A stretch of DNA of 64,000 nucleotides from Aureimonas frigidaquae. Its GTDB lineage: Bacteria; Pseudomonadota; Alphaproteobacteria; Rhizobiales; Rhizobiaceae. Below the pieces are notes generated by a model. That model did not search any database, was not told where the DNA came from, and saw only the letters and a program-made list of their open reading frames with translations. The stretch spans positions 248,001 through 312,000 of the forward strand of contig NZ_BBWR01000002.1 in assembly GCF_001463905.1 (NCBI RefSeq), given 5' to 3'. Position 1 is the first letter of the stretch. Every line of letters begins with the position of its first letter. A program made the translations under genes and the position numbers. Below are positions 1 to 64,000 of this stretch, piece after piece.

Positions 1-1018
1 ATCCCTCTTCCGCAGCATATCGACCAGCCAGCAGGGAATGTCCGCAGTTCTGGCTGGAACGATCGTCCTGTTCGGCGCGCTGTCGATCGTCATCGACATG
101 CGGCTCCTGAAAGAAGCCCGCAAGTTCGTGACCGTCGGCGGCAAGGGCGCGATGAACCGGCAGACGGCACTCGGCCCCTGGCGCGTGCCCGCTGCCGGGC
201 TCGCACTTCTGGTCTTCGTCATCGGCGCGGCGATCCCGCTGGGCGCGCTCATGCTGACCACGGTCATGAAGGTGCCGGGCATCTTTACGCCCGACAATTT
301 CACGCTGGACTTCTGGATCGGCCGCAACCTGAACACGACAGCGCTGCGGCAGGGCATCCTTCTCACGCCCGAATTCTGGACGGCGACCTGGAACACGCTC
401 TGGATCGTCGGGTCGGCGGCCCTGGGGGCGGGCTTCCTCGGGCTCCTCGTCGGCTATGTCGTGGCGCGGTCTCCGATCCGCATCCTCGGCACCCTCCTGC
501 GGCAGATCACCTTTCTGCCCTATCTGGTGCCGGGCATCGCCTTTGCGGCGGCCTATCTGTCCATGTTCGCCGTGCAGCGCGGCCCGATACCGGCGCTCTA
601 CGGGACCTCGGTCATCCTGGTGCTCGCCATCCTGGCCGACCAGATGCCCTTCGCCTCCCGCGCCGGCATCTCGGCCATGATGCAGCTCGGCAAGGATCCG
701 GAAGAGGCCGCACAGAATCTTGGCGCGGGCTTCTGGCGGCGCATCGCCACCATCGTCGTTCCCATCCAGAAGGGCGCTCTCGTGTCCGGTGTCCTCCTGC
801 CGTTCATATCCGGCATCAAGGGGCTGAGCCTCGTCGTCGTCCTGGCCGTGCCAGGCACCGACGTCCTGACGACATACGCGTTGCGCCTCGTCGATTACGG
901 CTACAGCCAGGCCGCCAATGCGGTGGTGCTGATGATCTGCGCCATCGCCTTCTTCGGCACCCTCTTCGTCCAGAAACTCACCAGCAGCAGCCTGTCCGAC
1001 GGGCTTGGAGGCAAGTAA
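1..1018 (+). CDS. Iron-type ABC transporter permease, C-terminal part (cut by window edge)
   Basis: Inner-membrane permease of a binding-protein-dependent ABC importer of the ferric-iron (FbpB/AfuB) type. The reading frame is open from base 2, so the gene starts outside the window and the ATG at 38 is internal. About 338 C-terminal residues are visible. They hold several hydrophobic helices and one complete permease domain with the ATPase-contact loop (EEAAQNLGA, near 707-735). Family members usually carry two such domains in one chain of 500-700 residues, so the first one lies upstream. The stop codon shares its last base with the ATPase start at 1018, so the two are translationally coupled. 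The iron assignment comes from family resemblance; related systems move thiamine, phosphonates or other solutes, so the substrate is open. Confidence 0.85.
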   Translation, partial: SLFRSISTSQQGMSAVLAGTIVLFGALSIVIDMRLLKEARKFVTVGGKGAMNRQTALGPWRVPAAGLALLVFVIGAAIPLGALMLTTVMKVPGIFTPDNFTLDFWIGRNLNTTALRQGILLTPEFWTATWNTLWIVGSAALGAGFLGLLVGYVVARSPIRILGTLLRQITFLPYLVPGIAFAAAYLSMFAVQRGPIPALYGTSVILVLAILADQMPFASRAGISAMMQLGKDPEEAAQNLGAGFWRRIATIVVPIQKGALVSGVLLPFISGIKGLSLVVVLAVPGTDVLTTYALRLVDYGYSQAANAVVLMICAIAFFGTLFVQKLTSSSLSDGLGGK

Positions 1019-2115
1019 TGGCCAGCATCAGCATCCGCGACGTCGAAAAGCGGTACCAGCGCAGCGGCGCACCGGCGATCGAAGGTCTTGACCTTGAAAT
1101 CGGCGACGGGGAGTTCCTCTGCCTGCTCGGCCCTTCGGGCTGCGGCAAGACGACGACCCTGCGCATGATCGCCGGGCTGGAACATCCGACGCGGGGCGAG
1201 ATCGCCGTGAACGGGCGCAAGATCGTCTCGGTAGCGGAGGGGATCTTCACCCCGGCCGAAGACCGGGGCCTCGGCCTCGTCTTTCAGAGCTACGCGCTCT
1301 GGCCGCACATGACCGTCGAAGAGAACGTCGCCTTTGGCCTGAAGCTGAAGAAGGTGCCTGCGCCCGAGCGCGACCGGATCATCGGCGAGGTCACGGAAAA
1401 GCTCGGCATCGCGCGCTACCGCACCCGCCTTCCCTCGCAACTGTCGGGTGGCCAGCAGCAGCGCGTTGCCCTGGCGCGGATGCTCGCCCTCAAGCCGGAG
1501 GTGATCCTCCTCGACGAACCGCTCTCCAACCTCGATGCCAAACTGCGTCTGGAAATGCGGGCCGAACTGAAGCGCATCCACCGCGATATGAACGCGACCA
1601 TCGTCTTCGTCACGCACGACCAGTGGGAGGCCATGACGCTGGCCACGACCATCGCCGTCATGAGCGAGGGCGAATTGCAGCAGCTCGGCACGCCGGACGA
1701 CATCTACGAGCGGCCAGCCAACCGCTTCGTGGCGGAGTTCGTCGGCAACCTGCCGATCAATATCATCGATCTGTCCGCGCAGGGCTCGGCCCTGTCCCGC
1801 TGGATGCAGGCCTGCCTGTCCGAGTACCGCCTCGACCAGGCCGGCGCCGCGACGGTCGGTGTCCGGCCGGAAAACCTTCTGCTCGGCGCCGGGCACGGCG
1901 GCGCGGCCTTGGAGGCCACGGTGCAGGACGTCGTCCCAACGGGCGGAAGCTGGATCGTGGAACTGACGACAGGCGCCGAGAAGATCTTCGCCATCGCCGC
2001 TCAGGCGCCGGACGCGCGCATCGGCGACACGCTCAGCCTTCGGGTCGACCGCACCCGACTGCATCTCTTCGACATGAAGGGCCAACGGATCGGGCCGGCG
2101 GCACACGCGGCCTGA
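1018..2115 (+). CDS. ABC transporter ATP-binding protein (FbpC/PotA type)
   Basis: Cytoplasmic ATPase that powers the adjacent permease; 365 residues, normal for this class. Walker A GPSGCGKTT is near residue 40, the signature LSGGQQQR near 142, Walker B VILLDEPLSNLDA near 162, and the H-loop FVTHDQ near 197. The last 120 residues match a TOBE-type regulatory domain. The ATG overlaps the permease stop by one base. The H-loop is followed by WEAM where VEAM is usual, a mild variant. Every catalytic motif is present, so this should be active. It is the only complete single-cassette importer ATPase of this class in the window, so it could in principle also serve the ATPase-less sugar permeases at 6977-8730, but nothing in the sequence shows that. 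Confidence 0.9.
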   Translation: MASISIRDVEKRYQRSGAPAIEGLDLEIGDGEFLCLLGPSGCGKTTTLRMIAGLEHPTRGEIAVNGRKIVSVAEGIFTPAEDRGLGLVFQSYALWPHMTVEENVAFGLKLKKVPAPERDRIIGEVTEKLGIARYRTRLPSQLSGGQQQRVALARMLALKPEVILLDEPLSNLDAKLRLEMRAELKRIHRDMNATIVFVTHDQWEAMTLATTIAVMSEGELQQLGTPDDIYERPANRFVAEFVGNLPINIIDLSAQGSALSRWMQACLSEYRLDQAGAATVGVRPENLLLGAGHGGAALEATVQDVVPTGGSWIVELTTGAEKIFAIAAQAPDARIGDTLSLRVDRTRLHLFDMKGQRIGPAAHAA

Positions 2116-2150
2116 CGCTCAGCAGACAACACCCAGGAGGAAGACCACCT

Positions 2151-3314
2151 ATGACAACCCACTCTCGTTCCCGCAGCAGCGTGCGGGCAGCACTCATGGC
2201 GGCCCTGTGCGGCGCGACGGTCCTGGCAGGGCCGGCCACGGCTCAGGACGCAGCCGAGCTTGGCCTGCCCGACAGCGATTACTCGCTCGACAAGCTGATC
2301 GAGGCGGCCCGCAAGGAAGGGCCGATTGTCGTCGTCGATGCCACCGGCAAGATCGTCCAGATGGCCGAGCGCTTCACGCAGACCTATGGCGTCCAGGCGA
2401 CGGGCGTCAAACTGGCTGGCCAGGAGCAGGAGCAGGTCATCCTGCGCGAGGCGGCGGCGGGCAATGTCCGGTCCGACGTGTTCAACATGAGCAATCTGCC
2501 GTCCGTAACGTCGCAGATCCTGCCGGAGGGCGCCGGAACGAGCTGGATGCCGCCGGACCTGAAGGAGGCCGTGCCCGCGCAGTATCAGAACCCGGCCATC
2601 ACGAGCCTCAACCCTTGGGTCTGGGCCTATAATAGCGACGTCCACAAGGATGGTTGCCCGATCGACAATGTCTGGGCGCTGACGGAGGAAGCCTGGCGCG
2701 GCAAGATCGCCATGCCGGATCCGCTCCTGCGCAACGAGACCATGTTCTGGTTCAACCAGATGGAAGCCCATGGCGACGACGCGATGCGCGCGGCTTACGA
2801 GGCGCATTTCGGTACGCCGCTGGAAACCGACGAAGCCAGCGCCACCGCCGAATGGGTCAAGCGACTTGCCGCCAACAAACCCAATGTCACCCGCAGTGAC
2901 TCGGACGTTGGCCCGATCGTCGGTGCTGCCGGCCAGGCGGAGCCGCCCATGGGCTTCCTCAGCGCGGCGATCTTCCGCGATGCCCGCCAGGATGGCTATG
3001 GCATGGCGATCTGCGATGGCCTGAAACCCTGGATCGGGCAGTTGACGCCGCGCGTGGCGGTGATCGCGACGGGCACGAAGCACCCGAACGCCGCCAAGCT
3101 GTTCGTGCACTACATGATGACCGGGGAAGGCATGGCGCCCCAGCTCATCGACGGGAAGCTGTCCAGCAATCGCAATGCGACCATGCCAGCGGAAGAAGCA
3201 TCGGGCATCGCCGACAAGGTCGACCAGCTCTTCGTGCCCCATTCCGAAACGTCCGACAGCGACTTCTCGACGCTGCAGGACTGGCAGGACTTCTGGATCG
3301 TCAGCAAGCGCTGA
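2151..3314 (+). CDS. ABC transporter substrate-binding protein (iron/periplasmic type)
   Basis: Periplasmic binding protein, 387 residues, for the importer encoded just upstream. The ATG at 2151 follows a strong ribosome site (AGGAGGAAG) by a good spacing, and the product begins with a basic stretch, a hydrophobic core and an AxA-type cleavage site (GPATAQ, near residue 32). The frame is open well upstream, but that part is antisense-like filler lying inside the ATPase gene. The body resembles family-1 iron/thiamine-type binding proteins. It is the last gene of the operon and is followed by an intrinsic terminator. The ligand cannot be read from the sequence. Confidence 0.88.
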   Translation: MTTHSRSRSSVRAALMAALCGATVLAGPATAQDAAELGLPDSDYSLDKLIEAARKEGPIVVVDATGKIVQMAERFTQTYGVQATGVKLAGQEQEQVILREAAAGNVRSDVFNMSNLPSVTSQILPEGAGTSWMPPDLKEAVPAQYQNPAITSLNPWVWAYNSDVHKDGCPIDNVWALTEEAWRGKIAMPDPLLRNETMFWFNQMEAHGDDAMRAAYEAHFGTPLETDEASATAEWVKRLAANKPNVTRSDSDVGPIVGAAGQAEPPMGFLSAAIFRDARQDGYGMAICDGLKPWIGQLTPRVAVIATGTKHPNAAKLFVHYMMTGEGMAPQLIDGKLSSNRNATMPAEEASGIADKVDQLFVPHSETSDSDFSTLQDWQDFWIVSKR

Positions 3315-3321
3315 CGTGCCG

Positions 3322-3350
3322 GGGGCTGCGCCTGGCGCGCGGCCCCTTTT
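3322..3350 (+). terminator. Intrinsic terminator after the iron-type ABC operon
   Basis: A GC-rich stem (GGGGC plus GCGC arms paired with GCGC and GCCCC, five-base loop) is followed by TTTT at 3347-3350. It lies eight bases after the binding-protein stop and before the convergent ATPase remnant. Confidence 0.75.
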
Positions 3351-3356
3351 CCCCGT

Positions 3357-3990
3357 TCAGTTCAGGCGCTGGCCCGTCCCTGGGTCGAACAGGTGAACGT
3401 GGTCCGGCGCGCCGGACAGGCGCAGCCGTTCGCCGACTGCCACCGCCGACGTCCGGGGAAACTGGACCGACAGGGTCGCCCCGCCATCGGTTTCCACATA
3501 GGCGAAGGTCTGGCTTCCCAGCCGCTCCACGATGGAGACCGTGCCGGACAGCCAGGCGGGCTCACCATCCGCTACCGGGCCCATATCCTCCGCGCGCAAG
3601 CCAAGAACGATCTCGTCGGGATAGTTCGCAGCGGCGGGCTTGGGCAGGGGGATCGTCCCGTCGGGCAGCGACAGGGTGGCCGATCGTTCGTCCTGCGCCA
3701 CGATGTGGGCCGGCAGCGTGTTCATGGTCGGGCTTCCGATGAAGCGGGCGACGAACAGCGTCTGCGGCCTGCGGTACAGATCGAGCGGCGCGCCGACCTG
3801 TTCCATATTGCCCTTGTTCATCACGACGATCCTGTCGGCCAGGGTCATCGCCTCGACCTGGTCATGCGTGACATAGAGGGTCGTCGCCTTCATGCGCCGG
3901 TGCAGCCGCGCGATCTCCAGGCGCATTTCCACGCGCAGCGCGGCATCCAGGTTGGACAGCGGCTCGTCGAACAGGAACGCGTCCGGGGGA
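3357..3990 (-). pseudogene. Truncated sugar-type ABC ATPase (UgpC/MalK class), N-terminal half missing
   Basis: Reading the minus strand, similarity begins abruptly near 3987 at Walker B (DAFLFDEPLSNLDAALR) and continues through the H-loop (YVTHDQVEAM) and a C-terminal TOBE domain to the stop at 3357. Walker A, the Q-loop and the LSGGQ signature are absent, so the product cannot hydrolyse ATP. Roughly the first 150 residues of a normal 350-370 residue protein are gone. The break point is only about 35 bases from the ATG of the divergent GntR gene at 4022, which suggests one deletion joined the two. A GTG at 3932 or other codons could start a 191-residue piece. The remnant lies next to a sugar ABC operon (5710-8730) that has no ATPase, so it was probably that system's ATPase. 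No insertion sequence is visible at the junction. Confidence 0.82.
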
Positions 3991-4021
3991 TAATTCGGCG
4001 CAACCGGATCGAGAGATTGTC

Positions 4022-4705
4022 ATGAACATCGCCTTGGAAACGCATTCCTCCCGCCCGGGGCGGGCCAAGTCTTCCGTCGCCTTCGACGCGCTGAAGCGCG
4101 ACATCATGCTCGGCGAACTGCCGGAAGGCCGGGCGCTGACGGAGCTGGAACTTGCGCGGCGTTTCCAGTGCAGCCAGGGCACCGTGCGCGAAGCGCTCCT
4201 GCAATTGCAGGATGAAGGACTCGTCATCCGCCAGGGCCATCGCGGCACCCAGGTATCGGCCTGCACCGAGGAAGAAGCGGTAGAACTGTTCCGCATCCGC
4301 CGCATGATCGAGATCCGGGGCGTGCGTCAGGCTGTCCGGGCGGGTCGTCGGACCCTGACGAGCGACCTGAACATGCTCCTGGCCAGGATGATCGATGTCG
4401 CGAAAACGGGCGATGAACTGTCGCTGGCGGCGCTCGACCGGGATTTCCACCGCCGGCTCTTTGCCGATGCCGATCTGCCGGCGCTCGATCCGATCCTGCA
4501 TCGGTGCCTTGTCCACAACCACCGCTTCAAGATCTCGCGCACGGAAGCCTCGCGGCGGGACCTAAACCAGACGGCCCTGCGCCACGAACCGATCATCGCC
4601 GCCATTGCGGCAGGCGATGCGGAGGGCGCCGCTGAGGCGCTGGACCATCACATCGTGACCATCGTCGATTTTGGCCCCGCCATCTTCCCGGAGGCGCATT
4701 CATGA
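4022..4705 (+). CDS. GntR-family transcriptional regulator (FCD subfamily)
   Basis: DNA-binding regulator of 227 residues. The N-terminal winged helix-turn-helix spans about residues 17-80 (FDALKRDIMLGEL, RRFQCSQGTVREAL), and the remainder is an all-helical FCD ligand-binding domain typical of regulators that sense sugar acids and other small carboxylates. The gene precedes the hydrolase and sugar-uptake genes 4738-10651 on the same strand and probably controls them. The start has only a weak ribosome site, and the space upstream (3991-4021) is too short for a normal promoter region, in line with a deletion having removed the 5' flank together with the ATPase start. Confidence 0.88.
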   Translation: MNIALETHSSRPGRAKSSVAFDALKRDIMLGELPEGRALTELELARRFQCSQGTVREALLQLQDEGLVIRQGHRGTQVSACTEEEAVELFRIRRMIEIRGVRQAVRAGRRTLTSDLNMLLARMIDVAKTGDELSLAALDRDFHRRLFADADLPALDPILHRCLVHNHRFKISRTEASRRDLNQTALRHEPIIAAIAAGDAEGAAEALDHHIVTIVDFGPAIFPEAHS

Positions 4706-4737
4706 CGCAGGCCATGTCCACTTAGCTTTCACCGTCC

Positions 4738-5670
4738 ATGCAGGCGCTGACCGAGCGCATCGCGCGGGAGGACGGCCCCCGCCCCGACCCGACGATGATG
4801 GCCCCGGCGGAGGGACGCGCCGAGGCCGAGGATGCCAACCGCCGGTGGAACCGCAACCTTCCGCCGCTGGCGCGCAGGCAGACCCTGCAAAAGCCCGCGA
4901 CCACGGATCCGCAATCGCCGGCCTGCGCAGTCGAGCTCCTGGTTCCACACCGGGCGCGGCCCGGCATCCTCATCTATGTCCATGGCGGCGGTTTCGCCTT
5001 CTGCAGCCCGGCGACGCATGAGCGCTGCGCCCGGGTCCTGGCCGTCGAATCCGGGCTTCCCGTGCTTCTGCCCGACTATCGCCTTTCGCCGGAACATCCC
5101 TTTCCGGCCGGGCTCGAAGATATCGTCTCGTGCCTGCGCTGCGTGCCGGACCTCTTGCAGGCCGCGGATCTGCCCTCCGGACCCGTGTTTTTGAGCGGGG
5201 ATTCGGCCGGGGCGAACCTTGCCGTCGCAGCCATGCTGCACGAGGACGCTGCCGGGCGGGCGCTGCCGGCGGGCGCGGCGCTTTTCTACGGCGTCTACGA
5301 CGCCGATTTCTCGACGCCGTCCTACAGCGTCTTCGCCGAGGGTCCGGGGCTGACATTGGGCAAGATGCAGCGCTACTGGGACTGGTATCTACCGGATGTG
5401 GCGGAGCGCCACGCGCCGCTTGCCGCGCCCGCCCGCGCCAGCGAGGCGGCCCTGAAGCGCCTGCCGCCGCTGCATTTGAGCGCGGCCGGTGTCGATCCCC
5501 TTCTGTCCGACAGCATCGTCTTTGCCGAGCGGCTGGCCGCTGTCGGGCGCGACGAGACGCTGACCATCCATTCCGGTGTCACGCATGGCTTCCTGCAGAT
5601 GAGCGAAGACCTGCCGGAGGCGCAGGAGGCGCTGCGCGATGCCGGGCGCTTCCTGCGTGGCGGCGCCTGA
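4738..5670 (+). CDS. Alpha/beta hydrolase of the hormone-sensitive-lipase family
   Basis: Cytoplasmic esterase-like enzyme, 310 residues. The oxyanion-hole motif HGGGFAF is near residue 82, the nucleophile elbow GDSAGAN near 158, the acid DPLLSD near 252 and the catalytic histidine in THGFLQM near 282. This is the full triad layout of the HSL/acetyl-hydrolase family. No signal peptide is seen. The ATG at 4738 is preceded in frame by a nearby TAG, so it is the only ATG available at the 5' end; no clear ribosome site is visible. It sits between the GntR gene and the sugar ABC operon, which suggests it removes an acyl group from the imported compound, but this is context only. Confidence 0.87.
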   Translation: MQALTERIAREDGPRPDPTMMAPAEGRAEAEDANRRWNRNLPPLARRQTLQKPATTDPQSPACAVELLVPHRARPGILIYVHGGGFAFCSPATHERCARVLAVESGLPVLLPDYRLSPEHPFPAGLEDIVSCLRCVPDLLQAADLPSGPVFLSGDSAGANLAVAAMLHEDAAGRALPAGAALFYGVYDADFSTPSYSVFAEGPGLTLGKMQRYWDWYLPDVAERHAPLAAPARASEAALKRLPPLHLSAAGVDPLLSDSIVFAERLAAVGRDETLTIHSGVTHGFLQMSEDLPEAQEALRDAGRFLRGGA

Positions 5671-5709
5671 CGACCATTCGATAACAAAGGTTCTGGGAGG
5701 AACATATCC

Positions 5710-6906
5710 ATGAAAAGGCTACTGCTCGCCGCGATCTCGTCGTCTGTTCTGGCGATGGGCGCAGTCTCGGCCCAGGCGGCCGAAACCGTCCGGTTCTGGT
5801 ACCACTTCGACAATCCCGAAAACCCGATGGCCGACCTCATCGCCAGGTTCGAGGCCGCCAACCCGGACATCAAGATCGAAGCGGAGAACATTCCGTGGAA
5901 CAGCTACTACGATAATCTCTATACGGCGCTGGTCGGCGGCAATGCCCCGGACGCGGCCATGGTGAAGCTCTTCGCCCAGCCGCGGCTCCTGGAAATGGGC
6001 GCCCTCGTTCCCTTGAGCGAGCGCATCGATGCCTGGCCCGGCAAGGCGGACCTCCTCGACAACCTCCTGACCCTGAACAAGGGCCCGGACGGGGCTGCCT
6101 ATTACCTGCCGATCCAGTATGTCACGCTCTACCTCTATTACCGGGCGGATCTGTTCGAGGCGGCCGGGCTGCAACCGCCCAAAACCTGCGACGAGTTCCG
6201 CGAGGCGGCACGCACGCTCACCAAGGGGACCGACACCTACGGCTTCGGTTTCCGCGGCGGCAAGGGCGGCTGGGACCAGTGGGGAAGCTTCGTCTTCTCA
6301 CGCGGGGCCAAGCTCGAGCCGGGCGGCCTGACGACGCCGGAAGCCATCGCCGCGAACCAGTGGCTGATCGACATGTTCCAGAAGGACAAGTCCATCCCGC
6401 CATCCGCGCCCAATGACGGCTTCCAGGAAATCATCGGCGCCTTCAAGCAGGGGCGCACGGCCATGACGATCCACCATATCGGATCGTCGAAGGATCTCGT
6501 CGCCGCGCTGGGCGACAAGGTGTCGGCCGTTCCGGTGCCGGCCTGCGACGGCAATGCCTGGACATCCTATGGCGACGAGTCGCTCGCGATCTTCTCCAAC
6601 ACCTCGGTCGAGGATGCCGCCTGGAAATGGATTTCCTTCCTGGCGGAGGGGCAGAACAATGTGGAGTTCGTCAAGGCGACCAACCAGATGCCGGTGACAC
6701 GGAGCGGCTCAGACAACTGGACCGGGCACGAGAAGCGCTTCGTCGATGCCACGCTCCAGTCCCTGTCCTTCGCGCACGTCCTGCCGCAGACCTCCGCCAC
6801 GGCGGATTTCGTCAACACGGACTGGCAGACGGCGATGCAGCAGGCGCTGACGGGGCAGATCACGTCGGAGGCGATGATGGAGCGGCTCCAGGGCCTGTTC
6901 CAGTAA
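5710..6906 (+). CDS. Sugar ABC transporter substrate-binding protein (family 1)
   Basis: Periplasmic binding protein of 398 residues that delivers a carbohydrate to the permeases at 6977 and 7897. The ribosome site GGGAGG is about ten bases upstream. The signal peptide (MKRLLLAA to AQAAE, cleavage near residue 24) is typical. The mature start VRFWYHF and overall layout match MalE/UgpB-type proteins. First gene of a transport/catabolism operon running to 10651. A strong GC hairpin follows the stop and probably sets a higher expression level for this gene than for the permeases. The sugar is unknown; the downstream epimerase and dehydrogenase suggest a ketose or polyol. Confidence 0.9.
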   Translation: MKRLLLAAISSSVLAMGAVSAQAAETVRFWYHFDNPENPMADLIARFEAANPDIKIEAENIPWNSYYDNLYTALVGGNAPDAAMVKLFAQPRLLEMGALVPLSERIDAWPGKADLLDNLLTLNKGPDGAAYYLPIQYVTLYLYYRADLFEAAGLQPPKTCDEFREAARTLTKGTDTYGFGFRGGKGGWDQWGSFVFSRGAKLEPGGLTTPEAIAANQWLIDMFQKDKSIPPSAPNDGFQEIIGAFKQGRTAMTIHHIGSSKDLVAALGDKVSAVPVPACDGNAWTSYGDESLAIFSNTSVEDAAWKWISFLAEGQNNVEFVKATNQMPVTRSGSDNWTGHEKRFVDATLQSLSFAHVLPQTSATADFVNTDWQTAMQQALTGQITSEAMMERLQGLFQ

Positions 6907-6911
6907 CGGGA

Positions 6912-6939
6912 CGGCAGGGCCGATCCGCCGGCCCTGCCG
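6912..6939 (+). terminator. Hairpin between binding-protein and permease genes (attenuator/mRNA stabiliser)
   Basis: A perfect 11-bp stem (CGGCAGGGCCG paired with CGGCCCTGCCG, six-base loop) is followed by CCTTTT. It lies five bases after the binding-protein stop, inside what is otherwise a continuous operon. It probably causes partial termination or protects the upstream message from 3' exonucleases. Confidence 0.65.
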
Positions 6940-6976
6940 CCTTTTCGAGCGACCCGTCCGACGAAAGGCCCCTGGC

Positions 6977-7900
6977 ATGTCATCCGCCACCGACCTATCC
7001 GCACTCGATGCGCCGCGCCGCACGCGCTGGAAACTGCGTGCCACGCCCTACCTGCTGCTCGCGCCGGCGCTCCTCGTCACCTTCGTCGTGGTCTTCCTGC
7101 CCATGGCGGAAGCCGTGGTGACGAGCCTCTACGAGCTGGTCCTGTTTCGGCCCAATGCGAGCCGGTTCATCGGCCTGTCCAACTATGTCGCCCTTCTGAA
7201 CGACCCGGTCTTCTGGACCGCGCTCTGGCAGACCTGCATCTGGATCGGCCTGACGGTCCCCTTGCAGATGGGCCTCGGGCTCGTCGCCGCATTGCTCCTG
7301 AACAAGGAGTTCGCCTGGCGCGGACTGGCGCGCGCTCTGGTCATCATCCCCTGGGCGCTGCCGAGCGTCGTGATCGCGCTCATGTGGCGCTGGATCTACG
7401 ATCCCAATACCGGTGTGCTGAACGACATACTGATCCACCTGTCGATCATCCAGACGGCCGTGCCGTGGCTGGCCGATCCCGACCGCGCTCTGTATGCGGT
7501 GATCGCGACCCTCGTCTGGCAGGGCTTTCCCTTCTTCACGGTCATGATCCTTGCCGGCTTGCAGGGCATACCGCGCAGCCAGTACGAGGCCGCGTCGATC
7601 GATGGCGCCAGCGCCTGGCGGCAGTTCCGCCACATCACTCTGCCCGGCATCGCGCCGATCCTTGCCACGGCGGGGCTCCTGCGGATCATCTGGGTTGCCA
7701 ATTCCATGGACGTCATCTTCGTCATGACGGGCGGCGGCCCCGGCTATGCCACGCATACGCTGCCGCTCTACGCCTTCATCAAGGCGCGCCAGAACCTCGA
7801 TTTCGGCTACGGCACGGCCATCGCCGTCACCTTCACCCTGCTGCTCGGCCTGGTGGTTGCCGCCTATATCTTCCGGTCCATGCGGGAGGTCGAACGATGA
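6977..7900 (+). CDS. Sugar ABC transporter permease (MalF/UgpA type)
   Basis: Inner-membrane permease of 307 residues with about six transmembrane helices. A basic N-terminal stretch precedes the first helix (YLLLAPALLVTFVVVF). The ATPase-docking loop (EAASIDGASAWRQFRHITLP, near residues 211-230) is well conserved. Works with the second permease at 7897, whose ATG overlaps this stop by four bases (ATGA). Because the docking loop is intact an ATPase must be supplied, yet no complete one is present in this operon. Confidence 0.92.
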   Translation: MSSATDLSALDAPRRTRWKLRATPYLLLAPALLVTFVVVFLPMAEAVVTSLYELVLFRPNASRFIGLSNYVALLNDPVFWTALWQTCIWIGLTVPLQMGLGLVAALLLNKEFAWRGLARALVIIPWALPSVVIALMWRWIYDPNTGVLNDILIHLSIIQTAVPWLADPDRALYAVIATLVWQGFPFFTVMILAGLQGIPRSQYEAASIDGASAWRQFRHITLPGIAPILATAGLLRIIWVANSMDVIFVMTGGGPGYATHTLPLYAFIKARQNLDFGYGTAIAVTFTLLLGLVVAAYIFRSMREVER

Positions 7901-8730
7901 ACCGCGCAAGCTTCCTGCGCCACCTCCTGACCATCCATCTCCCGGTGATGGCGGTCGTCCTCATCGCCATCGGCCCCTTCGGCTGGATGGTGCTCACCTC
8001 GCTCACGCCCTCGTCCGACATCGTGGCGCGCGGCGTGGCCCTGCAGCCGGAGGGGTGGAGCCTTGCCAACTATGCGCGGCTGATGGAGCAGACGTCGTTC
8101 CTCGGCAATATGGGGCACAGCCTGATCGTCGCGCTCGGGACGGTGGTCCTCGGGCTCCTCGTCGCGGTGACGGCGGCCTACAGCTTCTCGCGCTTCCGCT
8201 TTGCCGGGCGGCGCTTCCTGATGCTCCAGTTCCTGCTGGTCAACATGTTTCCGGTGGTGCTCCTGATCCTTCCGCTCTTCATCATCATGCGCAAGGTCGG
8301 CATCCTCGACACGCATATCGGACTGATCCTGGCCAATGCCACGACGGCGATCCCCTTCGCGGTCTGGATGCTGACGAGCTACATTTCGGCCATACCGCGC
8401 AGCCTGGACGAAGCCGCGATGATCGATGGCTGCTCGCGCATGAAGGCACTGCGCCGGGTCATCCTGCCCCTGGCCCTGCCGGGCATCGTCTCCACGGGCA
8501 TCTACATCTTCATCACCGCCTGGAACGAGTATCTCTACGCGTTGACGCTGGGTGGCCGGAACGTGCGCACCGTCACGGTCGCCATCCAGACGCTGATCGG
8601 CGAGTACCAGATCGAGTGGGGGCTGCTGGCCGCCGGCGGCGTCGTCGGCGCCATGCCGGCAACCATCCTGTTCCTGATCGTGCAGCGGCGCCTTGTCGGC
8701 GGCCTGACGCAAGGGGCCGTCAAAGGCTGA
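7897..8730 (+). CDS. Sugar ABC transporter permease (MalG/UgpE type)
   Basis: Second inner-membrane permease, 277 residues, pairing with the 6977 product. It has the large first periplasmic loop and the docking loop (DEAAMIDGCSRMKALRRVILP, beginning near residue 170) of the MalG class. The start is the ATG in the ATGA overlap with the upstream stop; the frame is open far upstream, but that part only shadows the upstream permease gene. Confidence 0.92.
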   Translation: MNRASFLRHLLTIHLPVMAVVLIAIGPFGWMVLTSLTPSSDIVARGVALQPEGWSLANYARLMEQTSFLGNMGHSLIVALGTVVLGLLVAVTAAYSFSRFRFAGRRFLMLQFLLVNMFPVVLLILPLFIIMRKVGILDTHIGLILANATTAIPFAVWMLTSYISAIPRSLDEAAMIDGCSRMKALRRVILPLALPGIVSTGIYIFITAWNEYLYALTLGGRNVRTVTVAIQTLIGEYQIEWGLLAAGGVVGAMPATILFLIVQRRLVGGLTQGAVKG

Positions 8731-8777
8731 TGACGGCCGCCCGAACCTTCCTTCCAAACCAGAGCCAAGGTCCTGCC

Positions 8778-9659
8778 ATGAACCCGATCGGGTTGATCTC
8801 CATGCAATATGCCCGCCCCTTCACGGCGGAGCATTTCCCCCTTTTCGCCCGGATGAAGGCGCTCGGCTACGATTTCGTCGAGTTGCTGGTGCCGGAACCG
8901 GGCGAGCTCGATCCGCGCCAGACGGGCCAGGCCCTGCGGGATGCCGGGCTGGACGTCGTCCTGGCAGCCCGGGTCAACCTGCAGCGCAATCTCTGCTCGG
9001 AGGATGCCACGGCGCGCAGCGCGGGCGTGGACTATCTGCGCTATGCTGCCGACACCGCCGCCCAGATGGGGGCCACGATCGTCGGCGGCCCCTTGACCGG
9101 TAACCCGCTCGTCTTTGCCGGGCGCGCGCCCGCCCCGGTCGGCGAGGAAGAGCGGCTGGCCCGCAAGGAGCGGGCTGTGAGCGGCCTGCGCAGCGCCGGC
9201 GAACATGCCCGTGCGGCCGGTATCACCCTGGCAGTGGAGCCGCTGAACCGCTTCGAGAGCGATGTGCTCTCAACCACGCACCAGGCCATGGAACTTCTGG
9301 ATGCCGTCGACCACCCGTCCATCGCGCTGATGCTCGACACGTTCCATATGCATATGGAGGAAGCCTCCATCGCCGAGGCGATCCGCCTGGCGGGGACGCG
9401 GCTCGTCCACTTCCAGGCCAACGAAAACCATCGCGGCTTTCCCGGTACCGGGATGACGGACTGGGTCGATGTCTGCCGCGCGCTGCACGAGATCGGCTAT
9501 ACCGGGCCCATCTCGCTCGAACCCTTCCGCCGCAACGACGACCGCTTCGGCGTCCCCTTCGCCCAGTGGCGCGCGCCGCACGAGGATGAAAGCGACAGGC
9601 TCGGCGCCGCCGCGGCCTTCATCCGTACCCATCTCACTCTGACGGAATACAGACGATGA
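8778..9659 (+). CDS. Sugar phosphate isomerase/epimerase family TIM barrel (D-tagatose/D-psicose 3-epimerase-like)
   Basis: Metal-dependent TIM-barrel enzyme of 293 residues that probably interconverts keto-sugars or related compounds in the cytoplasm. The expected ligands are in order: Glu in EPLNRFE (near 156), Asp/His in DTFHMHMEE (near 190), His in HFQANENHRG (near 217) and Glu in ISLEPF (near 252). This pattern fits the 3-epimerase branch better than hydroxypyruvate isomerase. The ATG at 8778 was chosen because it starts the recognisable domain; the frame extends upstream only through the permease gene. Its end overlaps the next start by four bases, so it is coupled to the dehydrogenase. 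Confidence 0.85.
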   Translation: MNPIGLISMQYARPFTAEHFPLFARMKALGYDFVELLVPEPGELDPRQTGQALRDAGLDVVLAARVNLQRNLCSEDATARSAGVDYLRYAADTAAQMGATIVGGPLTGNPLVFAGRAPAPVGEEERLARKERAVSGLRSAGEHARAAGITLAVEPLNRFESDVLSTTHQAMELLDAVDHPSIALMLDTFHMHMEEASIAEAIRLAGTRLVHFQANENHRGFPGTGMTDWVDVCRALHEIGYTGPISLEPFRRNDDRFGVPFAQWRAPHEDESDRLGAAAAFIRTHLTLTEYRR

Positions 9660-10651
9660 CCCTCAATATCGGTTGGATCGGCTGCGGCGTGCATGCCACG
9701 CAGATGCTGCTGCCGCAGCTCATGCGCCACGATGTCAGGCTGGCGGCCTTGTGCGATGTCGACGGCGCGCGCCTCCGCGATGCCGGACGCCAGTTCGGCG
9801 TGTCGGCGCTCATGAGCGACGCGCAGGCGCTGATCGACCATCCGGGGCTGGATGCGATCGGCATGGCCGTCGGGCCCGATCAGCACCTTGCCTTCGGCAA
9901 GGCGGCACTGGCGCGCGGACTGCCGGTCTTCATGGAAAAGCCGCCATCGGGCAGCGCCGCCGGTGCGCGCGAACTGGCGGCGGCGTCCGAGCGTGCCGGC
10001 AAGCCTTTGCTCGTCGGCTTCATGAAGCGCTATTCGGTCGGCAACCGCATTGCAGCCAACATCGTGCGGTCCGGCCGCTTCGGCGACGTGCTGGGCCTGA
10101 CGGGCTACTACATGACAGCGCCAGGCTACTTCGCGGGGAATGTGGACTATACCGGCTTCCTGCTGCACCACTGCGTCCACTACATGGATCTCGTCTCCTT
10201 CTTCGTCTCGCCGGTCACGCGGATCGAAGCGCGCAAGGTCGAGAAGACGCCCGGGCGGATCCTCTTCCACGTCAATTTCGACTTCGAATGCGGCGCCATC
10301 GGGTCCGTGGCCATGGGCACAATCCAGTCACGCGGCGCGCCAGTGGAGAGGATCGAACTGATGGGCGATCATCAGCGTATCGAGGTGGAAAACGTCGTCG
10401 AAGTGCGGTGGAACCGCAATCCGCCATTCAAGGTGGCCGACCCCGAAGCGACCCTCCTGAACGAGGAGGACACGCTGACCTGGAAGCCCAACTTCACCGC
10501 GGCCGCGAGCGAGGATTACAAAGGCTATCACGCCATGCTGCAGGACGTGGTGCCGGCCCTTGCCGGTGCGACGACGCCCGCCCCGACCATATGGGACGGC
10601 GTCACCGCTATGGAGCGGCTGGAGGACATGCGGCGCAAGCTCGATATCTGA
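9656..10651 (+). CDS. Gfo/Idh/MocA-family oxidoreductase
   Basis: NAD(P)-dependent dehydrogenase of 331 residues. The N-terminal Rossmann fold shows GWIGCGVHA (near residue 5) and the family motif EKPPSG (near 100); the C-terminal alpha/beta domain follows. Members oxidise or reduce hydroxyls of sugars, inositols and pseudo-sugars. The ATG lies in an ATGA overlap with the epimerase, so the two enzymes probably act in sequence on the imported compound. Last gene of the 5710-10651 operon. Confidence 0.88.
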   Translation: MTLNIGWIGCGVHATQMLLPQLMRHDVRLAALCDVDGARLRDAGRQFGVSALMSDAQALIDHPGLDAIGMAVGPDQHLAFGKAALARGLPVFMEKPPSGSAAGARELAAASERAGKPLLVGFMKRYSVGNRIAANIVRSGRFGDVLGLTGYYMTAPGYFAGNVDYTGFLLHHCVHYMDLVSFFVSPVTRIEARKVEKTPGRILFHVNFDFECGAIGSVAMGTIQSRGAPVERIELMGDHQRIEVENVVEVRWNRNPPFKVADPEATLLNEEDTLTWKPNFTAAASEDYKGYHAMLQDVVPALAGATTPAPTIWDGVTAMERLEDMRRKLDI

Positions 10652-10660
10652 TCGGCGGCG

Positions 10661-11083
10661 TCAAGCGCTCTTGCGCGCAGCGCCCGCCTGTGGGGCCTGC
10701 GTGTCCTGCGCAGGGCCGGATATCATGGCGTCACCATGCGTCAGGGCCCAGGCACAGAGTGCCTCGAAGGGCTGCCGCAGCGAATGGCCGAGCGGCGTGA
10801 TCGCGTACTCCACGCCGATCGGCGCCGTCGGCAGGACGGTTCGCGTCACCAGGCCGTTGCGCTCCAGGCGCTTGAGCGCATCGGCCAGCGCCTTGTGCGT
10901 CACGCCGTTTAGTCGGCGCTTGATCTCGTTGAAGCGGGCGGGCTTCGGGCACAGGACGGTCAGGATCATAATCGTCCACTTATCCGCGATCCGGTCGAGC
11001 ACCGGCCGGATCCGCACCATGTTCGCCCGCGCCTGCGCAGCCAGAATCTCCAGCTCGGTATCGTCCACCATATCTAGGCTCAT
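10661..11083 (-). CDS. HxlR-family transcriptional regulator
   Basis: Small winged-helix DNA-binding protein, 140 residues, with the HxlR core: DKWTIMILTVLCPKPARFNEI near residues 34-54 and RRLNGVTHKALADALKRLERNG after it. Divergent from an SDR gene at 11153 with only 69 bases between, the usual arrangement for an HxlR regulator and the reductase it controls. Unlike most HxlR proteins it does not start with a conserved Cys motif, so the redox-sensing subtype cannot be assumed. Confidence 0.9.
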   Translation of the reverse strand: MSLDMVDDTELEILAAQARANMVRIRPVLDRIADKWTIMILTVLCPKPARFNEIKRRLNGVTHKALADALKRLERNGLVTRTVLPTAPIGVEYAITPLGHSLRQPFEALCAWALTHGDAMISGPAQDTQAPQAGAARKSA

Positions 11084-11122
11084 GTAAGTGCGTTCTTGTG
11101 ACTAGATATCGATTGTATATCT
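11070..11122. promoter_or_regulatory. Three AGATAT/ATATCT half-sites between HxlR and SDR genes
   Basis: ATATCTAG (11070-11077), CTAGATAT (11102-11109) and ATATCT (11117-11122) lie in and around the divergent intergenic region. The last two form a 6-bp inverted repeat centred near 11113, and the first two an 8-bp inverted repeat spanning the HxlR start codon. HxlR proteins bind such AT-rich dyads; the assignment is inference. Confidence 0.5.
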
Positions 11123-11152
11123 GACCTCCATCGTTAAACAAGGAGTGTTGCG

Positions 11153-11884
11153 ATGGAACGGATGAACGGTAAGATCGCCCTGGTCGTGGGCGGCGCGCGG
11201 GGGATCGGGTATGCGGTGGCCAGGCGCCTGTCTGCGGAAGGGGCAACGGTGTTCCTGACCGGTCGGAACGCCGACGCGGTGGCGGACGCCGCGGCCAGGA
11301 TCGGTGGCGCCGCACGCGGTCTGGTAGGAGATGCGAGCGTTCCGGCGGACCTTCGGCGCATGGTCGCCGAGGTGCAGGAACATGCCGAACGCATCGATGC
11401 GCTGGTGCTCAATGCCGGTCTGTCGGAACCGGCCACCATCGCGCAGGAGACGCCGGAACATGTCGACCGGCATTTCGATGTGAACGTCCGGGGGATGGTC
11501 TTTGGCATGCAGTCGGCGCTGCCCCTTCTGCCGGACGGGGGTTCCGTCGTGCTGATCGGCTCGGTCGCCGATCTTGCCGGCATTCCCCCATACAGCACTT
11601 ATGCCGCCACCAAGGCGGCGGTCCGGTCCTACGCCCGTAGCTGGGCCGCGGAACTCGCACCCCGGCAGATCCGCGTCAATGTCGTCGCCCCCGGCCCGAC
11701 CGATACGGACATGATGGCCGCCGTGGACGACGAAACCCGCCGTGCGCTCATCGCTCCCATCCCGCTCGGCCGCATGGCCCGGCCGGAGGAAGTGGCATCG
11801 GCCGTCCTGTTCCTCTTAAGCGAGGAGGCCAGCTACATAACCGGCACCGCGCTTTACGTGGATGGCGGCTACAAGCAGGTATGA
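11153..11884 (+). CDS. Short-chain dehydrogenase/reductase
   Basis: Cytoplasmic NAD(P)-dependent oxidoreductase, 243 residues, classical SDR. The cofactor motif GGARGIG is near residue 12, NAG near 87, the catalytic Ser in IGSVAD near 138 and YAATK near 151; the end matches the usual YVDGGY. The start at 11153 has the weak site AAGGAG 11 bases upstream; ATG 11162 is an alternative. Divergent from and probably controlled by the HxlR regulator. Substrate unknown. Confidence 0.9.
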   Translation: MERMNGKIALVVGGARGIGYAVARRLSAEGATVFLTGRNADAVADAAARIGGAARGLVGDASVPADLRRMVAEVQEHAERIDALVLNAGLSEPATIAQETPEHVDRHFDVNVRGMVFGMQSALPLLPDGGSVVLIGSVADLAGIPPYSTYAATKAAVRSYARSWAAELAPRQIRVNVVAPGPTDTDMMAAVDDETRRALIAPIPLGRMARPEEVASAVLFLLSEEASYITGTALYVDGGYKQV

Positions 11885-11890
11885 CCGTGA

Positions 11891-11915
11891 CGGCGGCCGG
11901 AAAGCCCGGCCGCCG
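11891..11915 (+). other. GC-rich hairpin after the SDR gene
   Basis: A perfect 10-bp stem (CGGCGGCCGG with CCGGCCGCCG, five-base loop) sits seven bases after the SDR stop. There is no T-run, so it may be a weak or factor-dependent terminator. Confidence 0.4.
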
Positions 11916-12064
11916 CCGCGGCGGGAGTGCTCCCCGTCGAGCACCGCTTCACTTCTGTACCGTCCGACTGCCAGTTTGTCGCAGGGCTGCAACACCATCC
12001 GTCAAACCAACCATCTCGTTGCTAAGTCTGGCTTCGTTTCGTTGCGACGCCAGCAATGTTCGTT

Positions 12065-12077
12065 CAACTTAAAGTTG
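12065..12077. promoter_or_regulatory. Perfect short palindrome upstream of the porin
   Basis: CAACTT-A-AAGTTG is a perfect 6+6 inverted repeat about 92 bases before the porin ATG, in a 284-base gene-free stretch (11885-12168). It is a candidate regulator site; I cannot name the regulator. Confidence 0.35.
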
Positions 12078-12168
12078 AGCGTGGCCGAAGGGACAGAAGG
12101 TCGCGCCCGGGCGGGCCGGCAGGGGCCGATCCGTTTTTCGCTATGGCACACAGAGTGGGGACACAGAG

Positions 12169-13386
12169 ATGAACATGAAGAGCCTCCTTCTCGGCTCCGC
12201 CGCGGCCCTTGTTGCCGTTTCCGGTGCGCGCGCGGCCGACGCCGTGATCATGGTCGAGCCTGAGCCGGTCGAATACGTTCGCGTCTGCGACGTGTACGGC
12301 ACGGGCTACTACTACGTCCCGGGCACCGAAACCTGCATCAAGACCAGTGGTTACCTGCGCTTCCAATACAACGTCGCCGGCTCGCCGGTCACGAACTCGG
12401 AAGGCGATGACTACCAGGCTCTCTCCGCCGTCCGGGCCCGGATGAACTTCGACATCCGCGAGGAAACCGAACTTGGCACCCTGCGCGCCTATATCCGCCT
12501 GCAGGCACAGAACACCGGCGCGACCGGCACCGATGCATTCGAGATGGACCAGGGCTACCTGCAGCTCGGCGGCTTCCTGGCCGGTTACCGGGATACGCTG
12601 TGGTCCTCGGACATCGGCGGCATCGAAGACGGTCTGCCGACCGACGACGATCTCCCGGTCGGTGACTTCAACACCAACCAGATCTCCTACACCTTCGCGA
12701 CCGGGGGCTTTGCGGCCACGCTCGGCCTGGAAGACGACGGCACGGGCGATATCGCCCCCGACGTGCATGGCAAGCTGGCTTACACCGGCGCCTGGGGCGG
12801 CGTGTTCCTGTCGGCCGTCTATGACGAGACCTTCAATGCCGAAGATCTCGGCGATATCGCGGACTTCTTCCCGCTGGTGCCGGCGCGCGACATCGATGGC
12901 AGCAATGACGCCTTCGCCATCAAGGCCGGCCTGACGCTGTCGGACCTCCTGGTGGCCGACTCGACCCTGAAGGTCGATGGTCACTGGGCGTCCGACCCGA
13001 CGAGCTACGCCATCGTCAGCGGCTTCACCACCGCCGGCGGGCTGATCCCGAACAATCCGGACCTCGACAATCCGACGCCGGGCGCTGCGCCCCTGGTGCT
13101 CGAATGGTCGGTCGGTGCGGGTTACTCGCAGAAGTTCAACCGCCTGACGGCCGGCGTATCGGCCCGCTACGGCGAGACCTTCGACTACCTCTTCATCGAT
13201 CCGTCGTCCCCGACGGGCGTGACCTTGAGCTCGGCCGAGTACTGGGCCGTGGTCGGCGATATCGGCTACGACCTGACCGCCAACATGAACGTGCTGGCCG
13301 AAGTGAAGTACCAGAACATCGACTTCGGCGGCATTTCATCGGACGACCAGACCTCCGGCTTCCTGCGCTTCCAGCGCAATTTCTAA
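12169..13386 (+). CDS. Outer-membrane porin (rhizobial/Omp2b type)
   Basis: Trimeric beta-barrel porin for passive entry of small hydrophilic solutes, 405 residues. The signal peptide MNMKSLLLG to ARAAD is clear, with cleavage near residue 23. The mature N-terminus has the family's hallmark VCDVYGTGYYYVPGTETC followed by IKTSGYLRFQ, with two cysteines, and the chain ends in the aromatic RNF needed for barrel assembly. This type is characteristic of Hyphomicrobiales and is the main taxonomic clue here. Single gene, with an intrinsic terminator just downstream. Confidence 0.93.
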   Translation: MNMKSLLLGSAAALVAVSGARAADAVIMVEPEPVEYVRVCDVYGTGYYYVPGTETCIKTSGYLRFQYNVAGSPVTNSEGDDYQALSAVRARMNFDIREETELGTLRAYIRLQAQNTGATGTDAFEMDQGYLQLGGFLAGYRDTLWSSDIGGIEDGLPTDDDLPVGDFNTNQISYTFATGGFAATLGLEDDGTGDIAPDVHGKLAYTGAWGGVFLSAVYDETFNAEDLGDIADFFPLVPARDIDGSNDAFAIKAGLTLSDLLVADSTLKVDGHWASDPTSYAIVSGFTTAGGLIPNNPDLDNPTPGAAPLVLEWSVGAGYSQKFNRLTAGVSARYGETFDYLFIDPSSPTGVTLSSAEYWAVVGDIGYDLTANMNVLAEVKYQNIDFGGISSDDQTSGFLRFQRNF

Positions 13387-13410
13387 GACCGATCGAGCCA
13401 TCTGTCTGGA

Positions 13411-13441
13411 AAGGGGTCCGGCATTGCCGGGCCCCTTTTTT
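13411..13441 (+). terminator. Intrinsic terminator of the porin gene
   Basis: A 12-bp stem with one G-T pair (AAGGGGTCCGGC with GCCGGGCCCCTT, three-base loop) runs into six Ts at 13436-13441, 25 bases after the porin stop. Confidence 0.9.
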
Positions 13442-13502
13442 ACGCCCGGCACACCCATGCGATGCCTGCGCCCAGATTGTTCGGCCACCTTAAGACTTAC
13501 GG

Positions 13503-13531
13503 TTGACAGCCCAATTCCCGGCTCTTAATGG
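13503..13531 (+). promoter_or_regulatory. Possible sigma-70-like promoter for the MFS gene
   Basis: A perfect TTGACA (13503-13508) is followed after 17 bases by TAATGG (13526-13531), a poor -10 match. It would leave a leader of about 150 bases before the MFS start. Weak evidence. Confidence 0.3.
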
Positions 13532-13688
13532 CCGGCCTCAACTCGCCGTGATCGAACGCTTGCGTTCCATCACGAAATTGGGACGGCCTCGGCCTGCCAG
13601 CGCCCGGACCTGCGGCGTGGCACGAGGGAAGATGGGAGTAACCCATGAAGACGACTGGTTGTTTTTGGGCAATGGCAGGTGCATGCGC

Positions 13689-15014
13689 ATGAGCGAGACA
13701 CGCTCGGGCAAGGCGCCCTCCGGCGCGACGAAGATCCGCTACTTCGTGCTCTTCATGTGCTTTTGCGGGTTGACCATCAACTATCTGGACCGCGCCAATA
13801 TGAGCGTGGCCCTGCCCTTCATCGATGATGAGCTGGGGCTGAACCTGACCAACACGGAAAAGGGCCTGATCCTCGGCGCCTTCTTCTGGGCCTATGACGG
13901 CATGATGCTCCTGGCGGGCTGGCTGACCGACAAGCTGGGCGCGCGCCGCAGCTTCTCGCTGGCAGCCGTCTGGTGGTCGGTCTTCACGGCGCTGACACCG
14001 CTGGCCAACAGCTTCTGGAGCTTCTTCACCGTCCGCTTCTTCCTGGGTGCGGGCGAAGCGCCTGCCTATCCTTCGGCCACCAAGGCCGCCTCGCGCTGGT
14101 TCCCCACGAGCGAGCGCGCCTTCGCCACGGCGGTGATCGATTCCGGATCGCGCGTGGGGACCGTGCTCGCCCTGCCCATCGTCACGGCCATCATGGCCTT
14201 TGCGACCTGGCATTACTCCTTCGTCATCCTGGGCGCGGTCGGCATCGTCTGGGCGTTCTTCTGGTACGTCACCTACCGCGATCCGGAAGAGCAGCCCAAG
14301 GCCAACGATCTGGAGAAGCGCTACATTGCCGACAATGGCGGGCGCAGCGAAGACAATGACGATGCAGAGGCGCTTAAGATCCGCTGGGCGGACCTGTTCC
14401 GCTACCGCACCGTCTGGGGCATGATGATCGGCTTCTTCTGCCTGAACTTCGTCATCTACTTCTTCCTGACCTGGTTCCCGAGCTATCTGAAGACAGCCCG
14501 CGGGTTGAACCTTGCCGAACTCGGCCTTTACGGCATGTTGCCCGGCCTTGCGGCCGTGGTGACGGCCTGGATCGCCGGGCTGGCCGCCGACCGCGCCATC
14601 CGCAACGGCGCAAGCGTGACCACCGTGCGCAAGACGGTGATGGTCGGCGGCATGCTGGGTGGTTCGGCGATCCTGCCGGCGGCGCTGGTGGAATCGCTCC
14701 CGGCAGCGCTCTTCTTCCTGGCGGTTTCCTACAGCAGCCTCGCCATCGCGGCGACGGGCATCTGGTCCCTGCCGGCGGATGTGGCGCCGAGCTCGCGCCA
14801 TGTCGCCTCCATCGGCGGCATCCAGAACTTCGCATCCAACATCGCGGGCATCATCAGCCCCTTCCTGTTCGGATGGCTCCTGGACAAGTTCAACGGCAGC
14901 TACACGCCGTCCTTCCTGATGGCGGCCGTGATGGCGCTTGTCGGCGCATTCTCCTACGCCTTCATCGTGGGCCGGGCCGAACCCCTGCCCGTCCTTCCGC
15001 CGCGCCGCGCCTAA
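13689..15014 (+). CDS. MFS transporter, anion:cation symporter family
   Basis: Inner-membrane symporter of about 441 residues with 12 predicted helices. The motif NYLDRANMSVALPF in the first helix, the loop DKLGARRS after helix 2 and GAGEAPAYPSATKA in helix 4 identify the ACS family, which takes up sugar acids such as glucarate, galactonate and hexuronates. The frame is open from a TTG at 13503, but that stretch shows no transporter similarity and overlaps a possible promoter. I take the ATG at 13689 (MSETRSG); the ATG at 13683 is equally possible. It is convergent with a GntR gene whose class often senses sugar acids. Confidence 0.87.
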   Translation: MSETRSGKAPSGATKIRYFVLFMCFCGLTINYLDRANMSVALPFIDDELGLNLTNTEKGLILGAFFWAYDGMMLLAGWLTDKLGARRSFSLAAVWWSVFTALTPLANSFWSFFTVRFFLGAGEAPAYPSATKAASRWFPTSERAFATAVIDSGSRVGTVLALPIVTAIMAFATWHYSFVILGAVGIVWAFFWYVTYRDPEEQPKANDLEKRYIADNGGRSEDNDDAEALKIRWADLFRYRTVWGMMIGFFCLNFVIYFFLTWFPSYLKTARGLNLAELGLYGMLPGLAAVVTAWIAGLAADRAIRNGASVTTVRKTVMVGGMLGGSAILPAALVESLPAALFFLAVSYSSLAIAATGIWSLPADVAPSSRHVASIGGIQNFASNIAGIISPFLFGWLLDKFNGSYTPSFLMAAVMALVGAFSYAFIVGRAEPLPVLPPRRA

Positions 15015-15017
15015 GCT

Positions 15018-15047
15018 GATGCGGCCCGGCGGGCGACCGTCGGGCCG
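15018..15047. terminator. Hairpin between convergent MFS and GntR genes
   Basis: TGCGGCCCG (15018-15026) pairs with CGGGCCGCA (15039-15047). It lies in the 60-base gap between two converging genes and could terminate both, but there is no T-run on either side. Confidence 0.4.
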
Positions 15048-15074
15048 CACCCGCGCCACCCTAAGACGCAGGTT

Positions 15075-15854
15075 TTATGACGGGGTGCCACCGTTGGCGC
15101 CGACCGTTCGTCGCCGGCGCCGCGGAGCCGCCGGCCGTGAATCATCCGCGGCCTCCTGCGCATTGACGGCGCGTTCCATCCGCCCGCGCGATGCGATCAG
15201 ATGCGCCCGCATCGCCTCCTCCGCCGCGAAGGGATCGCGATCGAGCAGCGCTGCAACAAGCGCCGCGTGCTCCTGCGCGGCGTCGACCGCCGCGCTGGTG
15301 CGGTACAGAAAGCGGAATATGTGCAGATGCACATGCAGGCTCTCGATCATCTCGGCGATGAAACGGTTACCACTGGCCGCGCCGATCAACTGGTGCAGCC
15401 GCGCATCCCCCTCGGCGAACTGGGCATATTCGACATCGCCCTCGACCGAGCGGGACATGGCCTGCGACATGTCACGCAAGGCCGCCAGCGTCTCGTCCGA
15501 ACTGCGCTGCGCCGCAAAGGCTGCGGCCCGCGGCTCGACCAGTAAGCGCAGTTCGAACAGATCCCGGATCTCGGAACGCTTCAACAGCGGCGCGGCCCGA
15601 AATCCGACATTGGGGATCTTATAGGCCAGCTTCTGCGCCTCGAGGAGGTTCAGCGCCTCCCGAATCGGGGTCTGGGATATCTTCAACTCCCGCGCCAGGC
15701 CCTCGATGCCGATATGCCCATCGGGCGGGATCCGCATGGTGACGATCAGCGACAGAAGATGCTCATAGGCGGTTTCGACGAGCGACTTCGGAAAGGCTGG
15801 TGCCCGGATCGCGTCGCCGGGCGCGACCGTGAAGGCATGTGGGTTGTTCTTCAT
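15075..15854 (-). CDS. GntR-family transcriptional regulator (FCD subfamily)
   Basis: DNA-binding regulator of 259 residues: winged HTH around residues 26-92 (LKISQTPIREALNLLEAQ), then a helical FCD effector domain, then a basic tail rich in Arg and Pro. It is divergent from the CoA-transferase/hydratase/TctCBA operon, across a 422-base region that holds two copies of the dyad ATCCTATAYGAT, the kind of site FCD regulators bind. It probably represses that operon until its carboxylate substrate is present. Control of the MFS gene on its other side is also possible. Confidence 0.88.
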   Translation of the reverse strand: MKNNPHAFTVAPGDAIRAPAFPKSLVETAYEHLLSLIVTMRIPPDGHIGIEGLARELKISQTPIREALNLLEAQKLAYKIPNVGFRAAPLLKRSEIRDLFELRLLVEPRAAAFAAQRSSDETLAALRDMSQAMSRSVEGDVEYAQFAEGDARLHQLIGAASGNRFIAEMIESLHVHLHIFRFLYRTSAAVDAAQEHAALVAALLDRDPFAAEEAMRAHLIASRGRMERAVNAQEAADDSRPAAPRRRRRTVGANGGTPS

Positions 15855-15981
15855 AAGGGCTCGTCCCCCGCAAACGCCGCATCCACGACTGGCCAGTCAC
15901 GCTGACATATTCGATTCCCCATCAAATCGGCATGGAAGACCTTGTCAGAGCGGATGAGGACAGGATCATCACGGAACTATG

Positions 15982-15993
15982 ATCCTATACGAT
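15982..15993. promoter_or_regulatory. Putative GntR operator, copy 1
   Basis: ATCCTATACGAT, a partly palindromic 12-mer (ATC..TATA..GAT). It matches copy 2 at 11 of 12 positions and lies about 130 bases from the GntR start. Confidence 0.5.
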
Positions 15994-16187
15994 TGTCGCA
16001 TATTCGGTCACCCTAGCAAGCAGATATCTTTCTATTTGGCCGCCTATCGTCCCCGAATTCTGCCGACTACAGCACGTCAAACGCCCGGAAACCAGCCGTT
16101 TTCCGCAGCGGGCTCTGCGGCTGATCGCATGTACCTCCGACCGCAATCGTCCTCCAACGGACCATCAGACGCACTTGCAATCCCTAT

Positions 16188-16199
16188 ATCCTATATGAT
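16188..16199. promoter_or_regulatory. Putative GntR operator, copy 2
   Basis: ATCCTATATGAT, the second copy of the dyad, 78 bases before the CoA-transferase GTG and so well placed to block its promoter. Confidence 0.5.
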
Positions 16200-16276
16200 C
16201 AGGTGCCCTAGGACCGGAAGTTGCGGAGGGAGCGAGCCGCCGCCGGACCACATGATCGAATTGGGAGGATCCACCA

Positions 16277-17458
16277 GTGCCATTGCCCCTCGACGGTATC
16301 CGCGTTCTCGACATCTCGCAGGTCATGGCAGGTCCATTCTGCTGCATGATGCTGGGCGATATGGGTGCCGACGTCATCAAGATCGAGCCGCCGAAAACGG
16401 GGGATTCAACCCGGCATTCCATGGGGTTCAGACTGAAAGGCTCCGACAGCCCCGGCTTCCTGGCGCTGAACCGGAACAAGCGCAGCATCACCCTTGACCT
16501 CAAGACGCCGGAGGACCGGGAAGTGCTCTATGCGCTGGTCCGGACGGCCGACGTGCTGGTCGAAAATGCGCGCCCGGGTGTCGCGGCCCGGTTGGGGATG
16601 GACTATGCGACCCTCTGCGATATAAACCCACGGCTCATCTATGCGAGCATCAGCGGCTTCGGTCAGACGGGGCCCTGGTCGCAACGCCCCGGTTTCGACC
16701 TTATCGCGCAGGCTGTCTCGGGCATCTTGAGTTCGAACGGCTTCGAAGGCATGGAGCCGGCGAAGAACTCCATCGCCGTCGCCGACCTCGGCGCCGGCCT
16801 GTTTGCAACCTATGCCATCCTGAGCGCGGTCATTGGCCGGCAGGCGTCGGGACAGGGCCAGCACATTGACGCTTCCCTCTTCGAAGCGGCGCTCGGCCTG
16901 TCCATCTGGGAGACGACGGAGCTGTGGGGAACCCGCCGCTCTCCCGTCCCGATCGGATCGGCAAACCGAATGTCTGCGCCGTATCAGGCGGTCGAAGCGA
17001 GCGACGGATGGTTCGTGATCGGGGCTGCCAATCAGGGCCTCTGGATCAAGATGATCGCGGCCATCGGGCGGCCCGAACTCCAGGAGGATGAACGCTACGC
17101 AACCAATGTGGCGCGTCTTGCCAACCGCATCGCCCTGATCGAGGAGCTGACATCGACCTTCCGAACGCGGTCGCGGGACGCGTGGATCGGCATTCTCATG
17201 GATGCCGGCGTGCCGGCTGCGCCGATCCTCGACTATGGCGAGGCGGTCGCGTCGGAACAGGCCGTGGCGCGTGAGATGGTCCAGACCATCCCCCACCCTG
17301 TCGAGGGCACGTACCAATCGCTCGGGTTCCCGGTCAAGTTGAGCGGAACGCCGCAGGAGGTTCGGTTGCCGCCCCCGCTCCTGAACGAGCACGGCGACGA
17401 GATCCGCCGGGAACTGGTCGAAAGAGGTGTGCTGGCCGGCCCGGAGCTTGTGCGATGA
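16277..17458 (+). CDS. CaiB/BaiF class III CoA-transferase
   Basis: Moves CoA between a donor thioester and a free carboxylic acid, 393 residues. The start is GTG at 16277 with ribosome site GGGAGG eight bases upstream. Family marks are LDGIRVLDISQVMAGPF at the N-terminus, LGDMGADVIKIEPP after it, ENARPGVAARLG near 97 and the GFDLIAQAVSG region. The catalytic Asp expected near residue 170 fits VADLGAGLFA. First gene of an operon with an enoyl-CoA hydratase and TctCBA, so it probably activates the acid imported by TctCBA. The substrate is not determined. Confidence 0.9.
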   Translation: MPLPLDGIRVLDISQVMAGPFCCMMLGDMGADVIKIEPPKTGDSTRHSMGFRLKGSDSPGFLALNRNKRSITLDLKTPEDREVLYALVRTADVLVENARPGVAARLGMDYATLCDINPRLIYASISGFGQTGPWSQRPGFDLIAQAVSGILSSNGFEGMEPAKNSIAVADLGAGLFATYAILSAVIGRQASGQGQHIDASLFEAALGLSIWETTELWGTRRSPVPIGSANRMSAPYQAVEASDGWFVIGAANQGLWIKMIAAIGRPELQEDERYATNVARLANRIALIEELTSTFRTRSRDAWIGILMDAGVPAAPILDYGEAVASEQAVAREMVQTIPHPVEGTYQSLGFPVKLSGTPQEVRLPPPLLNEHGDEIRRELVERGVLAGPELVR

Positions 17459-18237
17459 GCGCGCCGTCGGTCATCGTCGGCAGGAGCGGACCCGTCACCG
17501 AGATCCGCTTCGACAACCCCGCGGCCCACAACGCGCTGACCACGGATATGTGGCACGAGATGCGGCGCGCCTGCGAAGCGGTCGCGCAGGATGCATCGAC
17601 CCGCGTGGTCGTCTTCCGCGGAACGGGCGGCAAGGCCTTCGTATCCGGTACGGATATTTCCGGCTTCTCCGCGTTCCAGAGCGGGGCGGATGGGGTCGCC
17701 TACGAAGCCATGATCGACGCCTGCATGGAGGCGGTCGACAGGGTTCCGCAAACCACCATCGCTGTTGTGGAAGGTTGGGCGGTCGGCGGCGGGCTCAACA
17801 TTGCCTGCGCATGCGATTTTCGAATCGCCACGACGTCCGCACGGTTCGGCTCTCCCATCGGCCGCACCCTCGGCAATTGCCTGTCCGCAGCCACCATTGC
17901 GCGCGTCGGCGCGGCGGTCGGCCTGTCCGTTGCCCGGCGTATGGTGCTCCTGGGAGAGATCATCGAGGCGGAAGAACTCGCTGCCAGCGGGTTCCTGCTG
18001 CGCGCCGTGGAGCCGGACGCGCTGGCGCAAACCCTCGACGCCGTTGCCGGCCGCGCCGCGGAAAACGCGCCGCTGACGAGCCGGGCCTTCAAGGAAACAG
18101 CCCGAAGGATCACGCAAGGCAATCTGCCCGATACGAGCGACCTGATCGAGCGTGTCTATGGCAGCGCCGACTTCAAGCGCGGCGTCGCGACCTTCCTGGG
18201 AAAGACCAGGACGCTGCCCGACTGGACGGGCGACTGA
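17455..18237 (+). CDS. Enoyl-CoA hydratase/isomerase family protein
   Basis: Crotonase-fold enzyme, 260 residues, coupled to the CoA-transferase by an ATGA overlap. Oxyanion-hole residues lie in KAFVSGTDISGF (near 62) and in EGWAVGGGLNIACACDFRIA (near 105). The hydratase glutamates usually found near 115 and 135 are not both evident: the helix after GGGLNIA carries ACDFR, and the following region reads IGRTLGNCLSA. It may therefore be an isomerase, lyase or hydrolase of the superfamily rather than a true hydratase. It acts on the CoA ester formed by its neighbour. Confidence 0.85.
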   Translation: MSAPSVIVGRSGPVTEIRFDNPAAHNALTTDMWHEMRRACEAVAQDASTRVVVFRGTGGKAFVSGTDISGFSAFQSGADGVAYEAMIDACMEAVDRVPQTTIAVVEGWAVGGGLNIACACDFRIATTSARFGSPIGRTLGNCLSAATIARVGAAVGLSVARRMVLLGEIIEAEELAASGFLLRAVEPDALAQTLDAVAGRAAENAPLTSRAFKETARRITQGNLPDTSDLIERVYGSADFKRGVATFLGKTRTLPDWTGD

Positions 18238-18284
18238 CGACGACGCGCATCGAAACGAGATGACATGCAATGGGAGGAAACCGC

Positions 18285-19259
18285 ATGCATTTTCTGAAAG
18301 CCACCGGGCTTGTCGCCATCCTGGCGCTCGGTCCGCTCAGCGCCTCGGCCCAGGAGGCCGAATGGACGCCCAGGCGCAACATCGAGTTCATCGTCCCCTA
18401 CAGTGCGGGCGGCGGCAGTGACTTGAACGCACGTGCCCTTTCCGAGGCGATCCGCAAGAACCGGCTGATCCCGCGCAATATGATGATCCTGAACCGGCCG
18501 GGCGGCTCGGGCGCCGTGGGCAATTCCTATGTGGCGAGCCGCACGGCCGAGCCGCACACGCTCATGACGTTCAATTCCGGTCAGATGATGAGCATGCTGA
18601 CCAACAACGCTCAGGTCCGGCTGGACAATATCACCCCGCTCGGAACGCTGGCGCTCGATACGCTGGTCTTCGTCGTGCGGGCCGACAGCCCCTATGAAAG
18701 TTTCGCCGATCTTGCCGAGGCCGCCCGCGCGGCGCCGCAGACCCTGACGGTCGGTGGCAGCGGCCGGGGCGGTGAAGACAATCTCGTCTTCGCCCTTGCC
18801 AACCAGCCGGCCGAAGGTGCCCTTCAATACGTTCCCTTCGAGGGCGGCGGGGACGCACTGGCCGCCGTGCTCGGCGGACATGTGACCGTCGGCATCTTCA
18901 ACCCGTCCGAGATTTCCGCCCAGATCGAGGGTGGCAGCGTGAAGGGGCTCGGTATTTTCTCGGAGCAGCGGCTTGAAGGCGCGTTTGCAGAGGTTCCGAC
19001 CTTTGTCGAGCAGGGCCACCCCGATGCGGTCTTCGAAATGTTCCGCGGCTATGCGGGGCCGCCGGACCTGCCGCCGGAAGCCATCGCCTACTGGAATGGC
19101 GTGCTCTCGCAGGTCAGCCAGTCGGACGAGTGGAAGGAAGACATCGAGCGCAACAGCCTCATCCCCGCCTACATGGATGCGGAGGAAAGCGCCGCCTTCT
19201 GGAAGCGCGAAGAAGCGCGTTACCTCGAGCTCCTGACCGACCTCGGCTTCATCCAGTAA
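18285..19259 (+). CDS. tctC: Tripartite tricarboxylate transporter binding protein (TctC/Bug)
   Basis: Periplasmic binding protein, 324 residues, of the TctCBA secondary transporter. I prefer ATG 18285 because the upstream in-frame ATG at 18270 overlaps the ribosome site GGGAGG (18272-18277). The signal peptide MHFLKATGL to ASAQ is clear. The mature start matches the Bug family (IEFIVPYSAGGGSDLNAR). It lies third in the operon after the CoA enzymes, suggesting a carboxylic-acid ligand. A strong hairpin follows the stop. Confidence 0.9.
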   Translation: MHFLKATGLVAILALGPLSASAQEAEWTPRRNIEFIVPYSAGGGSDLNARALSEAIRKNRLIPRNMMILNRPGGSGAVGNSYVASRTAEPHTLMTFNSGQMMSMLTNNAQVRLDNITPLGTLALDTLVFVVRADSPYESFADLAEAARAAPQTLTVGGSGRGGEDNLVFALANQPAEGALQYVPFEGGGDALAAVLGGHVTVGIFNPSEISAQIEGGSVKGLGIFSEQRLEGAFAEVPTFVEQGHPDAVFEMFRGYAGPPDLPPEAIAYWNGVLSQVSQSDEWKEDIERNSLIPAYMDAEESAAFWKREEARYLELLTDLGFIQ

Positions 19260-19274
19260 CTGCCCCCGTCGTGC

Positions 19275-19294
19275 GCGGGCGCCAAGGCGCCCGC
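19275..19294 (+). other. GC hairpin between tctC and tctB
   Basis: GCGGGCGC pairs with GCGCCCGC around a four-base CAAG loop, 15 bases after the tctC stop. No T-run. Same position relative to a binding-protein gene as three other hairpins in the window. Confidence 0.6.
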
Positions 19295-19321
19295 CGCCGA
19301 CCTTACCCGCGAGCGCGCCCC

Positions 19322-19804
19322 ATGAGCGTACCCCAGAATTCCCCGTCGTCGAGCGGGTTCCGGATCGATGTCTGCGTGTCGATCGCGCTTGTCGCCATTG
19401 GCGGCATCTTCGCCGGCTTCGGCCTGTTCCATTACGGCGTCTGGATCAATCGAGGGCCCGGGCCGGGCTTCTTTCCCCTGCTGGCTGGCCTTCTGACGGC
19501 GATCCCCGCCGCCATCAGCCTGTTCGATACTGCGCGCGGCAGCGTCACGCCTTTGGTCTGGAGCAGCATGCTGCCGGCTGTCGGTGTCGTGGCGGCGCTT
19601 CTCCTGGTACCGGTCATCGGCATGGTGGAGGCGATGAGCCTCTTCATCCTGGTCTGGGTCCGCCTGGTGGAGAAGCGGAGCTGGCGCGATGCGCTCCTGT
19701 CGGCCATCGGCGGCCTCGTCATAACCCATCTCATCTTCTCCGTCTGGCTGGGCGTGTACTTCCCCGACAGCCTGGTTCCCTCCATCGTCACCTTGTGGAA
19801 CTGA
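19322..19804 (+). CDS. tctB: Tripartite tricarboxylate transporter small membrane subunit (TctB)
   Basis: Small inner-membrane subunit of TctCBA, 160 residues with about four helices (VSIALVAIGGIFAGFGLF near 18, and later segments near 75-145). The family mark GPGPGFFPLLAGLL is near residue 44. The frame is open upstream only through tctC sequence; ATG 19322 starts the recognisable protein. tctA begins four bases after the stop. Confidence 0.88.
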   Translation: MSVPQNSPSSSGFRIDVCVSIALVAIGGIFAGFGLFHYGVWINRGPGPGFFPLLAGLLTAIPAAISLFDTARGSVTPLVWSSMLPAVGVVAALLLVPVIGMVEAMSLFILVWVRLVEKRSWRDALLSAIGGLVITHLIFSVWLGVYFPDSLVPSIVTLWN

Positions 19805-19808
19805 GGTC

Positions 19809-21326
19809 ATGGATACGCTTCAATCGCTGATGGCCGGATTTGCCATCTCCCTCATGCCAGCCAATCTCCTGGCGGCGCTGATCGGCTCGGTGCTCGGCAT
19901 CGTCATCGGCGCCATACCGGGGCTGGGCTCCGTCACGGCCATCGCGCTCCTTCTGCCGCTGACCTTCGGCGTGGAGCCGACAACGGCCATCATCATGCTG
20001 GCGGCGGTCTATTTCGGCTGCATGTTCGGCGGGGCCTACAGCGCCATTCTCATCAACATCCCGGGCGATGCTCCTGCCGTCATCACCGCGGTGGACGGGT
20101 ATCCCATGGCACGCCGGGGCGAGGCAGGGCGTGCGCTCTTCGGCGCAAACTACGCCTCCTTCATCGGGGCGACGATCGCCATCATCATCCTGACCTTCAC
20201 CGGCCCGCTCCTGGCCGGTTTCGGGCTTCGCTTCGGGCCGGCGGAAACCGCCCTCCTGATCCTGGTGGCGCTGACATCCATCGGCTGGCTGCTCGGCTCC
20301 AGCCCATGGAAGGGGCTGGTGTCGACGGGCCTCGGCATTCTTCTGTCGACCATCGGCATAGGCGTGACCTTCGGGCAGCCTCGCTTCACCTTCGACTCCA
20401 TCAACCTGTTGAACGGCATCTCCTTCATCCCGCTGGTGATCGGCATGTTCGGTTTCGCGCAGCTGATGGAGATGGTGGGCACGAAACTCTCCGGCGAAGC
20501 GCCGAAATCCAGGGTCGGCATCCGGGAATCCTTTCCGTCACGGGCCGATGCCGCCGCGCTTTTCCCGCCATCGTTGCGCAGCGGACTTGTCGGAACGCTG
20601 ACCGGCGTCCTGCCGGGTGCCGGCGCAACCGTGGGCAGCTTCTTCGCCTATATTCTGGAAAAGCGGATCGGCCGGAACCGGGCGCAGATGGGCAAGGGCT
20701 GCGTGGAGGGCGTCGTCGCCTCGGAAGCGGGGAACAACGCCGCTGCCGTGGGGTCCTTCGCGCCGCTCCTGTCGCTCGGTATCCCCGGCTCCGGAACGTC
20801 GGCCATCCTTCTGGGCGGCCTGATGATGTGGGGCCTACAACCTGGCCCCCTCCTGTTCCAGACGCAGCCCGATTTCGTGTGGGGCCTGATTTCGTCCATG
20901 TATATCGGCAACATCATGGCCGTGATCGCCGCCTTTGCGATCATCCCGTTCCTGATGCGGATCCTGTCCATACCGACCGGCATCCTCATTCCGCTGATCG
21001 CCATGGTCTGCGTGGTGGCGGCCTACAGCGTCAACGGAAATATGTTCGATGTCTGGTTCATGCTGGGAGTGGGTGTCGCGGCCTATCTGTTGAAGCTCGC
21101 AGACTATCCCGTCGCGCCGCTGCTCCTGGCCTTCGTGCTGGCGCCACGGCTCGAAACGAGCATGCGGCAGGCCTTCGATATCTCGAATGGCGGCCTGCAC
21201 ATCTTTGTCTCCAGCCCCATCGCCGTCGCCTTACTGATCGCCTTTGTCGCCGTCATTGCGATCCTTGCGGTTCAGCTTGCCAGGGGTGGCGGCGACGACG
21301 TCGAGCAGGCACCGAAAGGTTTCTGA
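19809..21326 (+). CDS. tctA: Tripartite tricarboxylate transporter large permease (TctA)
   Basis: Main 12-helix permease of the TctCBA system, 505 residues, the standard length. Both repeated Pro/Gly-rich motifs are present: GAIPGLGSVTAIALLLPLTF near residue 37 and GVLPGAGATVGSFFAY near 264, plus SLGIPGSGTSAILLGGLM near 321. It takes up the carboxylate captured by TctC using the ion gradient. Last gene of the 16277-21326 operon. Confidence 0.93.
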   Translation: MDTLQSLMAGFAISLMPANLLAALIGSVLGIVIGAIPGLGSVTAIALLLPLTFGVEPTTAIIMLAAVYFGCMFGGAYSAILINIPGDAPAVITAVDGYPMARRGEAGRALFGANYASFIGATIAIIILTFTGPLLAGFGLRFGPAETALLILVALTSIGWLLGSSPWKGLVSTGLGILLSTIGIGVTFGQPRFTFDSINLLNGISFIPLVIGMFGFAQLMEMVGTKLSGEAPKSRVGIRESFPSRADAAALFPPSLRSGLVGTLTGVLPGAGATVGSFFAYILEKRIGRNRAQMGKGCVEGVVASEAGNNAAAVGSFAPLLSLGIPGSGTSAILLGGLMMWGLQPGPLLFQTQPDFVWGLISSMYIGNIMAVIAAFAIIPFLMRILSIPTGILIPLIAMVCVVAAYSVNGNMFDVWFMLGVGVAAYLLKLADYPVAPLLLAFVLAPRLETSMRQAFDISNGGLHIFVSSPIAVALLIAFVAVIAILAVQLARGGGDDVEQAPKGF

Positions 21327-21363
21327 ACGGCCGTACCGACGAGGGCCAGCCAGTCGCCGGGTC

Positions 21364-21759
21364 TCAGGCGAAGCGCCAGGACCGTTCCAGAACCTCGATC
21401 CGGTAGCCGTCCGGATCCTCGATGAAGAAGAAGCGCGCCGCCCCGCCATCCGGGGCGTCGAGCGTCTTGATATCCCGCGGGGACAGGCCCGCATCCTTCA
21501 GCCGGGCGTGCTCGGCGCCGAGATCGTCCACCGATACCGCCAGGTGGCCATAGCCGTTGCCAAGGTCGTAGGGCGTCTGCGTGCCCTTGTTGACGGTAAG
21601 CTCCAGCTCGAAACCGCTTTCGGCATTGGACAGGTAGATCAGCGTGAAGCTGTCGAAGTCGATGCGATCGGCGACGTCGAGCCCGAAGGCCGTTTTGTAG
21701 AAGGCGACCGAACGCGCCTCGTCGAGAACGCGGATCATGGAGTGGATGAGTCTGGCCAA
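21364..21759 (-). CDS. gloA: Lactoylglutathione lyase (glyoxalase I), VOC superfamily
   Basis: Converts the methylglyoxal-glutathione hemithioacetal to S-lactoylglutathione in the cytoplasm; 131 residues, normal for the bacterial enzyme. The four metal ligands are recognisable: His in RLIHSMIRV, Glu in FELELT, His in YGHLAV and Glu in YRIEVLE. The frame is open to 21864, but the extra 35 residues have no family match. A TTG at 21759 lies six bases after a strong ribosome site (AAGGAG) and begins exactly where family members begin, so I take TTG as the start. Confidence 0.85.
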   Translation of the reverse strand: MARLIHSMIRVLDEARSVAFYKTAFGLDVADRIDFDSFTLIYLSNAESGFELELTVNKGTQTPYDLGNGYGHLAVSVDDLGAEHARLKDAGLSPRDIKTLDAPDGGAARFFFIEDPDGYRIEVLERSWRFA

Positions 21760-21932
21760 AGTGGGCTCCTTGCGCAAGGCGGCGATACGGAAGTTCACCA
21801 TTAGCGTGACGACTGCGCGGGCGGAAAGAGGCTTCGTTCCGAGCGCATTCAGCCAAATATCCATGCTGGCTTATTGTGAAAGAACGCAACCGGTGATCTA
21901 CTCCTTTGGGATCAGGGTCGAGGGTCGTTCGC

Positions 21933-22325
21933 ATGCGCATCTCAGCAGCCATCGCCTTCGGCATCATCGCCGCCAGTTCGGGACCGGTCTTTGCCGAGGC
22001 ACCCGTGTTCGAGAACCTGCCCATCATCGAGATTGCCGCCGGCTGCGGGCCCACCGCCTGGCGCGGCCCCTGGGGCGGCTGCCGGGATACGCCCTATTCC
22101 GGGCCGCTTCCCGGTGGCGGCTGGCAAGGCGGCGGCGCCTGCCCGCCCGGCTACTGGCGCGGGCCCTGGGGCAACTGCCGTGATACGCCCTATACCGGCC
22201 CGCTGCCGGGCGGCGGTTTCCAGGCTGGCGGCAACGGCTGTCCGCCCGGCTATTGGCGGGGACCATGGGGCCATTGCCGTGACACGCCCTATAGCGGCCC
22301 CCTGCCGGGCGGCGGGTACCGATGA
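21933..22325 (+). CDS. Secreted Gly/Pro/Trp-rich repeat protein (GCG_CRPN-like)
   Basis: Small exported protein of about 130 residues. ATG 21933 gives a good signal peptide (MRISAAIAFG to VFAEAP); the frame is open from a TTG at 21906. After a GCGPTAWRGPWGGCR prefix there are three near-identical units of 32-33 residues built on WRGPWG.CRDTPY.GPLPGGG. Each unit carries paired cysteines. This resembles the GCG_CRPN prefix-and-repeat proteins of other alphaproteobacteria, whose function is unknown to me. It is followed after 38 bases by an LTXXQ protein, so both may act in the envelope. Confidence 0.75.
   Translation: MRISAAIAFGIIAASSGPVFAEAPVFENLPIIEIAAGCGPTAWRGPWGGCRDTPYSGPLPGGGWQGGGACPPGYWRGPWGNCRDTPYTGPLPGGGFQAGGNGCPPGYWRGPWGHCRDTPYSGPLPGGGYR
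22045..22322 (+). repeat. Three in-frame coding repeats of 96-99 bases
   Basis: The WRGPWG codons recur at 22059, 22155 and 22254, spacings of 96 and 99 bases, with high identity also at DNA level over CCGGGATACGCCCTAT-like blocks. The repeats encode the secreted protein at 21933-22325. Confidence 0.85.
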
Positions 22326-22363
22326 GACGAGATGCGATATTTCCCGGGCGCAAGGGGCACGAC

Positions 22364-22873
22364 ATGCGACATGGATTGAGGATTGTATTGATCGGCGCGG
22401 CCATCGGCTTTGCGGCGCCCGCTTTTGCGCAGGTCGAAAGCCCGGCGGCCGAGCCGGCGATGGGCGGCCCGACGGACGCGCCGGCCTATCTGACCGATAC
22501 GCCCGGCGACCTGGCCGCCATCCTCGACGCCCGGATCGCGGCCTTGAAGACCGTCCTGCAGTTGACGCCGGATCAGGCGGCACTGTGGCCCGCGGTCGAA
22601 GCGGTCATCCGCGACAATGCCACCAAGGCGCGCGCGCGGGCGGATGCACGGTATGAAGGACCCCAGCCCGCCGACTTCCTGGAGGTTCTGACCCGGATCA
22701 CCCATGCGGAAGCCGAGCGCGGCGCCGGTATCAACGCCTTCGTCGAAGCCTTCGGACCTCTCGCGCAGAAGCTGAGCACGGAACAGATGCGCCGGGTCCC
22801 GCCCTTTCTGGGCATGATCGATTATCCTTATGGGGAACAGCCGAGCGCGCAGATCTGGATCGTCGAGGAATAG
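22364..22873 (+). CDS. LTXXQ-motif (Spy/CpxP-like) periplasmic protein
   Basis: Exported helical protein of 169 residues. ATG 22364 follows AAGGGG and starts a good signal peptide (MRHGLRIVLIG to PAFAQ); the frame is open from 22322, overlapping the previous stop. The mature part holds the LTPDQAALWPAVEAVI motif of the Spy/CpxP family, periplasmic chaperones and metal- or stress-responsive proteins, here in the rhizobial version with W after the motif. Probably cotranscribed with the repeat protein at 21933. Confidence 0.75.
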   Translation: MRHGLRIVLIGAAIGFAAPAFAQVESPAAEPAMGGPTDAPAYLTDTPGDLAAILDARIAALKTVLQLTPDQAALWPAVEAVIRDNATKARARADARYEGPQPADFLEVLTRITHAEAERGAGINAFVEAFGPLAQKLSTEQMRRVPPFLGMIDYPYGEQPSAQIWIVEE

Positions 22874-22977
22874 GACGCGACATTATTGCAGCCAAGCTTG
22901 GCCGTTTCATAGCCAGGCAGGGATTTGCTACCTACCGAAGAGGGCACAGACGGGAACGTTGCAGCATCTGCCCGGTT

Positions 22978-23000
22978 GGATGAGTCCGCAAAGGACATCC
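22978..23000 (+). promoter_or_regulatory. Hairpin that covers the ribosome site of the YqcI/YcgG gene
   Basis: GGAT-ga-GTCC pairs with GGAC-ATCC around a GCAAA loop, ending two bases before the ATG at 23002. The only ribosome-site-like run (AAAGGA, 22990-22995) is partly inside the 3' arm, so folding should reduce translation. A further GGGCA/TGCCC pairing (22942-22946 with 22969-22973) lies just upstream. No match to a known riboswitch was seen. Confidence 0.45.
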
Positions 23001-23001
23001 C

Positions 23002-23730
23002 ATGCCGTTACGTTCCGCGTCCACTTCCTGCCCGGCTGAAGATCTGGCCCATTTCATCGAAGATCGGGACTTTCCCTGCGTCGGGGCCAAGTCCGCGCTC
23101 AAGCAGGGGCGGCTCACCGTCTATACGGCGCGCGACATGACGAGCGCCTGGGACGACCTGGAAATACAGGACCGGTTGATGCACTTCGCCTGGGCCTATA
23201 GCCAGGAACCGACCCTTTTCACGAGCTTCGCTGTCGTCTTCGAAACGCCGGACGATCTGTCGGAAGACGCCTTCGAAGACATGCTGTGGCAGCGCATCCA
23301 GTCCCTCGCCGACAAGGATGCATGGCGCGGGCAGGCGCTCGATCCGCGCGTCAGCTCCGACCCGAAGGATCCGCACTTTTCGTTGAGCTTCGGCGGGCAG
23401 GCCTTCTTCGTGGTCGGCCTGCTCCCGAAGGCCAGCCGGCCCGCCCGGCGATTTTCCCGGCCGACCATGGTCTTCAACCTGCACGATCAGTTCGAATGGC
23501 TGCGCGCGGAAAACCGATATGAGAAGCTGCGCACGTCGATCCTCGACCGGGACATCAAGCTTGCTGGCAGTGTCAACCCGATGCTGGCGCGGCACGGCTC
23601 GATTTCGGAAGCGCGGCAGTATAGTGGTCGGGCCGTGTCCGATGGCTGGCAATGCCCGTTCCACCGCAGGCCGGCATCCGACGCATTCGGGCGCCTTGCC
23701 AAGGCCGGACAGGGCGGAGGGGATCGATGA
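23002..23730 (+). CDS. YqcI/YcgG family protein (GntA-type haem N-oxygenase)
   Basis: Cytoplasmic protein of 242 residues. It shows the family's marks: FPCVGAKSAL near residue 24, the central RPTMVFNLHDQFE near 152 and the terminal SGR....GWQCPF near 209-221. The family includes GntA, the haem-dependent enzyme that N-hydroxylates a guanidino intermediate in guanitoxin biosynthesis; most members are uncharacterised. The stop overlaps the DUF1989 gene start (ATGA), so the two products are made together. No guanitoxin genes are nearby, so a different guanidino or amino substrate is likely. Confident on family, low on reaction. Confidence 0.85.
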   Translation: MPLRSASTSCPAEDLAHFIEDRDFPCVGAKSALKQGRLTVYTARDMTSAWDDLEIQDRLMHFAWAYSQEPTLFTSFAVVFETPDDLSEDAFEDMLWQRIQSLADKDAWRGQALDPRVSSDPKDPHFSLSFGGQAFFVVGLLPKASRPARRFSRPTMVFNLHDQFEWLRAENRYEKLRTSILDRDIKLAGSVNPMLARHGSISEARQYSGRAVSDGWQCPFHRRPASDAFGRLAKAGQGGGDR

Positions 23731-24335
23731 GCGAGTTTTCCGTCATAGCGCCGCGCAGCGGCTGCGCCTTTGCGCTGCGCGCAGGCGAAGAACTGACCGT
23801 GATCGACGCGGAAGGCGGCCAGGTGGCCGATCTTCTGGCGGTGAATGCGGCCGATACGCGCGAGATGCTGTCGAGCGGACGAACCCTCGACTATGCCGAG
23901 CGCATCTACCTGACCACGGGCGACAGGCTGTATTCCAACCGCTCCAACGTCATGCTGGAGATCGTGGAGGACACAGTGGGCCGCCACGATTTCCTGCTGA
24001 CCCCGTGCAGCGAGGCCACCTTCCGCCTGTGCTACGACAATGAGCCGTCGCACCAGGGCTGCCACGGCAATCTGGCACATGCCCTCGCCCCCTACGGCGT
24101 GGAGCCGGACCAGATCCCCGTGGCCTTCAATTGCTTCATGAATGTCCCGGTGGACGGCGTGACCGGCAGTTTCAAGGTGCTGCCGCCGCTGAGCCAGGCC
24201 GGCGACCGGATCGTCTTCCGCGCCACGATGGACCTGATCATCGGGCTGACGGCATGCTCCGCGCCGGCCAGCAATGGCGGCACCTTCAAGCCGATCCACT
24301 ATCGGATCGATGCGGACGCAACGGCACGGAGTTGA
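23727..24335 (+). CDS. DUF1989 (urea carboxylase-associated) family protein
   Basis: 202-residue cytoplasmic protein. The C-terminal half has the DUF1989 signature: FNCFMNVPV near residue 132, then PPLSQAGDRIVFRA and TMDLIIGLTACSAP near 170. Relatives include urea-carboxylase-associated proteins 1 and 2, which include the two subunits reported as carboxyguanidine deiminase in guanidine breakdown. Here a single DUF1989 protein is coupled to a GntA-type oxygenase, with no urea carboxylase nearby. The ATG lies in the overlap with the upstream stop; the frame is open earlier only through the neighbour's sequence. Possible role: hydrolysis or rearrangement of the hydroxylated guanidino product (inference). 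Confidence 0.85.
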   Translation: MSEFSVIAPRSGCAFALRAGEELTVIDAEGGQVADLLAVNAADTREMLSSGRTLDYAERIYLTTGDRLYSNRSNVMLEIVEDTVGRHDFLLTPCSEATFRLCYDNEPSHQGCHGNLAHALAPYGVEPDQIPVAFNCFMNVPVDGVTGSFKVLPPLSQAGDRIVFRATMDLIIGLTACSAPASNGGTFKPIHYRIDADATARS

Positions 24336-24447
24336 ACGCGCAGCCGCAAGGCGCGGGAAAGGCAATGGAGATACGGTAGAACGAACGGCATGCCTTGACG
24401 GGATGGCGGTTGCAAGCGTAGCGATGGCTCTTTAGCCTGCCGCGCCT

Positions 24448-26223
24448 ATGCCGTGGGCACCGAAGGATTCCGTATTGCCTTTCCGTTCTGCACATCCTGC
24501 CCTTGCCCGCGCGCTTGCCGGTCGAGCCTACACCGAAGCGACCCCCGTTCAGGCGGCCACCCTCGATCCCCAGATCGAAGGCCGCGATCTGATCGTCTCC
24601 GCCCAGACGGGCTCCGGCAAGACCGTCGCCTATGGCATCGCCATCGCCTCCGACATTCTGCCGCCCGACGGCCCGCTCGAACCGGCCGGCGAGCCGCGGG
24701 CGCTCATCGTGGCGCCCACGCGTGAGCTGGCCATGCAGGTTCGGCGCGAGCTGGAATGGCTGTATGCGCAAACCGGCGCGCGGATCGTCAGTTGCGTCGG
24801 CGGCATGGACCCCAGGTCCGAACGCACCCAGCTTCAAGCCGGCGCGCATATCGTGATCGGCACGCCGGGCCGGTTGCGCGACCATCTGGAGCGTGGCCGC
24901 CTCTTGATCGGCAAGCTGCGCGTCGTGGTGCTGGACGAAGCGGACGAGATGCTCAATCTCGGCTTCCGCGAGGATCTGGAATTCATCCTGGGCGCCACCC
25001 CGCGCGAGCGGCGCACCGTGCTCTTTTCCGCCACCCTGCCCAAGCCGGTCCTGGCCATGGCGCGGCAGTACCAGAACAACGCCCTGCGCATCGATGTGAA
25101 GTCCGACAAGGACGGCCACGCCGATATCGAGTATCGGGCCGTGCGCATCGCGCCCAATGAGAGCGAGCACGCGGTCGTCAACCTGTTGCGCTATGCGGAT
25201 GCGCCGAGCGCCATCGTCTTCTGCAACACGCGCGAGACGGTGCGCCATCTGCATGCCGGACTTGTGGAGCGCGGCTTTGCAGCCGTGGCGCTGTCGGGCG
25301 AGTTGAGCCAGTCCGAACGCAACCAGACCATGCAGGCCCTGCGGGACGGCAAGGCCCGCGTCTGCGTGGCGACGGACGTGGCCGCGCGCGGGATCGACCT
25401 GCCCAATCTCGGCCTCGTCATTCATGCCGAGCTGCCCAATGATTCCGAGACCCTGCAGCATCGCAGCGGTCGGACCGGGCGTGCCGGGCGCAAGGGTGTT
25501 TCGGCGCTGCTTGTCCCGGTGTCTCGCCGGCGCAAGGCCGAGCGCCTGCTGGCGGAAGCCAATGTCCAGGCAAGCTGGGGCGCGGCCCCCTCCCCGGACG
25601 CGATCCGGCGCCTGGACGAGGAACGCCTTTTGTCCGATCCGATCTGGGCCGAACCGCCGAGCGACGACGAGCGCGACGTGGCAAGGCGCCTGGCCGAAGG
25701 CCGGTCCAGCGAAGAGATCGCCGCGCTTCTGGTGCGCATGTACCGCTCGCACCTGCCCGCGCCGGAAGACGTCTTCGATCCCGGCTTCCAGCGCGAGCCG
25801 AAGCCCGCGCATGATGGCAAGGACGGCAAGCTGCGTGCACCCCGCGCCCAGGGGCCGACCGTCTGGTTCCACATGGATATCGGCCGGCGGCACAATGCCG
25901 ACCCCAAATGGGTGCTGCCGATGCTGTGTCGTCGCGGCCGTATCACGCGCGCCGATATCGGCTCCATCCGCATCTTCGACCGCGAGACGAAGTTCGAGAT
26001 TTCGGCAGAAGCGGCCGAGCGTTTCGCCTCTGTCGCGCTGGGCGAGGCCGGTGACGATATCACCATCACCAGCGTCGATGGCGGCCCGTCGGGCGCACCG
26101 CGCAAAGGCAAGCCCTTCAAGAGCGGCGAGCGCTCCGGCAAGCCGGGGCGCCCGCCCCATGACGGGGAGCCGCGCGGGGCCGGCAAGCCGCGCAAGCCCT
26201 TCAACAAAGGCAAAGGCAAGTAA
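24448..26223 (+). CDS. DEAD-box RNA helicase with DbpA-type RNA-binding domain
   Basis: ATP-dependent RNA helicase of 591 residues, probably in ribosome assembly or RNA turnover. Motifs in order: Q-motif TPVQAAT near 33, Walker A AQTGSGKT near 51, PTRELAMQV near 89, TPGR near 138, DEAD near 168, SAT near 196, then RGIDLPNLG and HRSGRTGRAGR near 312-350. A DbpA-like domain follows near 470-535 (VWFHMDIGRR.. to ITRADIGSIRIFD) and then a basic Gly/Lys/Pro-rich tail. Start 24448 is an ATG; a TTG at 24475 is an alternative. A GC hairpin follows the stop. Confidence 0.92.
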   Translation: MPWAPKDSVLPFRSAHPALARALAGRAYTEATPVQAATLDPQIEGRDLIVSAQTGSGKTVAYGIAIASDILPPDGPLEPAGEPRALIVAPTRELAMQVRRELEWLYAQTGARIVSCVGGMDPRSERTQLQAGAHIVIGTPGRLRDHLERGRLLIGKLRVVVLDEADEMLNLGFREDLEFILGATPRERRTVLFSATLPKPVLAMARQYQNNALRIDVKSDKDGHADIEYRAVRIAPNESEHAVVNLLRYADAPSAIVFCNTRETVRHLHAGLVERGFAAVALSGELSQSERNQTMQALRDGKARVCVATDVAARGIDLPNLGLVIHAELPNDSETLQHRSGRTGRAGRKGVSALLVPVSRRRKAERLLAEANVQASWGAAPSPDAIRRLDEERLLSDPIWAEPPSDDERDVARRLAEGRSSEEIAALLVRMYRSHLPAPEDVFDPGFQREPKPAHDGKDGKLRAPRAQGPTVWFHMDIGRRHNADPKWVLPMLCRRGRITRADIGSIRIFDRETKFEISAEAAERFASVALGEAGDDITITSVDGGPSGAPRKGKPFKSGERSGKPGRPPHDGEPRGAGKPRKPFNKGKGK

Positions 26224-26233
26224 CGACACTCTC

Positions 26234-26259
26234 GGCGGCGGCCGTTTCCGGTCGCCGCC
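26234..26259 (+). other. GC hairpin after the helicase gene
   Basis: GGCGGCGGCC pairs with GGTCGCCGCC (one G-T pair, six-base loop) 11 bases after the stop. No T-run; weak candidate terminator. Confidence 0.4.
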
Positions 26260-26359
26260 ACGCGCTTCCTTGCCGCACCCGGCAACCAAAGACACGCCCT
26301 CGTCCTTCTGACTCTGCCGGCTCCCGGGAGCTACGGCAGGCTGCGGAAAGTAGGGCGAT

Positions 26360-29300
26360 ATGCTGCAGAAACTCACGATCGAAACACAGCGCAACCAGGT
26401 GGAGGCGCTGCGTCCTCTGCGCCCGATCGGAGCCGTTGCGGCGATCCTGCGCCGGCAGGTCCTTGAGGCCAAGGGGCCGATGATCCTTTATGTCGCGCAG
26501 AATGCCCGACGCGCCGAGGAACTCTCCCGGCTTCTGCGCATCTTTGGCGGCCATGAGGCGGCCGCCAGCTTCCCCCGATGGGACGGGCTCGACGCCGACG
26601 ATATGCCGGCCACCAGTCTGGCCGCCGGGCAGCGGATGAGCGTCCTGCGCTGGCTCATGAATGCCGATAAAAGACCACAGCTCCTGGCGACAACCGCCGA
26701 GGCCCTCCTGCGGCGCGTTCCGGCCCGTTCAGTCTGGCGGGACATGCATCTGGAATACCGCGTGGGCGATGCATTCGACCCTGCGCAGGCGTGCGAGCGG
26801 CTGGAGCATCTCGGCTACACGTTCGACGAGCGCGTCGATGCGCCGGGAGAGGCTGCCATTCGCGGACGCGTGGTCGAGATATTTCCCGCTGCGGCGCCAC
26901 GGCCATGCCGTATCGAGACAGCGGACGGGGTCATCCACTCCTTGCGCGCCTATCACCCGGCGACCCAGCGCACGCAGGAGGCGATCGAACACCTGATCGT
27001 CGATCCCGCTATCGAAGAGGTTGGTAAGACGCCGGAAACCGTCTTCGACTATCTCGGCGATTGCCGGATCATCATCGAGGATGGCGTGGACCGCCGCGCC
27101 GACGATGTCCTGGCTTCGCTGGCAGAGGATGAGAACGCCGCGGCCCGCGCCATGACCCTGACGCATGCCGAATGGCAGACGCATCTCGGCCCCAGCCTTG
27201 CGGCGGTGGTGGAGGCCGCGCAGCCGGACGATCCGGACGCGCATGTCCCGGCCTTCGCCCTCGACGCCGCACCGCTCGATGCTTTGTGCGGCTTCGTCGA
27301 AGAGCTGCGCACCCAAGGCTACCAGTTCGTGCTGACCGGGCCCTCCGGCCAGGCGATGCGCCTGTGGAGCCGTCGCATTGCCCGGCGGCTCGGCATCTCT
27401 CTCGACATTGCCCATTGCTGGAAGGACGTGGAAGCCGCTGGCGCCGAGGCAGCGTTGCGGTTCGACGCGCCGATCCATGCCGGCTTCGTCGACCATGCCG
27501 CTCGCCGCGTCGTCATCGCGCTGCGGGATGTCGCCGGCCAGTCGGTCGGCGCGCCGAGCCGCCGGGATGCCGCCTTCCGCCGCGCCGACGAGCCGCTCAA
27601 GATCGGCGATGCCGTCGTCCATTTCGATCATGGCGTTGCTATGCTGGACGGCGTGGAGACCATGCAGGACGGCGACTCCGAGACCGAGGCGTTGCGGCTG
27701 CGATATCATGACGATGCCATACTTCTGGTCCCCTTCCGCGAGATCGGCTTCGTCTGGCGGTATGGCGGCCAGGACAGCGAGGTGGCGCTCGACCGCCTGA
27801 CCGGAGACGGATGGGCCGCCAAGCGCGACCGCATCGTGCTCGAAACGACGCGCACGGCCGAGGCCATGCTGGAGGCGGTGCGGCAACGCGCCAAGCGGCG
27901 ATCGGACCCGATCCGGCCAGATCCCGTCCTGTTCGAGCGCTTCTGCGTCGGCTTTCCATACGAACTTTCCGCCGGCCAGGCCGATGCTGCCGCCGATGTC
28001 GCGGCCGACCTTGCCTCCGGCCGGCCGATGGACAGGCTGCTCTGCGCCGATGTGGGCTTCGGCAAGACGGAGATCGCCCTGCGCGCCGCCGCCGCCGCCT
28101 GCCTTGCGGGACGTCAGGCGGCCATCGTCGCGCCGACGACCGTTCTGGCCCGCCAGCACTTCGAGACGGCCCGCAAGCGCTTTCAGCGCCTCGGTATCGG
28201 CGTGGCGATGCTTTCGCGGCTGCAGACGCCGGCAGAGGCCCGCAGCGTCAAAGCGGGACTGGCCGACGGGACGATCCATCTTCTCATCGCGACGCACGCG
28301 ATCTGCGCCAAGGACGTCGCTTTCGCCGATCTGGCGCTGCTCGTCATCGATGAAGAGCAGCGTTTCGGCGCACGGCACAAGACGGCAATGCGCAATATGG
28401 CCGCGCAGGGGCACGTCCTGTCCATGACGGCAACGCCGATCCCGCGCACGCTGCAGGCCGGTTTCGTGGGCATGACGGAACTCAGCGTCATCGACACGCC
28501 GCCGCCCCGGCGCCTGCCCGTGCGCACGCGCCATATGCCCTTCGACCAGGAACGCCTTGCCGATATTCTGGCTGAGGAGGCGGCGCGCAAGGGCCAGAGC
28601 TTCGTCGTCTGCCCGCGTATCGAAGACCTGGAGCCCATGGCCGCCGCGCTCGCCGCCTGCGCACCCAAGCTCAAGGTCACCACCTTGCATGGGGATATGT
28701 CGCCGGCCAAGGCGGACCGTGCCATGCTGGATTTCGCAGCCGGCAAGGGCGATGTGCTGCTGGCCACCAACATCGTTGAGTCCGGGCTCGACGTGCCGAA
28801 CGCCAATACGATCGTCGTCTTCCGGCCGGATCTCTTCGGCCTGTCACAGCTGCATCAGCTGCGGGGGCGTGTCGGGCGCGGCCGCCGCCGCGGAAGCCTG
28901 ATCCTGATGACCGATCCCGGCACGGCGCTGACAGAGGCGGCACGGACCCGCATCCGCGTCCTGTCGCAGCTGACGACGCTCGGCTCCGGCTTCGACATCA
29001 GCCTGCGCGATCTGGACCTGCGCGGCGCGGGAGACCTGTTGGGCAGCGATCAGGCCGGCCATCTGCAGATGATCGGCGTCTCGCTCTATCGCCGCGTTCT
29101 GGAGCGTGCATTGGCCGTGGCCAAGGGCGAAGAGCCGCCACAGGACTGGCGGTGCGACATGGGCCTGTCCGTCCCGACGGCGATTCCGCAGGACTACCTG
29201 CCGGAGGCGGAACTGCGCATCGAACTGGCCGCCTCGCTCGACCGCGCGGACACCGAGGACGGGCTCGCCGCCCTGCGCGCCGAGGTGGAAGACCGGTTCG

Positions 29301-29572
29301 GCGCCCTGCCCGCGCCACTCCAAGCAGCCTTCGCAGTGGCGCAGCTGCGCCTGCGAGCGCAGATGCTGGGCATCCGCAAGCTGGATGCCGGGCCGCGCGC
29401 CGTTGCCGCCACCTTCACCCGGCACGATGCGGACCGGCTGAAGCGCCGCGTCAAACCACGCAAGGGTGAGCCGCTGCGTTGGGCGGAGCTGCGTCTGATC
29501 CTGGATGTCTCTTCGGACGATCCGGCACAGCGTCTCGACAATGCCCGGGCGCTCCTTGAGCGCCTGAGCTGA
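26360..29572 (+). CDS. Mfd-like transcription-repair coupling factor (divergent, 1070 residues)
   Basis: Superfamily 2 DNA translocase related to Mfd, which removes stalled RNA polymerase and recruits UvrA. The UvrB-homology module lies around residues 30-220 (SFPRWDGLDADDMPA; GEAAIRGRVVEIFP). The RNA-polymerase-interaction domain is near 410-480 (IGDAVVHFDHGVAMLDGVE). The motor begins with Walker A LCADVGFGKTE near 565, has DEEQRFG near 660, then TATPIPRTLQ, and the RecG/Mfd TRG-type region near 830-890. A C-terminal D7-like domain follows. It is about 80-100 residues shorter than typical Mfd and divergent in the motor, so it may be a paralogue beside a standard Mfd elsewhere in the genome; that cannot be checked here. 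Confidence 0.85.
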   Translation: MLQKLTIETQRNQVEALRPLRPIGAVAAILRRQVLEAKGPMILYVAQNARRAEELSRLLRIFGGHEAAASFPRWDGLDADDMPATSLAAGQRMSVLRWLMNADKRPQLLATTAEALLRRVPARSVWRDMHLEYRVGDAFDPAQACERLEHLGYTFDERVDAPGEAAIRGRVVEIFPAAAPRPCRIETADGVIHSLRAYHPATQRTQEAIEHLIVDPAIEEVGKTPETVFDYLGDCRIIIEDGVDRRADDVLASLAEDENAAARAMTLTHAEWQTHLGPSLAAVVEAAQPDDPDAHVPAFALDAAPLDALCGFVEELRTQGYQFVLTGPSGQAMRLWSRRIARRLGISLDIAHCWKDVEAAGAEAALRFDAPIHAGFVDHAARRVVIALRDVAGQSVGAPSRRDAAFRRADEPLKIGDAVVHFDHGVAMLDGVETMQDGDSETEALRLRYHDDAILLVPFREIGFVWRYGGQDSEVALDRLTGDGWAAKRDRIVLETTRTAEAMLEAVRQRAKRRSDPIRPDPVLFERFCVGFPYELSAGQADAAADVAADLASGRPMDRLLCADVGFGKTEIALRAAAAACLAGRQAAIVAPTTVLARQHFETARKRFQRLGIGVAMLSRLQTPAEARSVKAGLADGTIHLLIATHAICAKDVAFADLALLVIDEEQRFGARHKTAMRNMAAQGHVLSMTATPIPRTLQAGFVGMTELSVIDTPPPRRLPVRTRHMPFDQERLADILAEEAARKGQSFVVCPRIEDLEPMAAALAACAPKLKVTTLHGDMSPAKADRAMLDFAAGKGDVLLATNIVESGLDVPNANTIVVFRPDLFGLSQLHQLRGRVGRGRRRGSLILMTDPGTALTEAARTRIRVLSQLTTLGSGFDISLRDLDLRGAGDLLGSDQAGHLQMIGVSLYRRVLERALAVAKGEEPPQDWRCDMGLSVPTAIPQDYLPEAELRIELAASLDRADTEDGLAALRAEVEDRFGALPAPLQAAFAVAQLRLRAQMLGIRKLDAGPRAVAATFTRHDADRLKRRVKPRKGEPLRWAELRLILDVSSDDPAQRLDNARALLERLS

Positions 29573-29575
29573 CAC

Positions 29576-30679
29576 TCAACGCGCTGGCGTGCCGCCTGTG
29601 CGTGTCAGGGCCAGCCGGCCCATGGCGCTGAGAAGATCCGTCTGGGAAATGATGCCGGCCACCGTCCGGTCGTCGTTCAGGATCACTGCGGCGTGGTGGC
29701 GGCCATCGGTCAAAACGGGCACCAGGCTCGCCACAGGCGCCGAAGGCGGCGCGCTGGGGCAGGGTTTCGCGGCGTCGACGACGGGTCCGTCCCGGCCGAT
29801 CACATCCCGCAAACCCACCGCGCCCGCAAAGCTGCCGTTCGGCGCAATGATGGGCAGGATGCGCAGATTGCGGCCAAGCAGCAGCGCAAGCGCCTCTGTG
29901 CAAACGCTGTCCAACCGCACGCTCACCACATCGCGCGACATGACATTCTCGCAGATCAGATCGCCATGCATGCGCATGACGGTCTGATGCTCGATCTCAC
30001 GCAACACGGTCAGGAGGTCTTCCGGGACGACATCCAGCGTCTCGTGCATGGCCGACAGCGCCGCGTCCACATCCTGTTGCTGGAAGCCCAGGCGAACCGC
30101 CGGCGGTGCATCGGCGGTGTGCTGCGGGTTTACCGCCGGCAGCGGGCGGTGGGGGTAGCTGCGCCCGAAGAGCCGGTGGAGTGAAATCCCTATCGCCACC
30201 AGAAGAGCGGAGTTCAGGGCAACCGGCACGGCCGCGAACCAGATGCCCCAATGCGTTATCAACGGGCCGCCCAGAACGGCGGTCAAAGCGGCAGCGCCGC
30301 CCGGCGGGTGGAGCGAGCGCGTCAGCGACATGACGGCGATGGCCAGTGCCACTGCCAGCCCGGCGGCAAGGGCCGGCTCCGGCACCATCGACGCGACAAG
30401 GAGCCCGCACAGGGCCGACAGGCCGTTGCCGCCGATGATCGGCCAGGGCTGTGCCAAGGGGCTCGCCGGCACGCAGAACAGAAGCACCGCCGACGCCCCG
30501 ACCGGCGCGATCAGGAGCGCTCCCTGCGCTCCCTGGCCGACAAGAGCGGCGGAGCCGATTCCCGTCAGGGCAACAGCGGCGACCGCCGCAAAGCATGCCC
30601 AAAAGCGCTCGCGCAACGTGGCGCCAGGCAGGATGGGTCGGAAGATCACCGCGGCCAGCGCGGCGCGTAAATCGGACAT
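29576..30679 (-). CDS. HPP-family membrane protein with CBS domain pair
   Basis: Inner-membrane protein of 367 residues. The N-terminal 165 residues carry four or five helices with the HPP motif (SLHPPGGAAALTAV); HPP proteins include nitrite transporters of plastids and cyanobacteria. The C-terminal half has two CBS motifs (MSRDVVSVRLDS... and PVLTDGRHHAAVI... to GIISQTDLL), which usually bind adenosyl nucleotides and gate transporters. ATG 30679 (MSDLRAAL) starts the recognisable protein; the frame is open to 30844 but the added 55 residues overlap the neighbour and look non-coding. Convergent with the Mfd-like gene, with three bases between stops. Confidence 0.82.
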   Translation of the reverse strand: MSDLRAALAAVIFRPILPGATLRERFWACFAAVAAVALTGIGSAALVGQGAQGALLIAPVGASAVLLFCVPASPLAQPWPIIGGNGLSALCGLLVASMVPEPALAAGLAVALAIAVMSLTRSLHPPGGAAALTAVLGGPLITHWGIWFAAVPVALNSALLVAIGISLHRLFGRSYPHRPLPAVNPQHTADAPPAVRLGFQQQDVDAALSAMHETLDVVPEDLLTVLREIEHQTVMRMHGDLICENVMSRDVVSVRLDSVCTEALALLLGRNLRILPIIAPNGSFAGAVGLRDVIGRDGPVVDAAKPCPSAPPSAPVASLVPVLTDGRHHAAVILNDDRTVAGIISQTDLLSAMGRLALTRTGGTPAR

Positions 30680-30836
30680 GTCGAATTGTCGTTCCGTGAT
30701 TGCTATCGGTTTGTGCGCGATCCTGCGCAATCGGCGCGCCAAGGCAAGGAACGCAAGCGCCGCCGCCGGTCGGCCATGCGGAAAATCCTTCCCATGGTGG
30801 CCCTTCGCGATACGCGCGCATGCGCCCGAACGCAGG

Positions 30837-31556
30837 TCACGCATATCCTTCCGGGTTCGGGCCTTCCGCGTTCCGGAAATAATCGGGGCTTGCCTCGATC
30901 ACCTGGGGCAGATCGCCGATGATCTTGCGCAGGTGGCCCCGCATGGCGGCATCCGCTGCGGCTGCGTCCCGCGCTTCCAGTGCATCCACCACCGCCTGAT
31001 GCTGCGCCAGGAGTGCAGGCAGCGGGAACGATCGGGCGCTCAGGTGGCGGACGCGGTCCATTTGTGTCTTCAAGGGCTGCAGGATATCCCAGCTTGCGCC
31101 TTGGCCTCCAGAGGTGGCGAGCTCCCGGTGGAAGGCCTCGTCGAGCGCCAGGAAACGCGCCGGATCTTCCGCGTCGGCGGCCGCCGCCTGCTCCCGCAGG
31201 GCTTGACGCAGACGGACGATCAGGGCGCCATCACCCCGCTCGGCAAGGAGCTTCACGATATCGGCCTCGACAGCCTCGCGTACGAAGCGAGCCGACAAGA
31301 CGGCCGGAACGTCGATCTGGCTGACGAAGGTGCCCCGCTGCGGCAGGATCTCGAGAAGCCTTTCCTCGGCAAGCTTGATGAAGGCCTCCCGCACCGGCTG
31401 GCGGCTCACACCATAGGTGCTGGCCATCTCCGTCTCGGACAGTCGGGCGCCCGGCACGAGCTCACCCGTCACAAGCCTTTCGCGCAGGGCGTGGTACAGC
31501 CGGCGGCCCACCGGTTCCCCGCGAGTGCCGCCCAACCCGTGATGCATGATCGCCAT
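30837..31556 (-). CDS. GntR-family transcriptional regulator (FCD subfamily)
   Basis: 239-residue DNA-binding regulator: winged HTH (RRLYHALRERLVTGEL, YGVSRQPVREAFIKL) followed by a helical FCD domain with the His/Asp metal ligands expected (LDEAFHRELA; HQAVVDAL). I take ATG 31556; TTG 31580 and ATG 31547 are also in frame. No catabolic operon is attached, so its target is not evident; the HPP-CBS gene follows on the same strand at a distance of 157 bases. Confidence 0.85.
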   Translation of the reverse strand: MAIMHHGLGGTRGEPVGRRLYHALRERLVTGELVPGARLSETEMASTYGVSRQPVREAFIKLAEERLLEILPQRGTFVSQIDVPAVLSARFVREAVEADIVKLLAERGDGALIVRLRQALREQAAAADAEDPARFLALDEAFHRELATSGGQGASWDILQPLKTQMDRVRHLSARSFPLPALLAQHQAVVDALEARDAAAADAAMRGHLRKIIGDLPQVIEASPDYFRNAEGPNPEGYA

Positions 31557-31776
31557 CGGCAACACGCTCCCAACCGCCAACCGAACCGTCCTTACACCGA
31601 GCCGTCATGCAGAAGATCTACCCCTTCGGCAGGCAGCCACCGAAATAGCCACCGCCCGCATGGGAACGTCGGTATGACAGCCGCTCTTACCTTTCCGACG
31701 GGGCGGCCGGAAGGGCCTGCCCGCCATACGCAACCGGCACTGGGCCCGTCAGCCCGCCAGCCGACTTTTCGGGAAC

Positions 31777-32283
31777 ATGGATATGAACAGACGTATGCTC
31801 ATGAGTGGCATGGCCGGCGCAGCCGCCGCCTCGGTCTTGCCCTTCAGTACGGCCGTCATGGCCCAAACTGCGGCCGCTCCGATGGACAAGGCCAAGCTGC
31901 CGATCCTGGCCGGGGGGGATTTTGCCACCGCCACCAGCCAATTGGCGCAAACCAAAGCATCGAACGCCGCCGTGCGGGAGTTTGCAAAGATGGAGATCGC
32001 CGAACAGGCTGCCGTCGCGCAGGCTTTCGGCGCACAGCCCGGATCGGCTGGCATTCCGGCAGACAAGGCTGCCATGCTGGAACAGCTTCAGGCTGCGAGC
32101 GGGGCCGCGTTCGACATGATGTATATCGATGGGCAGATTGCCGGCCATCGTGAACTGCGGGCCTTGCATCGCGCTTACGCGCGCTCGGGACAGGACCCCA
32201 TGGCACGCGGCGCGTCCATGGTTGGCGTGACCGGCATCGACAGCCACCTGTTCATTCTGGAAAACCTGAAGCGCCAGATCTGA
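31777..32283 (+). CDS. DUF4142 domain protein, exported
   Basis: Exported protein of 168 residues. The N-terminus NRRMLMSGMAGAAAASVLP with paired arginines and a moderately hydrophobic core could be a Tat or Sec signal, ending near AVMAQ. The rest is helical and matches the DUF4142 ferritin-like family (ASNAAVREFAKMEIAEQAA; DMMYIDGQIAGHRELRAL), found in envelope proteins of unknown role. Single gene with its own terminator. Confidence 0.83.
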   Translation: MDMNRRMLMSGMAGAAAASVLPFSTAVMAQTAAAPMDKAKLPILAGGDFATATSQLAQTKASNAAVREFAKMEIAEQAAVAQAFGAQPGSAGIPADKAAMLEQLQAASGAAFDMMYIDGQIAGHRELRALHRAYARSGQDPMARGASMVGVTGIDSHLFILENLKRQI

Positions 32284-32311
32284 TCCGACCGGCATATAGC
32301 TGAAATGACAC

Positions 32312-32345
32312 ATGGGCGGCAGCGATGCCGCCCATCCGTTTTTGT
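32312..32345 (+). terminator. Intrinsic terminator after the DUF4142 gene
   Basis: Perfect 9-bp stem ATGGGCGGC/GCCGCCCAT with a six-base loop, then CCG and TTTTT at 32339-32343. It also lies in front of the convergent gene at 32359. Confidence 0.85.
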
Positions 32346-32358
32346 CAACGTCCGCGGA

Positions 32359-33279
32359 TCAGACGCGCGGCCGAGCTGCAAGCGTGTGCGCGCGAACGAC
32401 ACCGGAACGGCCGCCCAGCCATCCGGCTGCGGCGCCGAGCACCAAAGCGAGCGCCGCCAGAAGGCTGCCCTTCGACGCCGCGGATGCGGCCGCATCGGCC
32501 GCTTGCGTTGCACGCTCCTGCGCCGTCTCCACCGCGGAGCGGTAGCGCTGCTCGATATCGGCCACCTGCTGCTGCGCCTCGGGCAGCGGAATGCCGCGCG
32601 CCTGGGCCAGTGCTTCGGCGGCTTCCTGGCGTGCCTGGTCGGCGCCATCGGCCCCGCCCGTCAAGAGCGCGCGAATGGCGTTCACGGCATTGGCCTGCAG
32701 CGCCTCCGGATCGGTTCCGGTGGCACGGACCTGGTTTTCGATGGCATCGAGCGGGTCGCCATCCGTATTGGCGATGGCGGGTGCCGCCGCCTGTATCGCA
32801 GTCTGCCCAACGCCGCCGATCGCCGAGGCGACCCCGCTGACCGCGCCGCCGACGATGGCCCCGACCGTCGTGGTGAGAAGGTACAAAACGACGAGGGTCG
32901 TGAAGGCCCAGGTCGTCAGGCCGTGCAGCGCCGCTGCAGTCCGGTCGGCGCGTCCCGACATGCGCGCGGCGACATAACCGCCGACGAAGGCGGCCACCAG
33001 TGCCGAACCCAGCGCCCACAGTCCCGCCCCGATGGAGAAAGATGCCGCCGTGGGGTTCTCTGCCGCGCCGGCCGCGGGATCGAGCACGCCGGTACCGATG
33101 CCCGTACCAACGAGGGTCAGGATAACCTGCGTCGCCAGCGCAATCGAAACGCCCGCGAAGATCGCGCCCCAGGATACGCGGTTCAAAGCGGCCGTGGCCG
33201 TGGCGGCGTCGGCAATGGAGGCCGTGCCGGCGGCGACGCGCTGCCGATCATTTTCATAGGATGCCATGTTCCGTTCCAT
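32359..33279 (-). CDS. Conserved membrane protein with coiled-coil segment
   Basis: 306-residue inner-membrane protein of unknown function. Helices are near residues 37-60 (WGAIFAGVSIALATQVILTL), 80-105, 120-150 and at the C-terminus (GSLLAALALVLGAAAGWLGG). Between the third and last helix lies a long Ala/Gln/Glu-rich stretch (about 170-270) likely to form a coiled coil outside the membrane. Similar proteins in rhizobia are sometimes labelled PhnA-like, a label with no functional support that I know of. ATG 33279 is used; ATG 33267 is possible. Confidence 0.7.
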   Translation of the reverse strand: MERNMASYENDRQRVAAGTASIADAATATAALNRVSWGAIFAGVSIALATQVILTLVGTGIGTGVLDPAAGAAENPTAASFSIGAGLWALGSALVAAFVGGYVAARMSGRADRTAAALHGLTTWAFTTLVVLYLLTTTVGAIVGGAVSGVASAIGGVGQTAIQAAAPAIANTDGDPLDAIENQVRATGTDPEALQANAVNAIRALLTGGADGADQARQEAAEALAQARGIPLPEAQQQVADIEQRYRSAVETAQERATQAADAAASAASKGSLLAALALVLGAAAGWLGGRSGVVRAHTLAARPRV

Positions 33280-33441
33280 CCCTCTTTTTTAAGACCGGCA
33301 GGACGCCGTTCAGACAGGTAGATGGCGGCCTGCCCTCGCAGGAACAGGGATCGTTGCGCGGCAATCGAATTCCTGCTTTTGCTACAGAAAGCGGGATATG
33401 CGGGCGCAGCGCTCGCTTTCCGGTTGCGGTGGGACCCGGCT

Positions 33442-33981
33442 ATGAATCTGATCGTCAGTTTTCTCCCTTTTCTCGTCTTTGCGGTGGGCCTCCACTTGGG
33501 CTATGTCGCACTCGCTTTGTGGGGCGCCGCGATCGTCGCGGCGGTGCTGCTGGTGCGGGACGTCGCCATCAACCACAAGTCAGCCAAGATATTGGAGGTC
33601 GGCACACTGGTGCTGTTCCTGGCGCTGGCGCTCTATACGAGCCTGTCGGGCCGCGACTGGACCATTCCGGATATACGGCTGATCATCGATGGCGGCCTCT
33701 TCGCCATTGCGGCAGGCTCGCTCGCCATCGGCCGGCCCTTCACGCTGCAATATGCGCGCGAAGGGGCGCCCGCTTCCATCTGGCATTCTCCCGCCTTTCT
33801 GGCCGTCAATCAGCGGATAACCCTGGTCTGGTGTGCAGCCTTCCTTGTGATGGTGGCGACGGACGCGGCCATGATCTGGCTGCCGCAGATTCCGCAGCGA
33901 CTGGATATCGTCGCAACCATCCTCGCGCTGGTTGCGGCGGTGCGCTACACGAAACACGCTGCGGGGAGCGCGGCAAACTAA
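33442..33981 (+). CDS. Conserved hypothetical membrane protein
   Basis: 179-residue inner-membrane protein with about five helices (LIVSFLPFLVFAVGLHLGYV at the start, a pair near 60-110, and two near 140-170). The frame is open from 33322, but residues before ATG 33442 are hydrophilic and unlike the rest. No motif that assigns a function. It is followed after 45 bases by the BASS carrier gene and could be cotranscribed with it. Confidence 0.65.
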   Translation: MNLIVSFLPFLVFAVGLHLGYVALALWGAAIVAAVLLVRDVAINHKSAKILEVGTLVLFLALALYTSLSGRDWTIPDIRLIIDGGLFAIAAGSLAIGRPFTLQYAREGAPASIWHSPAFLAVNQRITLVWCAAFLVMVATDAAMIWLPQIPQRLDIVATILALVAAVRYTKHAAGSAAN

Positions 33982-34026
33982 GGCAAAGGCCACGCCCTGG
34001 CGGGGCAGCGCGACGACCGGGAGCTC

Positions 34027-34950
34027 ATGCAGCGAATCCTTGCAACGATCCAGGACCAGCTGCTTCTCCTGGCCGTGGCCACGGCAGCGCTCGGCCTTGT
34101 CCTTCCGGGGCTTGGCCTTGTTTTGGCAGACCATATCGCGCTCCTTCTGGCGCTCCTGATGTTCGTCATCAGCCTGACCTTCGATGCGCAGGCCGTTCGG
34201 GCCATCCTGCGCCGGCCGGGCCGTCAGCTCTGGGCGCTCGGCCTCGTCTACGGCCCCATGTCGCTGGCGGGTTGGCTGACGGGACGCCTGTTTTTCGGGA
34301 CAGGGCCGCTTGCCGCGGGGCAGACGCTCGTCGGCACGCTGCCGACGGATGTCTCCGCACCGTTGCTCGTCCTCCTGGCGCGGGGCAACGTCGCGCTTGC
34401 CGCCGTGCTGAACGCCGTCAACACGATCCTGTCGCCGCTGATCGTTCCGTTGCTGTTCCTGGCTTTGACCGGCATCGAACTGGCCGTGCCGCTCGGCGAT
34501 ATTGTCGTGGAGCTGGTCCTGGTCGTCATCGTCCCGACGGTTCTTGGCGTCCTTTTGCGCACGCGCTGGCCCCATGCCGTCGCCCGGCTCGATCCGGCGC
34601 TCCCCGCCGCGGGATCGCTCCTGTACCTCGCGCTTCTTCTGGCGGTGATCGGGCCGAATGCGGCCGTCATCCTCGGCTATGGCTGGTATGCGCTCGTCAT
34701 TGCGCTGGCCGCTCTCATCCTGAACCTCATCGGCTATGCCGTCGGCTCGCTCGCGCTCCTGTTCGAGGAAGACCGCGCCGAGGTGACGGCTTTCCTATTC
34801 ACGGTTGCCAAGAAGGAGTTCAGCATCGCGGCGGCCTTCGTCGCCTTCTCCGGGCTGCCGTCGGAGGTGGCGGTTCCGGCCGCCTTCTACGCCGTCATCC
34901 AGATGATCACCTCGCCGCTCGCGGCGCGGCTTCTGTCCCGCACAGGGTGA
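34027..34950 (+). CDS. BASS-family (bile acid:Na+ symporter-like) transporter
   Basis: 307-residue inner-membrane carrier with nine to ten helices. Recognisable features are LLLALLMFVISLTFD near residue 38, the GTLPTDVSAPLLVLLARGN crossover near 103 and KKEFSIAAAFVAF near 261. BASS proteins cotransport sodium with organic anions or pantoate/pyruvate-like acids; the ArsB/Acr3 metalloid branch looks less likely as no arsenic genes are near. Substrate unknown. Confidence 0.83.
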   Translation: MQRILATIQDQLLLLAVATAALGLVLPGLGLVLADHIALLLALLMFVISLTFDAQAVRAILRRPGRQLWALGLVYGPMSLAGWLTGRLFFGTGPLAAGQTLVGTLPTDVSAPLLVLLARGNVALAAVLNAVNTILSPLIVPLLFLALTGIELAVPLGDIVVELVLVVIVPTVLGVLLRTRWPHAVARLDPALPAAGSLLYLALLLAVIGPNAAVILGYGWYALVIALAALILNLIGYAVGSLALLFEEDRAEVTAFLFTVAKKEFSIAAAFVAFSGLPSEVAVPAAFYAVIQMITSPLAARLLSRTG

Positions 34951-34959
34951 CGGGCGGTT

Positions 34960-35868
34960 TCAAGCGGATTTAAAACGGTCCAGCGCCGTCAGGGTCTGGA
35001 TCAGCGGGTCGGCGGCAGGATGCCGGTAGATTTCCCCGCGCAGGAAGGCGAGTTCGGCTTCGGCATCGGTTTCGTCCACCTCCACCCACCAGGCGCGCGG
35101 CCGGCCATCGCTGCCATCGGACCAGCGATAGCCGCGCTGCTTCAAAAGGTCCTTCAGGTCGAAGGGCGCATGTTCGGCATAAATCCGCCGGCGTGTCCGC
35201 GCACTGGCTGTCAGGAGGCGGGCGAAGGGGGTGCCGCCCCCTGTCGGCAGCGTATGATCGAGGATTTCCAGCAAGGCGTGGCAATCATCCACGGCGCGGT
35301 GCCCGTCATGAAACAGTCCGCAGCCGGACAGGAGGTAGGACAGCTTGCTTCCTTCGAAACCCAGTTCGCGCCAGGCAATCTCCGCATGCGAGCACGCCCA
35401 GGCCTTAAACGCGAAGGAACGGGCCAGGCCCTCGCAGAAGCGGCGGTCGAAGGCCGCGTTATGAGCAATGACGAGATCGGCCGGCGCCGCGAATGCCTCG
35501 AGAGCCGCCAGGTCGATTCGCTGTCCGGCCAGCATGGCATCGGTAATTCCCGTCAGGCTGACGATCTCCGGCGGCAGCGGCGCCTGCGGCTCGGAAAGCC
35601 CCTGGAACACCCCGACCACATCGCCGATCGTGCCGGCGTCATCATAGGTGAAGGCCACGGCGCCGACTTCGATCACCTCGTCCCGATCGTGCCGCAGCCC
35701 GGTCGTCTCGGTGTCGATAATGATGGCGAGCCGCGGAGCCAAGCTGTCCGCGCGCGCGATGACCGGGCGCGGATGCAGCTTGCGCAGGATCCGATACCGG
35801 CCGGTTTCCTCCAGCCGCCGGGCCAGCCTTTCATCCTCGTCGAAGCTGAAAAGATCGAGCTGGTTCAT
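34960..35868 (-). CDS. 3'-5' exonuclease, DnaQ/epsilon-like (DEDDh)
   Basis: 302-residue nuclease. Exo I is IIIDTETTGL near residue 50, Exo II AHNAAFDRRF near 135, Exo III HRAVDDCHALLEIL near 190; the HxxxxD spacing marks the DEDDh group. The C-terminal 90 residues (TRRRIYAEHAPFDLKDLLKQRGYRW) match the extension seen in standalone alphaproteobacterial exonucleases rather than the polymerase III epsilon subunit. Likely in DNA repair or nucleic-acid turnover. Confidence 0.88.
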   Translation of the reverse strand: MNQLDLFSFDEDERLARRLEETGRYRILRKLHPRPVIARADSLAPRLAIIIDTETTGLRHDRDEVIEVGAVAFTYDDAGTIGDVVGVFQGLSEPQAPLPPEIVSLTGITDAMLAGQRIDLAALEAFAAPADLVIAHNAAFDRRFCEGLARSFAFKAWACSHAEIAWRELGFEGSKLSYLLSGCGLFHDGHRAVDDCHALLEILDHTLPTGGGTPFARLLTASARTRRRIYAEHAPFDLKDLLKQRGYRWSDGSDGRPRAWWVEVDETDAEAELAFLRGEIYRHPAADPLIQTLTALDRFKSA

Positions 35869-35941
35869 GCCGTCTGTCTCTGTCTGCCGGTATCGCCCTC
35901 CCTACCGCGCGAAAGCGGTCCGGGTCAAAGGCGCTCGCCCC

Positions 35942-36274
35942 TCAATCCTTCGTTTCGGAGGCAGAGGCCTTCTTCTGCTTGGCGGCCCAGTCGCGACCGG
36001 CATCGCCGCCCCATAGGAGCCACGCGACATAGCCGGCGGAGGGGTTGTCGTCATCGCCGAAATTGGCGGCGCGCTTGTCGACCTTGTGCCGCGCGAAGTA
36101 GCTGACCATCCGCTTGATCGTATCCTCGGACAGCTCCTTGCGATCCTTCAAGTCCCGCGCGCGGGCAACGCCCACCTGCGTGCCGCCGCGCTTGAACGCC
36201 TCGCGCAGCTTGAGGCCCTTTGCGGCCTGCGCGGCGACGGCCTGGGGTGGTTTGTTTTTCGATGTCTGCGCCAT
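35942..36274 (-). CDS. Small conserved hypothetical protein
   Basis: 110-residue basic protein. ATG 36274 (MAQTSKNK) is preferred; the frame is open to 36313. The block GGTQVGVARARDLKDRKELS, then DTIKRMVSYFARH and DDNPSAGYVAWLLWGGDAG, is strongly conserved in small alphaproteobacterial proteins and also occurs in some phage-encoded proteins. Function unknown to me. Confidence 0.72.
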   Translation of the reverse strand: MAQTSKNKPPQAVAAQAAKGLKLREAFKRGGTQVGVARARDLKDRKELSEDTIKRMVSYFARHKVDKRAANFGDDDNPSAGYVAWLLWGGDAGRDWAAKQKKASASETKD

Positions 36275-36387
36275 GATCCTTCGCCCTCGGCTCCCGGTTT
36301 TGCTTCGGGGCACAACGCGGATCGCCCTGCCTTCGATCCCACCGGGGCTGCGCGCCAGACAGGGGGTCCGATTGGCCGTTGCCGCGA

Positions 36388-37164
36388 TCAGAAGCGGAAG
36401 GTGGTGCCGATGATCGGTCCGCTCATATCCACGTCGATGTTCAATCCGCGCCGGTCATAGTCGATGCTCTGGGTGCGGTAGCCTGCGGACAGGTAGACCG
36501 AGGGCGTCAGCTGAAAGTTGATCGTGGCGAAGCTCTGCCAGGTCAGTTCGCTGCCGATCTGGAAACCGCCGACATCCCCATAGGCGATGACGGACCAGCG
36601 TGGCGCAAAATCGTGGCGCAAGCGCACGGCGAGGATCGGATCGACCCATCCGCGCGATTCCGACAGGGTCTGTGGCAGCGGACCCAGCGGCGCTGGCAAA
36701 TTCACCTCTGCCGTCACATCATAGGCGCGGGCCCCGGCCAGAAGGTCGAGGACGGTGTGGGGCGTTTCCACGACGCTGTAGCCGGCCAGTAGCGTGGCCG
36801 AAAACTGCCGCAGCGATGCATCGACCGGCAGCGTGACGCCGGCGAAGGGGATTCGCACATCGTGCGTTTCGGACACGGAGGCGTAGCTCATATCCCCGGC
36901 AAGGACGACGCGCCCGTGCCGGGCCGTGCCTGTCAGGAAGAAGGCCGCATCCAGATTGTCCAGAATATCCCCGAAGCTGCGTTCGAAAGAGCCGGCCGGG
37001 GCAGGTTCGCCGGGGTCTACGCTGCCCTGCACACCGACGGCCCAGACATAGGGGGTCACCTGGAAGCGCCAGGGCTCGGCCGTCTGAGCACAGGCGCCGG
37101 ATGGCGTTGCCAGGCTCAAGGCGGCAGCGCCGAACAGGCCGGCACGGTAACTGATGGCTCGCAT
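36388..37164 (-). CDS. Outer-membrane beta-barrel protein
   Basis: 258-residue exported protein. ATG 37164 starts a signal peptide (MRAISYRAGLFGAAALSL to GACAQ). The mature part alternates polar and hydrophobic residues in barrel-like strands (FQVTPYVWAVGVQGSV; YGDVGGFQIGSELTWQSF; VYLSAGYRTQSIDYD) and ends in the aromatic FRF expected for outer-membrane insertion. No specific family assigned; solute or adhesion role not determinable. Confidence 0.78.
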   Translation of the reverse strand: MRAISYRAGLFGAAALSLATPSGACAQTAEPWRFQVTPYVWAVGVQGSVDPGEPAPAGSFERSFGDILDNLDAAFFLTGTARHGRVVLAGDMSYASVSETHDVRIPFAGVTLPVDASLRQFSATLLAGYSVVETPHTVLDLLAGARAYDVTAEVNLPAPLGPLPQTLSESRGWVDPILAVRLRHDFAPRWSVIAYGDVGGFQIGSELTWQSFATINFQLTPSVYLSAGYRTQSIDYDRRGLNIDVDMSGPIIGTTFRF

Positions 37165-37229
37165 GTCGGACCTGGCCCTCCGGGCGCCCTGCAACGCAGA
37201 GGTCGCAGCGGCGCAGTCTTTTCGCAACC

Positions 37230-38459
37230 CTAGAAACCGACCGCCGTATTGGCAACCGAACTCTGCGCCGGAATGGCGTGGATATCGTCCACCCGGGCAA
37301 GGGCCAGGGCGACAGAGGCTTCCAGGATGATCTGGTCGACATCCGGGTAGACGCGAAACGGAACGTCCGCGCCCGATCCGGCAATGGCGCTTTCCCCTAT
37401 GGCGGCGCGGATGGAAGGCTCCAAAAGATCCATGGCCAGCGCCCCGGACCCCACGAAGACGATCGGCAACGGATCGATCAAGGCGAAGAGACGGCCCAGA
37501 CCATAGCCCAGCGCCTGCCCCGCCTGCGCGAAAGCCGCCAGCGCGCGCGCATCCCCCCGGCGCGCGGCCTCGGCCAGATCGCGCATCTCCACATCGGTGA
37601 TGCGGCGTGCCGGCTGTGCCTCTTCATCGCCCCTTGCGGCGCGCCAGATGGCGTAATCGCCGGCATAGGCTTCGATGCAGCCGCGCTTGCCGCAACGGCA
37701 AGGCGCGCCATCCGGAATATGGTTCATATGGCCGAACTCCACGGCCGAGGAATGCGCGCCCTGGAAGGTCGATCCGTGCAGGCGCAGGCCCATGCCGACG
37801 CCAAAGCCGATGAAGAGCGTGGCGAAGTTGGAGAGGGTCGCCTCGCCGCTCCAGCGGAAGCGTTCCGGCATCAGCCCGCAATCGTTCATCACCAGGACCG
37901 GGGCGCCGAGCCGCTCCTCGATGGGGCCACCCAGGTCGATATCCCGGCCGCCGACGACGGGCGACCAGAGGAGCCGGCGGTTCTGTGCATCGGCGACGCC
38001 CTGCACTGCCACCACGACATGACGGAGCGGGCCGCCCGCCCCGCAGTCGCTCAAGCCTGCGCCGATCATGTCGGCGATGCGTTCGGCCAGGGCTGCGCCG
38101 GGATCGGTCATCAGGTCCACCCGCGCCTGCCGCATGGCCAGGATGGCGCCGCCATAGCCGGCAATGGTGACCGTCACCTCGCCCACGGCCACTTTCACGG
38201 CCGCGACGCGAGCCGCATCATCGTTCAGGCTCATGCTGATTTCCGGCCGGCCGCGGCGTGGCGCTGCCGGGGTTGCCGCACTCTCCACCAGGATGCCCTC
38301 GCGGACGAGATCGCCCACAATGTCGGAAGCGCCGGAATTCGACAGGCCGCTTTGCGCCGCAAGGCCACGGCGCGTCGACAGGCGCGCCTGGCGGAAATGC
38401 TCGATGGCCAGACGCCGGTTCTGGCGCCGGACGGCTTCCGAGTCCGATTTCGACAACAT
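37230..38459 (-). CDS. ROK-family transcriptional regulator (XylR/NagC type)
   Basis: 409-residue repressor-type protein: N-terminal winged HTH (residues 8-70, TRRGLAAQSGLSNSGASDIV) fused to a ROK sugar-kinase-like domain. The zinc motif CRCGKRGCIEAYAGDYAI is near 258. Divergent from xylF with 178 bases between, so it very probably controls the xylFHG operon in response to the sugar. ATG 38459 (MLSKSDSEAVRRQ) is the natural start; the frame is open to 38528. Confidence 0.9.
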   Translation of the reverse strand: MLSKSDSEAVRRQNRRLAIEHFRQARLSTRRGLAAQSGLSNSGASDIVGDLVREGILVESAATPAAPRRGRPEISMSLNDDAARVAAVKVAVGEVTVTIAGYGGAILAMRQARVDLMTDPGAALAERIADMIGAGLSDCGAGGPLRHVVVAVQGVADAQNRRLLWSPVVGGRDIDLGGPIEERLGAPVLVMNDCGLMPERFRWSGEATLSNFATLFIGFGVGMGLRLHGSTFQGAHSSAVEFGHMNHIPDGAPCRCGKRGCIEAYAGDYAIWRAARGDEEAQPARRITDVEMRDLAEAARRGDARALAAFAQAGQALGYGLGRLFALIDPLPIVFVGSGALAMDLLEPSIRAAIGESAIAGSGADVPFRVYPDVDQIILEASVALALARVDDIHAIPAQSSVANTAVGF

Positions 38460-38637
38460 TAAAACCACCCTCCCGACGATCGTACGGAGCCCGCCGACCG
38501 CATTCTTATGACCCCACGTTGACACCAAGAAATCTATCTGTCACCTTTTTTCCGCGCCCTGGAATAATAGGCGCTGGCGGTTTCGGGAGTTCCGCCTTGG
38601 GAGTTGCAATGCCGCATGCGCGGCCTGGGAGGAAATT

Positions 38638-39681
38638 ATGAAATTCACTCGTCTCGCGCTTGGCTGCGCGGCGCTTTCGCTCGTCCTGTCCAATGTCGCC
38701 ATGGCGCAGGAAGGCAAGACCGTGGGCGTTTCCTGGTCGAACTTCCAGGAAGAGCGCTGGAAGGTCGATGAGGGCGCAATCCGCGCCGCCCTGGAAAAGG
38801 CTGGCGCCCGCTACATCTCGGCCGATGCGCAATCATCCGCGGCCAAGCAGCTCACCGACGTGGAAAGCCTGCTTAGCCAGGGCGCCGATGCGCTGATCAT
38901 CCTGGCGCAGGATTCCAGCGCCATCGGTCCGGCCGTGCAGCGTGCGGTCGACGAAGGCGTTCCGGTCATCGCCTATGACCGGCTGATCGAGAACCCGGAC
39001 GCCTTCTACATCACCTTCGACAACAAGGAAGTGGGCCGCATCCAGGCCCGTGAGGTGGAGAAGGTCGCGCCGACCGGCAACTACGTCTTCATCAAGGGCA
39101 ACGCGGCCGATCCGAACGCCGACTTCCTGTTCTCCGGCTCGATGGAAGTCCTGAAGCCGAAGATCGACTCCGGTGAGATCAAGAATGTCGGCGAAGCCTA
39201 TACGGATGGCTGGCTGCCGGAAAACGCGCAGGCCAACATGGAGCAGTTCCTGACGGCCAACAACAACGAGGTTTCCGCCGTCGTGGCGGCCAATGACGGC
39301 ACGGCCGGCGGCGCCATCGCCGCGCTGGAGGCCCAGGGCCTGGCGGGCTCGGTCCCGGTGTCGGGGCAGGATGCGGACCACGCCGCGCTCAACCGCATCG
39401 CCCGTGGCACGCAGACCGTCACCGTCTGGAAGGACTCCCGCGAGCTCGGCCGCCAGGCGACCGAGGTCGCGCTGGAACTGGCCGACGGCAAGGCCATGGG
39501 CGATATCGAAGGCGTGACGACCTTCAATGGCGGCCCGAACGGGGTGGAGATGACCTCCCTCTTCCTGACGCCGGTAGCGATCACCAAGGACAATCTCGGC
39601 ACCATCATCGATGCGGGCTGGGTCACCAAGGATGTCGTCTGCCAGGGCGTTGCCGCCGGGTCCGTGCCGGCCTGCAACTGA
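38638..39681 (+). CDS. xylF: Xylose-type ABC transporter substrate-binding protein
   Basis: Periplasmic sugar-binding protein, 347 residues, of the ribose/xylose (CUT2) class. Ribosome site GGGAGGAAA is just upstream. Signal peptide MKFTRLALG to VAMAQ. The body closely resembles Xyl[18 protein letters not shown] at the start, [15 protein letters not shown] near 82, VIAYDRLI near 112, [13 protein letters not shown] near 147 and [14 protein letters not shown] near 240. D-xylose is the likely ligand. First gene of xylFHG, followed at once by a 12-bp hairpin. Confidence 0.9.
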
Positions 39682-39688
39682 GCCATGT

Positions 39689-39721
39689 CCGGCGGGCGCG
39701 CCGCATCGCCGCGCCCGCCGG
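39689..39721 (+). other. Perfect 12-bp hairpin between xylF and xylH
   Basis: CCGGCGGGCGCG (39689-39700) pairs perfectly with CGCGCCCGCCGG (39710-39721) around a nine-base loop, seven bases after the xylF stop. No T-run, so more likely an mRNA-stabilising element than a full terminator. Confidence 0.65.
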
Positions 39722-39743
39722 TCGCTCCACAAGGAACCGTACC

Positions 39744-41045
39744 ATGACCGACACTTTGGAACGCCGCGGTGACGCGGGCGTCGGCGCGCGCCTGTCCAAG
39801 CTCATGCGCGCGACCGAGGTCGATACGCGCATGCTGGGCATGCTCGGCGCACTCTTCGTCATATGGATCGTGTTCGACATTTTGTCGGGCGGTCTTTTCC
39901 TGTCGCCGCGCAATCTGTGGAACCTGTCCGTCCAGACGGCCTCGGTGGCGGTCATGTCCACCGGCATGGTGCTGGTCATCGTGACCCGGAACATCGATCT
40001 GTCGGTCGGCTCCATCCTGGGCTTCACCGGCATGATCATGGCCGTGACCCAGGTGCAGTTCCTGCCGCCGCTCCTCGGCTTCGAGGGGCCCTTCAACTGG
40101 ATCATCGCCGTGGCGGTGGGTGTCGTCGCGGGTGTCGCGATCGGCGGGCTGCAGGGTGTCATCATCGCCTATGCAGGCGTGCCCGCCTTCATCGTCACGC
40201 TCGGCGGCCTGCTCGTCTGGCGCGGCGGCGCCTGGTGGATGACATCGGGCAAGACCGTCGCTCCCATGGATTCCAATTTCCGCCTGATCGGCGGCGGGGC
40301 CGAAGGATCGCTCGGCGAAAGCTGGACATGGGCGCTCGCCGCCGTCGCCTGCCTCATCGTCTGCCTGTCCTTCGTGATGGGGCGCCGGCGCCGGCAGCGC
40401 TTCAAGTTCCAGCAGCGGCCGATCTGGGCCGAGGTGCTGCTCGCGGCTGTCACCTCCGGCGCGATCCTGGCCGCCGCCGCCCTGCTCAACGCCTATAAGT
40501 GGCCGACGGCGGTCGCGGCCCGCTACGCGCGGGACAACAACCTCACCGTGCCCGATGGCGGCCTGTCGATCGGCTACGGGCTGGCCATTCCGGTGCTCAT
40601 TGCCATCGTCGTGGGCATCGTCATGACCTTCGTCACCACGCGGACCCGCTTCGGCCGCTATGTCTTTGCCATCGGCGGCAATCCGGAAGCCGCCGAGCTT
40701 GCCGGCATCAACACCCGCTGGGTGCTGACCAAGGTCTTCATGCTGATGGGCGGCCTTGCGGCGCTCGGCGCGGCCATCTCGACCGCGCGCCTGAACGCGG
40801 CCACCAATGCGCAGGGAACCCTGGACGAACTTTACGTCATTGCCGCCGCCGTGATTGGCGGAACGTCGCTCGCCGGGGGCGTCGGCACCGTGGCGGGCGC
40901 CATGATCGGCGCCGTGGTGATGCAGTCGCTCCAGTCCGGCATGGTGCTGCTCGGGATCGACTCGCCCTTGCAGGCCATCATCGTCGGCATCGTACTTGTG
41001 CTTGCCGTGTTTATCGACGGCGTCTACCGCAGGAGGACCGCATGA
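39744..41045 (+). CDS. xylH: Xylose ABC transporter permease
   Basis: 433-residue inner-membrane permease of the CUT2 class, longer than ribose permeases because of the charged insert ([15 protein letters not shown]) in the middle that is typical of XylH. Conserved features: [19 protein letters not shown] near 77, [17 protein letters not shown] near 312 and the [17 protein letters not shown] block near 370. The stop overlaps the xylG start by four bases. Confidence 0.92.
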
Positions 41046-41845
41046 GCCAGGTTCACGAGGCACCGGCAGCCACCGGCGTGCCCCTCATCGACATGCGCGA
41101 AATCTCCATTTCCTTCGGCGGCATCCATGCCGTGGAGCGCGCCTCCGTCAACCTGTATCCGGGCGAGGTCGTCGCCCTTCTGGGGCACAATGGCGCGGGC
41201 AAGTCCACGCTCATCAAGATCCTGTCCGGCGCCTACAAGCGCGATAGCGGAGAGATCGACGTCAACGGAGCGCCCGCGCAGATCGGCAATCCGCGCGATG
41301 CCAAGGCCTACGGGATCGAGACGATCTACCAGACTCTGGCGCTTGCCGATAATGTGGATGCGGCCGCCAACCTGTTCCTGGGCCGCGAAATCATGACGCC
41401 CTGGGGCACGCTGGACGACGCGGCCATGGAGGCGGAAGCCCGCAAGGTGATGGGGCGCCTCAACCCGAACTTCCGGCGCTTCAAGGAGCCGGTGAAGGCC
41501 CTGTCGGGCGGCCAGCGCCAATCCGTGGCGATCGCCCGCGCGATCCTGTTCAATGCGCGCATCCTGATCATGGACGAGCCGACGGCTGCGCTCGGCCCGC
41601 AGGAAACGGCGCAGGTCGGAGAGCTCATCAAGGAGCTGAAGAAAGACGGTATCGGCATCTTCCTGATCAGCCACGACATTCACGATGTCTTCGATCTGGC
41701 AGACCGGGTCGTCGTGATGAAGAATGGCAAGGTCGTCGGCGAAGCGCCGACAAGCGCGGTCACCAAGGACGAAGTCCTCGGCATGATCATCCTGGGCAAG
41801 TGCCCGCCGGGCGCAACGCCCGGCCCCGGCGCCATGGCATCCTGA
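41042..41845 (+). CDS. xylG: Xylose ABC transporter ATP-binding protein (single cassette)
   Basis: Cytoplasmic ATPase of 267 residues for XylFH. Walker [10 protein letters not shown] near 50, signature LSGGQRQ near 156, Walker [12 protein letters not shown] near 177, H-loop ISHDIHD near 212. The enteric XylG has two fused cassettes of about 500 residues; this one has a single cassette, as in rhizobial FrcA-like proteins, and probably works as a homodimer. ATG 41042 overlaps the xylH stop (ATGA). Confidence 0.9.
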
Positions 41846-41875
41846 AACGAACCCCTCAAAGCAGGTATAGACATC

Positions 41876-42637
41876 ATGAGTAAAATCGCCGTGGTGACGG
41901 GCGGAAACTCCGGCATTGGCCGGCATCTGGTCGAGGCCCTGTCCGGTGCAGGCTACGCAGTCGCCTTCTCCTGGCTCCACCAGCCGGAGCTGACCCAGTC
42001 CCTCGTCGAGGGCATCGAGGCGAAGGGTGGGCGCATCCTCGGGCTCGAATGCGATGTCGGCGACGAGGCGGCGGTGATCGCCTTCTATAAGGCGGTGCAC
42101 GACTGGGCCGGAACGGCTCCGGACCTCCTCGTCAACAATGCCGGCATCCAGACCTGGGGCCCGCTCCTGGAGGTGCAGGTGGAGGACTGGGACGCCGTCC
42201 TCCGCGTCAATCTGAAGGGGACCTTCCTCAACACCCGCGAAGCCGCACGGCATATGGTGGAGGCCGGCAAAGGCGGCGCCATCGTCAATATCGGATCGGG
42301 CTGCAACAAGCTGGCCTTCGGCAACCTCGTCGCCTACACGGCGTCGAAGGGCGGCATCGAACAGTTCACCAAGGTTTCGGCGGTGGAACTCGGACCCAAG
42401 AATATCCGCGTCAACTGCGTTGCGCCCGGGGCCATCCTGAACGAGCGCACGGCGCAGGAGACGGGCGACTATGCCGGAAGTTGGTCGGCCATCACGCCGC
42501 TCGGCCGCGTCGGCACGCCGCAGGACCTGTCCGGGCCGGTCCTGTTCTTTGCGAGCGATGCGGCGCGCTTCGTGACCGGCCAGACTTTGTGGGTCGATGG
42601 CGGCGTCTTCACACAGGCCAATTTTCCGCGCTACTGA
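41876..42637 (+). CDS. Short-chain dehydrogenase/reductase (possible pentose dehydrogenase)
   Basis: 253-residue classical [11 protein letters not shown] near residue 8, NNAG near 89, Ser in NIGSGCN near 142, YTASK near 156, and the terminal WVDGGV. It starts 30 bases after xylG on the same strand, so it is probably part of the xylose operon and may oxidise D-xylose or a pathway intermediate. No xylonate dehydratase or xylose isomerase is in the window. Confidence 0.87.
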
Positions 42638-42743
42638 TTGAGAGCCCATCCGCGCCACCGACAGGCCGCCCCCCGGCCAGAGCGTGGCGCGGGCGAGCCA
42701 TCGGCCGGAGCATCGCGGCGTTCATGGCGAAGGATCGAGTGGG

Positions 42744-43406
42744 ATGGACGCCGACAACCCCGTGCTGACGCAGGATGTCCTGAACGCCGCGCAGACGCTT
42801 TGGCGCTTTCACAACCGGGGCACGCCTTTGCGAAGGCGGGCCGATTGCATTGTCGGATTGTGCAGCTACGACCTGCGGGTTGCCGATCGCTGCGTCCAGT
42901 TGTTCCGGGCCGGCCACGCGCCGCATATTCTGTTCACCGGTGCCGTCGGCAACTGGACCCACGGCCTCTATGCCCGGAGCGAGGCGCGCGCCTTCCACGA
43001 TCATGCGTCGCAGGCGGGCGTGCCGGAAGATTGCATGTCGCTGGAGGAACAGGCCCGCAATATCGGTGAGAACCTGCAATACGCCGCGGCCATGCTGGGC
43101 CCTGCCCCGACCGTCATCCTCGTGACCAAGCCACAGACGCAGATGCGCTGCCGCGCCAGCGCCGCGGTGCAATGGCCAGCGGCACAGGTTTGCGTAACAG
43201 CGCCGCAACACGACCTGTCCATACAGGTTCAGGCACCCGGCGGGTGGCAGCGACTTCTGGAAGAGATGGTGGGCGATCTCACCCGTATGGACCGATACCC
43301 CGCCTTGGGTTTCCAGCGTCCGGTCAGAATCCTGCAAACTGTCAGACATGCATATGATATTCTGGTGCGTGCTGGATTTACCGGCCATTTGCCCAAATTT
43401 GCCTGA
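42744..43406 (+). CDS. YdcF/DUF218-family protein
   Basis: 220-residue protein of the YdcF/SanA/ElyC superfamily. ATG 42744 (MDADNPVLTQDVL) fits homologues; the frame is open from 42684. Marks are DCIVGLCSYDLRVADRC near 36, HILFTGAVGNW near 61 and the EEQARNIGENLQYAA helix near 108, then VILVTKPQTQMR. YdcF of E. coli binds S-adenosylmethionine; enzymatic role is unsettled. No signal peptide or membrane helix seen here, unlike SanA/ElyC. Confidence 0.8.
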   Translation: MDADNPVLTQDVLNAAQTLWRFHNRGTPLRRRADCIVGLCSYDLRVADRCVQLFRAGHAPHILFTGAVGNWTHGLYARSEARAFHDHASQAGVPEDCMSLEEQARNIGENLQYAAAMLGPAPTVILVTKPQTQMRCRASAAVQWPAAQVCVTAPQHDLSIQVQAPGGWQRLLEEMVGDLTRMDRYPALGFQRPVRILQTVRHAYDILVRAGFTGHLPKFA

Positions 43407-43514
43407 GGGGCCTGGCCTGAGATCTTGACCTTATTCCTACCCGGCACACTTTCCGCTGAGCCGCTCGCCTCCGAACCGCTGGTTTGGGCCGATACCGGCG
43501 AACGGAGAACCGGT

Positions 43515-45425
43515 TTGAGTTACCAAAAGAAGTCCCCTGCGCCCACATCCAAAGGGAGTTTGACGGCCCCGGCACGGACGAGCACGTCCCGACGTCGGAT
43601 TGCCGGGCTGGAATCCGATCTTGCATCGAGCAAGGCTGAGCTCGAGCGGGAGCGGGAGTGCCGACGCCTGATCGACGCGGTCAGCCAGACGGCCAGCGCC
43701 GCCATGGCGACAGATGACGCGCTGGTGCTGGTGCTGGAAGCCACGTCCAGAAGCATCGGGGCGCAGTTCTGCGCCTTCTACCGACGCGAGGCGCAAGGTT
43801 TCGTCCATTGGCTCGACGTTGCCATAGAGGACGCAGCATCAGGTAAGACCATGGCACGGCTGGCAAGCGCGTGCCGCCACACGATCGTAAGGATCGACGC
43901 CGAGGGTGCGCCGGATGCCATCCGGCAGGCGGCCGCGGAGGCGGCCGGACTTCCCATCGTGACGGCGATGCAGGTCTGCGCCGGGGGCGAAGTCGTGGCC
44001 TTGGCCCAGTTCTTCCGCCCCGGCAGGATCAGCGCCGAGGATGAACTGCCGGCCATCCTGTCACAGATCGGCCTGCAGATCGGCCATATCGTGGAACGGT
44101 ATGATGCAAAGGCCGCGCTTCTGGCCGAAGGCGGGCACGATGCGCTCACCTGCCTGCCCAACCGGGCGGCCTTCACGCGGCGGCTGGAAGTTGCGCTCAA
44201 CTCCGGGCGGCATGACAAGGCGCTTCTGTTCATCGATCTCGATCGCTTCAAGCTGATCAATGACAGCCTGGGCCACGTCGTCGGAGACCGCCTTCTGCAG
44301 GAGATTGCCCGCCGCTTCGAGGCTGCTTTGCGCGATGAGCCGACCTTCGTCATGCTGGGTCGCTTCGGCGGCGATGAGTTCACCGTCCTGTTGCGCAATC
44401 TGGACGATCGCGAAGCCGCCATGGGTGTCGCTCGGCGACTTCAGGCCTCGATTGCCGGACCTATCATGATCGACCAGGCGTCGATCCATACGAGCGCAAG
44501 CATCGGCATCGCCTTCCTGGAAGAAGGGCTGACCGAAGTGAACGATGTCGTGCGTGCGGCCGATCTGGCCATGTACAGGGCCAAATCCGATGGGCGTGCG
44601 TCGATCGGCCAATATGACGACACGTTGCAGAAAGTCGCGCGGCAGCGGCTGGCGCTTGAAAACGCAATGCGCGGCGCCATCGCCGGGCGGCAGTTCCGTT
44701 GCCACTACCAGCCGATCGTCTGCCTGCGCACGGGACGTATCCAGAGCTTCGAGGGTCTGGTGCGCTGGCACAATGGGCCAGACACGATCGTCCCGCCTGC
44801 CGAGTTCATCCAGGTGGCGGAAGAGACCGGCCTGATCGTCTCCATCGGCTCCCTGGTGATGGAGGAATGCCTTCAGACCCTGTGTCGGTGGGACGAAGAA
44901 TTCGAAGACGGCCACAGGCTCGGCGTCAGCATCAATGTCTCGCCATTCCAGTTCCTGGATCCATGCTTCGAGGAACGCATCATCGATACGATCCGGGCGG
45001 CCCGGATCGACCCACGTCGTGTGACGCTGGAAATCACCGAAAGCGGCATGATCCGCTATTCCAACCGCGTGGCCAGCTTCCTGCGGACATTGCAGGCATT
45101 CGGGGTCGGGATCAGCATCGATGATTTCGGGACCGGCTACTCCTCGCTATCGGCCCTGCACACGCTGCCGCTCGATCGGCTCAAGATCGATAAGGCCTTC
45201 GTGGCGAACCTGAGCATCGCGTCCCATGGCAGGCAGGTGATCCGCACCATCCTGGACCTGTCCCGCAACCTTGGGCTCGACGCTGTCGCCGAAGGAGTCG
45301 AAACTGCGCAAGCGGAAAGGATGCTCCGCAATATGGGCTGTTCATTGGCGCAGGGTTATTACTACTCGCGGCCCGTTCCACTCACGGGCGTCGCGGCGCT
45401 GATCGACCGCTACGGCATTCTTTAG
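43515..45425 (+). CDS. GAF-like, GGDEF and EAL domain protein (cyclic-di-GMP turnover)
   Basis: Cytoplasmic signalling protein of about 636 residues. Order: basic N-terminus, coiled coil (about 20-50), GAF-like sensor (55-200), GGDEF domain with GRFGGDEF near 311, EAL domain from about 405. The EAL motif reads EGL (SFEGLVRW), and the other catalytic residues look intact (NVSPFQF, LEITESG, IDDFGTGYSSL, KIDKAF, AEGVET, AQGYYYSRP). No RxxD inhibitory site precedes GGDEF. No ATG exists near the 5' end: TTG 43515 lies seven bases after GGAG and is preferred; TTG 43425 is the far alternative. Confidence 0.88.
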   Translation: MSYQKKSPAPTSKGSLTAPARTSTSRRRIAGLESDLASSKAELERERECRRLIDAVSQTASAAMATDDALVLVLEATSRSIGAQFCAFYRREAQGFVHWLDVAIEDAASGKTMARLASACRHTIVRIDAEGAPDAIRQAAAEAAGLPIVTAMQVCAGGEVVALAQFFRPGRISAEDELPAILSQIGLQIGHIVERYDAKAALLAEGGHDALTCLPNRAAFTRRLEVALNSGRHDKALLFIDLDRFKLINDSLGHVVGDRLLQEIARRFEAALRDEPTFVMLGRFGGDEFTVLLRNLDDREAAMGVARRLQASIAGPIMIDQASIHTSASIGIAFLEEGLTEVNDVVRAADLAMYRAKSDGRASIGQYDDTLQKVARQRLALENAMRGAIAGRQFRCHYQPIVCLRTGRIQSFEGLVRWHNGPDTIVPPAEFIQVAEETGLIVSIGSLVMEECLQTLCRWDEEFEDGHRLGVSINVSPFQFLDPCFEERIIDTIRAARIDPRRVTLEITESGMIRYSNRVASFLRTLQAFGVGISIDDFGTGYSSLSALHTLPLDRLKIDKAFVANLSIASHGRQVIRTILDLSRNLGLDAVAEGVETAQAERMLRNMGCSLAQGYYYSRPVPLTGVAALIDRYGIL

Positions 45426-45434
45426 AACCGGTGG

Positions 45435-45451
45435 CCGCCTGTAGCAGGCGG
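45435..45451 (+). other. Small hairpin after the GGDEF-EAL gene
   Basis: CCGCCTG/CAGGCGG with a three-base loop, nine bases after the stop; no T-run. Confidence 0.35.
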
Positions 45452-45535
45452 TACGAAAGGTCCAGCGCCACCCTCATTCGCATGATCGATCGGCCGCGGC
45501 AGTCCGCGACCGGGATCGACTGTCGTATCATTGAC

Positions 45536-45745
45536 TCAGCGCGCCGCCTTGCGGACGCGCTTCTTCTTTTCGACCGGAGCGGGCGCGGCGGCTTCTGCTT
45601 CCTTGCGCATCAGACGCAATTTCTCGGTTTTGGCGCGGCGCGCTTCCAGCTCGTTGGCGATCATCGACATGGCCGTGCCTTTGGCCGACTGGTCGATCCG
45701 CGGGTAACGCGGCTGGTCGTTGGTGACGGTCAGTTCTTCGGCCAT
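45536..45745 (-). CDS. Small conserved hypothetical protein, basic tail
   Basis: 69-residue protein. ATG 45745 has AAGGAG five bases upstream and starts MAEELTVTNDQPRYPRIDQSA; the frame is open to 45856 but the earlier part covers the cold-shock terminator. The middle is helical (MSMIANELEARRAKTEKLRL) and the end is rich in Lys, Arg, Ala and Pro. Function unknown. It lies downstream of the cold-shock gene, separated by a terminator. Confidence 0.65.
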   Translation of the reverse strand: MAEELTVTNDQPRYPRIDQSAKGTAMSMIANELEARRAKTEKLRLMRKEAEAAAPAPVEKKKRVRKAAR

Positions 45746-45779
45746 GACGGCTCCTTGCGCATCGGGAAAGGCGGGAACG

Positions 45780-45805
45780 AAAAAGGCCGGGCGTTGCCCG
45801 GCCTT
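45780..45805 (-). terminator. Intrinsic terminator of the cold-shock gene
   Basis: On the minus strand AAGGCCGGGC pairs perfectly with GCCCGGCCTT around a three-base loop and runs into TTTTT. It lies 47 bases after the cold-shock protein stop. Confidence 0.85.
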
Positions 45806-45852
45806 CGAAAGCATCACGGTGCCGCAGCGATCATGGGCACCTGGGACACCAT

Positions 45853-46062
45853 TCAAGCAGACTGAAGGTTGTCGGCGGAAGCGCGGCCGGTGCGGCGGTC
45901 GGTGACGACCTCGTAGCCGATCTTCTGCCCTTCCTGGAGCTGCGGCAGGCCCGCACGCTCGACTGCCGTGGCGTGCACGAACACGTCGCTGCCGCCCTCA
46001 TCCGGGGTAATAAAGCCGAAGCCCTTGGTGGTGTTGAAGAATTTTACAGTACCGGTAGCCAT
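45853..46062 (-). CDS. cspA: Cold-shock domain protein
   Basis: 69-residue single-strand nucleic-acid-binding protein, an RNA chaperone. The RNP1 motif KGFGFITPD is near residue 13 and RNP2 DVFVHAT near 26, as in all CspA-type proteins. ATG 46062 is certain from the domain start, although the frame is open to 46284. Between this start and the neighbour at 46256 lie 193 bases, enough for the long structured leader often seen on cold-shock genes. Confidence 0.93.
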
Positions 46063-46255
46063 TTTGCGTCCGTTCACAAAGATGATGCGACCATGCCCAA
46101 ATGCAGGCCGAGCGTGGAGTCGAATATGAAAGGAGTAAAATGGGCGCCGTGCTGAGCGCCATGTAAACCGCAGACCAAATTCGATGCTTTGTATATAGGT
46201 GACACGACTAGTTGAGGCAATGCCAAGCCTGTAAGAATGTGGCTCGGCTTCTGCC

Positions 46256-47275
46256 CTAACGCCAGCCGAGCGCGGGCGCGACATGGGTCAGGATCTGCTC
46301 GATCACATGGGCGTTGTACTCGACCCCGAGTTGGTTCGGCACGGTCAGGAGCAGCGTGTCGGCGGCGGCGATGGCTTCATCACCCGCAAGCTGTTCGATG
46401 AGCACATCCGGTTCGGCCGCATAGCTTCGCCCGAAGACCGATCGCGTATCGTCGATGATGCCGATCTGGTCCGAACCACCGGACCGCTGGCCGAAATAGG
46501 CACGGTCCCGTTCATCGGTGATGGCAAAGATGCTCCGGCTGACCGAGACGCGCGGCGTGCGCGCATGGCCCGCTTGTGCCCATGCCGCGCGAAAGGCCTG
46601 TATCTGCTCGGCTTGCTGGATATGGAACGGTTTCCCGCTTTCGTCCGTCTTCAGGGTCGAACTCTGGAGGTTCATACCCTGCTGAGCAGCCCAGACGGCC
46701 GTCGCGTTGGAGGACGCGCCCCACCAGATCCTGTCGCGCAGGCCCGGCGCATGGGGCTCGAGCCGCAGGCGGCCGGGCGGGTTCGGGAACATGGGCTGCG
46801 GGTTCGGTTCGGCAAAGCCGTTCCCCTTCAGCACCTCCAGCAGAACCTCGGCATGGCTGCGCGCCATGTCCGAGGCGTCCTGCCCCTCGGCCGGCTGATA
46901 GCCGAAGTAGCGCCAGCCATCGATCACCTGCTCGGGCGAGCCGCGGCTGATGCCCAGTTGCAGGCGGCCGCCTGAAATGAGATCCGCAGCGCCCGCATCC
47001 TCCGCCATATAGAGGGGGTTCTCGTAACGCATGTCGATCACGGCGGTGCCGAGTTCTATTCTGCGGGTCTTTGCAGCGGCCGCGGCCAGCAGCGGAAAGG
47101 GCGAGGCCAGTTGCCGCGCAAAATGGTGCACGCGGAAATAGGCGCCATCGGCGCCGAGCTCCTCGGCGGCCACCGCAAGTTCGATGGATTGCAGGAGCGC
47201 GTCGGCGGCCGAGCGCGTGCCCGACCCCTGCGCCGGCGACCAGTGCCCGAAGGATAGAAAGCCGATCGACTTCAT
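46256..47275 (-). CDS. Luciferase-like (LLM) flavin-dependent monooxygenase
   Basis: 339-residue TIM-barrel FMN-dependent oxidoreductase. Marks: [12 protein letters not shown] start, [17 protein letters not shown] near 36, [21 protein letters not shown] near 75 and the [17 protein letters not shown] flavin-site region near 101. Group is close to alkanal/FMN-dependent oxidoreductases of unknown substrate. Single gene, divergent from the amide operon leader, so shared control is possible but not shown. Confidence 0.85.
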
Positions 47276-47471
47276 GATTCTTGACCTCTGCCTGCGGCGC
47301 TGCGGCCGGGCGATTTTCCGTTCTACGTCACATAATGCGCTTGGCTTGCATCATAAACGGCGCTTTGCGCGCCAAAGGCTGAACGGTCCGTCGCCATTGT
47401 GATCAAATGGAAGGCACACGCGCTGCGTGCAGCAAATGCAACTTGACGCTCATGCCGTCTCTCGTATCATC

Positions 47472-47499
47472 GCTGTCACATAGGCCTTCGGGCCACGGC
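47472..47499 (+). promoter_or_regulatory. Leader hairpin upstream of the AmiC-like gene
   Basis: GCTGT (47472-47476) pairs with ACGGC (47495-47499), enclosing GGCC-TTCG-GGCC (47483-47494). It stands seven bases before the leader terminator and is a candidate element for AmiR-type recognition. I could not identify the two hexaloop hairpins of the ANTAR consensus with confidence. Confidence 0.4.
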
Positions 47500-47505
47500 A
47501 TTCGC

Positions 47506-47549
47506 GCCCCGTTCACCGCATGACCATGCGGTGTGCGGGGCTTTTTATT
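47506..47549 (+). terminator. Leader terminator in front of the amide operon
   Basis: GCCCCG-tt-CACCGCAT (5' arm) pairs with ATGCGGTG-tg-CGGGGC (3' arm), GACC loop, then TTTTTATT. About 14 pairs in total. It ends only 12 bases before the first gene (47562) and so must be read through for the operon to be expressed; this is the layout of an antitermination-controlled leader. Confidence 0.85.
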
Positions 47550-47561
47550 GGCAGGTCAGAC

Positions 47562-48656
47562 ATGCGACGGCCCATTCCCCTCGGCATCCTGTTCTCGCGC
47601 AGCGGCGATTACGCGCTCCTGTCGAGGACAAGCCACGACGGCGCCATGGCCGGCATCGAGGCCGTCAACGCGGATCCGCGCCGGACGATCCGCTTCGAGC
47701 CGCAGGAGCGCGACCCCGGGAGCCGGGCCGACGCCTATGGCCCGCTCTGCGCCGAGCTGTTGCAGATCGGCGGGCTCCGGCACATTGTCGGTTGCGTGAC
47801 CTCCTCGTCCCGCAAGGAAGTGATCCCGCTCATGGAACGTCACGAGGCCATGCTCTGGTACGCCGCACCCTATGAAGGGTTCGAGGCGAATGAACGGGTC
47901 ATCTACACCCATGCCTGCCCGAACCAGCATATCGTGCCGCTGCTCAACTACGCGCTGCCGCGCCATGGCCGGGAGGTTTTCCTGCTTGGATCGAATTACG
48001 TCTGGGGCTGGGAGAACAACCGTGTCGCGCGGGAGATCGTGGGCGCGTGGAACGGGCGCATTCTGGGCGAACGCTTCCTGCCGGTGGGCGATGGCGATGT
48101 CTCGCGCATCATTGCAGAGATCCGCGCGACCCGCCCCACGTTGATCGTCAACAACATGATCGGCCAGTCATCCTATGCGCTGCTGCGCGCACTCGCCGAG
48201 CTCGGGCGGGAGGATCCCGCCTTCCGGCCGGATCGCTGCCCGGTGCTGAGCTGCGATCTGATGGAGACGGAACTGCCGGCTTTGGCCGGCGCTGCGGAGG
48301 GCCATCTCGTCGTTGGCCCCTATTTCGCCGATCTCCAGCCACCCCGCTCGTCGATGGAAGCGGCCGCGCATGCCAGCGTGCTGGTGCTTGCCGATCTTAT
48401 CGAGGCTGCGGACAGCGCGGACCCGGCCGCGCTGCGGCGCTTCATCGGGACGCGCGTCCACCAGACGCCGCTCGGTCGCCTGCAAATCGACGCGCGGACG
48501 CAGCACAGCCACCTTCCGGTTCTGGTCGGGCGCATCACGGGGAATCGTTTCGTGCCGGTCTGGCAGAGCCGCGAGCCCATCGCACCCGATCCCTACCTTT
48601 CCCATCACGATGCGCGCGGCCCCCTGGCAGAGCGCCCCTTGCGGGTGGTCTCATGA
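47562..48656 (+). CDS. AmiC-like amide sensor (periplasmic-binding-protein fold)
   Basis: 364-residue cytoplasmic ligand sensor of the AmiC/UrtA-like type; no signal peptide. Typical stretches are IPLGILFSRSGDYALLSRT at the start, VGCVTSSSRKEVIPLMERH near 82, LWYAAPYEGFE near 103 and LGSNYVWGWENNRVAREIV near 145. In Pseudomonas, AmiC binds amides and releases the antiterminator AmiR. ATG 47562 follows the leader terminator; ATG 47520 lies inside the terminator stem and is unlikely. Stop overlaps the regulator start (ATGA). Confidence 0.87.
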   Translation: MRRPIPLGILFSRSGDYALLSRTSHDGAMAGIEAVNADPRRTIRFEPQERDPGSRADAYGPLCAELLQIGGLRHIVGCVTSSSRKEVIPLMERHEAMLWYAAPYEGFEANERVIYTHACPNQHIVPLLNYALPRHGREVFLLGSNYVWGWENNRVAREIVGAWNGRILGERFLPVGDGDVSRIIAEIRATRPTLIVNNMIGQSSYALLRALAELGREDPAFRPDRCPVLSCDLMETELPALAGAAEGHLVVGPYFADLQPPRSSMEAAAHASVLVLADLIEAADSADPAALRRFIGTRVHQTPLGRLQIDARTQHSHLPVLVGRITGNRFVPVWQSREPIAPDPYLSHHDARGPLAERPLRVVS

Positions 48657-49258
48657 GGACGGGCGTCGGCATTCCGCATCTTGGCGGCGCGCAGGCCTTT
48701 GTCCTGCACCGTGAGCACCAGGACTGCACCACGCTGATCCGCCAGCTCGGTGCCATCGGCCTGGAGACGACCGCCGCCTGGCCCGAGCTCCCGCCGCAAG
48801 CCATGCTGGCGGACTTCGTCTTCTTCGATGCCGATATGGGCTTCGACCAGCAGATGCCATGGCCGACCGGGCAAGCGCCGATGCCGCTTATCGCCATGAT
48901 GGGCAGCGAGGCCCCGGGTCGGATCGAATGGGCGTTGCGCCAGCGGGCGGACGCGCACCTGACCAAGCCGCTGCGCAATTCGGGCGTCTATGCCGCGCTC
49001 GTCATCGCGCGTCAGCGCTTCGACGAACGCGCCGGCCTGATGCGTGAGATCGCCGCGCTGCGCGCGCAGGTCGATGAGCGGCGCACCGTGCTGCAGGCGC
49101 TGCTGCGCCTGACCCATGAGGGCCTGAGCGAGGCTGAGGCCTATGACCGGCTGCGGCGCACCGCCATGGACCGGCGCATCACCATCGAACAGGCAGCGGC
49201 GACCCTGGTTGCCGGACCATCCGCGGGAGGTGCGCGTGAGCGAACCCGTCGCCTTTGA
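48653..49258 (+). CDS. AmiR-like ANTAR antiterminator
   Basis: 201-residue RNA-binding regulator: pseudo-receiver domain (residues 15-125), coiled coil (REIAALRAQVDERR) and a C-terminal ANTAR three-helix domain (LQALLRLTHEGLSEAEAYDRL and RRTAMDRRITIEQAAATLV). The phospho-acceptor position appears as FFDADMGF, so an Asp is present, but AmiR works by binding to AmiC. Start is the ATG in the ATGA overlap; its end overlaps the next permease by 23 bases. It most likely acts at the leader terminator 47506-47549. Confidence 0.88.
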   Translation: MRTGVGIPHLGGAQAFVLHREHQDCTTLIRQLGAIGLETTAAWPELPPQAMLADFVFFDADMGFDQQMPWPTGQAPMPLIAMMGSEAPGRIEWALRQRADAHLTKPLRNSGVYAALVIARQRFDERAGLMREIAALRAQVDERRTVLQALLRLTHEGLSEAEAYDRLRRTAMDRRITIEQAAATLVAGPSAGGARERTRRL

Positions 49259-50138
49259 CATGACCGTCGCCACCGGCGGGCCACCGCCTCAGGGGGTGAT
49301 GAAGCGTCTCCTGCGCCGTCCGCTGGCTGTGGCGGGCCTGGCGATCATTTTCGGCACGGTGGCTGCGGCCCTGCTCGCCCCCGTCATCGCGCCCTTCGAT
49401 CCGAACGCGCAGTTCTTCGACGCGCTGTCCTTGACCGGCGAGCCCCTGGCGCCCAACGCCACCTACTGGCTTGGCAGCGACCTCCTGGGCCGGGATCTTC
49501 TGTCCCGCATGCTTTACGGGGCCCGGACATCCCTGCTCATCGGCGTGGTGGCGAATGGCGCAGCCCTTCTGATCGGCACGATGGTCGGGGTGACGGCGGG
49601 CTATGTCCGCGGATGGACCGGCGCGGTGCTGATGCGCTTCACGGACCTGATGATGTCCTTCCCGGCGCTGCTCCTGGCCATCTGTCTGGCGGCCATCCTG
49701 CGCCCGAGCCTGTGGATCGTCGCGCTCGTCATTGCGCTGGTCAACTGGGTGCAGGTGGCCCGCGTCATCTATACCGAGACGAGCGCCATCGCCGAACGGG
49801 AGTTCATTGCGGCCGAACGCACCCTCGGCGCGTCGGGCCCGCGCATCCTGTTCCGGCATATCCTGCCCCACCTCCTGTCCACAGTGATCGTGTGGGGTAC
49901 GCTCGGCATCTCCACCACAGTGCTACTGGAAGCCACGCTCTCCTATCTCGGCGTCGGCGTTCAGCCGCCCATGGCGTCCTGGGGCAACATCATCTTCGAG
50001 AACCAGACCTACTTCCAGGTCGCCCCCTGGCTGGTCTTCTTTCCCGGCGCGGCAATCCTGATCGTGGCGCTGGCCTTCAACCTCGTGGGCGACGCGCTGC
50101 GCGACGTGCTCGATCCGACCGAGCGGGGGCGTGACTGA
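49236..50138 (+). CDS. Peptide/nickel-type ABC permease (DppC class)
   Basis: 300-residue inner-membrane permease. GTG 49236 lies five bases after GGGAGG and is preferred; the frame is open to 49143 within the regulator gene. Features: PFDPNAQF and HxLGSD-like WLGSDLLGRDLLSRMLYGAR (near 83), docking loop near 187 (EFIAAERTLGASGPRILF), and the SYLGVGVQPP block. Class C comes before class B here, the reverse of the usual Dpp/Opp order. Confidence 0.92.
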   Translation: MSEPVAFDMTVATGGPPPQGVMKRLLRRPLAVAGLAIIFGTVAAALLAPVIAPFDPNAQFFDALSLTGEPLAPNATYWLGSDLLGRDLLSRMLYGARTSLLIGVVANGAALLIGTMVGVTAGYVRGWTGAVLMRFTDLMMSFPALLLAICLAAILRPSLWIVALVIALVNWVQVARVIYTETSAIAEREFIAAERTLGASGPRILFRHILPHLLSTVIVWGTLGISTTVLLEATLSYLGVGVQPPMASWGNIIFENQTYFQVAPWLVFFPGAAILIVALAFNLVGDALRDVLDPTERGRD

Positions 50139-51058
50139 TGGCCCTGTACATCGCACGCCGCCTCGTCCAGGCGGCGCTGATCCTCCTCGGCGTATCGGCC
50201 ATCACCTTCGCGCTGCTCTACTGGCTGCCCGCCGATCCCGTCCGCCAGATCGCCGGCCGCTCTGCCACGCCGCAGACGGTCGCCAACATCCGGGCGCAGC
50301 TCGGCCTCGACCAGCCATTCTTCGTCCAGTATGGCCGCTACCTCGCCAATCTCCTGCAGGGCGATCTCGGCCGCTCCTACCTGCAGCGCTCGGAGGTCAG
50401 CGAGTTGATCGCAGCCCGCCTGCCCGCGACGCTGATCCTGATGGGCGCGGGCATCCTGTGCGAATTGCTGATCGGCGTGACCATGGGCCTCTGGGCGGCC
50501 GTGCGGCGCGGCACCGTAACGGACCGCGCTTTGATGGTCGGCTCCTTCGTCGGCGTGTCTGCCCCACAATTCGTGGTCGGCCTTCTGCTTCTCTATGTCT
50601 TCGGCGTGCGGCTCGGATTGCTGCCGATCTCGGGCTACGGAAGCGCGGCCCATATCGTCCTGCCGGCGCTGACGCTCGGCATATTGGGGGCCGGCTGGTA
50701 TGCCCGCATGGTCCGCTCGTCGATGATCGACGTCCTGCGCCAGGACTTCATCCGCACGGCCCGTGCCAAGGGCCTGTCGCGCCGCGTCGTTCTGTTCCGG
50801 CACGCACTGCCCAACGCCCTGCTGCCGATCGTCGCCATGATCGGCATCGACATCGGCGTCTTCATGAGCGGCATCGTCGTGGTGGAAAGCGTCTTCGGCT
50901 GGCCGGGTATCGGCCAGCTCGCCTGGCAGGCCATCCAGCGCGTCGACATTCCCATCATCATGGGCGTCACGCTGGTGTCCGCCTTCGCCATCGTCCTCGG
51001 CAATCTCGTCGCGGACCTTCTTGCCCCCTTCATCGACCCCCGCATCAAGCTCAGGTGA
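50138..51058 (+). CDS. Peptide/nickel-type ABC permease (DppB class)
   Basis: 306-residue inner-membrane permease, starting at the last base of the previous stop. Features: QAALILLGVSAITFALLYWLP at the start, GDLGRSYLQRSEV near 76, docking loop near 205 (DFIRTARAKGLSRRVVLFRH) and the GIVVVESVFGWPGIGQL block near 247. Partner of the DppC-class protein. Confidence 0.93.
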   Translation: MALYIARRLVQAALILLGVSAITFALLYWLPADPVRQIAGRSATPQTVANIRAQLGLDQPFFVQYGRYLANLLQGDLGRSYLQRSEVSELIAARLPATLILMGAGILCELLIGVTMGLWAAVRRGTVTDRALMVGSFVGVSAPQFVVGLLLLYVFGVRLGLLPISGYGSAAHIVLPALTLGILGAGWYARMVRSSMIDVLRQDFIRTARAKGLSRRVVLFRHALPNALLPIVAMIGIDIGVFMSGIVVVESVFGWPGIGQLAWQAIQRVDIPIIMGVTLVSAFAIVLGNLVADLLAPFIDPRIKLR

Positions 51059-51094
51059 TCTGTCGTCCCCTGCCTTCCTAACAAGGAGCATCGC

Positions 51095-52732
51095 GTGACC
51101 CGAACCTTCCGAACCTCCATCCTGTCCACCGCCCTCGCCGCCATCCTCGCCGTCGGAGCGCCGGCCATCGCGCAGGAGGCCGCTCCCAAGGCGGGCGGCG
51201 ATATCGTCATTACCTACAAGGACGATGTCGCCACGCTCGACCCGGCCATCGGCTACGACTGGCAGAACTGGTCGATGATCAAGAGCCTCTTCGACGCGCT
51301 CATGGACTACGAGCCGGGCACCACGGAGCTGCGCCCCGACCTTGCCGAAAGCTACGAGATCTCCGACGACGGCACGGTCTTCACCTTCCACCTGCGGGAC
51401 GGGGTGACATTCCACAATGGCCGCGCCCTGACGGCCGAGGACGTCAAATACACGCTGGACAGGGTGACCAACCCGGAAACGCAAAGCCCGGGCGCCGGCT
51501 TCTTCGGGTCCATCAAGGGCTATGACGATGTGGCCACCGGCAAGGCGACGAGCCTGTCCGGCGTGACGACGCCCGATGCCCGGACGGTGCGGATCGAGCT
51601 TTCGCGGCCCGATGCGACCTTCCTGCATGTGATGGCACTGAACTTCGCCCATGTCGTCCCACGTGAGGCGGTGGAAGAGTTCGGCCCCGATTTCGGCCGG
51701 CACCCGGTCGGCACGGGCGCCTTCAAACTGGCCGACTGGACGCTCGGCCAGCAGCTCGTCTTCGAAAAGAACGCAAACTACTGGCGCCAGGGCGTGCCGT
51801 ATCTGGACAGCATCACCTTCCAGATCGGGCAGGAGCCCATCGTCGCGCTGCTGCGCCTGCAGCAGGGAGAGGTCGACATTCCGGGCGACGGCATCCCGCC
51901 CGCCAAGTTCCAGGAGGTCATGAACGATCCGGAACAGAAGGCCCGTGTGGTGGAAGGCGGCCAGCTCCACACCGGCTATGTCACGATGAACGTGCGGATG
52001 GAGCCCTTCGACAAGCTGCCCGTGCGCAAGGCCGTGAACATGGCCATCAACAAGGACCGTATCGTCCAGATCATCAACGGGCGTGCGGTCCCGGCCAACC
52101 AGCCCCTGCCCCCGTCCATGCCGGGTTACGTCAAGGACTATGAGGGCTATGCCTACGATCCGGAAGGCGCAAAGGCGCTTCTGGCGGAAGCCGGCCTTGC
52201 CGATGGTTTCGACACCGAGCTCTACGTCATGAACACCGATCCGCAGCCGCGCATCGCCCAGGCGATCCAGCAGGATCTGGCCGCCATCGGCATCCGGGCA
52301 TCGATCCGCTCGCTGGCGCAGGCCAACGTGATCGAGGCCGGCGGCACAGAGGACGGCGCGCCGATGATCTGGTCCGGAGGCATGGCCTGGATCGCCGACT
52401 TCCCGGATCCGAGCAACTTCTACGGCCCGATCCTCGGCTGCGCCGGCGCGGTGCCCGGCGGCTGGAACTGGTCCTGGTACTGCAACGAGGCGCTCGACGC
52501 CCGGGCGGCCGAGGCGGACGCCATCGTCGATCCGGCCCGCGCCGAGGAACGCTACGCCGCCTGGGGCTCGATCTACACCGACATCATGAAGGATGCGCCC
52601 TGGGTGCCCGTCTTCAACGAGCAGCGCTTCACCATGAAGAGTGCCCGCATGCAGGGAGCGGACAACCTCTTCGTCGATCCGGTCCACATCCCGATCAACT
52701 ACGATTATGTGAGCGTCAGCGATGTGCAGTAA
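51095..52732 (+). CDS. ABC transporter substrate-binding protein, family 5
   Basis: 545-residue periplasmic binding protein of the peptide/nickel class. Start GTG 51095 with AAGGAG six bases upstream. Signal peptide runs to PAIAQEAA (near 28). Class marks include DVATLDPAIGYDWQNW, DGTVFTFHLRDGVTFHNGR near 92 and the ANYWRQGVPYLDSI region near 228. Ligand presumably an amide-bearing compound because the next gene, which overlaps by 11 bases, is a formamidase-type amidase. Confidence 0.92.
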   Translation: MTRTFRTSILSTALAAILAVGAPAIAQEAAPKAGGDIVITYKDDVATLDPAIGYDWQNWSMIKSLFDALMDYEPGTTELRPDLAESYEISDDGTVFTFHLRDGVTFHNGRALTAEDVKYTLDRVTNPETQSPGAGFFGSIKGYDDVATGKATSLSGVTTPDARTVRIELSRPDATFLHVMALNFAHVVPREAVEEFGPDFGRHPVGTGAFKLADWTLGQQLVFEKNANYWRQGVPYLDSITFQIGQEPIVALLRLQQGEVDIPGDGIPPAKFQEVMNDPEQKARVVEGGQLHTGYVTMNVRMEPFDKLPVRKAVNMAINKDRIVQIINGRAVPANQPLPPSMPGYVKDYEGYAYDPEGAKALLAEAGLADGFDTELYVMNTDPQPRIAQAIQQDLAAIGIRASIRSLAQANVIEAGGTEDGAPMIWSGGMAWIADFPDPSNFYGPILGCAGAVPGGWNWSWYCNEALDARAAEADAIVDPARAEERYAAWGSIYTDIMKDAPWVPVFNEQRFTMKSARMQGADNLFVDPVHIPINYDYVSVSDVQ

Positions 52733-53666
52733 TTGCGACTATACGATCCACGGTCGCCACTTCCATTATGGCTGGGACAATTCTTTGCCGCCCGCCGAGC
52801 GGGTGGCGCCCGGCGCGCGCATCGAGTTCCAGTGTCATGATTCCTCCGGCGGGCAGTTGACGGCGCAGTCCGGCGTGGCGGACATCGCCGCGCTGGATTT
52901 CGGCCGCATCAACCCGGTGACCGGTCCCATCCACGTGGACGGGGCCGAACCCGGCGATGCCTTGAAGATCACGATCGAGGAGTTCAAACCGTCCGGCTTC
53001 GGCTGGACGGCGAATATCCCCGGCTTCGGCCTTCTGGCCGATCAGTTCACCGAGCCGGCGCTGGCGCTCTGGTCCTATGATGCGGCATCGCTGGCGCCGG
53101 CCGCCTTCGGCGTGCATGGGCGCGTGCCGCTCAAGCCTTTCGCCGGAACGATCGGCGTGGCCCCGGCCGAGCCGGGCCACCATTCCGTCGTGCCGCCGCG
53201 CCGGGTGGGCGGCAATCTCGATATCCGCGATCTGTCGGCGGGGACGGTTCTCTACCTGCCGGTGGAGGTTGCCGGGGCGCTCTTCTCCGTGGGCGATACG
53301 CATGCCGCCCAGGGCGACGGCGAAGTCTGCGGCACGGCCATCGAAAGCCCTATGAACGTCGTCCTGACGCTCGACCTCGTCAAGGATGCCCGGCTGAAGA
53401 TGCCGCGTTTCACGACGCAAGGTCCGGTGACGCGGCATCTCGACGCCAAGGGCTACGAGGTGACGACGGGTGTCGGCGCCGACCTGATGGAGGGCGCGCG
53501 CCAGGCCGTTGCCGACATGGTGGAGCTCCTGGCGGGGCGGTACAACCTCAACCCGGTGGATGCCTATATGCTCGTATCGACCTGCGGGGACCTGCGGATC
53601 AGCGAGATCGTGGACCAGCCGAACTGGGTCGTGTCCTTCTACTTCCCACGCTGCGTGTTCGAATGA
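52722..53666 (+). CDS. Acetamidase/formamidase family amidohydrolase
   Basis: 314-residue cytoplasmic enzyme of the FmdA/AmdA family, which releases ammonia from formamide, acetamide or related short amides. Marks: ECHD-like FQCHDSSGGQLT near 36, the GPIHVDGAEPGDALKI block near 67, GVHGRVP near 128, VGGNLDIRDLSAGTVLYLPV near 166 and GDTHAAQGDGEVCGTAIE near 193. Overlaps the binding-protein gene by 11 bases and the ATPase gene by four, so it is made together with the transporter. Confidence 0.92.
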   Translation: MCSNCDYTIHGRHFHYGWDNSLPPAERVAPGARIEFQCHDSSGGQLTAQSGVADIAALDFGRINPVTGPIHVDGAEPGDALKITIEEFKPSGFGWTANIPGFGLLADQFTEPALALWSYDAASLAPAAFGVHGRVPLKPFAGTIGVAPAEPGHHSVVPPRRVGGNLDIRDLSAGTVLYLPVEVAGALFSVGDTHAAQGDGEVCGTAIESPMNVVLTLDLVKDARLKMPRFTTQGPVTRHLDAKGYEVTTGVGADLMEGARQAVADMVELLAGRYNLNPVDAYMLVSTCGDLRISEIVDQPNWVVSFYFPRCVFE

Positions 53667-55417
53667 TGGACAGGACGGTCGAAGCCGGGCCATTGCTCGA
53701 TGTTGCGGACCTGACGGTCACGGTCGGCGGCACGCGGCATCCGCGCGCCGTCGTCGACGGCCTGAGCTTTTCCCTCCAACGGGGCGAGACACTCTGCCTT
53801 GCCGGAGAATCCGGATCAGGAAAATCCGTTACCTCACTGGCAATCATGGGTCTTTTGCCGCGGCCGGCCACCCGGCTTGCCGCCGGCTCGATCCGTCTGG
53901 CCGGCCAGGAGCTGACGCAGCTGGCCGAACCGCAGATGCAGGCCATCCGCGGCGCGCGCATTGCGATGATCTTTCAGGAGCCGATGACCTCGCTGAACCC
54001 GGTCCTGACGATCGGGCGGCAATTGACGGAAACCGTCCTGGCGCATCGCGGTGTCCCGGCCGCGGAGGCGCGCCGCATGGCCATTTCCGCGCTCGACGCC
54101 GTGCGCATACCGCGTGCTGCCGAGCGCATGGGCGCCTACCCGCATGAAATGTCCGGCGGCCAGCGCCAGCGCGTCATGATCGCCATGGCCTTGATGCTGC
54201 GCCCGGATGTCCTGATCGCCGACGAGCCGACCACGGCGCTCGACGTCACGGTGCAGGCCCAGGTGCTCGATCTCCTGCGCGAGCTGCAATCCGACCTTGG
54301 CACGGCCATTCTTCTGATCACGCACGATATGGGCGTCGTGGCGCAGATGGGTGCGCGTGTCGTTGTCATGCGGCACGGCCGCAAGGTTGAGGAGAACACC
54401 ACTGCCGCCTTCTTCCGCGCGCAGGAGACAGCTTATGCACGGGACCTCCTCGCGGCCGTTCCACGGATCGGCGCCGGACCCGGCCACCAGCCCACGCGCC
54501 AGCTTGCGCCGGCCGCGCCCGTGCTCGACGTGCGCGGGTTGACGGTCAGCTATCCCGGCCAGTCCGGGCTTCTCATCCGCAAGGCGTCGCCGGTCCAGGC
54601 GGTCAAGGGCGTGTCCTTCCAAGTCGCAGCGGGTGAGACGTTCAGCCTGGTGGGGGAATCGGGCTGCGGCAAATCCACGACGGCGCGTGCGCTGATGGGG
54701 CTCGTGCCCTTCGGCGGAGAGGTCATCTTGGCCGGGGCGCCCCTGTCGGGGCGCGACGCGGCCTCCGCCCGCCAAGCGCGGCGCGATCTGTCCATGATCT
54801 TCCAGGATCCCTACGCCTCGCTGGACCCACGCATGACAGCGGGCGATCTCGTCCGCGAGCCGCTCGACATCCATCGTATCGGAACCCTGCCCGAACGCCG
54901 CGACCGCGTGGCAGACCTGTTCGCTCGCGTCGGCCTGCCGCAGGATGCGATGGGACGCTACCCGCACGAATTCTCCGGCGGCCAGCGGCAGCGCCTGGCC
55001 ATTGCCCGCGCACTGGCGCTCCGGCCCCGGCTGATCGTGGCCGATGAAAGCGTGTCGGCGCTCGACGTTTCCGTCAAGGCGCGCGTCCTGGATCTCCTGC
55101 GTGTCCTGCAGGCCGAGTTCGGCATCGCCTACCTGTTCATCAGCCACGACATGGCCGTGGTCGAAAACATCTCGGACCGGGTGGCGGTCATGCTGAACGG
55201 GCGCATCGTGGAGACCGCGCCGCGCGACGTGCTCTTCAACGATCCGCGTCATCCCTACACGCAAAGGCTGATCGAGGCCGTGCCGGTGCCCGATCCCGCA
55301 GCTCGGCCGCGCCGGCGCCATGGCGGAGCCGCGCCTGCCGGCGGCGAGCTGCCCACCCCCTCCGGCGCATTGGCCGAAATCGCCCCGGGCCATTGGGTCG
55401 CCGGAGCGGCAGCGTGA
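53663..55417 (+). CDS. Fused double-cassette ABC ATPase (DppD-DppF type)
   Basis: 584-residue cytoplasmic ATPase with two complete cassettes: Walker A GESGSGKS near 43 and GESGCGKS near 335; signatures MSGGQRQR and FSGGQRQR; Walker [13 protein letters not shown] and [13 protein letters not shown]-loops ITHD and ISHD. The DESVSALD of the second cassette (DEPVSALD is usual) keeps the catalytic Glu. Last gene of the operon; supplies energy to the two permeases. Confidence 0.93.
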
Positions 55418-55488
55418 AAGCCTGTTCCGGTCCAAGGCCGAATTACGCAACGCCATTCTTCGAAACCATAATGTAACCATACTATCTA

Positions 55489-55515
55489 CCCGGATGTACC
55501 GATATTCATTCCGGG
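55489..55515. promoter_or_regulatory. Inverted repeat upstream of the YeeE/YedE gene
   Basis: CCCGGA (55489-55494) mirrors TCCGGG (55510-55515), with ATG/CAT-like inner matches, 11 bases before the YeeE start. An AACCATA direct repeat lies just upstream (near 55464 and 55475). Candidate operator. Confidence 0.35.
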
Positions 55516-55525
55516 ATATGACATC

Positions 55526-56743
55526 ATGTCTTCCATAACCGCACCGACGCGGGATATCGCCGCGCCGTCTCTGGGCCTGTCCGGCTTTGGCGCGGCCGCG
55601 GCGCTGCTTCTCGGCACGCTGGCGCTTGGCCTGACCTTCGGCGCGCGCCAGGCCGCGCTGTTCCTGGTGGGCGGTGCCCTGGGGCTGGCGCTGTACCATG
55701 CCGCCTTCGGCTTCACCTCCGCCTGGCGTGTGTTCATCAGCGAGGGTCGTGGCCGCGGGCTGCGGGCCCAGATGGTGCTCCTGGCACTTGCCGTCGTCCT
55801 GTTCTTTCCCGTCCTCTCATCCGGCAGCCTCTTCGGCATGGAGGTTCGCGGCAACGTCTCACCGCTCTCCACCTCGGTGCTTGTCGGGGCCTTTATCTTC
55901 GGCATCGGCATGCAACTGGGGGGTGGTTGCGCGTCGGGAACGCTGTTTACGGCCGGCGGCGGCAATGCACGCATGCTCGTGACGCTTCTCTTCTTCATTG
56001 TCGGCTCGGTGCTGGCGACGATCAACTTCGACTGGTGGGTGTCCCTGCCCGGCTTCCAGCCCGTCACGCTGGTGTCGCTCGGCGCGCCGCTCGGCATCGC
56101 CGTGTCGCTTGCCATCTTCGCGGCCATCGCCGGACTGACCGTCCTCGTCGAGCGGCGGCGCAACGGCCAGCTTGAAGCCGCGCCACCCAGCCCGCGCCAT
56201 GGCCTGGCGCGCTATCTGCGCGGCCCCTGGCCGCTGGTCTTCGGTGCCGTCGCGCTGGCCGTTCTGAACTTCGTCACGCTTGCCCTGGCCGGCCGGCCCT
56301 GGGGCATCACCTCGGCCTTTGCCCTGTGGGGTGCGAAGGCATCGCAGCTCGTCGGCATCGACCCGACGGCCTGGGCCTACTGGCAGATGCCGGGCAATGC
56401 ACGCGCCTTGAGTGAAAGCGTCTTTGCGGACATCACCTCCGTCATGAACTTCGGCATCATTGCCGGTGCGATGCTGGCGGCTTCGCTCGCCGGGCGCTTC
56501 GCCCCCTCGCTGCGCATTCCGCTGCGCTCGCTCCTGGCGGCCGTCCTGGGCGGCCTCCTCCTCGGCTATGGCGCGCGGATCGCCTATGGCTGCAATATCG
56601 GCGCCTATTTCTCCGGTATCGCATCGGGCAGCCTGCATGGCTGGCTGTGGGCCGTGGCGGCCTTTGCGGGCAATGTGATCGGCGTGCGCCTGCGGCCCTT
56701 CTTTTTCGGAGAGGCACGCACCGCCCGGGGCGATGGCGCCTGA
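55526..56743 (+). CDS. YeeE/YedE-family sulfur-compound transporter
   Basis: 405-residue inner-membrane protein with about ten helices. The two family motifs with the conserved cysteines are GGGCASGTLFTAGGG near 133 and YGARIAYGCNIGAYFSG near 352; in YeeE these cysteines pass thiosulfate across the membrane. This is the long, single-chain form. No tusA-like gene is seen beside it. Convergent with the exporter gene at 56749, with five bases between stops. Confidence 0.88.
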   Translation: MSSITAPTRDIAAPSLGLSGFGAAAALLLGTLALGLTFGARQAALFLVGGALGLALYHAAFGFTSAWRVFISEGRGRGLRAQMVLLALAVVLFFPVLSSGSLFGMEVRGNVSPLSTSVLVGAFIFGIGMQLGGGCASGTLFTAGGGNARMLVTLLFFIVGSVLATINFDWWVSLPGFQPVTLVSLGAPLGIAVSLAIFAAIAGLTVLVERRRNGQLEAAPPSPRHGLARYLRGPWPLVFGAVALAVLNFVTLALAGRPWGITSAFALWGAKASQLVGIDPTAWAYWQMPGNARALSESVFADITSVMNFGIIAGAMLAASLAGRFAPSLRIPLRSLLAAVLGGLLLGYGARIAYGCNIGAYFSGIASGSLHGWLWAVAAFAGNVIGVRLRPFFFGEARTARGDGA

Positions 56744-56748
56744 TCCTG

Positions 56749-57615
56749 TCAGGCCGCGTCACCCTGTCGGCCCGACAGGGTGACGCCGACACTCGCCACA
56801 ACCACGAGCGCCGTTCCGACGATCTGCAACAGGGCCAGCGGCTGGTCCAGCATGGCGGCACCGACAAGGGATGCCGCAGCAGGCTCCAGGCTCATCAGAA
56901 TGCCGAAGGCGACGACCGGCATGCGGCGCAGGGCCGTCAACTCCATCGCATAGGGAAGCAGCGGCACCAGGAAGGCGATGCCGACGATCGCCCCGAACAT
57001 ATCGACGCTCAGCCCGGACCGTGCCGACAGGATGCCGAAGGGCGCACTGGCCAGGGCCGCCACCAGAAGGGACGCCGCAAGCCCGTCCAGCCCCTCGAAT
57101 AGGACGGAGCTGCGCTTCATCAGGATGATATAGGCTGCCCAACCCGTGCCCGCGCCAGCGGCAAAGAGCATCCCCAAGGGTTCGCCGACCCAGCCCGTCC
57201 CGTCATGGGACAGGAACAGCACCCCGATGAAAGCCGCCGCAGGCCAGACGAGCCGCCATCCGCCGAGCCCGAAGGCGGCGACGGCAAGCGGTCCGAGAAA
57301 GTCGATTGCCACGGCAAGACCCAGGGGGATGCGCTCGATCGCCGAAAAGAAGCAGAATGTCATGCCGGCCATGGCGATGCCGAGCCCGACCGCTGCCGTC
57401 CATTGCCGGCGGTCGAAGGCCAGGAAACGCGGCCGCACCACGAGGGCCAGCACGACAGCCGCCACAGAAAAGCGCAGGAAGGCGGCCGTTGCGGGGCCGA
57501 TCTCCCGGATCAGGCCGGCAGACAGTGCCGAGCCGAGCTGGATGCAGAGGATCGACACGAGGCAGAGCGCGACGCCGGTGGAAAGCCCCCGTGACGGGGC
57601 CATGGAGAAGCTCAT
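56749..57615 (-). CDS. EamA/RhtA-family exporter (DMT superfamily)
   Basis: 288-residue inner-membrane protein with ten predicted helices in two EamA repeats (STGVALCLVSILCIQLGSAL; GLGIAMAGMTFCFFSAIE; LPYAMELTALRRMPVVAFG). Closest in feel to RhtA-type amino-acid exporters. ATG 57615 overlaps no ribosome site but follows the upstream permease stop by two bases, so coupling is likely; ATG 57603 is an alternative. The frame continues upstream only through shadow sequence. Its last codons contain a 27-base palindrome. Confidence 0.85.
   Translation of the reverse strand: MSFSMAPSRGLSTGVALCLVSILCIQLGSALSAGLIREIGPATAAFLRFSVAAVVLALVVRPRFLAFDRRQWTAAVGLGIAMAGMTFCFFSAIERIPLGLAVAIDFLGPLAVAAFGLGGWRLVWPAAAFIGVLFLSHDGTGWVGEPLGMLFAAGAGTGWAAYIILMKRSSVLFEGLDGLAASLLVAALASAPFGILSARSGLSVDMFGAIVGIAFLVPLLPYAMELTALRRMPVVAFGILMSLEPAAASLVGAAMLDQPLALLQIVGTALVVVASVGVTLSGRQGDAA
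56758..56784. repeat. Perfect 27-base palindrome at a convergent gene end
   Basis: GTCACCCTGTCGG (56758-56770) is mirrored perfectly by CCGACAGGGTGAC (56772-56784) around one C. It codes for the last residues of the exporter on the minus strand and starts 15 bases after the YeeE stop on the plus strand, so it can act as a hairpin in both transcripts. No T-run. Confidence 0.85.
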
Positions 57616-57617
57616 GA

Positions 57618-58307
57618 TCAGCGGCCCGGAATGGCGACGCGCCGTTCCAGAAGGCCGAAGACCTTGCCGAAAAGGGCGCCGAGCAAAAGGTAGATCGCCC
57701 CGGCGATCAGGAATGTCTCGAAGGGCGCGTAGGTGCGGGTCACGAAGGTCCGGGCAGCGCCGGTCATTTCCATGACGGTGACGGCGCTGGCAAGCGTTGA
57801 CCCTTTCATGACCAGGATGATCTCGTTGCCGATGGCCGGAAGGACGGACCTGTACACCTGTGGCAGGACCACCCGCACGAGCAGCGCGAAACGCCCGAGC
57901 CCCAGCGCCTGGCCGGCCTCGACCTGGCCGGGCGGCAGTTGGCGCAAGGCGCCGGCCAGGAGTTCGGCCATATAGGCCGCCGAGTTCAGCCCGATGGTCA
58001 GGATCGAGCAATAGACGGCGCTGCGAAGGATCGGCCAGAAAATGCTGTCGCGGATCGCCTCGATCTGCCCGAGGCCGTAATAGACCAGGAAAAGCTGAAC
58101 CAGCAGCGGGCTGCCCCGGACGGCGAATGTGTATGTGGCTGCCGGGCGGCGCAACCAGGGGCTTTGCGCATTGCGCGCCAAGGCCAGCGGCAGGGCGAGC
58201 ACCTGGCCCAGCACGAACGCCGCCAGCGTGATGACCAGCGTGAGCTGGAACCCTGTCATGATCGTCTGGAAGGCCGGCAGGAAAAGATCGACGGACATGG
58301 GGATCAC
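57618..58307 (-). CDS. Amino-acid ABC transporter permease (HisM class)
   Basis: 229-residue inner-membrane permease of the polar amino-acid class. Features: FQTIMTGFQLTLVITLAAFVLG at the start, RGSPLLVQLFLVYYGL near 64 and the docking loop GQVEAGQALGLGRFALLVRVVLPQ (in two parts) near 125. Start GTG 58307 overlaps the upstream stop (GTGA); ATG 58298 is also possible. Operates with the 58304-58975 product. Confidence 0.9.
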   Translation of the reverse strand: MIPMSVDLFLPAFQTIMTGFQLTLVITLAAFVLGQVLALPLALARNAQSPWLRRPAATYTFAVRGSPLLVQLFLVYYGLGQIEAIRDSIFWPILRSAVYCSILTIGLNSAAYMAELLAGALRQLPPGQVEAGQALGLGRFALLVRVVLPQVYRSVLPAIGNEIILVMKGSTLASAVTVMEMTGAARTFVTRTYAPFETFLIAGAIYLLLGALFGKVFGLLERRVAIPGR

Positions 58308-58975
58308 CGCGTCTGGGGCGAAAGGCGGCGGCGATAGGCATCCATCGCCAGGGTGGACAGGCCGGTGATCAGCACGTAGAGCGCCGCGGCCGCCAGATAG
58401 AAGGCCAGCGGCTCATGGGTGGCGCCGGCCGACACGACGGATTTGCGCATCAGCTCCTCGAGCCCGACCACGGATACGAGCGCGCTTTCCTTCAGGATGA
58501 CGAGCCACTGGTTGCCGAGCCCGGGCAGTGCCCGCGCCATCAACTGCGGCAGGATGACAAGCCGGAAGGCGCGGGGGCGGTGGAGCCCGAGCGCCAGCGC
58601 GGCCTCCCACTGGCCATCCGGCACGCTGTTCAGCGCCCCGCGCAGGATTTCCGTCAAGTAAGCTGCGGACACGGCAGACAGGGCCACGATGCCGGCTGTC
58701 AGCGCGTTCACTTCCACATAGTCGCCGACGAGCCATGTCAGAAAGACCGTCCCGCCATAGAAGACCAGAAAGATGACGAGGAGTTCGGGCAGGCCCCGGA
58801 TCAGCCCGACATAGGCCGCGATGATACGTTGCAGGGGCGCCGGGCCGAACACGGCCACCGGCGCCATGATGAGGGCGGCCAGGAAGCCGGTGACGAAACT
58901 GCCGGCCGCGACCACCAGCGTCACGCCGAGCCCCTGCAGGAGCTGCGGGTAGTAGAGTATCAGCGCCTCGATCAT
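58304..58975 (-). CDS. Amino-acid ABC transporter permease (HisQ class)
   Basis: 223-residue inner-membrane permease. Features: QGLGVTLVVAAGSFVTGFLAA at the start, GLIRGLPELLVIFLVFYGG near 57 and the docking loop GQWEAALALGLHRPRAFRLV near 120. ATG 58975 overlaps the stop of the M20 peptidase gene by four bases. No ATPase gene for this pair is in the window. Confidence 0.9.
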   Translation of the reverse strand: MIEALILYYPQLLQGLGVTLVVAAGSFVTGFLAALIMAPVAVFGPAPLQRIIAAYVGLIRGLPELLVIFLVFYGGTVFLTWLVGDYVEVNALTAGIVALSAVSAAYLTEILRGALNSVPDGQWEAALALGLHRPRAFRLVILPQLMARALPGLGNQWLVILKESALVSVVGLEELMRKSVVSAGATHEPLAFYLAAAALYVLITGLSTLAMDAYRRRLSPQTR

Positions 58976-60348
58976 GCGCCACCCCCTTGGTGCCCGTCAC
59001 TGCCCTCGGCGCATCTCTGCGACAGGCAGGCGAAGAAATCGCCGGCAAAGCCGATCATCATCTCGAACTGGTCGATGCGGATATTCTCGTCCGGCGCATG
59101 CAGCCTTGCGCCATGATGGGTCAGCCCCGCGCCGAAGAGCGTCGCCCCCATGCGGTGGACGAAGCTGTAGGCCGGGCCCGTGGCCGGGCTGCTCGGCTGG
59201 ATGATGGGCGGCTGGCCGAACCATGTGTGCAGGAGCCGCTCGCCCGCCGCGACCGCCCAATGCGCGGGGTCGCTGCGCACGGCGAGCATTTCGTCGTCAA
59301 GGACGGTCATCTCCACGTCGTCGAAGCCGTGGCGGTCCAGATGCTGCCGGACGAGCCGCGCCATCACCTTGGGATCCTGCCCCGGCACGAGGCGGAAATC
59401 GAGCTTGGCGAAGGCTTCGCAGGGCAGCACCGTCTTGGTCCCTTCCCCGCCATAACCGCCATGGATCCCGTTGACGTTCAGGCAGGGGCTCAGGTTGAGG
59501 CGGGCGTAGAAATTGTCTCTATCCACTCCCTCGAGCAGACGCTCGCCGCCCGTTTCGCTCCGCAGCGCGTCGAGGCTGTAGGGTGGCTTTGCGACGAGCC
59601 CGGCAACACGGGCTTCCGGCGGCTCGACTGCGGCGTCGAACCCGTCGATCAATATGGTCCCGTGCGCATCGCGCATGGAGGTGATGGCGGCGGCCATCCG
59701 CCAGAGCGGATTGTCGAAGACGACGCCGAGACTGGAGTGGAGATCGCTCATCGCCGTCCGGCACTTGAGGTCGATCGCCAGAATGCCCTTGAAGCCCATC
59801 AGGACGACCGGCCGTCCGCCGGCATCGACCTCGCCATATTCCCACCAGCACAGATCGGCCCGCGTATCGGCAAAGCGCCGTTGCACGAAGCGGTCGAGGT
59901 TCGGACTGCCGATCTCTTCCTCGCCTTCCAGAACCCAGATCAGACGAAAGTTCAGCGGCGCGGGATGCTGCGCACGGAAGGCGCGCCAGCCGGCCAGGCG
60001 GCTGACGAACTCCCCCTTGTCGTCGGCGGCACCGCGGCCGTAAAGCCGGCCATCGCGCTCCGTCAGGTCGAAGGGCGGGCTCGACCAGAGGTCCAGCGGC
60101 TCTTCGGGCTGCACGTCGTAATGATTGTATATGACGAGGGTAAATGGCCCTTCGCCCGTCTGCGCGACGATGAAGGGTGCGGTCCCGCCAGGGTGGCGCT
60201 CGGTCTTGAACCCCGCTTCCGCCAACAGGCTTTCGACCTTGGTCGCGCAGGATTCCAGGGCCTCGCCGCGCGCGCTGACGGAGCGGATGGCCACGAGCTC
60301 GGCCAGATCCTGCCGCGCCTGCGCGATGATCCCGGGTTCGACTGTCAT
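58972..60348 (-). CDS. M20-family peptidase/deacylase (ArgE/DapE/dipeptidase type)
   Basis: 458-residue zinc enzyme, cytoplasmic. Metal and catalytic residues are in place: IYNHYDVQP near 73 (His, Asp), GRGAADDKG near 108 (bridging Asp), LEGEEEIGS near 145 (catalytic Glu pair), WWEYGEVD near 170 (Asp/Glu ligand) and the terminal His in RLHAPDENI near 425. Splits a peptide or N-acyl amino acid. It lies between the binding protein and the permeases, so it probably processes the imported compound. Confidence 0.88.
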   Translation of the reverse strand: MTVEPGIIAQARQDLAELVAIRSVSARGEALESCATKVESLLAEAGFKTERHPGGTAPFIVAQTGEGPFTLVIYNHYDVQPEEPLDLWSSPPFDLTERDGRLYGRGAADDKGEFVSRLAGWRAFRAQHPAPLNFRLIWVLEGEEEIGSPNLDRFVQRRFADTRADLCWWEYGEVDAGGRPVVLMGFKGILAIDLKCRTAMSDLHSSLGVVFDNPLWRMAAAITSMRDAHGTILIDGFDAAVEPPEARVAGLVAKPPYSLDALRSETGGERLLEGVDRDNFYARLNLSPCLNVNGIHGGYGGEGTKTVLPCEAFAKLDFRLVPGQDPKVMARLVRQHLDRHGFDDVEMTVLDDEMLAVRSDPAHWAVAAGERLLHTWFGQPPIIQPSSPATGPAYSFVHRMGATLFGAGLTHHGARLHAPDENIRIDQFEMMIGFAGDFFACLSQRCAEGSDGHQGGGA

Positions 60349-60368
60349 GCCCGCTTTCCGCCATGGGT

Positions 60369-60393
60369 GGGGCGGCGCGTCGCGCGCCGCCCC
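60369..60393 (-). other. GC hairpin after the amino-acid binding-protein gene
   Basis: A perfect 11-bp stem (GGGGCGGCGCG with CGCGCCGCCCC, three-base loop) starts 11 bases after the binding-protein stop on the minus strand and ends before the M20 gene. No T-run. Fourth example of this layout in the window. Confidence 0.6.
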
Positions 60394-60403
60394 CCGTGAA
60401 CCC

Positions 60404-61183
60404 TTACTTCTTGGCTATATCGTAGCCGAACCAGGTCTGGGAAATCTTCGCGATGGTTCCGTCCGACAGCATCCCCGTCACGGCTTGGTCGACCTTGCCC
60501 TTCAGCTCGGCATTGCCCTTCTTGAGCGCCACGCCCTGGCCGCTGCCGAACTCGGCAAAGTCGGCACTGGTCAAGAGCGGCCCGGCATAGACGAGCTTGT
60601 CCGCGCCACGGTCCTTGACCAGCGGCTCCCAGGCCGAGCGTTCCATGAGCCCGGCGTCGATACGGCCGGCCACCAGATCGTCCGCGACCTGGTCGGGCCG
60701 CTCATAGACGCGGATGTCGGCATCGGGGAAATGCGCGCGCACGACCTGCTCGTGCGTCGTGCCCGTCTGCACGCCGATCACCGCGCTCTCAAGCGCCTGC
60801 GACAGTTCCGCCGCCGTCTTGGCGGAGGCGGCGTCGGCACCGGCCGTCACCACGACGGCGTTCGGCGCGTCGGCATAAGCGACCGAGAAGTCGACCTTTT
60901 CCGCCCGTTCCGGGTTGATCGACACGCCGGAGATGACGAGATCGAACTTGCCGATCTGCAGGCCCGGCAGGAGCCCGTCATAGGCCTGGTTCTGCCAGGA
61001 ACACGTCGCCCCGATGCGCTTGCAGATCTCGTCCCCGACATCCTTGTCGAAGCCGACGATCTGGCCTGCGGCATCGACCGATTCCCAAGGCGGATAGTCC
61101 GCGCTGGTCCCGATCCGCAGATCCTGTGCTCCGGCCGTTCCGGCCAGGAGCGATAGCGTCAGGGCAGTCAGAAGAAGTCGCAT
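60404..61183 (-). CDS. Amino-acid ABC transporter substrate-binding protein
   Basis: 259-residue periplasmic binding protein, family 3. Signal peptide MRLLLTALTLSLLAG to GAQ. Family marks: IGTSADYPPWESVD near 24, GFDKDVGDEICKRIG near 44 with the two-cysteine pattern of basic-amino-acid binders, DGLLPGLQIGKFDLVISG near 70 and VGVQTGTTHEQ-like IGVQTGTTHEQVV near 135. Ligand may be lysine/arginine/ornithine-like, which would suit the ornithine-cyclodeaminase-family gene nearby. Ribosome site AGGAGA upstream. Confidence 0.9.
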   Translation of the reverse strand: MRLLLTALTLSLLAGTAGAQDLRIGTSADYPPWESVDAAGQIVGFDKDVGDEICKRIGATCSWQNQAYDGLLPGLQIGKFDLVISGVSINPERAEKVDFSVAYADAPNAVVVTAGADAASAKTAAELSQALESAVIGVQTGTTHEQVVRAHFPDADIRVYERPDQVADDLVAGRIDAGLMERSAWEPLVKDRGADKLVYAGPLLTSADFAEFGSGQGVALKKGNAELKGKVDQAVTGMLSDGTIAKISQTWFGYDIAKK

Positions 61184-61249
61184 TCTCGTCTCCTATAAAG
61201 TGAAGGAATCCGCCCCGGCTTCGGGACGGAGCGGATCGTCTGCGTGGCC

Positions 61250-62383
61250 TCAGGCGGCCGCGGCGCGGCGGCGTTCGAAGAAGCGGGACATGCGCTTCAG
61301 TCCCTCGCGAAGCACCGCCTCGCTATTGGCGTAGCCGATGCGCAGCGTTCCTTCCATATCCATGGCGCTGCCGGGCGTCAGCATGACACCGGTTTCATCC
61401 AGAAGCTCGATGCACAGGGCCTCCGACGCTATGGGCAGATCGCAGTGCAGAAGCGCCGTGGTGCCCGAGCGGGGCTTGATCCAGTCGATGGAAGGTTCCG
61501 CATCGACCCAGTCGGACAGGATCGAGAGATTGGTGCGGGTGATGGCCTGGTTGCGGGCCAGAATCTTGTCCCGGTTTTCCAGCGCGATGGCCGCGAAATA
61601 ATCGTCGAGCATGCCGACGCTGATCGTGTTGTAATCGCGGTGGATGGACACGGCATGCAGAAGCTCGACGGGCCCGACGATCCAGCCGAGCCGCAGCCCG
61701 GCCAGCGAATAGGCCTTGGACATGCTGCCGGTGCTGATCCCCTTCTCGTAGAGGTCGGCGACGGAGGCGGTCACGCCGTCACCTTCCTGGTCGATGCCGC
61801 GATAGACCTCGTCACACAGAAGCCAGGCGCCGCAGCCCCGGGCAATGTCCACGACGGCTTCCAGGAAGGCGCGGTCCATCAGCGAACCGGTCGGGTTGTT
61901 CGGATTGTTGATGACGATGAGCTTGGTGCCGGGCGTCGCCAGCGCGCGCAGCTCGGCAAGGTCGGGCAGGAACCGGTTCTCTGCCCGCAGTTTCAGGATC
62001 TGCACATCCGCGCCGTAGCTTTCCGGAATGGAGTAGTGCTGCTGATAGGTGGGCAGGACGGAGATGACCCGATCGCCCGGTTCGACCAGCGTTTCATGGA
62101 CGAGCGCATTGGCGCCGATGGCGCCGTGGGTGATCGTGACGTTTCGCGCTTCCTGCCGCTCATACTGGGACGCGATCAGGCCGCGCAGCCTGTCGCTCCC
62201 CTCGATCGCACCATAGGTCAGCTTCATGGGCAGCAGTTCGTCGAGGATGGTCTGCGTCTTGCCGGCGATGGACAGAAGCTCCTGGACCGTCAGCGATTCC
62301 ACGCAGGTTTCCGCCAGGTTCCATTCGCACTGGGTCTCATATCGGTTCATCCATATCTCGACCCCGAAATCCCGGATCTTCAT
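61250..62383 (-). CDS. PLP-dependent aminotransferase, class I/II
   Basis: 377-residue fold-type I enzyme. NNPNNPTGSLMDR near 158, DEVYRGID near 190 with the PLP-ring Asp, and STGSMSKAYSLAGLRLGW near 217 with the Schiff-base Lys; C-terminal Arg in TLRIGYANS. Relatives include capreomycidine-synthase-like enzymes as well as ordinary aminotransferases, so replacement or cyclisation chemistry cannot be excluded. First residues MKIRDFGVEIWMNRYE are typical of this subgroup. Coupled by distance (66 bases) to the binding-protein gene. Confidence 0.88.
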   Translation of the reverse strand: MKIRDFGVEIWMNRYETQCEWNLAETCVESLTVQELLSIAGKTQTILDELLPMKLTYGAIEGSDRLRGLIASQYERQEARNVTITHGAIGANALVHETLVEPGDRVISVLPTYQQHYSIPESYGADVQILKLRAENRFLPDLAELRALATPGTKLIVINNPNNPTGSLMDRAFLEAVVDIARGCGAWLLCDEVYRGIDQEGDGVTASVADLYEKGISTGSMSKAYSLAGLRLGWIVGPVELLHAVSIHRDYNTISVGMLDDYFAAIALENRDKILARNQAITRTNLSILSDWVDAEPSIDWIKPRSGTTALLHCDLPIASEALCIELLDETGVMLTPGSAMDMEGTLRIGYANSEAVLREGLKRMSRFFERRRAAAA

Positions 62384-62415
62384 GGCACTCTCCTGCGGTT
62401 CGTAACGTCAGCGTG

Positions 62416-63363
62416 TCAGTTGCTCATCACCGCCAGGACGGCGGCGGCAGCGGCGATATCTTCAAGGCCAAGGCCGACCGAGCGGAAGAAGGCCGAGCGC
62501 TCGCGGCTCGGCAGCGCCGCGCGCCCGCTCACGAGTTCCGGCAGGTCGCCGATCAGCCGGTCGGCGCTCCACACGCCGCTTTCGGTGGCCAGCACCATCT
62601 CGCCGGCAACACCGGGCGTCGTCTGCCGATAGTCGCAGTAAACATCCATCGCGCCCAGAAGCTGCGGGTCGATCTCGTGCGCCCTGGGCGCATTGGTGCT
62701 GACCGAGGTGACGAGGCAGCGCGCAGGAAGCCGGGCTATGTCGATGACCGGGGCGGCGGCCGATGTGCAAAGCATGACGACGTCCGCCCCTTGGGCCGCA
62801 GCGTCGGCATCCGTATGGAAGGTCACGGGGGTGCCGTCGCCGATCGTGCGCGGCGCGGCGTCCCGCCCCCGGCCGGAGCGTGATACGAGGCGGACCTCCC
62901 GCCACGGGCGGATCGACGCCGCATGCCGCAGATGGGCAAGCCCCACAGGGCCGGCGCCGACGACGGTCAGGATGCCTGCATCGGCGGCCGCCAGATGCTC
63001 GGCGGCCAAAGCGGTCGTGGCGGCCGTGCGCTCGGTCGTCAGGCGCGCGGCATCGCACACGAGAAGCGGCCGGCCCGTATCCATGGACATGAGCATCGTC
63101 CAGGCGGTGACGATGGCCCCGCTCGGCCCCGGAATATAGGGGGACAGCTTGGCGCCGAAGACCCGTTGCGGCGCCAGCACGCCGAGATAGGTGATGACGT
63201 CCCCACCGCCCTGCGGGAACAGGCTGAGCGTCTGCGGCGGCTGTACGGCGGCGCCATCGGCCAAAGCCGCGAACATCGTGCTCAGCGCGGCGCGCAGGTC
63301 GAGCCGCCCGAGCACCGCGTCCAGCATTTCGGCATCGACGATGCGCGGGGGTTCGACTTTCAT
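62416..63363 (-). CDS. Ornithine cyclodeaminase/mu-crystallin family protein
   Basis: 315-residue NAD(P)-binding protein. ATG 63363 (MKVEPPRIVD) is used; TTG 63369 is just upstream in frame. Marks: FGAKLSPYIPG near 70, TGRPLLVCDAARLTTERTAATTALAA near 96 (split by the usual Thr-Ala repeat) and VGAGPVGLAHLRH near 137. Members include ornithine cyclodeaminase, alanine dehydrogenase, ketimine reductase and 2,3-diaminopropionate-forming enzymes, so the reaction is open. First gene of the minus-strand amino-acid operon. Confidence 0.87.
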   Translation of the reverse strand: MKVEPPRIVDAEMLDAVLGRLDLRAALSTMFAALADGAAVQPPQTLSLFPQGGGDVITYLGVLAPQRVFGAKLSPYIPGPSGAIVTAWTMLMSMDTGRPLLVCDAARLTTERTAATTALAAEHLAAADAGILTVVGAGPVGLAHLRHAASIRPWREVRLVSRSGRGRDAAPRTIGDGTPVTFHTDADAAAQGADVVMLCTSAAAPVIDIARLPARCLVTSVSTNAPRAHEIDPQLLGAMDVYCDYRQTTPGVAGEMVLATESGVWSADRLIGDLPELVSGRAALPSRERSAFFRSVGLGLEDIAAAAAVLAVMSN

Positions 63364-63471
63364 GTCCAAGGGTCCATGATCGCAAGGGTCGATAATGATG
63401 CCGCCCGGTCCCTGTGGACCGGATCGGAAGAAAGCCTTTGATGCGCCGCGGCATCTGAGCTAGGAAAGCTT

Positions 63472-64000
63472 ATGAGCAGTATATTGCGCAGTCAAGACGG
63501 ATCGGATGTGCTGGCGCATGTTTCGGACAATCTGCGCCGGCTGCGGCTGGCGTCGGGCCTGAGCCAGGCAGCTTTGGCCAAGGCGTCCGGCATCAGCCGC
63601 CGCATGATCGTGTCGGTGGAAGCGGGCGAGGCCAATATCAGCCTGTCGAGCCTCGACAAGCTGGCTGCCGCCATGGGGGTCGGCTTCGTGGACCTGGTGC
63701 GCGACCCGGCGCGCGGATCGCAGGACGACATCGATCAGGTCACCTGGCGCGGCACCGCGCCGGGCAGCTCGGCCGTACTCCTGTGCTCGGCGCCCGCCGC
63801 GCGCGAGGCGCAGATGTGGCATTGGACCCTTGGCCCGGGTGACCGCTACGACGCGGAGCCCGACCCGCAGGGCTGGCACGAAATGATCTTCGTGATCGAA
63901 GGCACGCTCGACCTCGAACTGCACGATGACCTGCGGCGCCAGCCGGCCGGCAGCTATACCGTCTACGGCACCGACCGGGCCTACGCCTATGCCAATCGTG
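63472..64000 (+). CDS. XRE-family regulator with cupin domain (cut by window edge)
   Basis: Visible part is 176 residues and runs off the right edge without a stop. HTH of the XRE type spans about residues 14-75 (NLRRLRLASGLSQAALAKAS; SRRMIVSVEAGEANISLSSL), then a cupin-like sensor (MWHWTLGPGDRYDAEPD; HEMIFVIEGTLDLEL). ATG 63472 follows AGGAAAG. Divergent from the amino-acid cluster with 108 bases between and probably its regulator. Full members are about 190 residues, so little is missing. Confidence 0.85.
   Translation, partial: MSSILRSQDGSDVLAHVSDNLRRLRLASGLSQAALAKASGISRRMIVSVEAGEANISLSSLDKLAAAMGVGFVDLVRDPARGSQDDIDQVTWRGTAPGSSAVLLCSAPAAREAQMWHWTLGPGDRYDAEPDPQGWHEMIFVIEGTLDLELHDDLRRQPAGSYTVYGTDRAYAYANR

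Follow-up and report, generated by a model that had tools for sequence, protein, structure and literature searches.

What does a peptide-type ABC importer do in an operon headed by an amide sensor and an antiterminator, and what does the terminator in front of these genes control? The question is raised by a leader and seven genes in a 64,000-nucleotide stretch of the Aureimonas frigidaquae genome (hereafter the window). Our analysis indicates that the locus probably serves to scavenge nitrogen from L-amino-acid amides and that its own AmiC/AmiR pair probably controls it by antitermination. The operon is a widespread, known system, common in soil bacteria, and its leader RNA switch has unusual details. 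The features discussed below, with the evidence for each in brackets, are:

47424..47440, strand not assigned: TGC-N11-GCA site (near the -35 box)
47443..47470, + strand: promoter-like site TTGACG-16-TATCAT (sigma-70-like consensus scan)
47483..47494, + strand: P1 hairpin GGCC-UUCG-GGCC (sequence)
47497..47508, + strand: putative P2 antiterminator hairpin GGC-AUUCGC-GCC (sequence, leader comparison)
47506..47549, + strand: intrinsic terminator (attenuator) with TTTTTATT tail (sequence, fold, relatives)
47562..48656, + strand: AmiC-like amide sensor (Peripla_BP_5/6), 364 aa (Pfam)
48653..49258, + strand: AmiR-like antiterminator (AmiR_N and ANTAR), 201 aa (Pfam, both domains above cut-off)
49236..50138, + strand: permease, OppC/DppC class (Pfam, NCBIfam)
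50138..51058, + strand: permease, DppB class (Pfam, NCBIfam)
51095..52732, + strand: binding protein, SBP_bac_5 (PDB comparison with 8upi; Pfam)
52722..53666, + strand: FmdA_AmdA-family amidase, 314 aa (Pfam)
53663..55417, + strand: fused DppD-DppF ATPase with two ABC_tran domains and oligo_HPY (Pfam, NCBIfam)

The seven genes span 47562-55417 in the order amiC, amiR, dppC, dppB, SBP_bac_5, FmdA_AmdA and fused dppDF. The AmiC-like protein has the AmiC fold with AmiC itself as its best PDB match (1pea, E 1.8e-46) and no signal peptide evident by eye, while the AmiR-like protein matches AmiR (1qo0_D, E 1.6e-8) and carries an AmiR_N pseudo-receiver followed by ANTAR, so that the two form a recognizable AmiC/AmiR pair. 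By family profiles, the permeases and ATPase belong to the Dpp/Opp (peptide/nickel) class and not to a UrtABCDE-type importer. With the starts as given, five of the six gene junctions overlap, the exception being a gap of 36 bases between dppB and the binding-protein gene. The initial annotation had described this gene set with its permease order of C then B, the near-universal overlap of stops and starts, and a terminator 12 bases upstream of the AmiC gene, all of which are borne out by Pfam and NCBIfam, by the junctions, and by sequence and fold, respectively. Two neighbors considered as operon partners, a divergent luciferase-like gene (46256-47275) and a downstream YeeE-like gene, were rejected, as both are absent from the tblastn listing of 40 relative loci.

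A single-sequence AmiC scan of genome contigs found no relative, and an AmiC search gave matches at E 1e-20 or better in 101 of 151 genomes, UrtA-like proteins included. A second scan, in which 12 aligned FmdA proteins were run against named genomes, confirmed at least 576 relatives. Among the best 80 of these, chosen by amidase similarity, 73 have exactly the order amiC-amiR-dppC-dppB-SBP-fmdA-dppDF, an arrangement beyond chance. The other seven are partial (L092, with remnants, and L153, on a short contig), rearranged (L128 and L138), or without the operon's importer next to the amidase (L116, L119, and L144). A set of 40 stretches, a biased choice consisting of the window genome's second locus and 39 listed AmiC matches, comprises 28 with the same seven-gene order, 6 with a sister order, 5 of an Urt type, and 1 other (L072). 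Hosts include Aureimonas, Aurantimonas, Mesorhizobium, Aminobacter, Paracoccus, Jannaschia, Kiloniella, and a Brucella species. Moreover, 1170 plasmid records match the amidase, of which 754 are from Klebsiella; on one Klebsiella plasmid, amiC-amiR-permease-permease-SBP-FmdA is followed by an IS26 gene, with no ATPase gene listed. The novelty that the initial annotation saw in the amiC-amiR-dppCB-fmdA combination and the C-then-B order thus does not hold: this order is the rule in close relatives, and amiC-amiR with a cluster-5 importer and an acetamidase gene is already in print (PMC13209695).

One indication of what the importer carries is its binding protein, which is 80.35% identical to PDB entry 8upi over 514 aa. 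The PDB label of 8upi reads peptide ABC transporter substrate-binding protein and nothing more specific; we take it to be MeAmi_SBP of a Mesorhizobium strain in complex with L-serinamide, a binder of L-amino-acid amides from an FmdA_AmdA operon. The Mesorhizobium norvegicum copy of this operon (L084) encodes a binding protein with 98.8% identity to the entry, and of the 111 loci with a long match to it, 102 fall between 65.6 and 98.8% identity. FmdA_AmdA-linked SBP_bac_5 importers of L-amino-acid amides were reportedly described in Biochemistry in 2024, in a study said to have counted 610 such binding proteins in operons with FmdA_AmdA amidases. The window has the same kind of gene set, an 8upi-like SBP_bac_5 protein in an operon with an ABC importer and an FmdA_AmdA amidase. 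The suggestion made earlier for this DNA, that a larger amide may be imported and cleaved for nitrogen, agrees with this identity of about 80%.

The enzymes and sensors of related operons point in the same direction. In the six sister operons, the amidase is replaced by a hydrolase of the proline-iminopeptidase family; the L058 copy scores 251 bits against TIGR01250 (cut-off 168), the other five share 77 to 89% identity with that copy, and both enzymes are encoded at the mixed locus L128. Proline-iminopeptidase-family enzymes acting on L-amino-acid amides exist (LaaA), and the sister-operon hydrolase supports such amides as the substrate. In the sensor, positions 83, 85, 104, and 150 presumably line the acetamide pocket. 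All 100 sensors retain Ser85, Tyr104, and Tyr150. At position 83, P. aeruginosa AmiC and 5/5 Urt-type sensors have Tyr, 89/89 window-type sensors have V, I, T, L, or A, and 6/6 sister-type sensors have I or L.

As in Pseudomonas, the same switch might instead serve acetamide, formamide, or another short aliphatic amide, a reading favored by the FmdA_AmdA family name and the AmiC/AmiR homology. It also draws on a 2026 paper on enterobacterial plasmids that carry amiC-amiR together with a "cluster 5" importer and an acetamidase gene (PMC13209695). The Klebsiella KOS9 plasmid operon treated there has, like the window, amiC, amiR, an amidase gene, two permeases, a binding protein, and an ATPase; it differs in being assigned to acetamide uptake, and the available portion of that paper contains no leader analysis (PMC13209695). 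Lysates of acetamide-grown KOS9 cells had acetamidase activity, and the only acetamidase gene found is the one in such an operon, but the strain did not permit a growth test on acetamide (PMC13209695). The KOS9 amidase probably belongs to the FmdA_AmdA family. Nevertheless, a short-amide substrate is unlikely for the window operon, given the 80% identity of its binding protein to 8upi, the loss from 89/89 window-type sensors of the Tyr83 that the Urt type keeps, the aminopeptidase-family hydrolase of the sister operons, and an amidase that scores 119 bits against a cut-off of 500 for formamidase FmdA (NCBIfam NF045496). Import of L-amino-acid amides, if correct, bears on whether the enterobacterial plasmid acetamidase operons in fact serve amino-acid amides.

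A further point against a short-amide substrate is that the same genome already carries an Urt-type amide operon, on contig C8. This second operon likewise has amiC-amiR in front and an FmdA_AmdA amidase; in contrast, its importer parts are UrtA-like, UrtB, UrtC, and UrtE, of which the UrtA-like protein alone exceeds the cut-off of its family, and its leader has two hexaloops of the published type (see below). The contrast with Urt-type importers that had been drawn for the window is therefore found within a single genome, where the two ANTAR proteins found are those of the window operon and of contig C8.

We now turn to the leader. The terminator has its stem at 47506-47541 and its tail, TTTTTATT, at 47542-47549, and the AmiC ATG follows 12 bases on, at 47562. 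Over 90 bases (47476-47565), the leader has a folding energy of -40.3 kcal/mol (z -3.2), equalled by 3 of 200 shuffles. A simple consensus terminator scan did not list 47506-47549 (it listed 8 other sites against 5.3 expected), probably because the stem is mismatched. The idea that the terminator serves as the end of an upstream gene was dropped because that gene lies on the opposite strand; no + strand ORF of at least 90 aa ends between the promoter-like site and the terminator. The sigma-70-like scan found one site against 1.6 in shuffles, which alone is no evidence, so that support for the promoter-like site comes from relatives: of the 92 leaders with a pre-hairpin TTGAC, 72 have it 45 to 64 bases ahead of the hairpin, and in the window the distance is 54 bases. 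The sole Rfam match at E up to 1 in 47200-47700, Atu_C7, was rejected at 14.4 bits against a cut-off of 45.

P2 and the terminator overlap: the 3' GCC of P2 (47506-47508) also begins the terminator stem. This overlap, GGC-N6-GCC with its GCC at the base of a U-tailed hairpin, is present in all 100 non-redundant leaders counted (window type 89/89, sister type 6/6, Urt type 5/5), compared with about 4 and at most 7 of the 89 after shuffling for GGC-N6-GCC. The 89 window-type leaders comprise 74 from named records and the window and 15 from other genomes; leaders with identical last 120 bases were merged, which reduced 102 type-1 loci to 89. Terminators were recognized by at least 4 T in 8 bases, a narrower T-run rule missing 14 of the 89. 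Two loci were excluded before counting, L138 (a rearranged operon), which has GGC-AUCCGA-GCC, and L072 (a remote AmiC), which is without GGC-N6-GCC. Six plasmid loci were also kept out of the 100 and viewed by eye: five have GGC-N6-GCC, and the Klebsiella plasmid has, in place of an exact match, GGU-AAUGAA-GCC ahead of a terminator, with A at loop position 1 and G at position 4. Although GGCAN5GCC by itself is common (38 in the window against 30 expected), the P2-plus-terminator pattern has a single match in the 4.1 Mb genome, at the amide operon, and the backwards control pattern has none. Of 297 genomes of the order, 28 contain a match to the strict pattern and 5 a match to the backwards control; specificity of the pattern alone is claimed for the window genome only.

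Base pairing in the leader is conserved as well. Of the cells in a 43-row alignment that belong to P1 or outer terminator pairs, 94.9% are paired, falling to 34 to 54% when the partners are slid by 1 to 3 columns. Six of these pairs changed on both sides, a number matched by 1 of 500 shuffles, and slides of -1 and -3 still yield 5; further pair types in P1 and the terminator are no more numerous than in shuffles, 87 of 500 of which have as many. P2 is invariant across the 43 rows and therefore shows no covariation. P1 stems of at least 4 pairs are found in 79 of the 89 window-type leaders (shuffle mean, 20) and of at least 5 in 63 (shuffle mean, 5.8), and because the P1 finder also picks stems by chance, we claim P1 only as common. 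The commonest form in relatives is CCGGC-loop-GCCGG, with the stem CCGGC in 44 of the 79 and pair changes on both sides. In ten leaders the finder gave no P1, in one of them (L046) solely from the script picking the wrong hairpin as P2.

The claim that the sensor pair controls its own operon is thus well supported by comparison, with P2 and the terminator overlapping ahead of the genes in every leader counted. P2 and the terminator are mutually exclusive folds, in keeping with the ANTAR antitermination known from EutV (PMC3369931, PMC8934654). Published ANTAR targets have two hexaloops, each with A at position 1 and G at position 4 (PMC8934654, PMC3369931), the latter being the only base-specific contact and contacted by EutV Lys149 (PMC8934654). 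Like EutV targets, the window-type leaders have a hexaloop over the terminator base (89/89) and A at its first position (86/89). They differ in that G4 is present in 5 of the 89 P2 loops and absent in 84, a purine occupying position 5 in 86, and in that the P1 loop is mostly of 7 bases, with other lengths or no P1 in the rest: among the 79 candidates it has 7 bases in 39, with G at position 4 in 38 of these, and 6 bases in 6. The window itself has AUUCGC in P2 and a four-base loop, UUCG, in P1, and neither it nor the window type as a whole (89 leaders) has the dual A1/G4 hexaloops. By comparison, the upstream hexaloop of Urt-type leaders has A1 and G4 in 5/5 and P2 has G4 in 3/5, and the Urt-type leader of the window genome (L033) has A1 and G4 in each of its two loops. 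The leader RNA is the remaining point of interest of this locus, being kept in the 100 counted leaders while departing from the ANTAR loop rule.

This departure could mean that the terminator acts as a fixed attenuator, or is bound by a factor other than AmiR, with AmiR acting elsewhere. EutV residue numbers were carried over to AmiR by counting from Tyr164 and not by alignment with EutV, and by this numbering P. aeruginosa AmiR has lysine at the position of Lys149 whereas none of the 100 AmiR rows here does, which would fit such a reading. We nevertheless consider it very improbable: the P2/terminator overlap lies directly ahead of amiC-amiR in 100/100 leaders, the combined pattern is nowhere else in the genome, and, by the same counting, window-type AmiR proteins keep Y or F at the Tyr164 position in 89/89, Arg168 in 88/89, and Met172 in 88/89. 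Loss of Lys149 alone does not account for the loop difference, because it is common to the Urt type. One tentative explanation, which we hold to be possible but not the likelier case, is that window-type AmiR proteins have their own RNA code, consisting of A1, a purine at position 5, no G4, and the terminator overlap, with P1 altered or dispensable. If true, a separate code would insulate the two AmiC-AmiR-leader pairs of the window genome, a reading prompted by the two A1/G4 hexaloops of the Urt-type leader. The missing G4 and non-standard P1 also offer a test of the current ANTAR target rule, and searches based on that rule would overlook window-type leaders.

For AmiC/AmiR control of amide scavenging, we infer promoter use, AmiR binding, the ligand, and the reaction as follows. 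RNA polymerase would start near 47477, and in the absence of ligand, AmiC would hold AmiR, the terminator at 47506-47549 would form, and transcription would mostly stop. An amide on AmiC would free AmiR to bind the P2 hexaloop (47497-47508) of the nascent leader, and the terminator could not close because P2 uses GCC 47506-47508. The whole operon, including amiC and amiR, would then be transcribed, giving positive feedback. With its binding protein, the DppC/DppB/DppDF importer would bring the amide into the cell, where the FmdA_AmdA enzyme would convert it to amino acid and ammonia. That these genes encode an ordinary di- or oligopeptide importer that neighbors an amidase by chance is hardly credible despite the peptide/nickel class of its permeases and ATPase, since the amidase lies inside the operon in 73 of the best 80 of at least 576 loci, chosen by amidase similarity, and the binding protein scores 974 bits to 8upi versus 210 to DppA. 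In the alignment with DppA, Arg355, which we take to be the carboxylate clamp, falls in a gap, and Asp408 aligns with Asp.

In the P. aeruginosa amiE operon, a terminator lies ahead of amiE, whose product presumably belongs to another amidase family than that of the window. The window shares with it the sensor and antiterminator families and a leader terminator, but there the terminator guards amiE, whereas here it stands before amiC-amiR and the importer. The target of AmiR in P. aeruginosa is the amiE leader (PMC3369931). The window operon links two separate fields, amino-acid-amide import and ANTAR antitermination, and offers a testable RNA switch in many alphaproteobacteria.

A second level of control is possible at the promoter. 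The motif TGC-N11-GCA, which we take to resemble the NtrC consensus, is present in 35 of 100 leaders within the stretch from -320 to -121 relative to the amiC start (shuffle mean, 9.7; maximum, 17), and nitrogen control at the promoter would fit these sites. They are found in 0/5 Urt-type leaders, and the window site (47424-47440) is doubtful because it is close to the -35 box. Many of the TGC-N11-GCA sites lie at -150 to -190 of the amiC start.

Besides the window operon, the genome of A. frigidaquae carries a second amiC-amiR operon, in which the importer parts are UrtA-, UrtB-, UrtC- and UrtE-like. It also encodes an FmdA_AmdA amidase, 36% identical to that of the window and followed by a nitrilase-like gene, and its leader contains two A1/G4 hexaloops.

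L033 6753-14319 (contig C8, about 239752-247318): second amiC-amiR operon

Sister operons, found at L058, L060, L063, L065, L066 and L067, have the gene order amiC-amiR-proline-iminopeptidase-family hydrolase-SBP5-dppC-dppB-dppD-dppF, with FmdA absent. Two further operons are mosaics, and in the first of these, L128, amiC-amiR was not found.

L128 7968-15546: FmdA, iminopeptidase-family hydrolase and sister-type importer
L138 5931-13058: amiC-amiR-fmdA, with importer genes in different order

On a Klebsiella plasmid, the gene order of the window operon is kept as far as the amidase, which is followed by an IS26 transposase gene; no operon ATPase gene is listed downstream.

L156 2357-9460: Klebsiella plasmid operon

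Upstream of the promoters, TGC-N11-GCA occurs in 35 of the 100 leaders, compared to 9.7 by shuffling, and these sites resemble the NtrC consensus. The divergent gene 5' of the window operon was not seen adjoining the operon in 40 relative loci.

window 47424-47440: TGC-N11-GCA site
window 46256-47275, minus strand: luciferase-like monooxygenase gene

A compact element that starts with GGCAAWTGTGCCCCGGTC and ends with CGGGGCTTTT is found at L184-L188, in five genomes of a single genus (f35/g105). In sequence it matches the hairpin-plus-terminator form of the window operon leader, a GGC-N6-GCC hairpin whose GCC also starts the U-tailed terminator stem.

G359, G260, G283, G342, G232: genomes carrying the compact element
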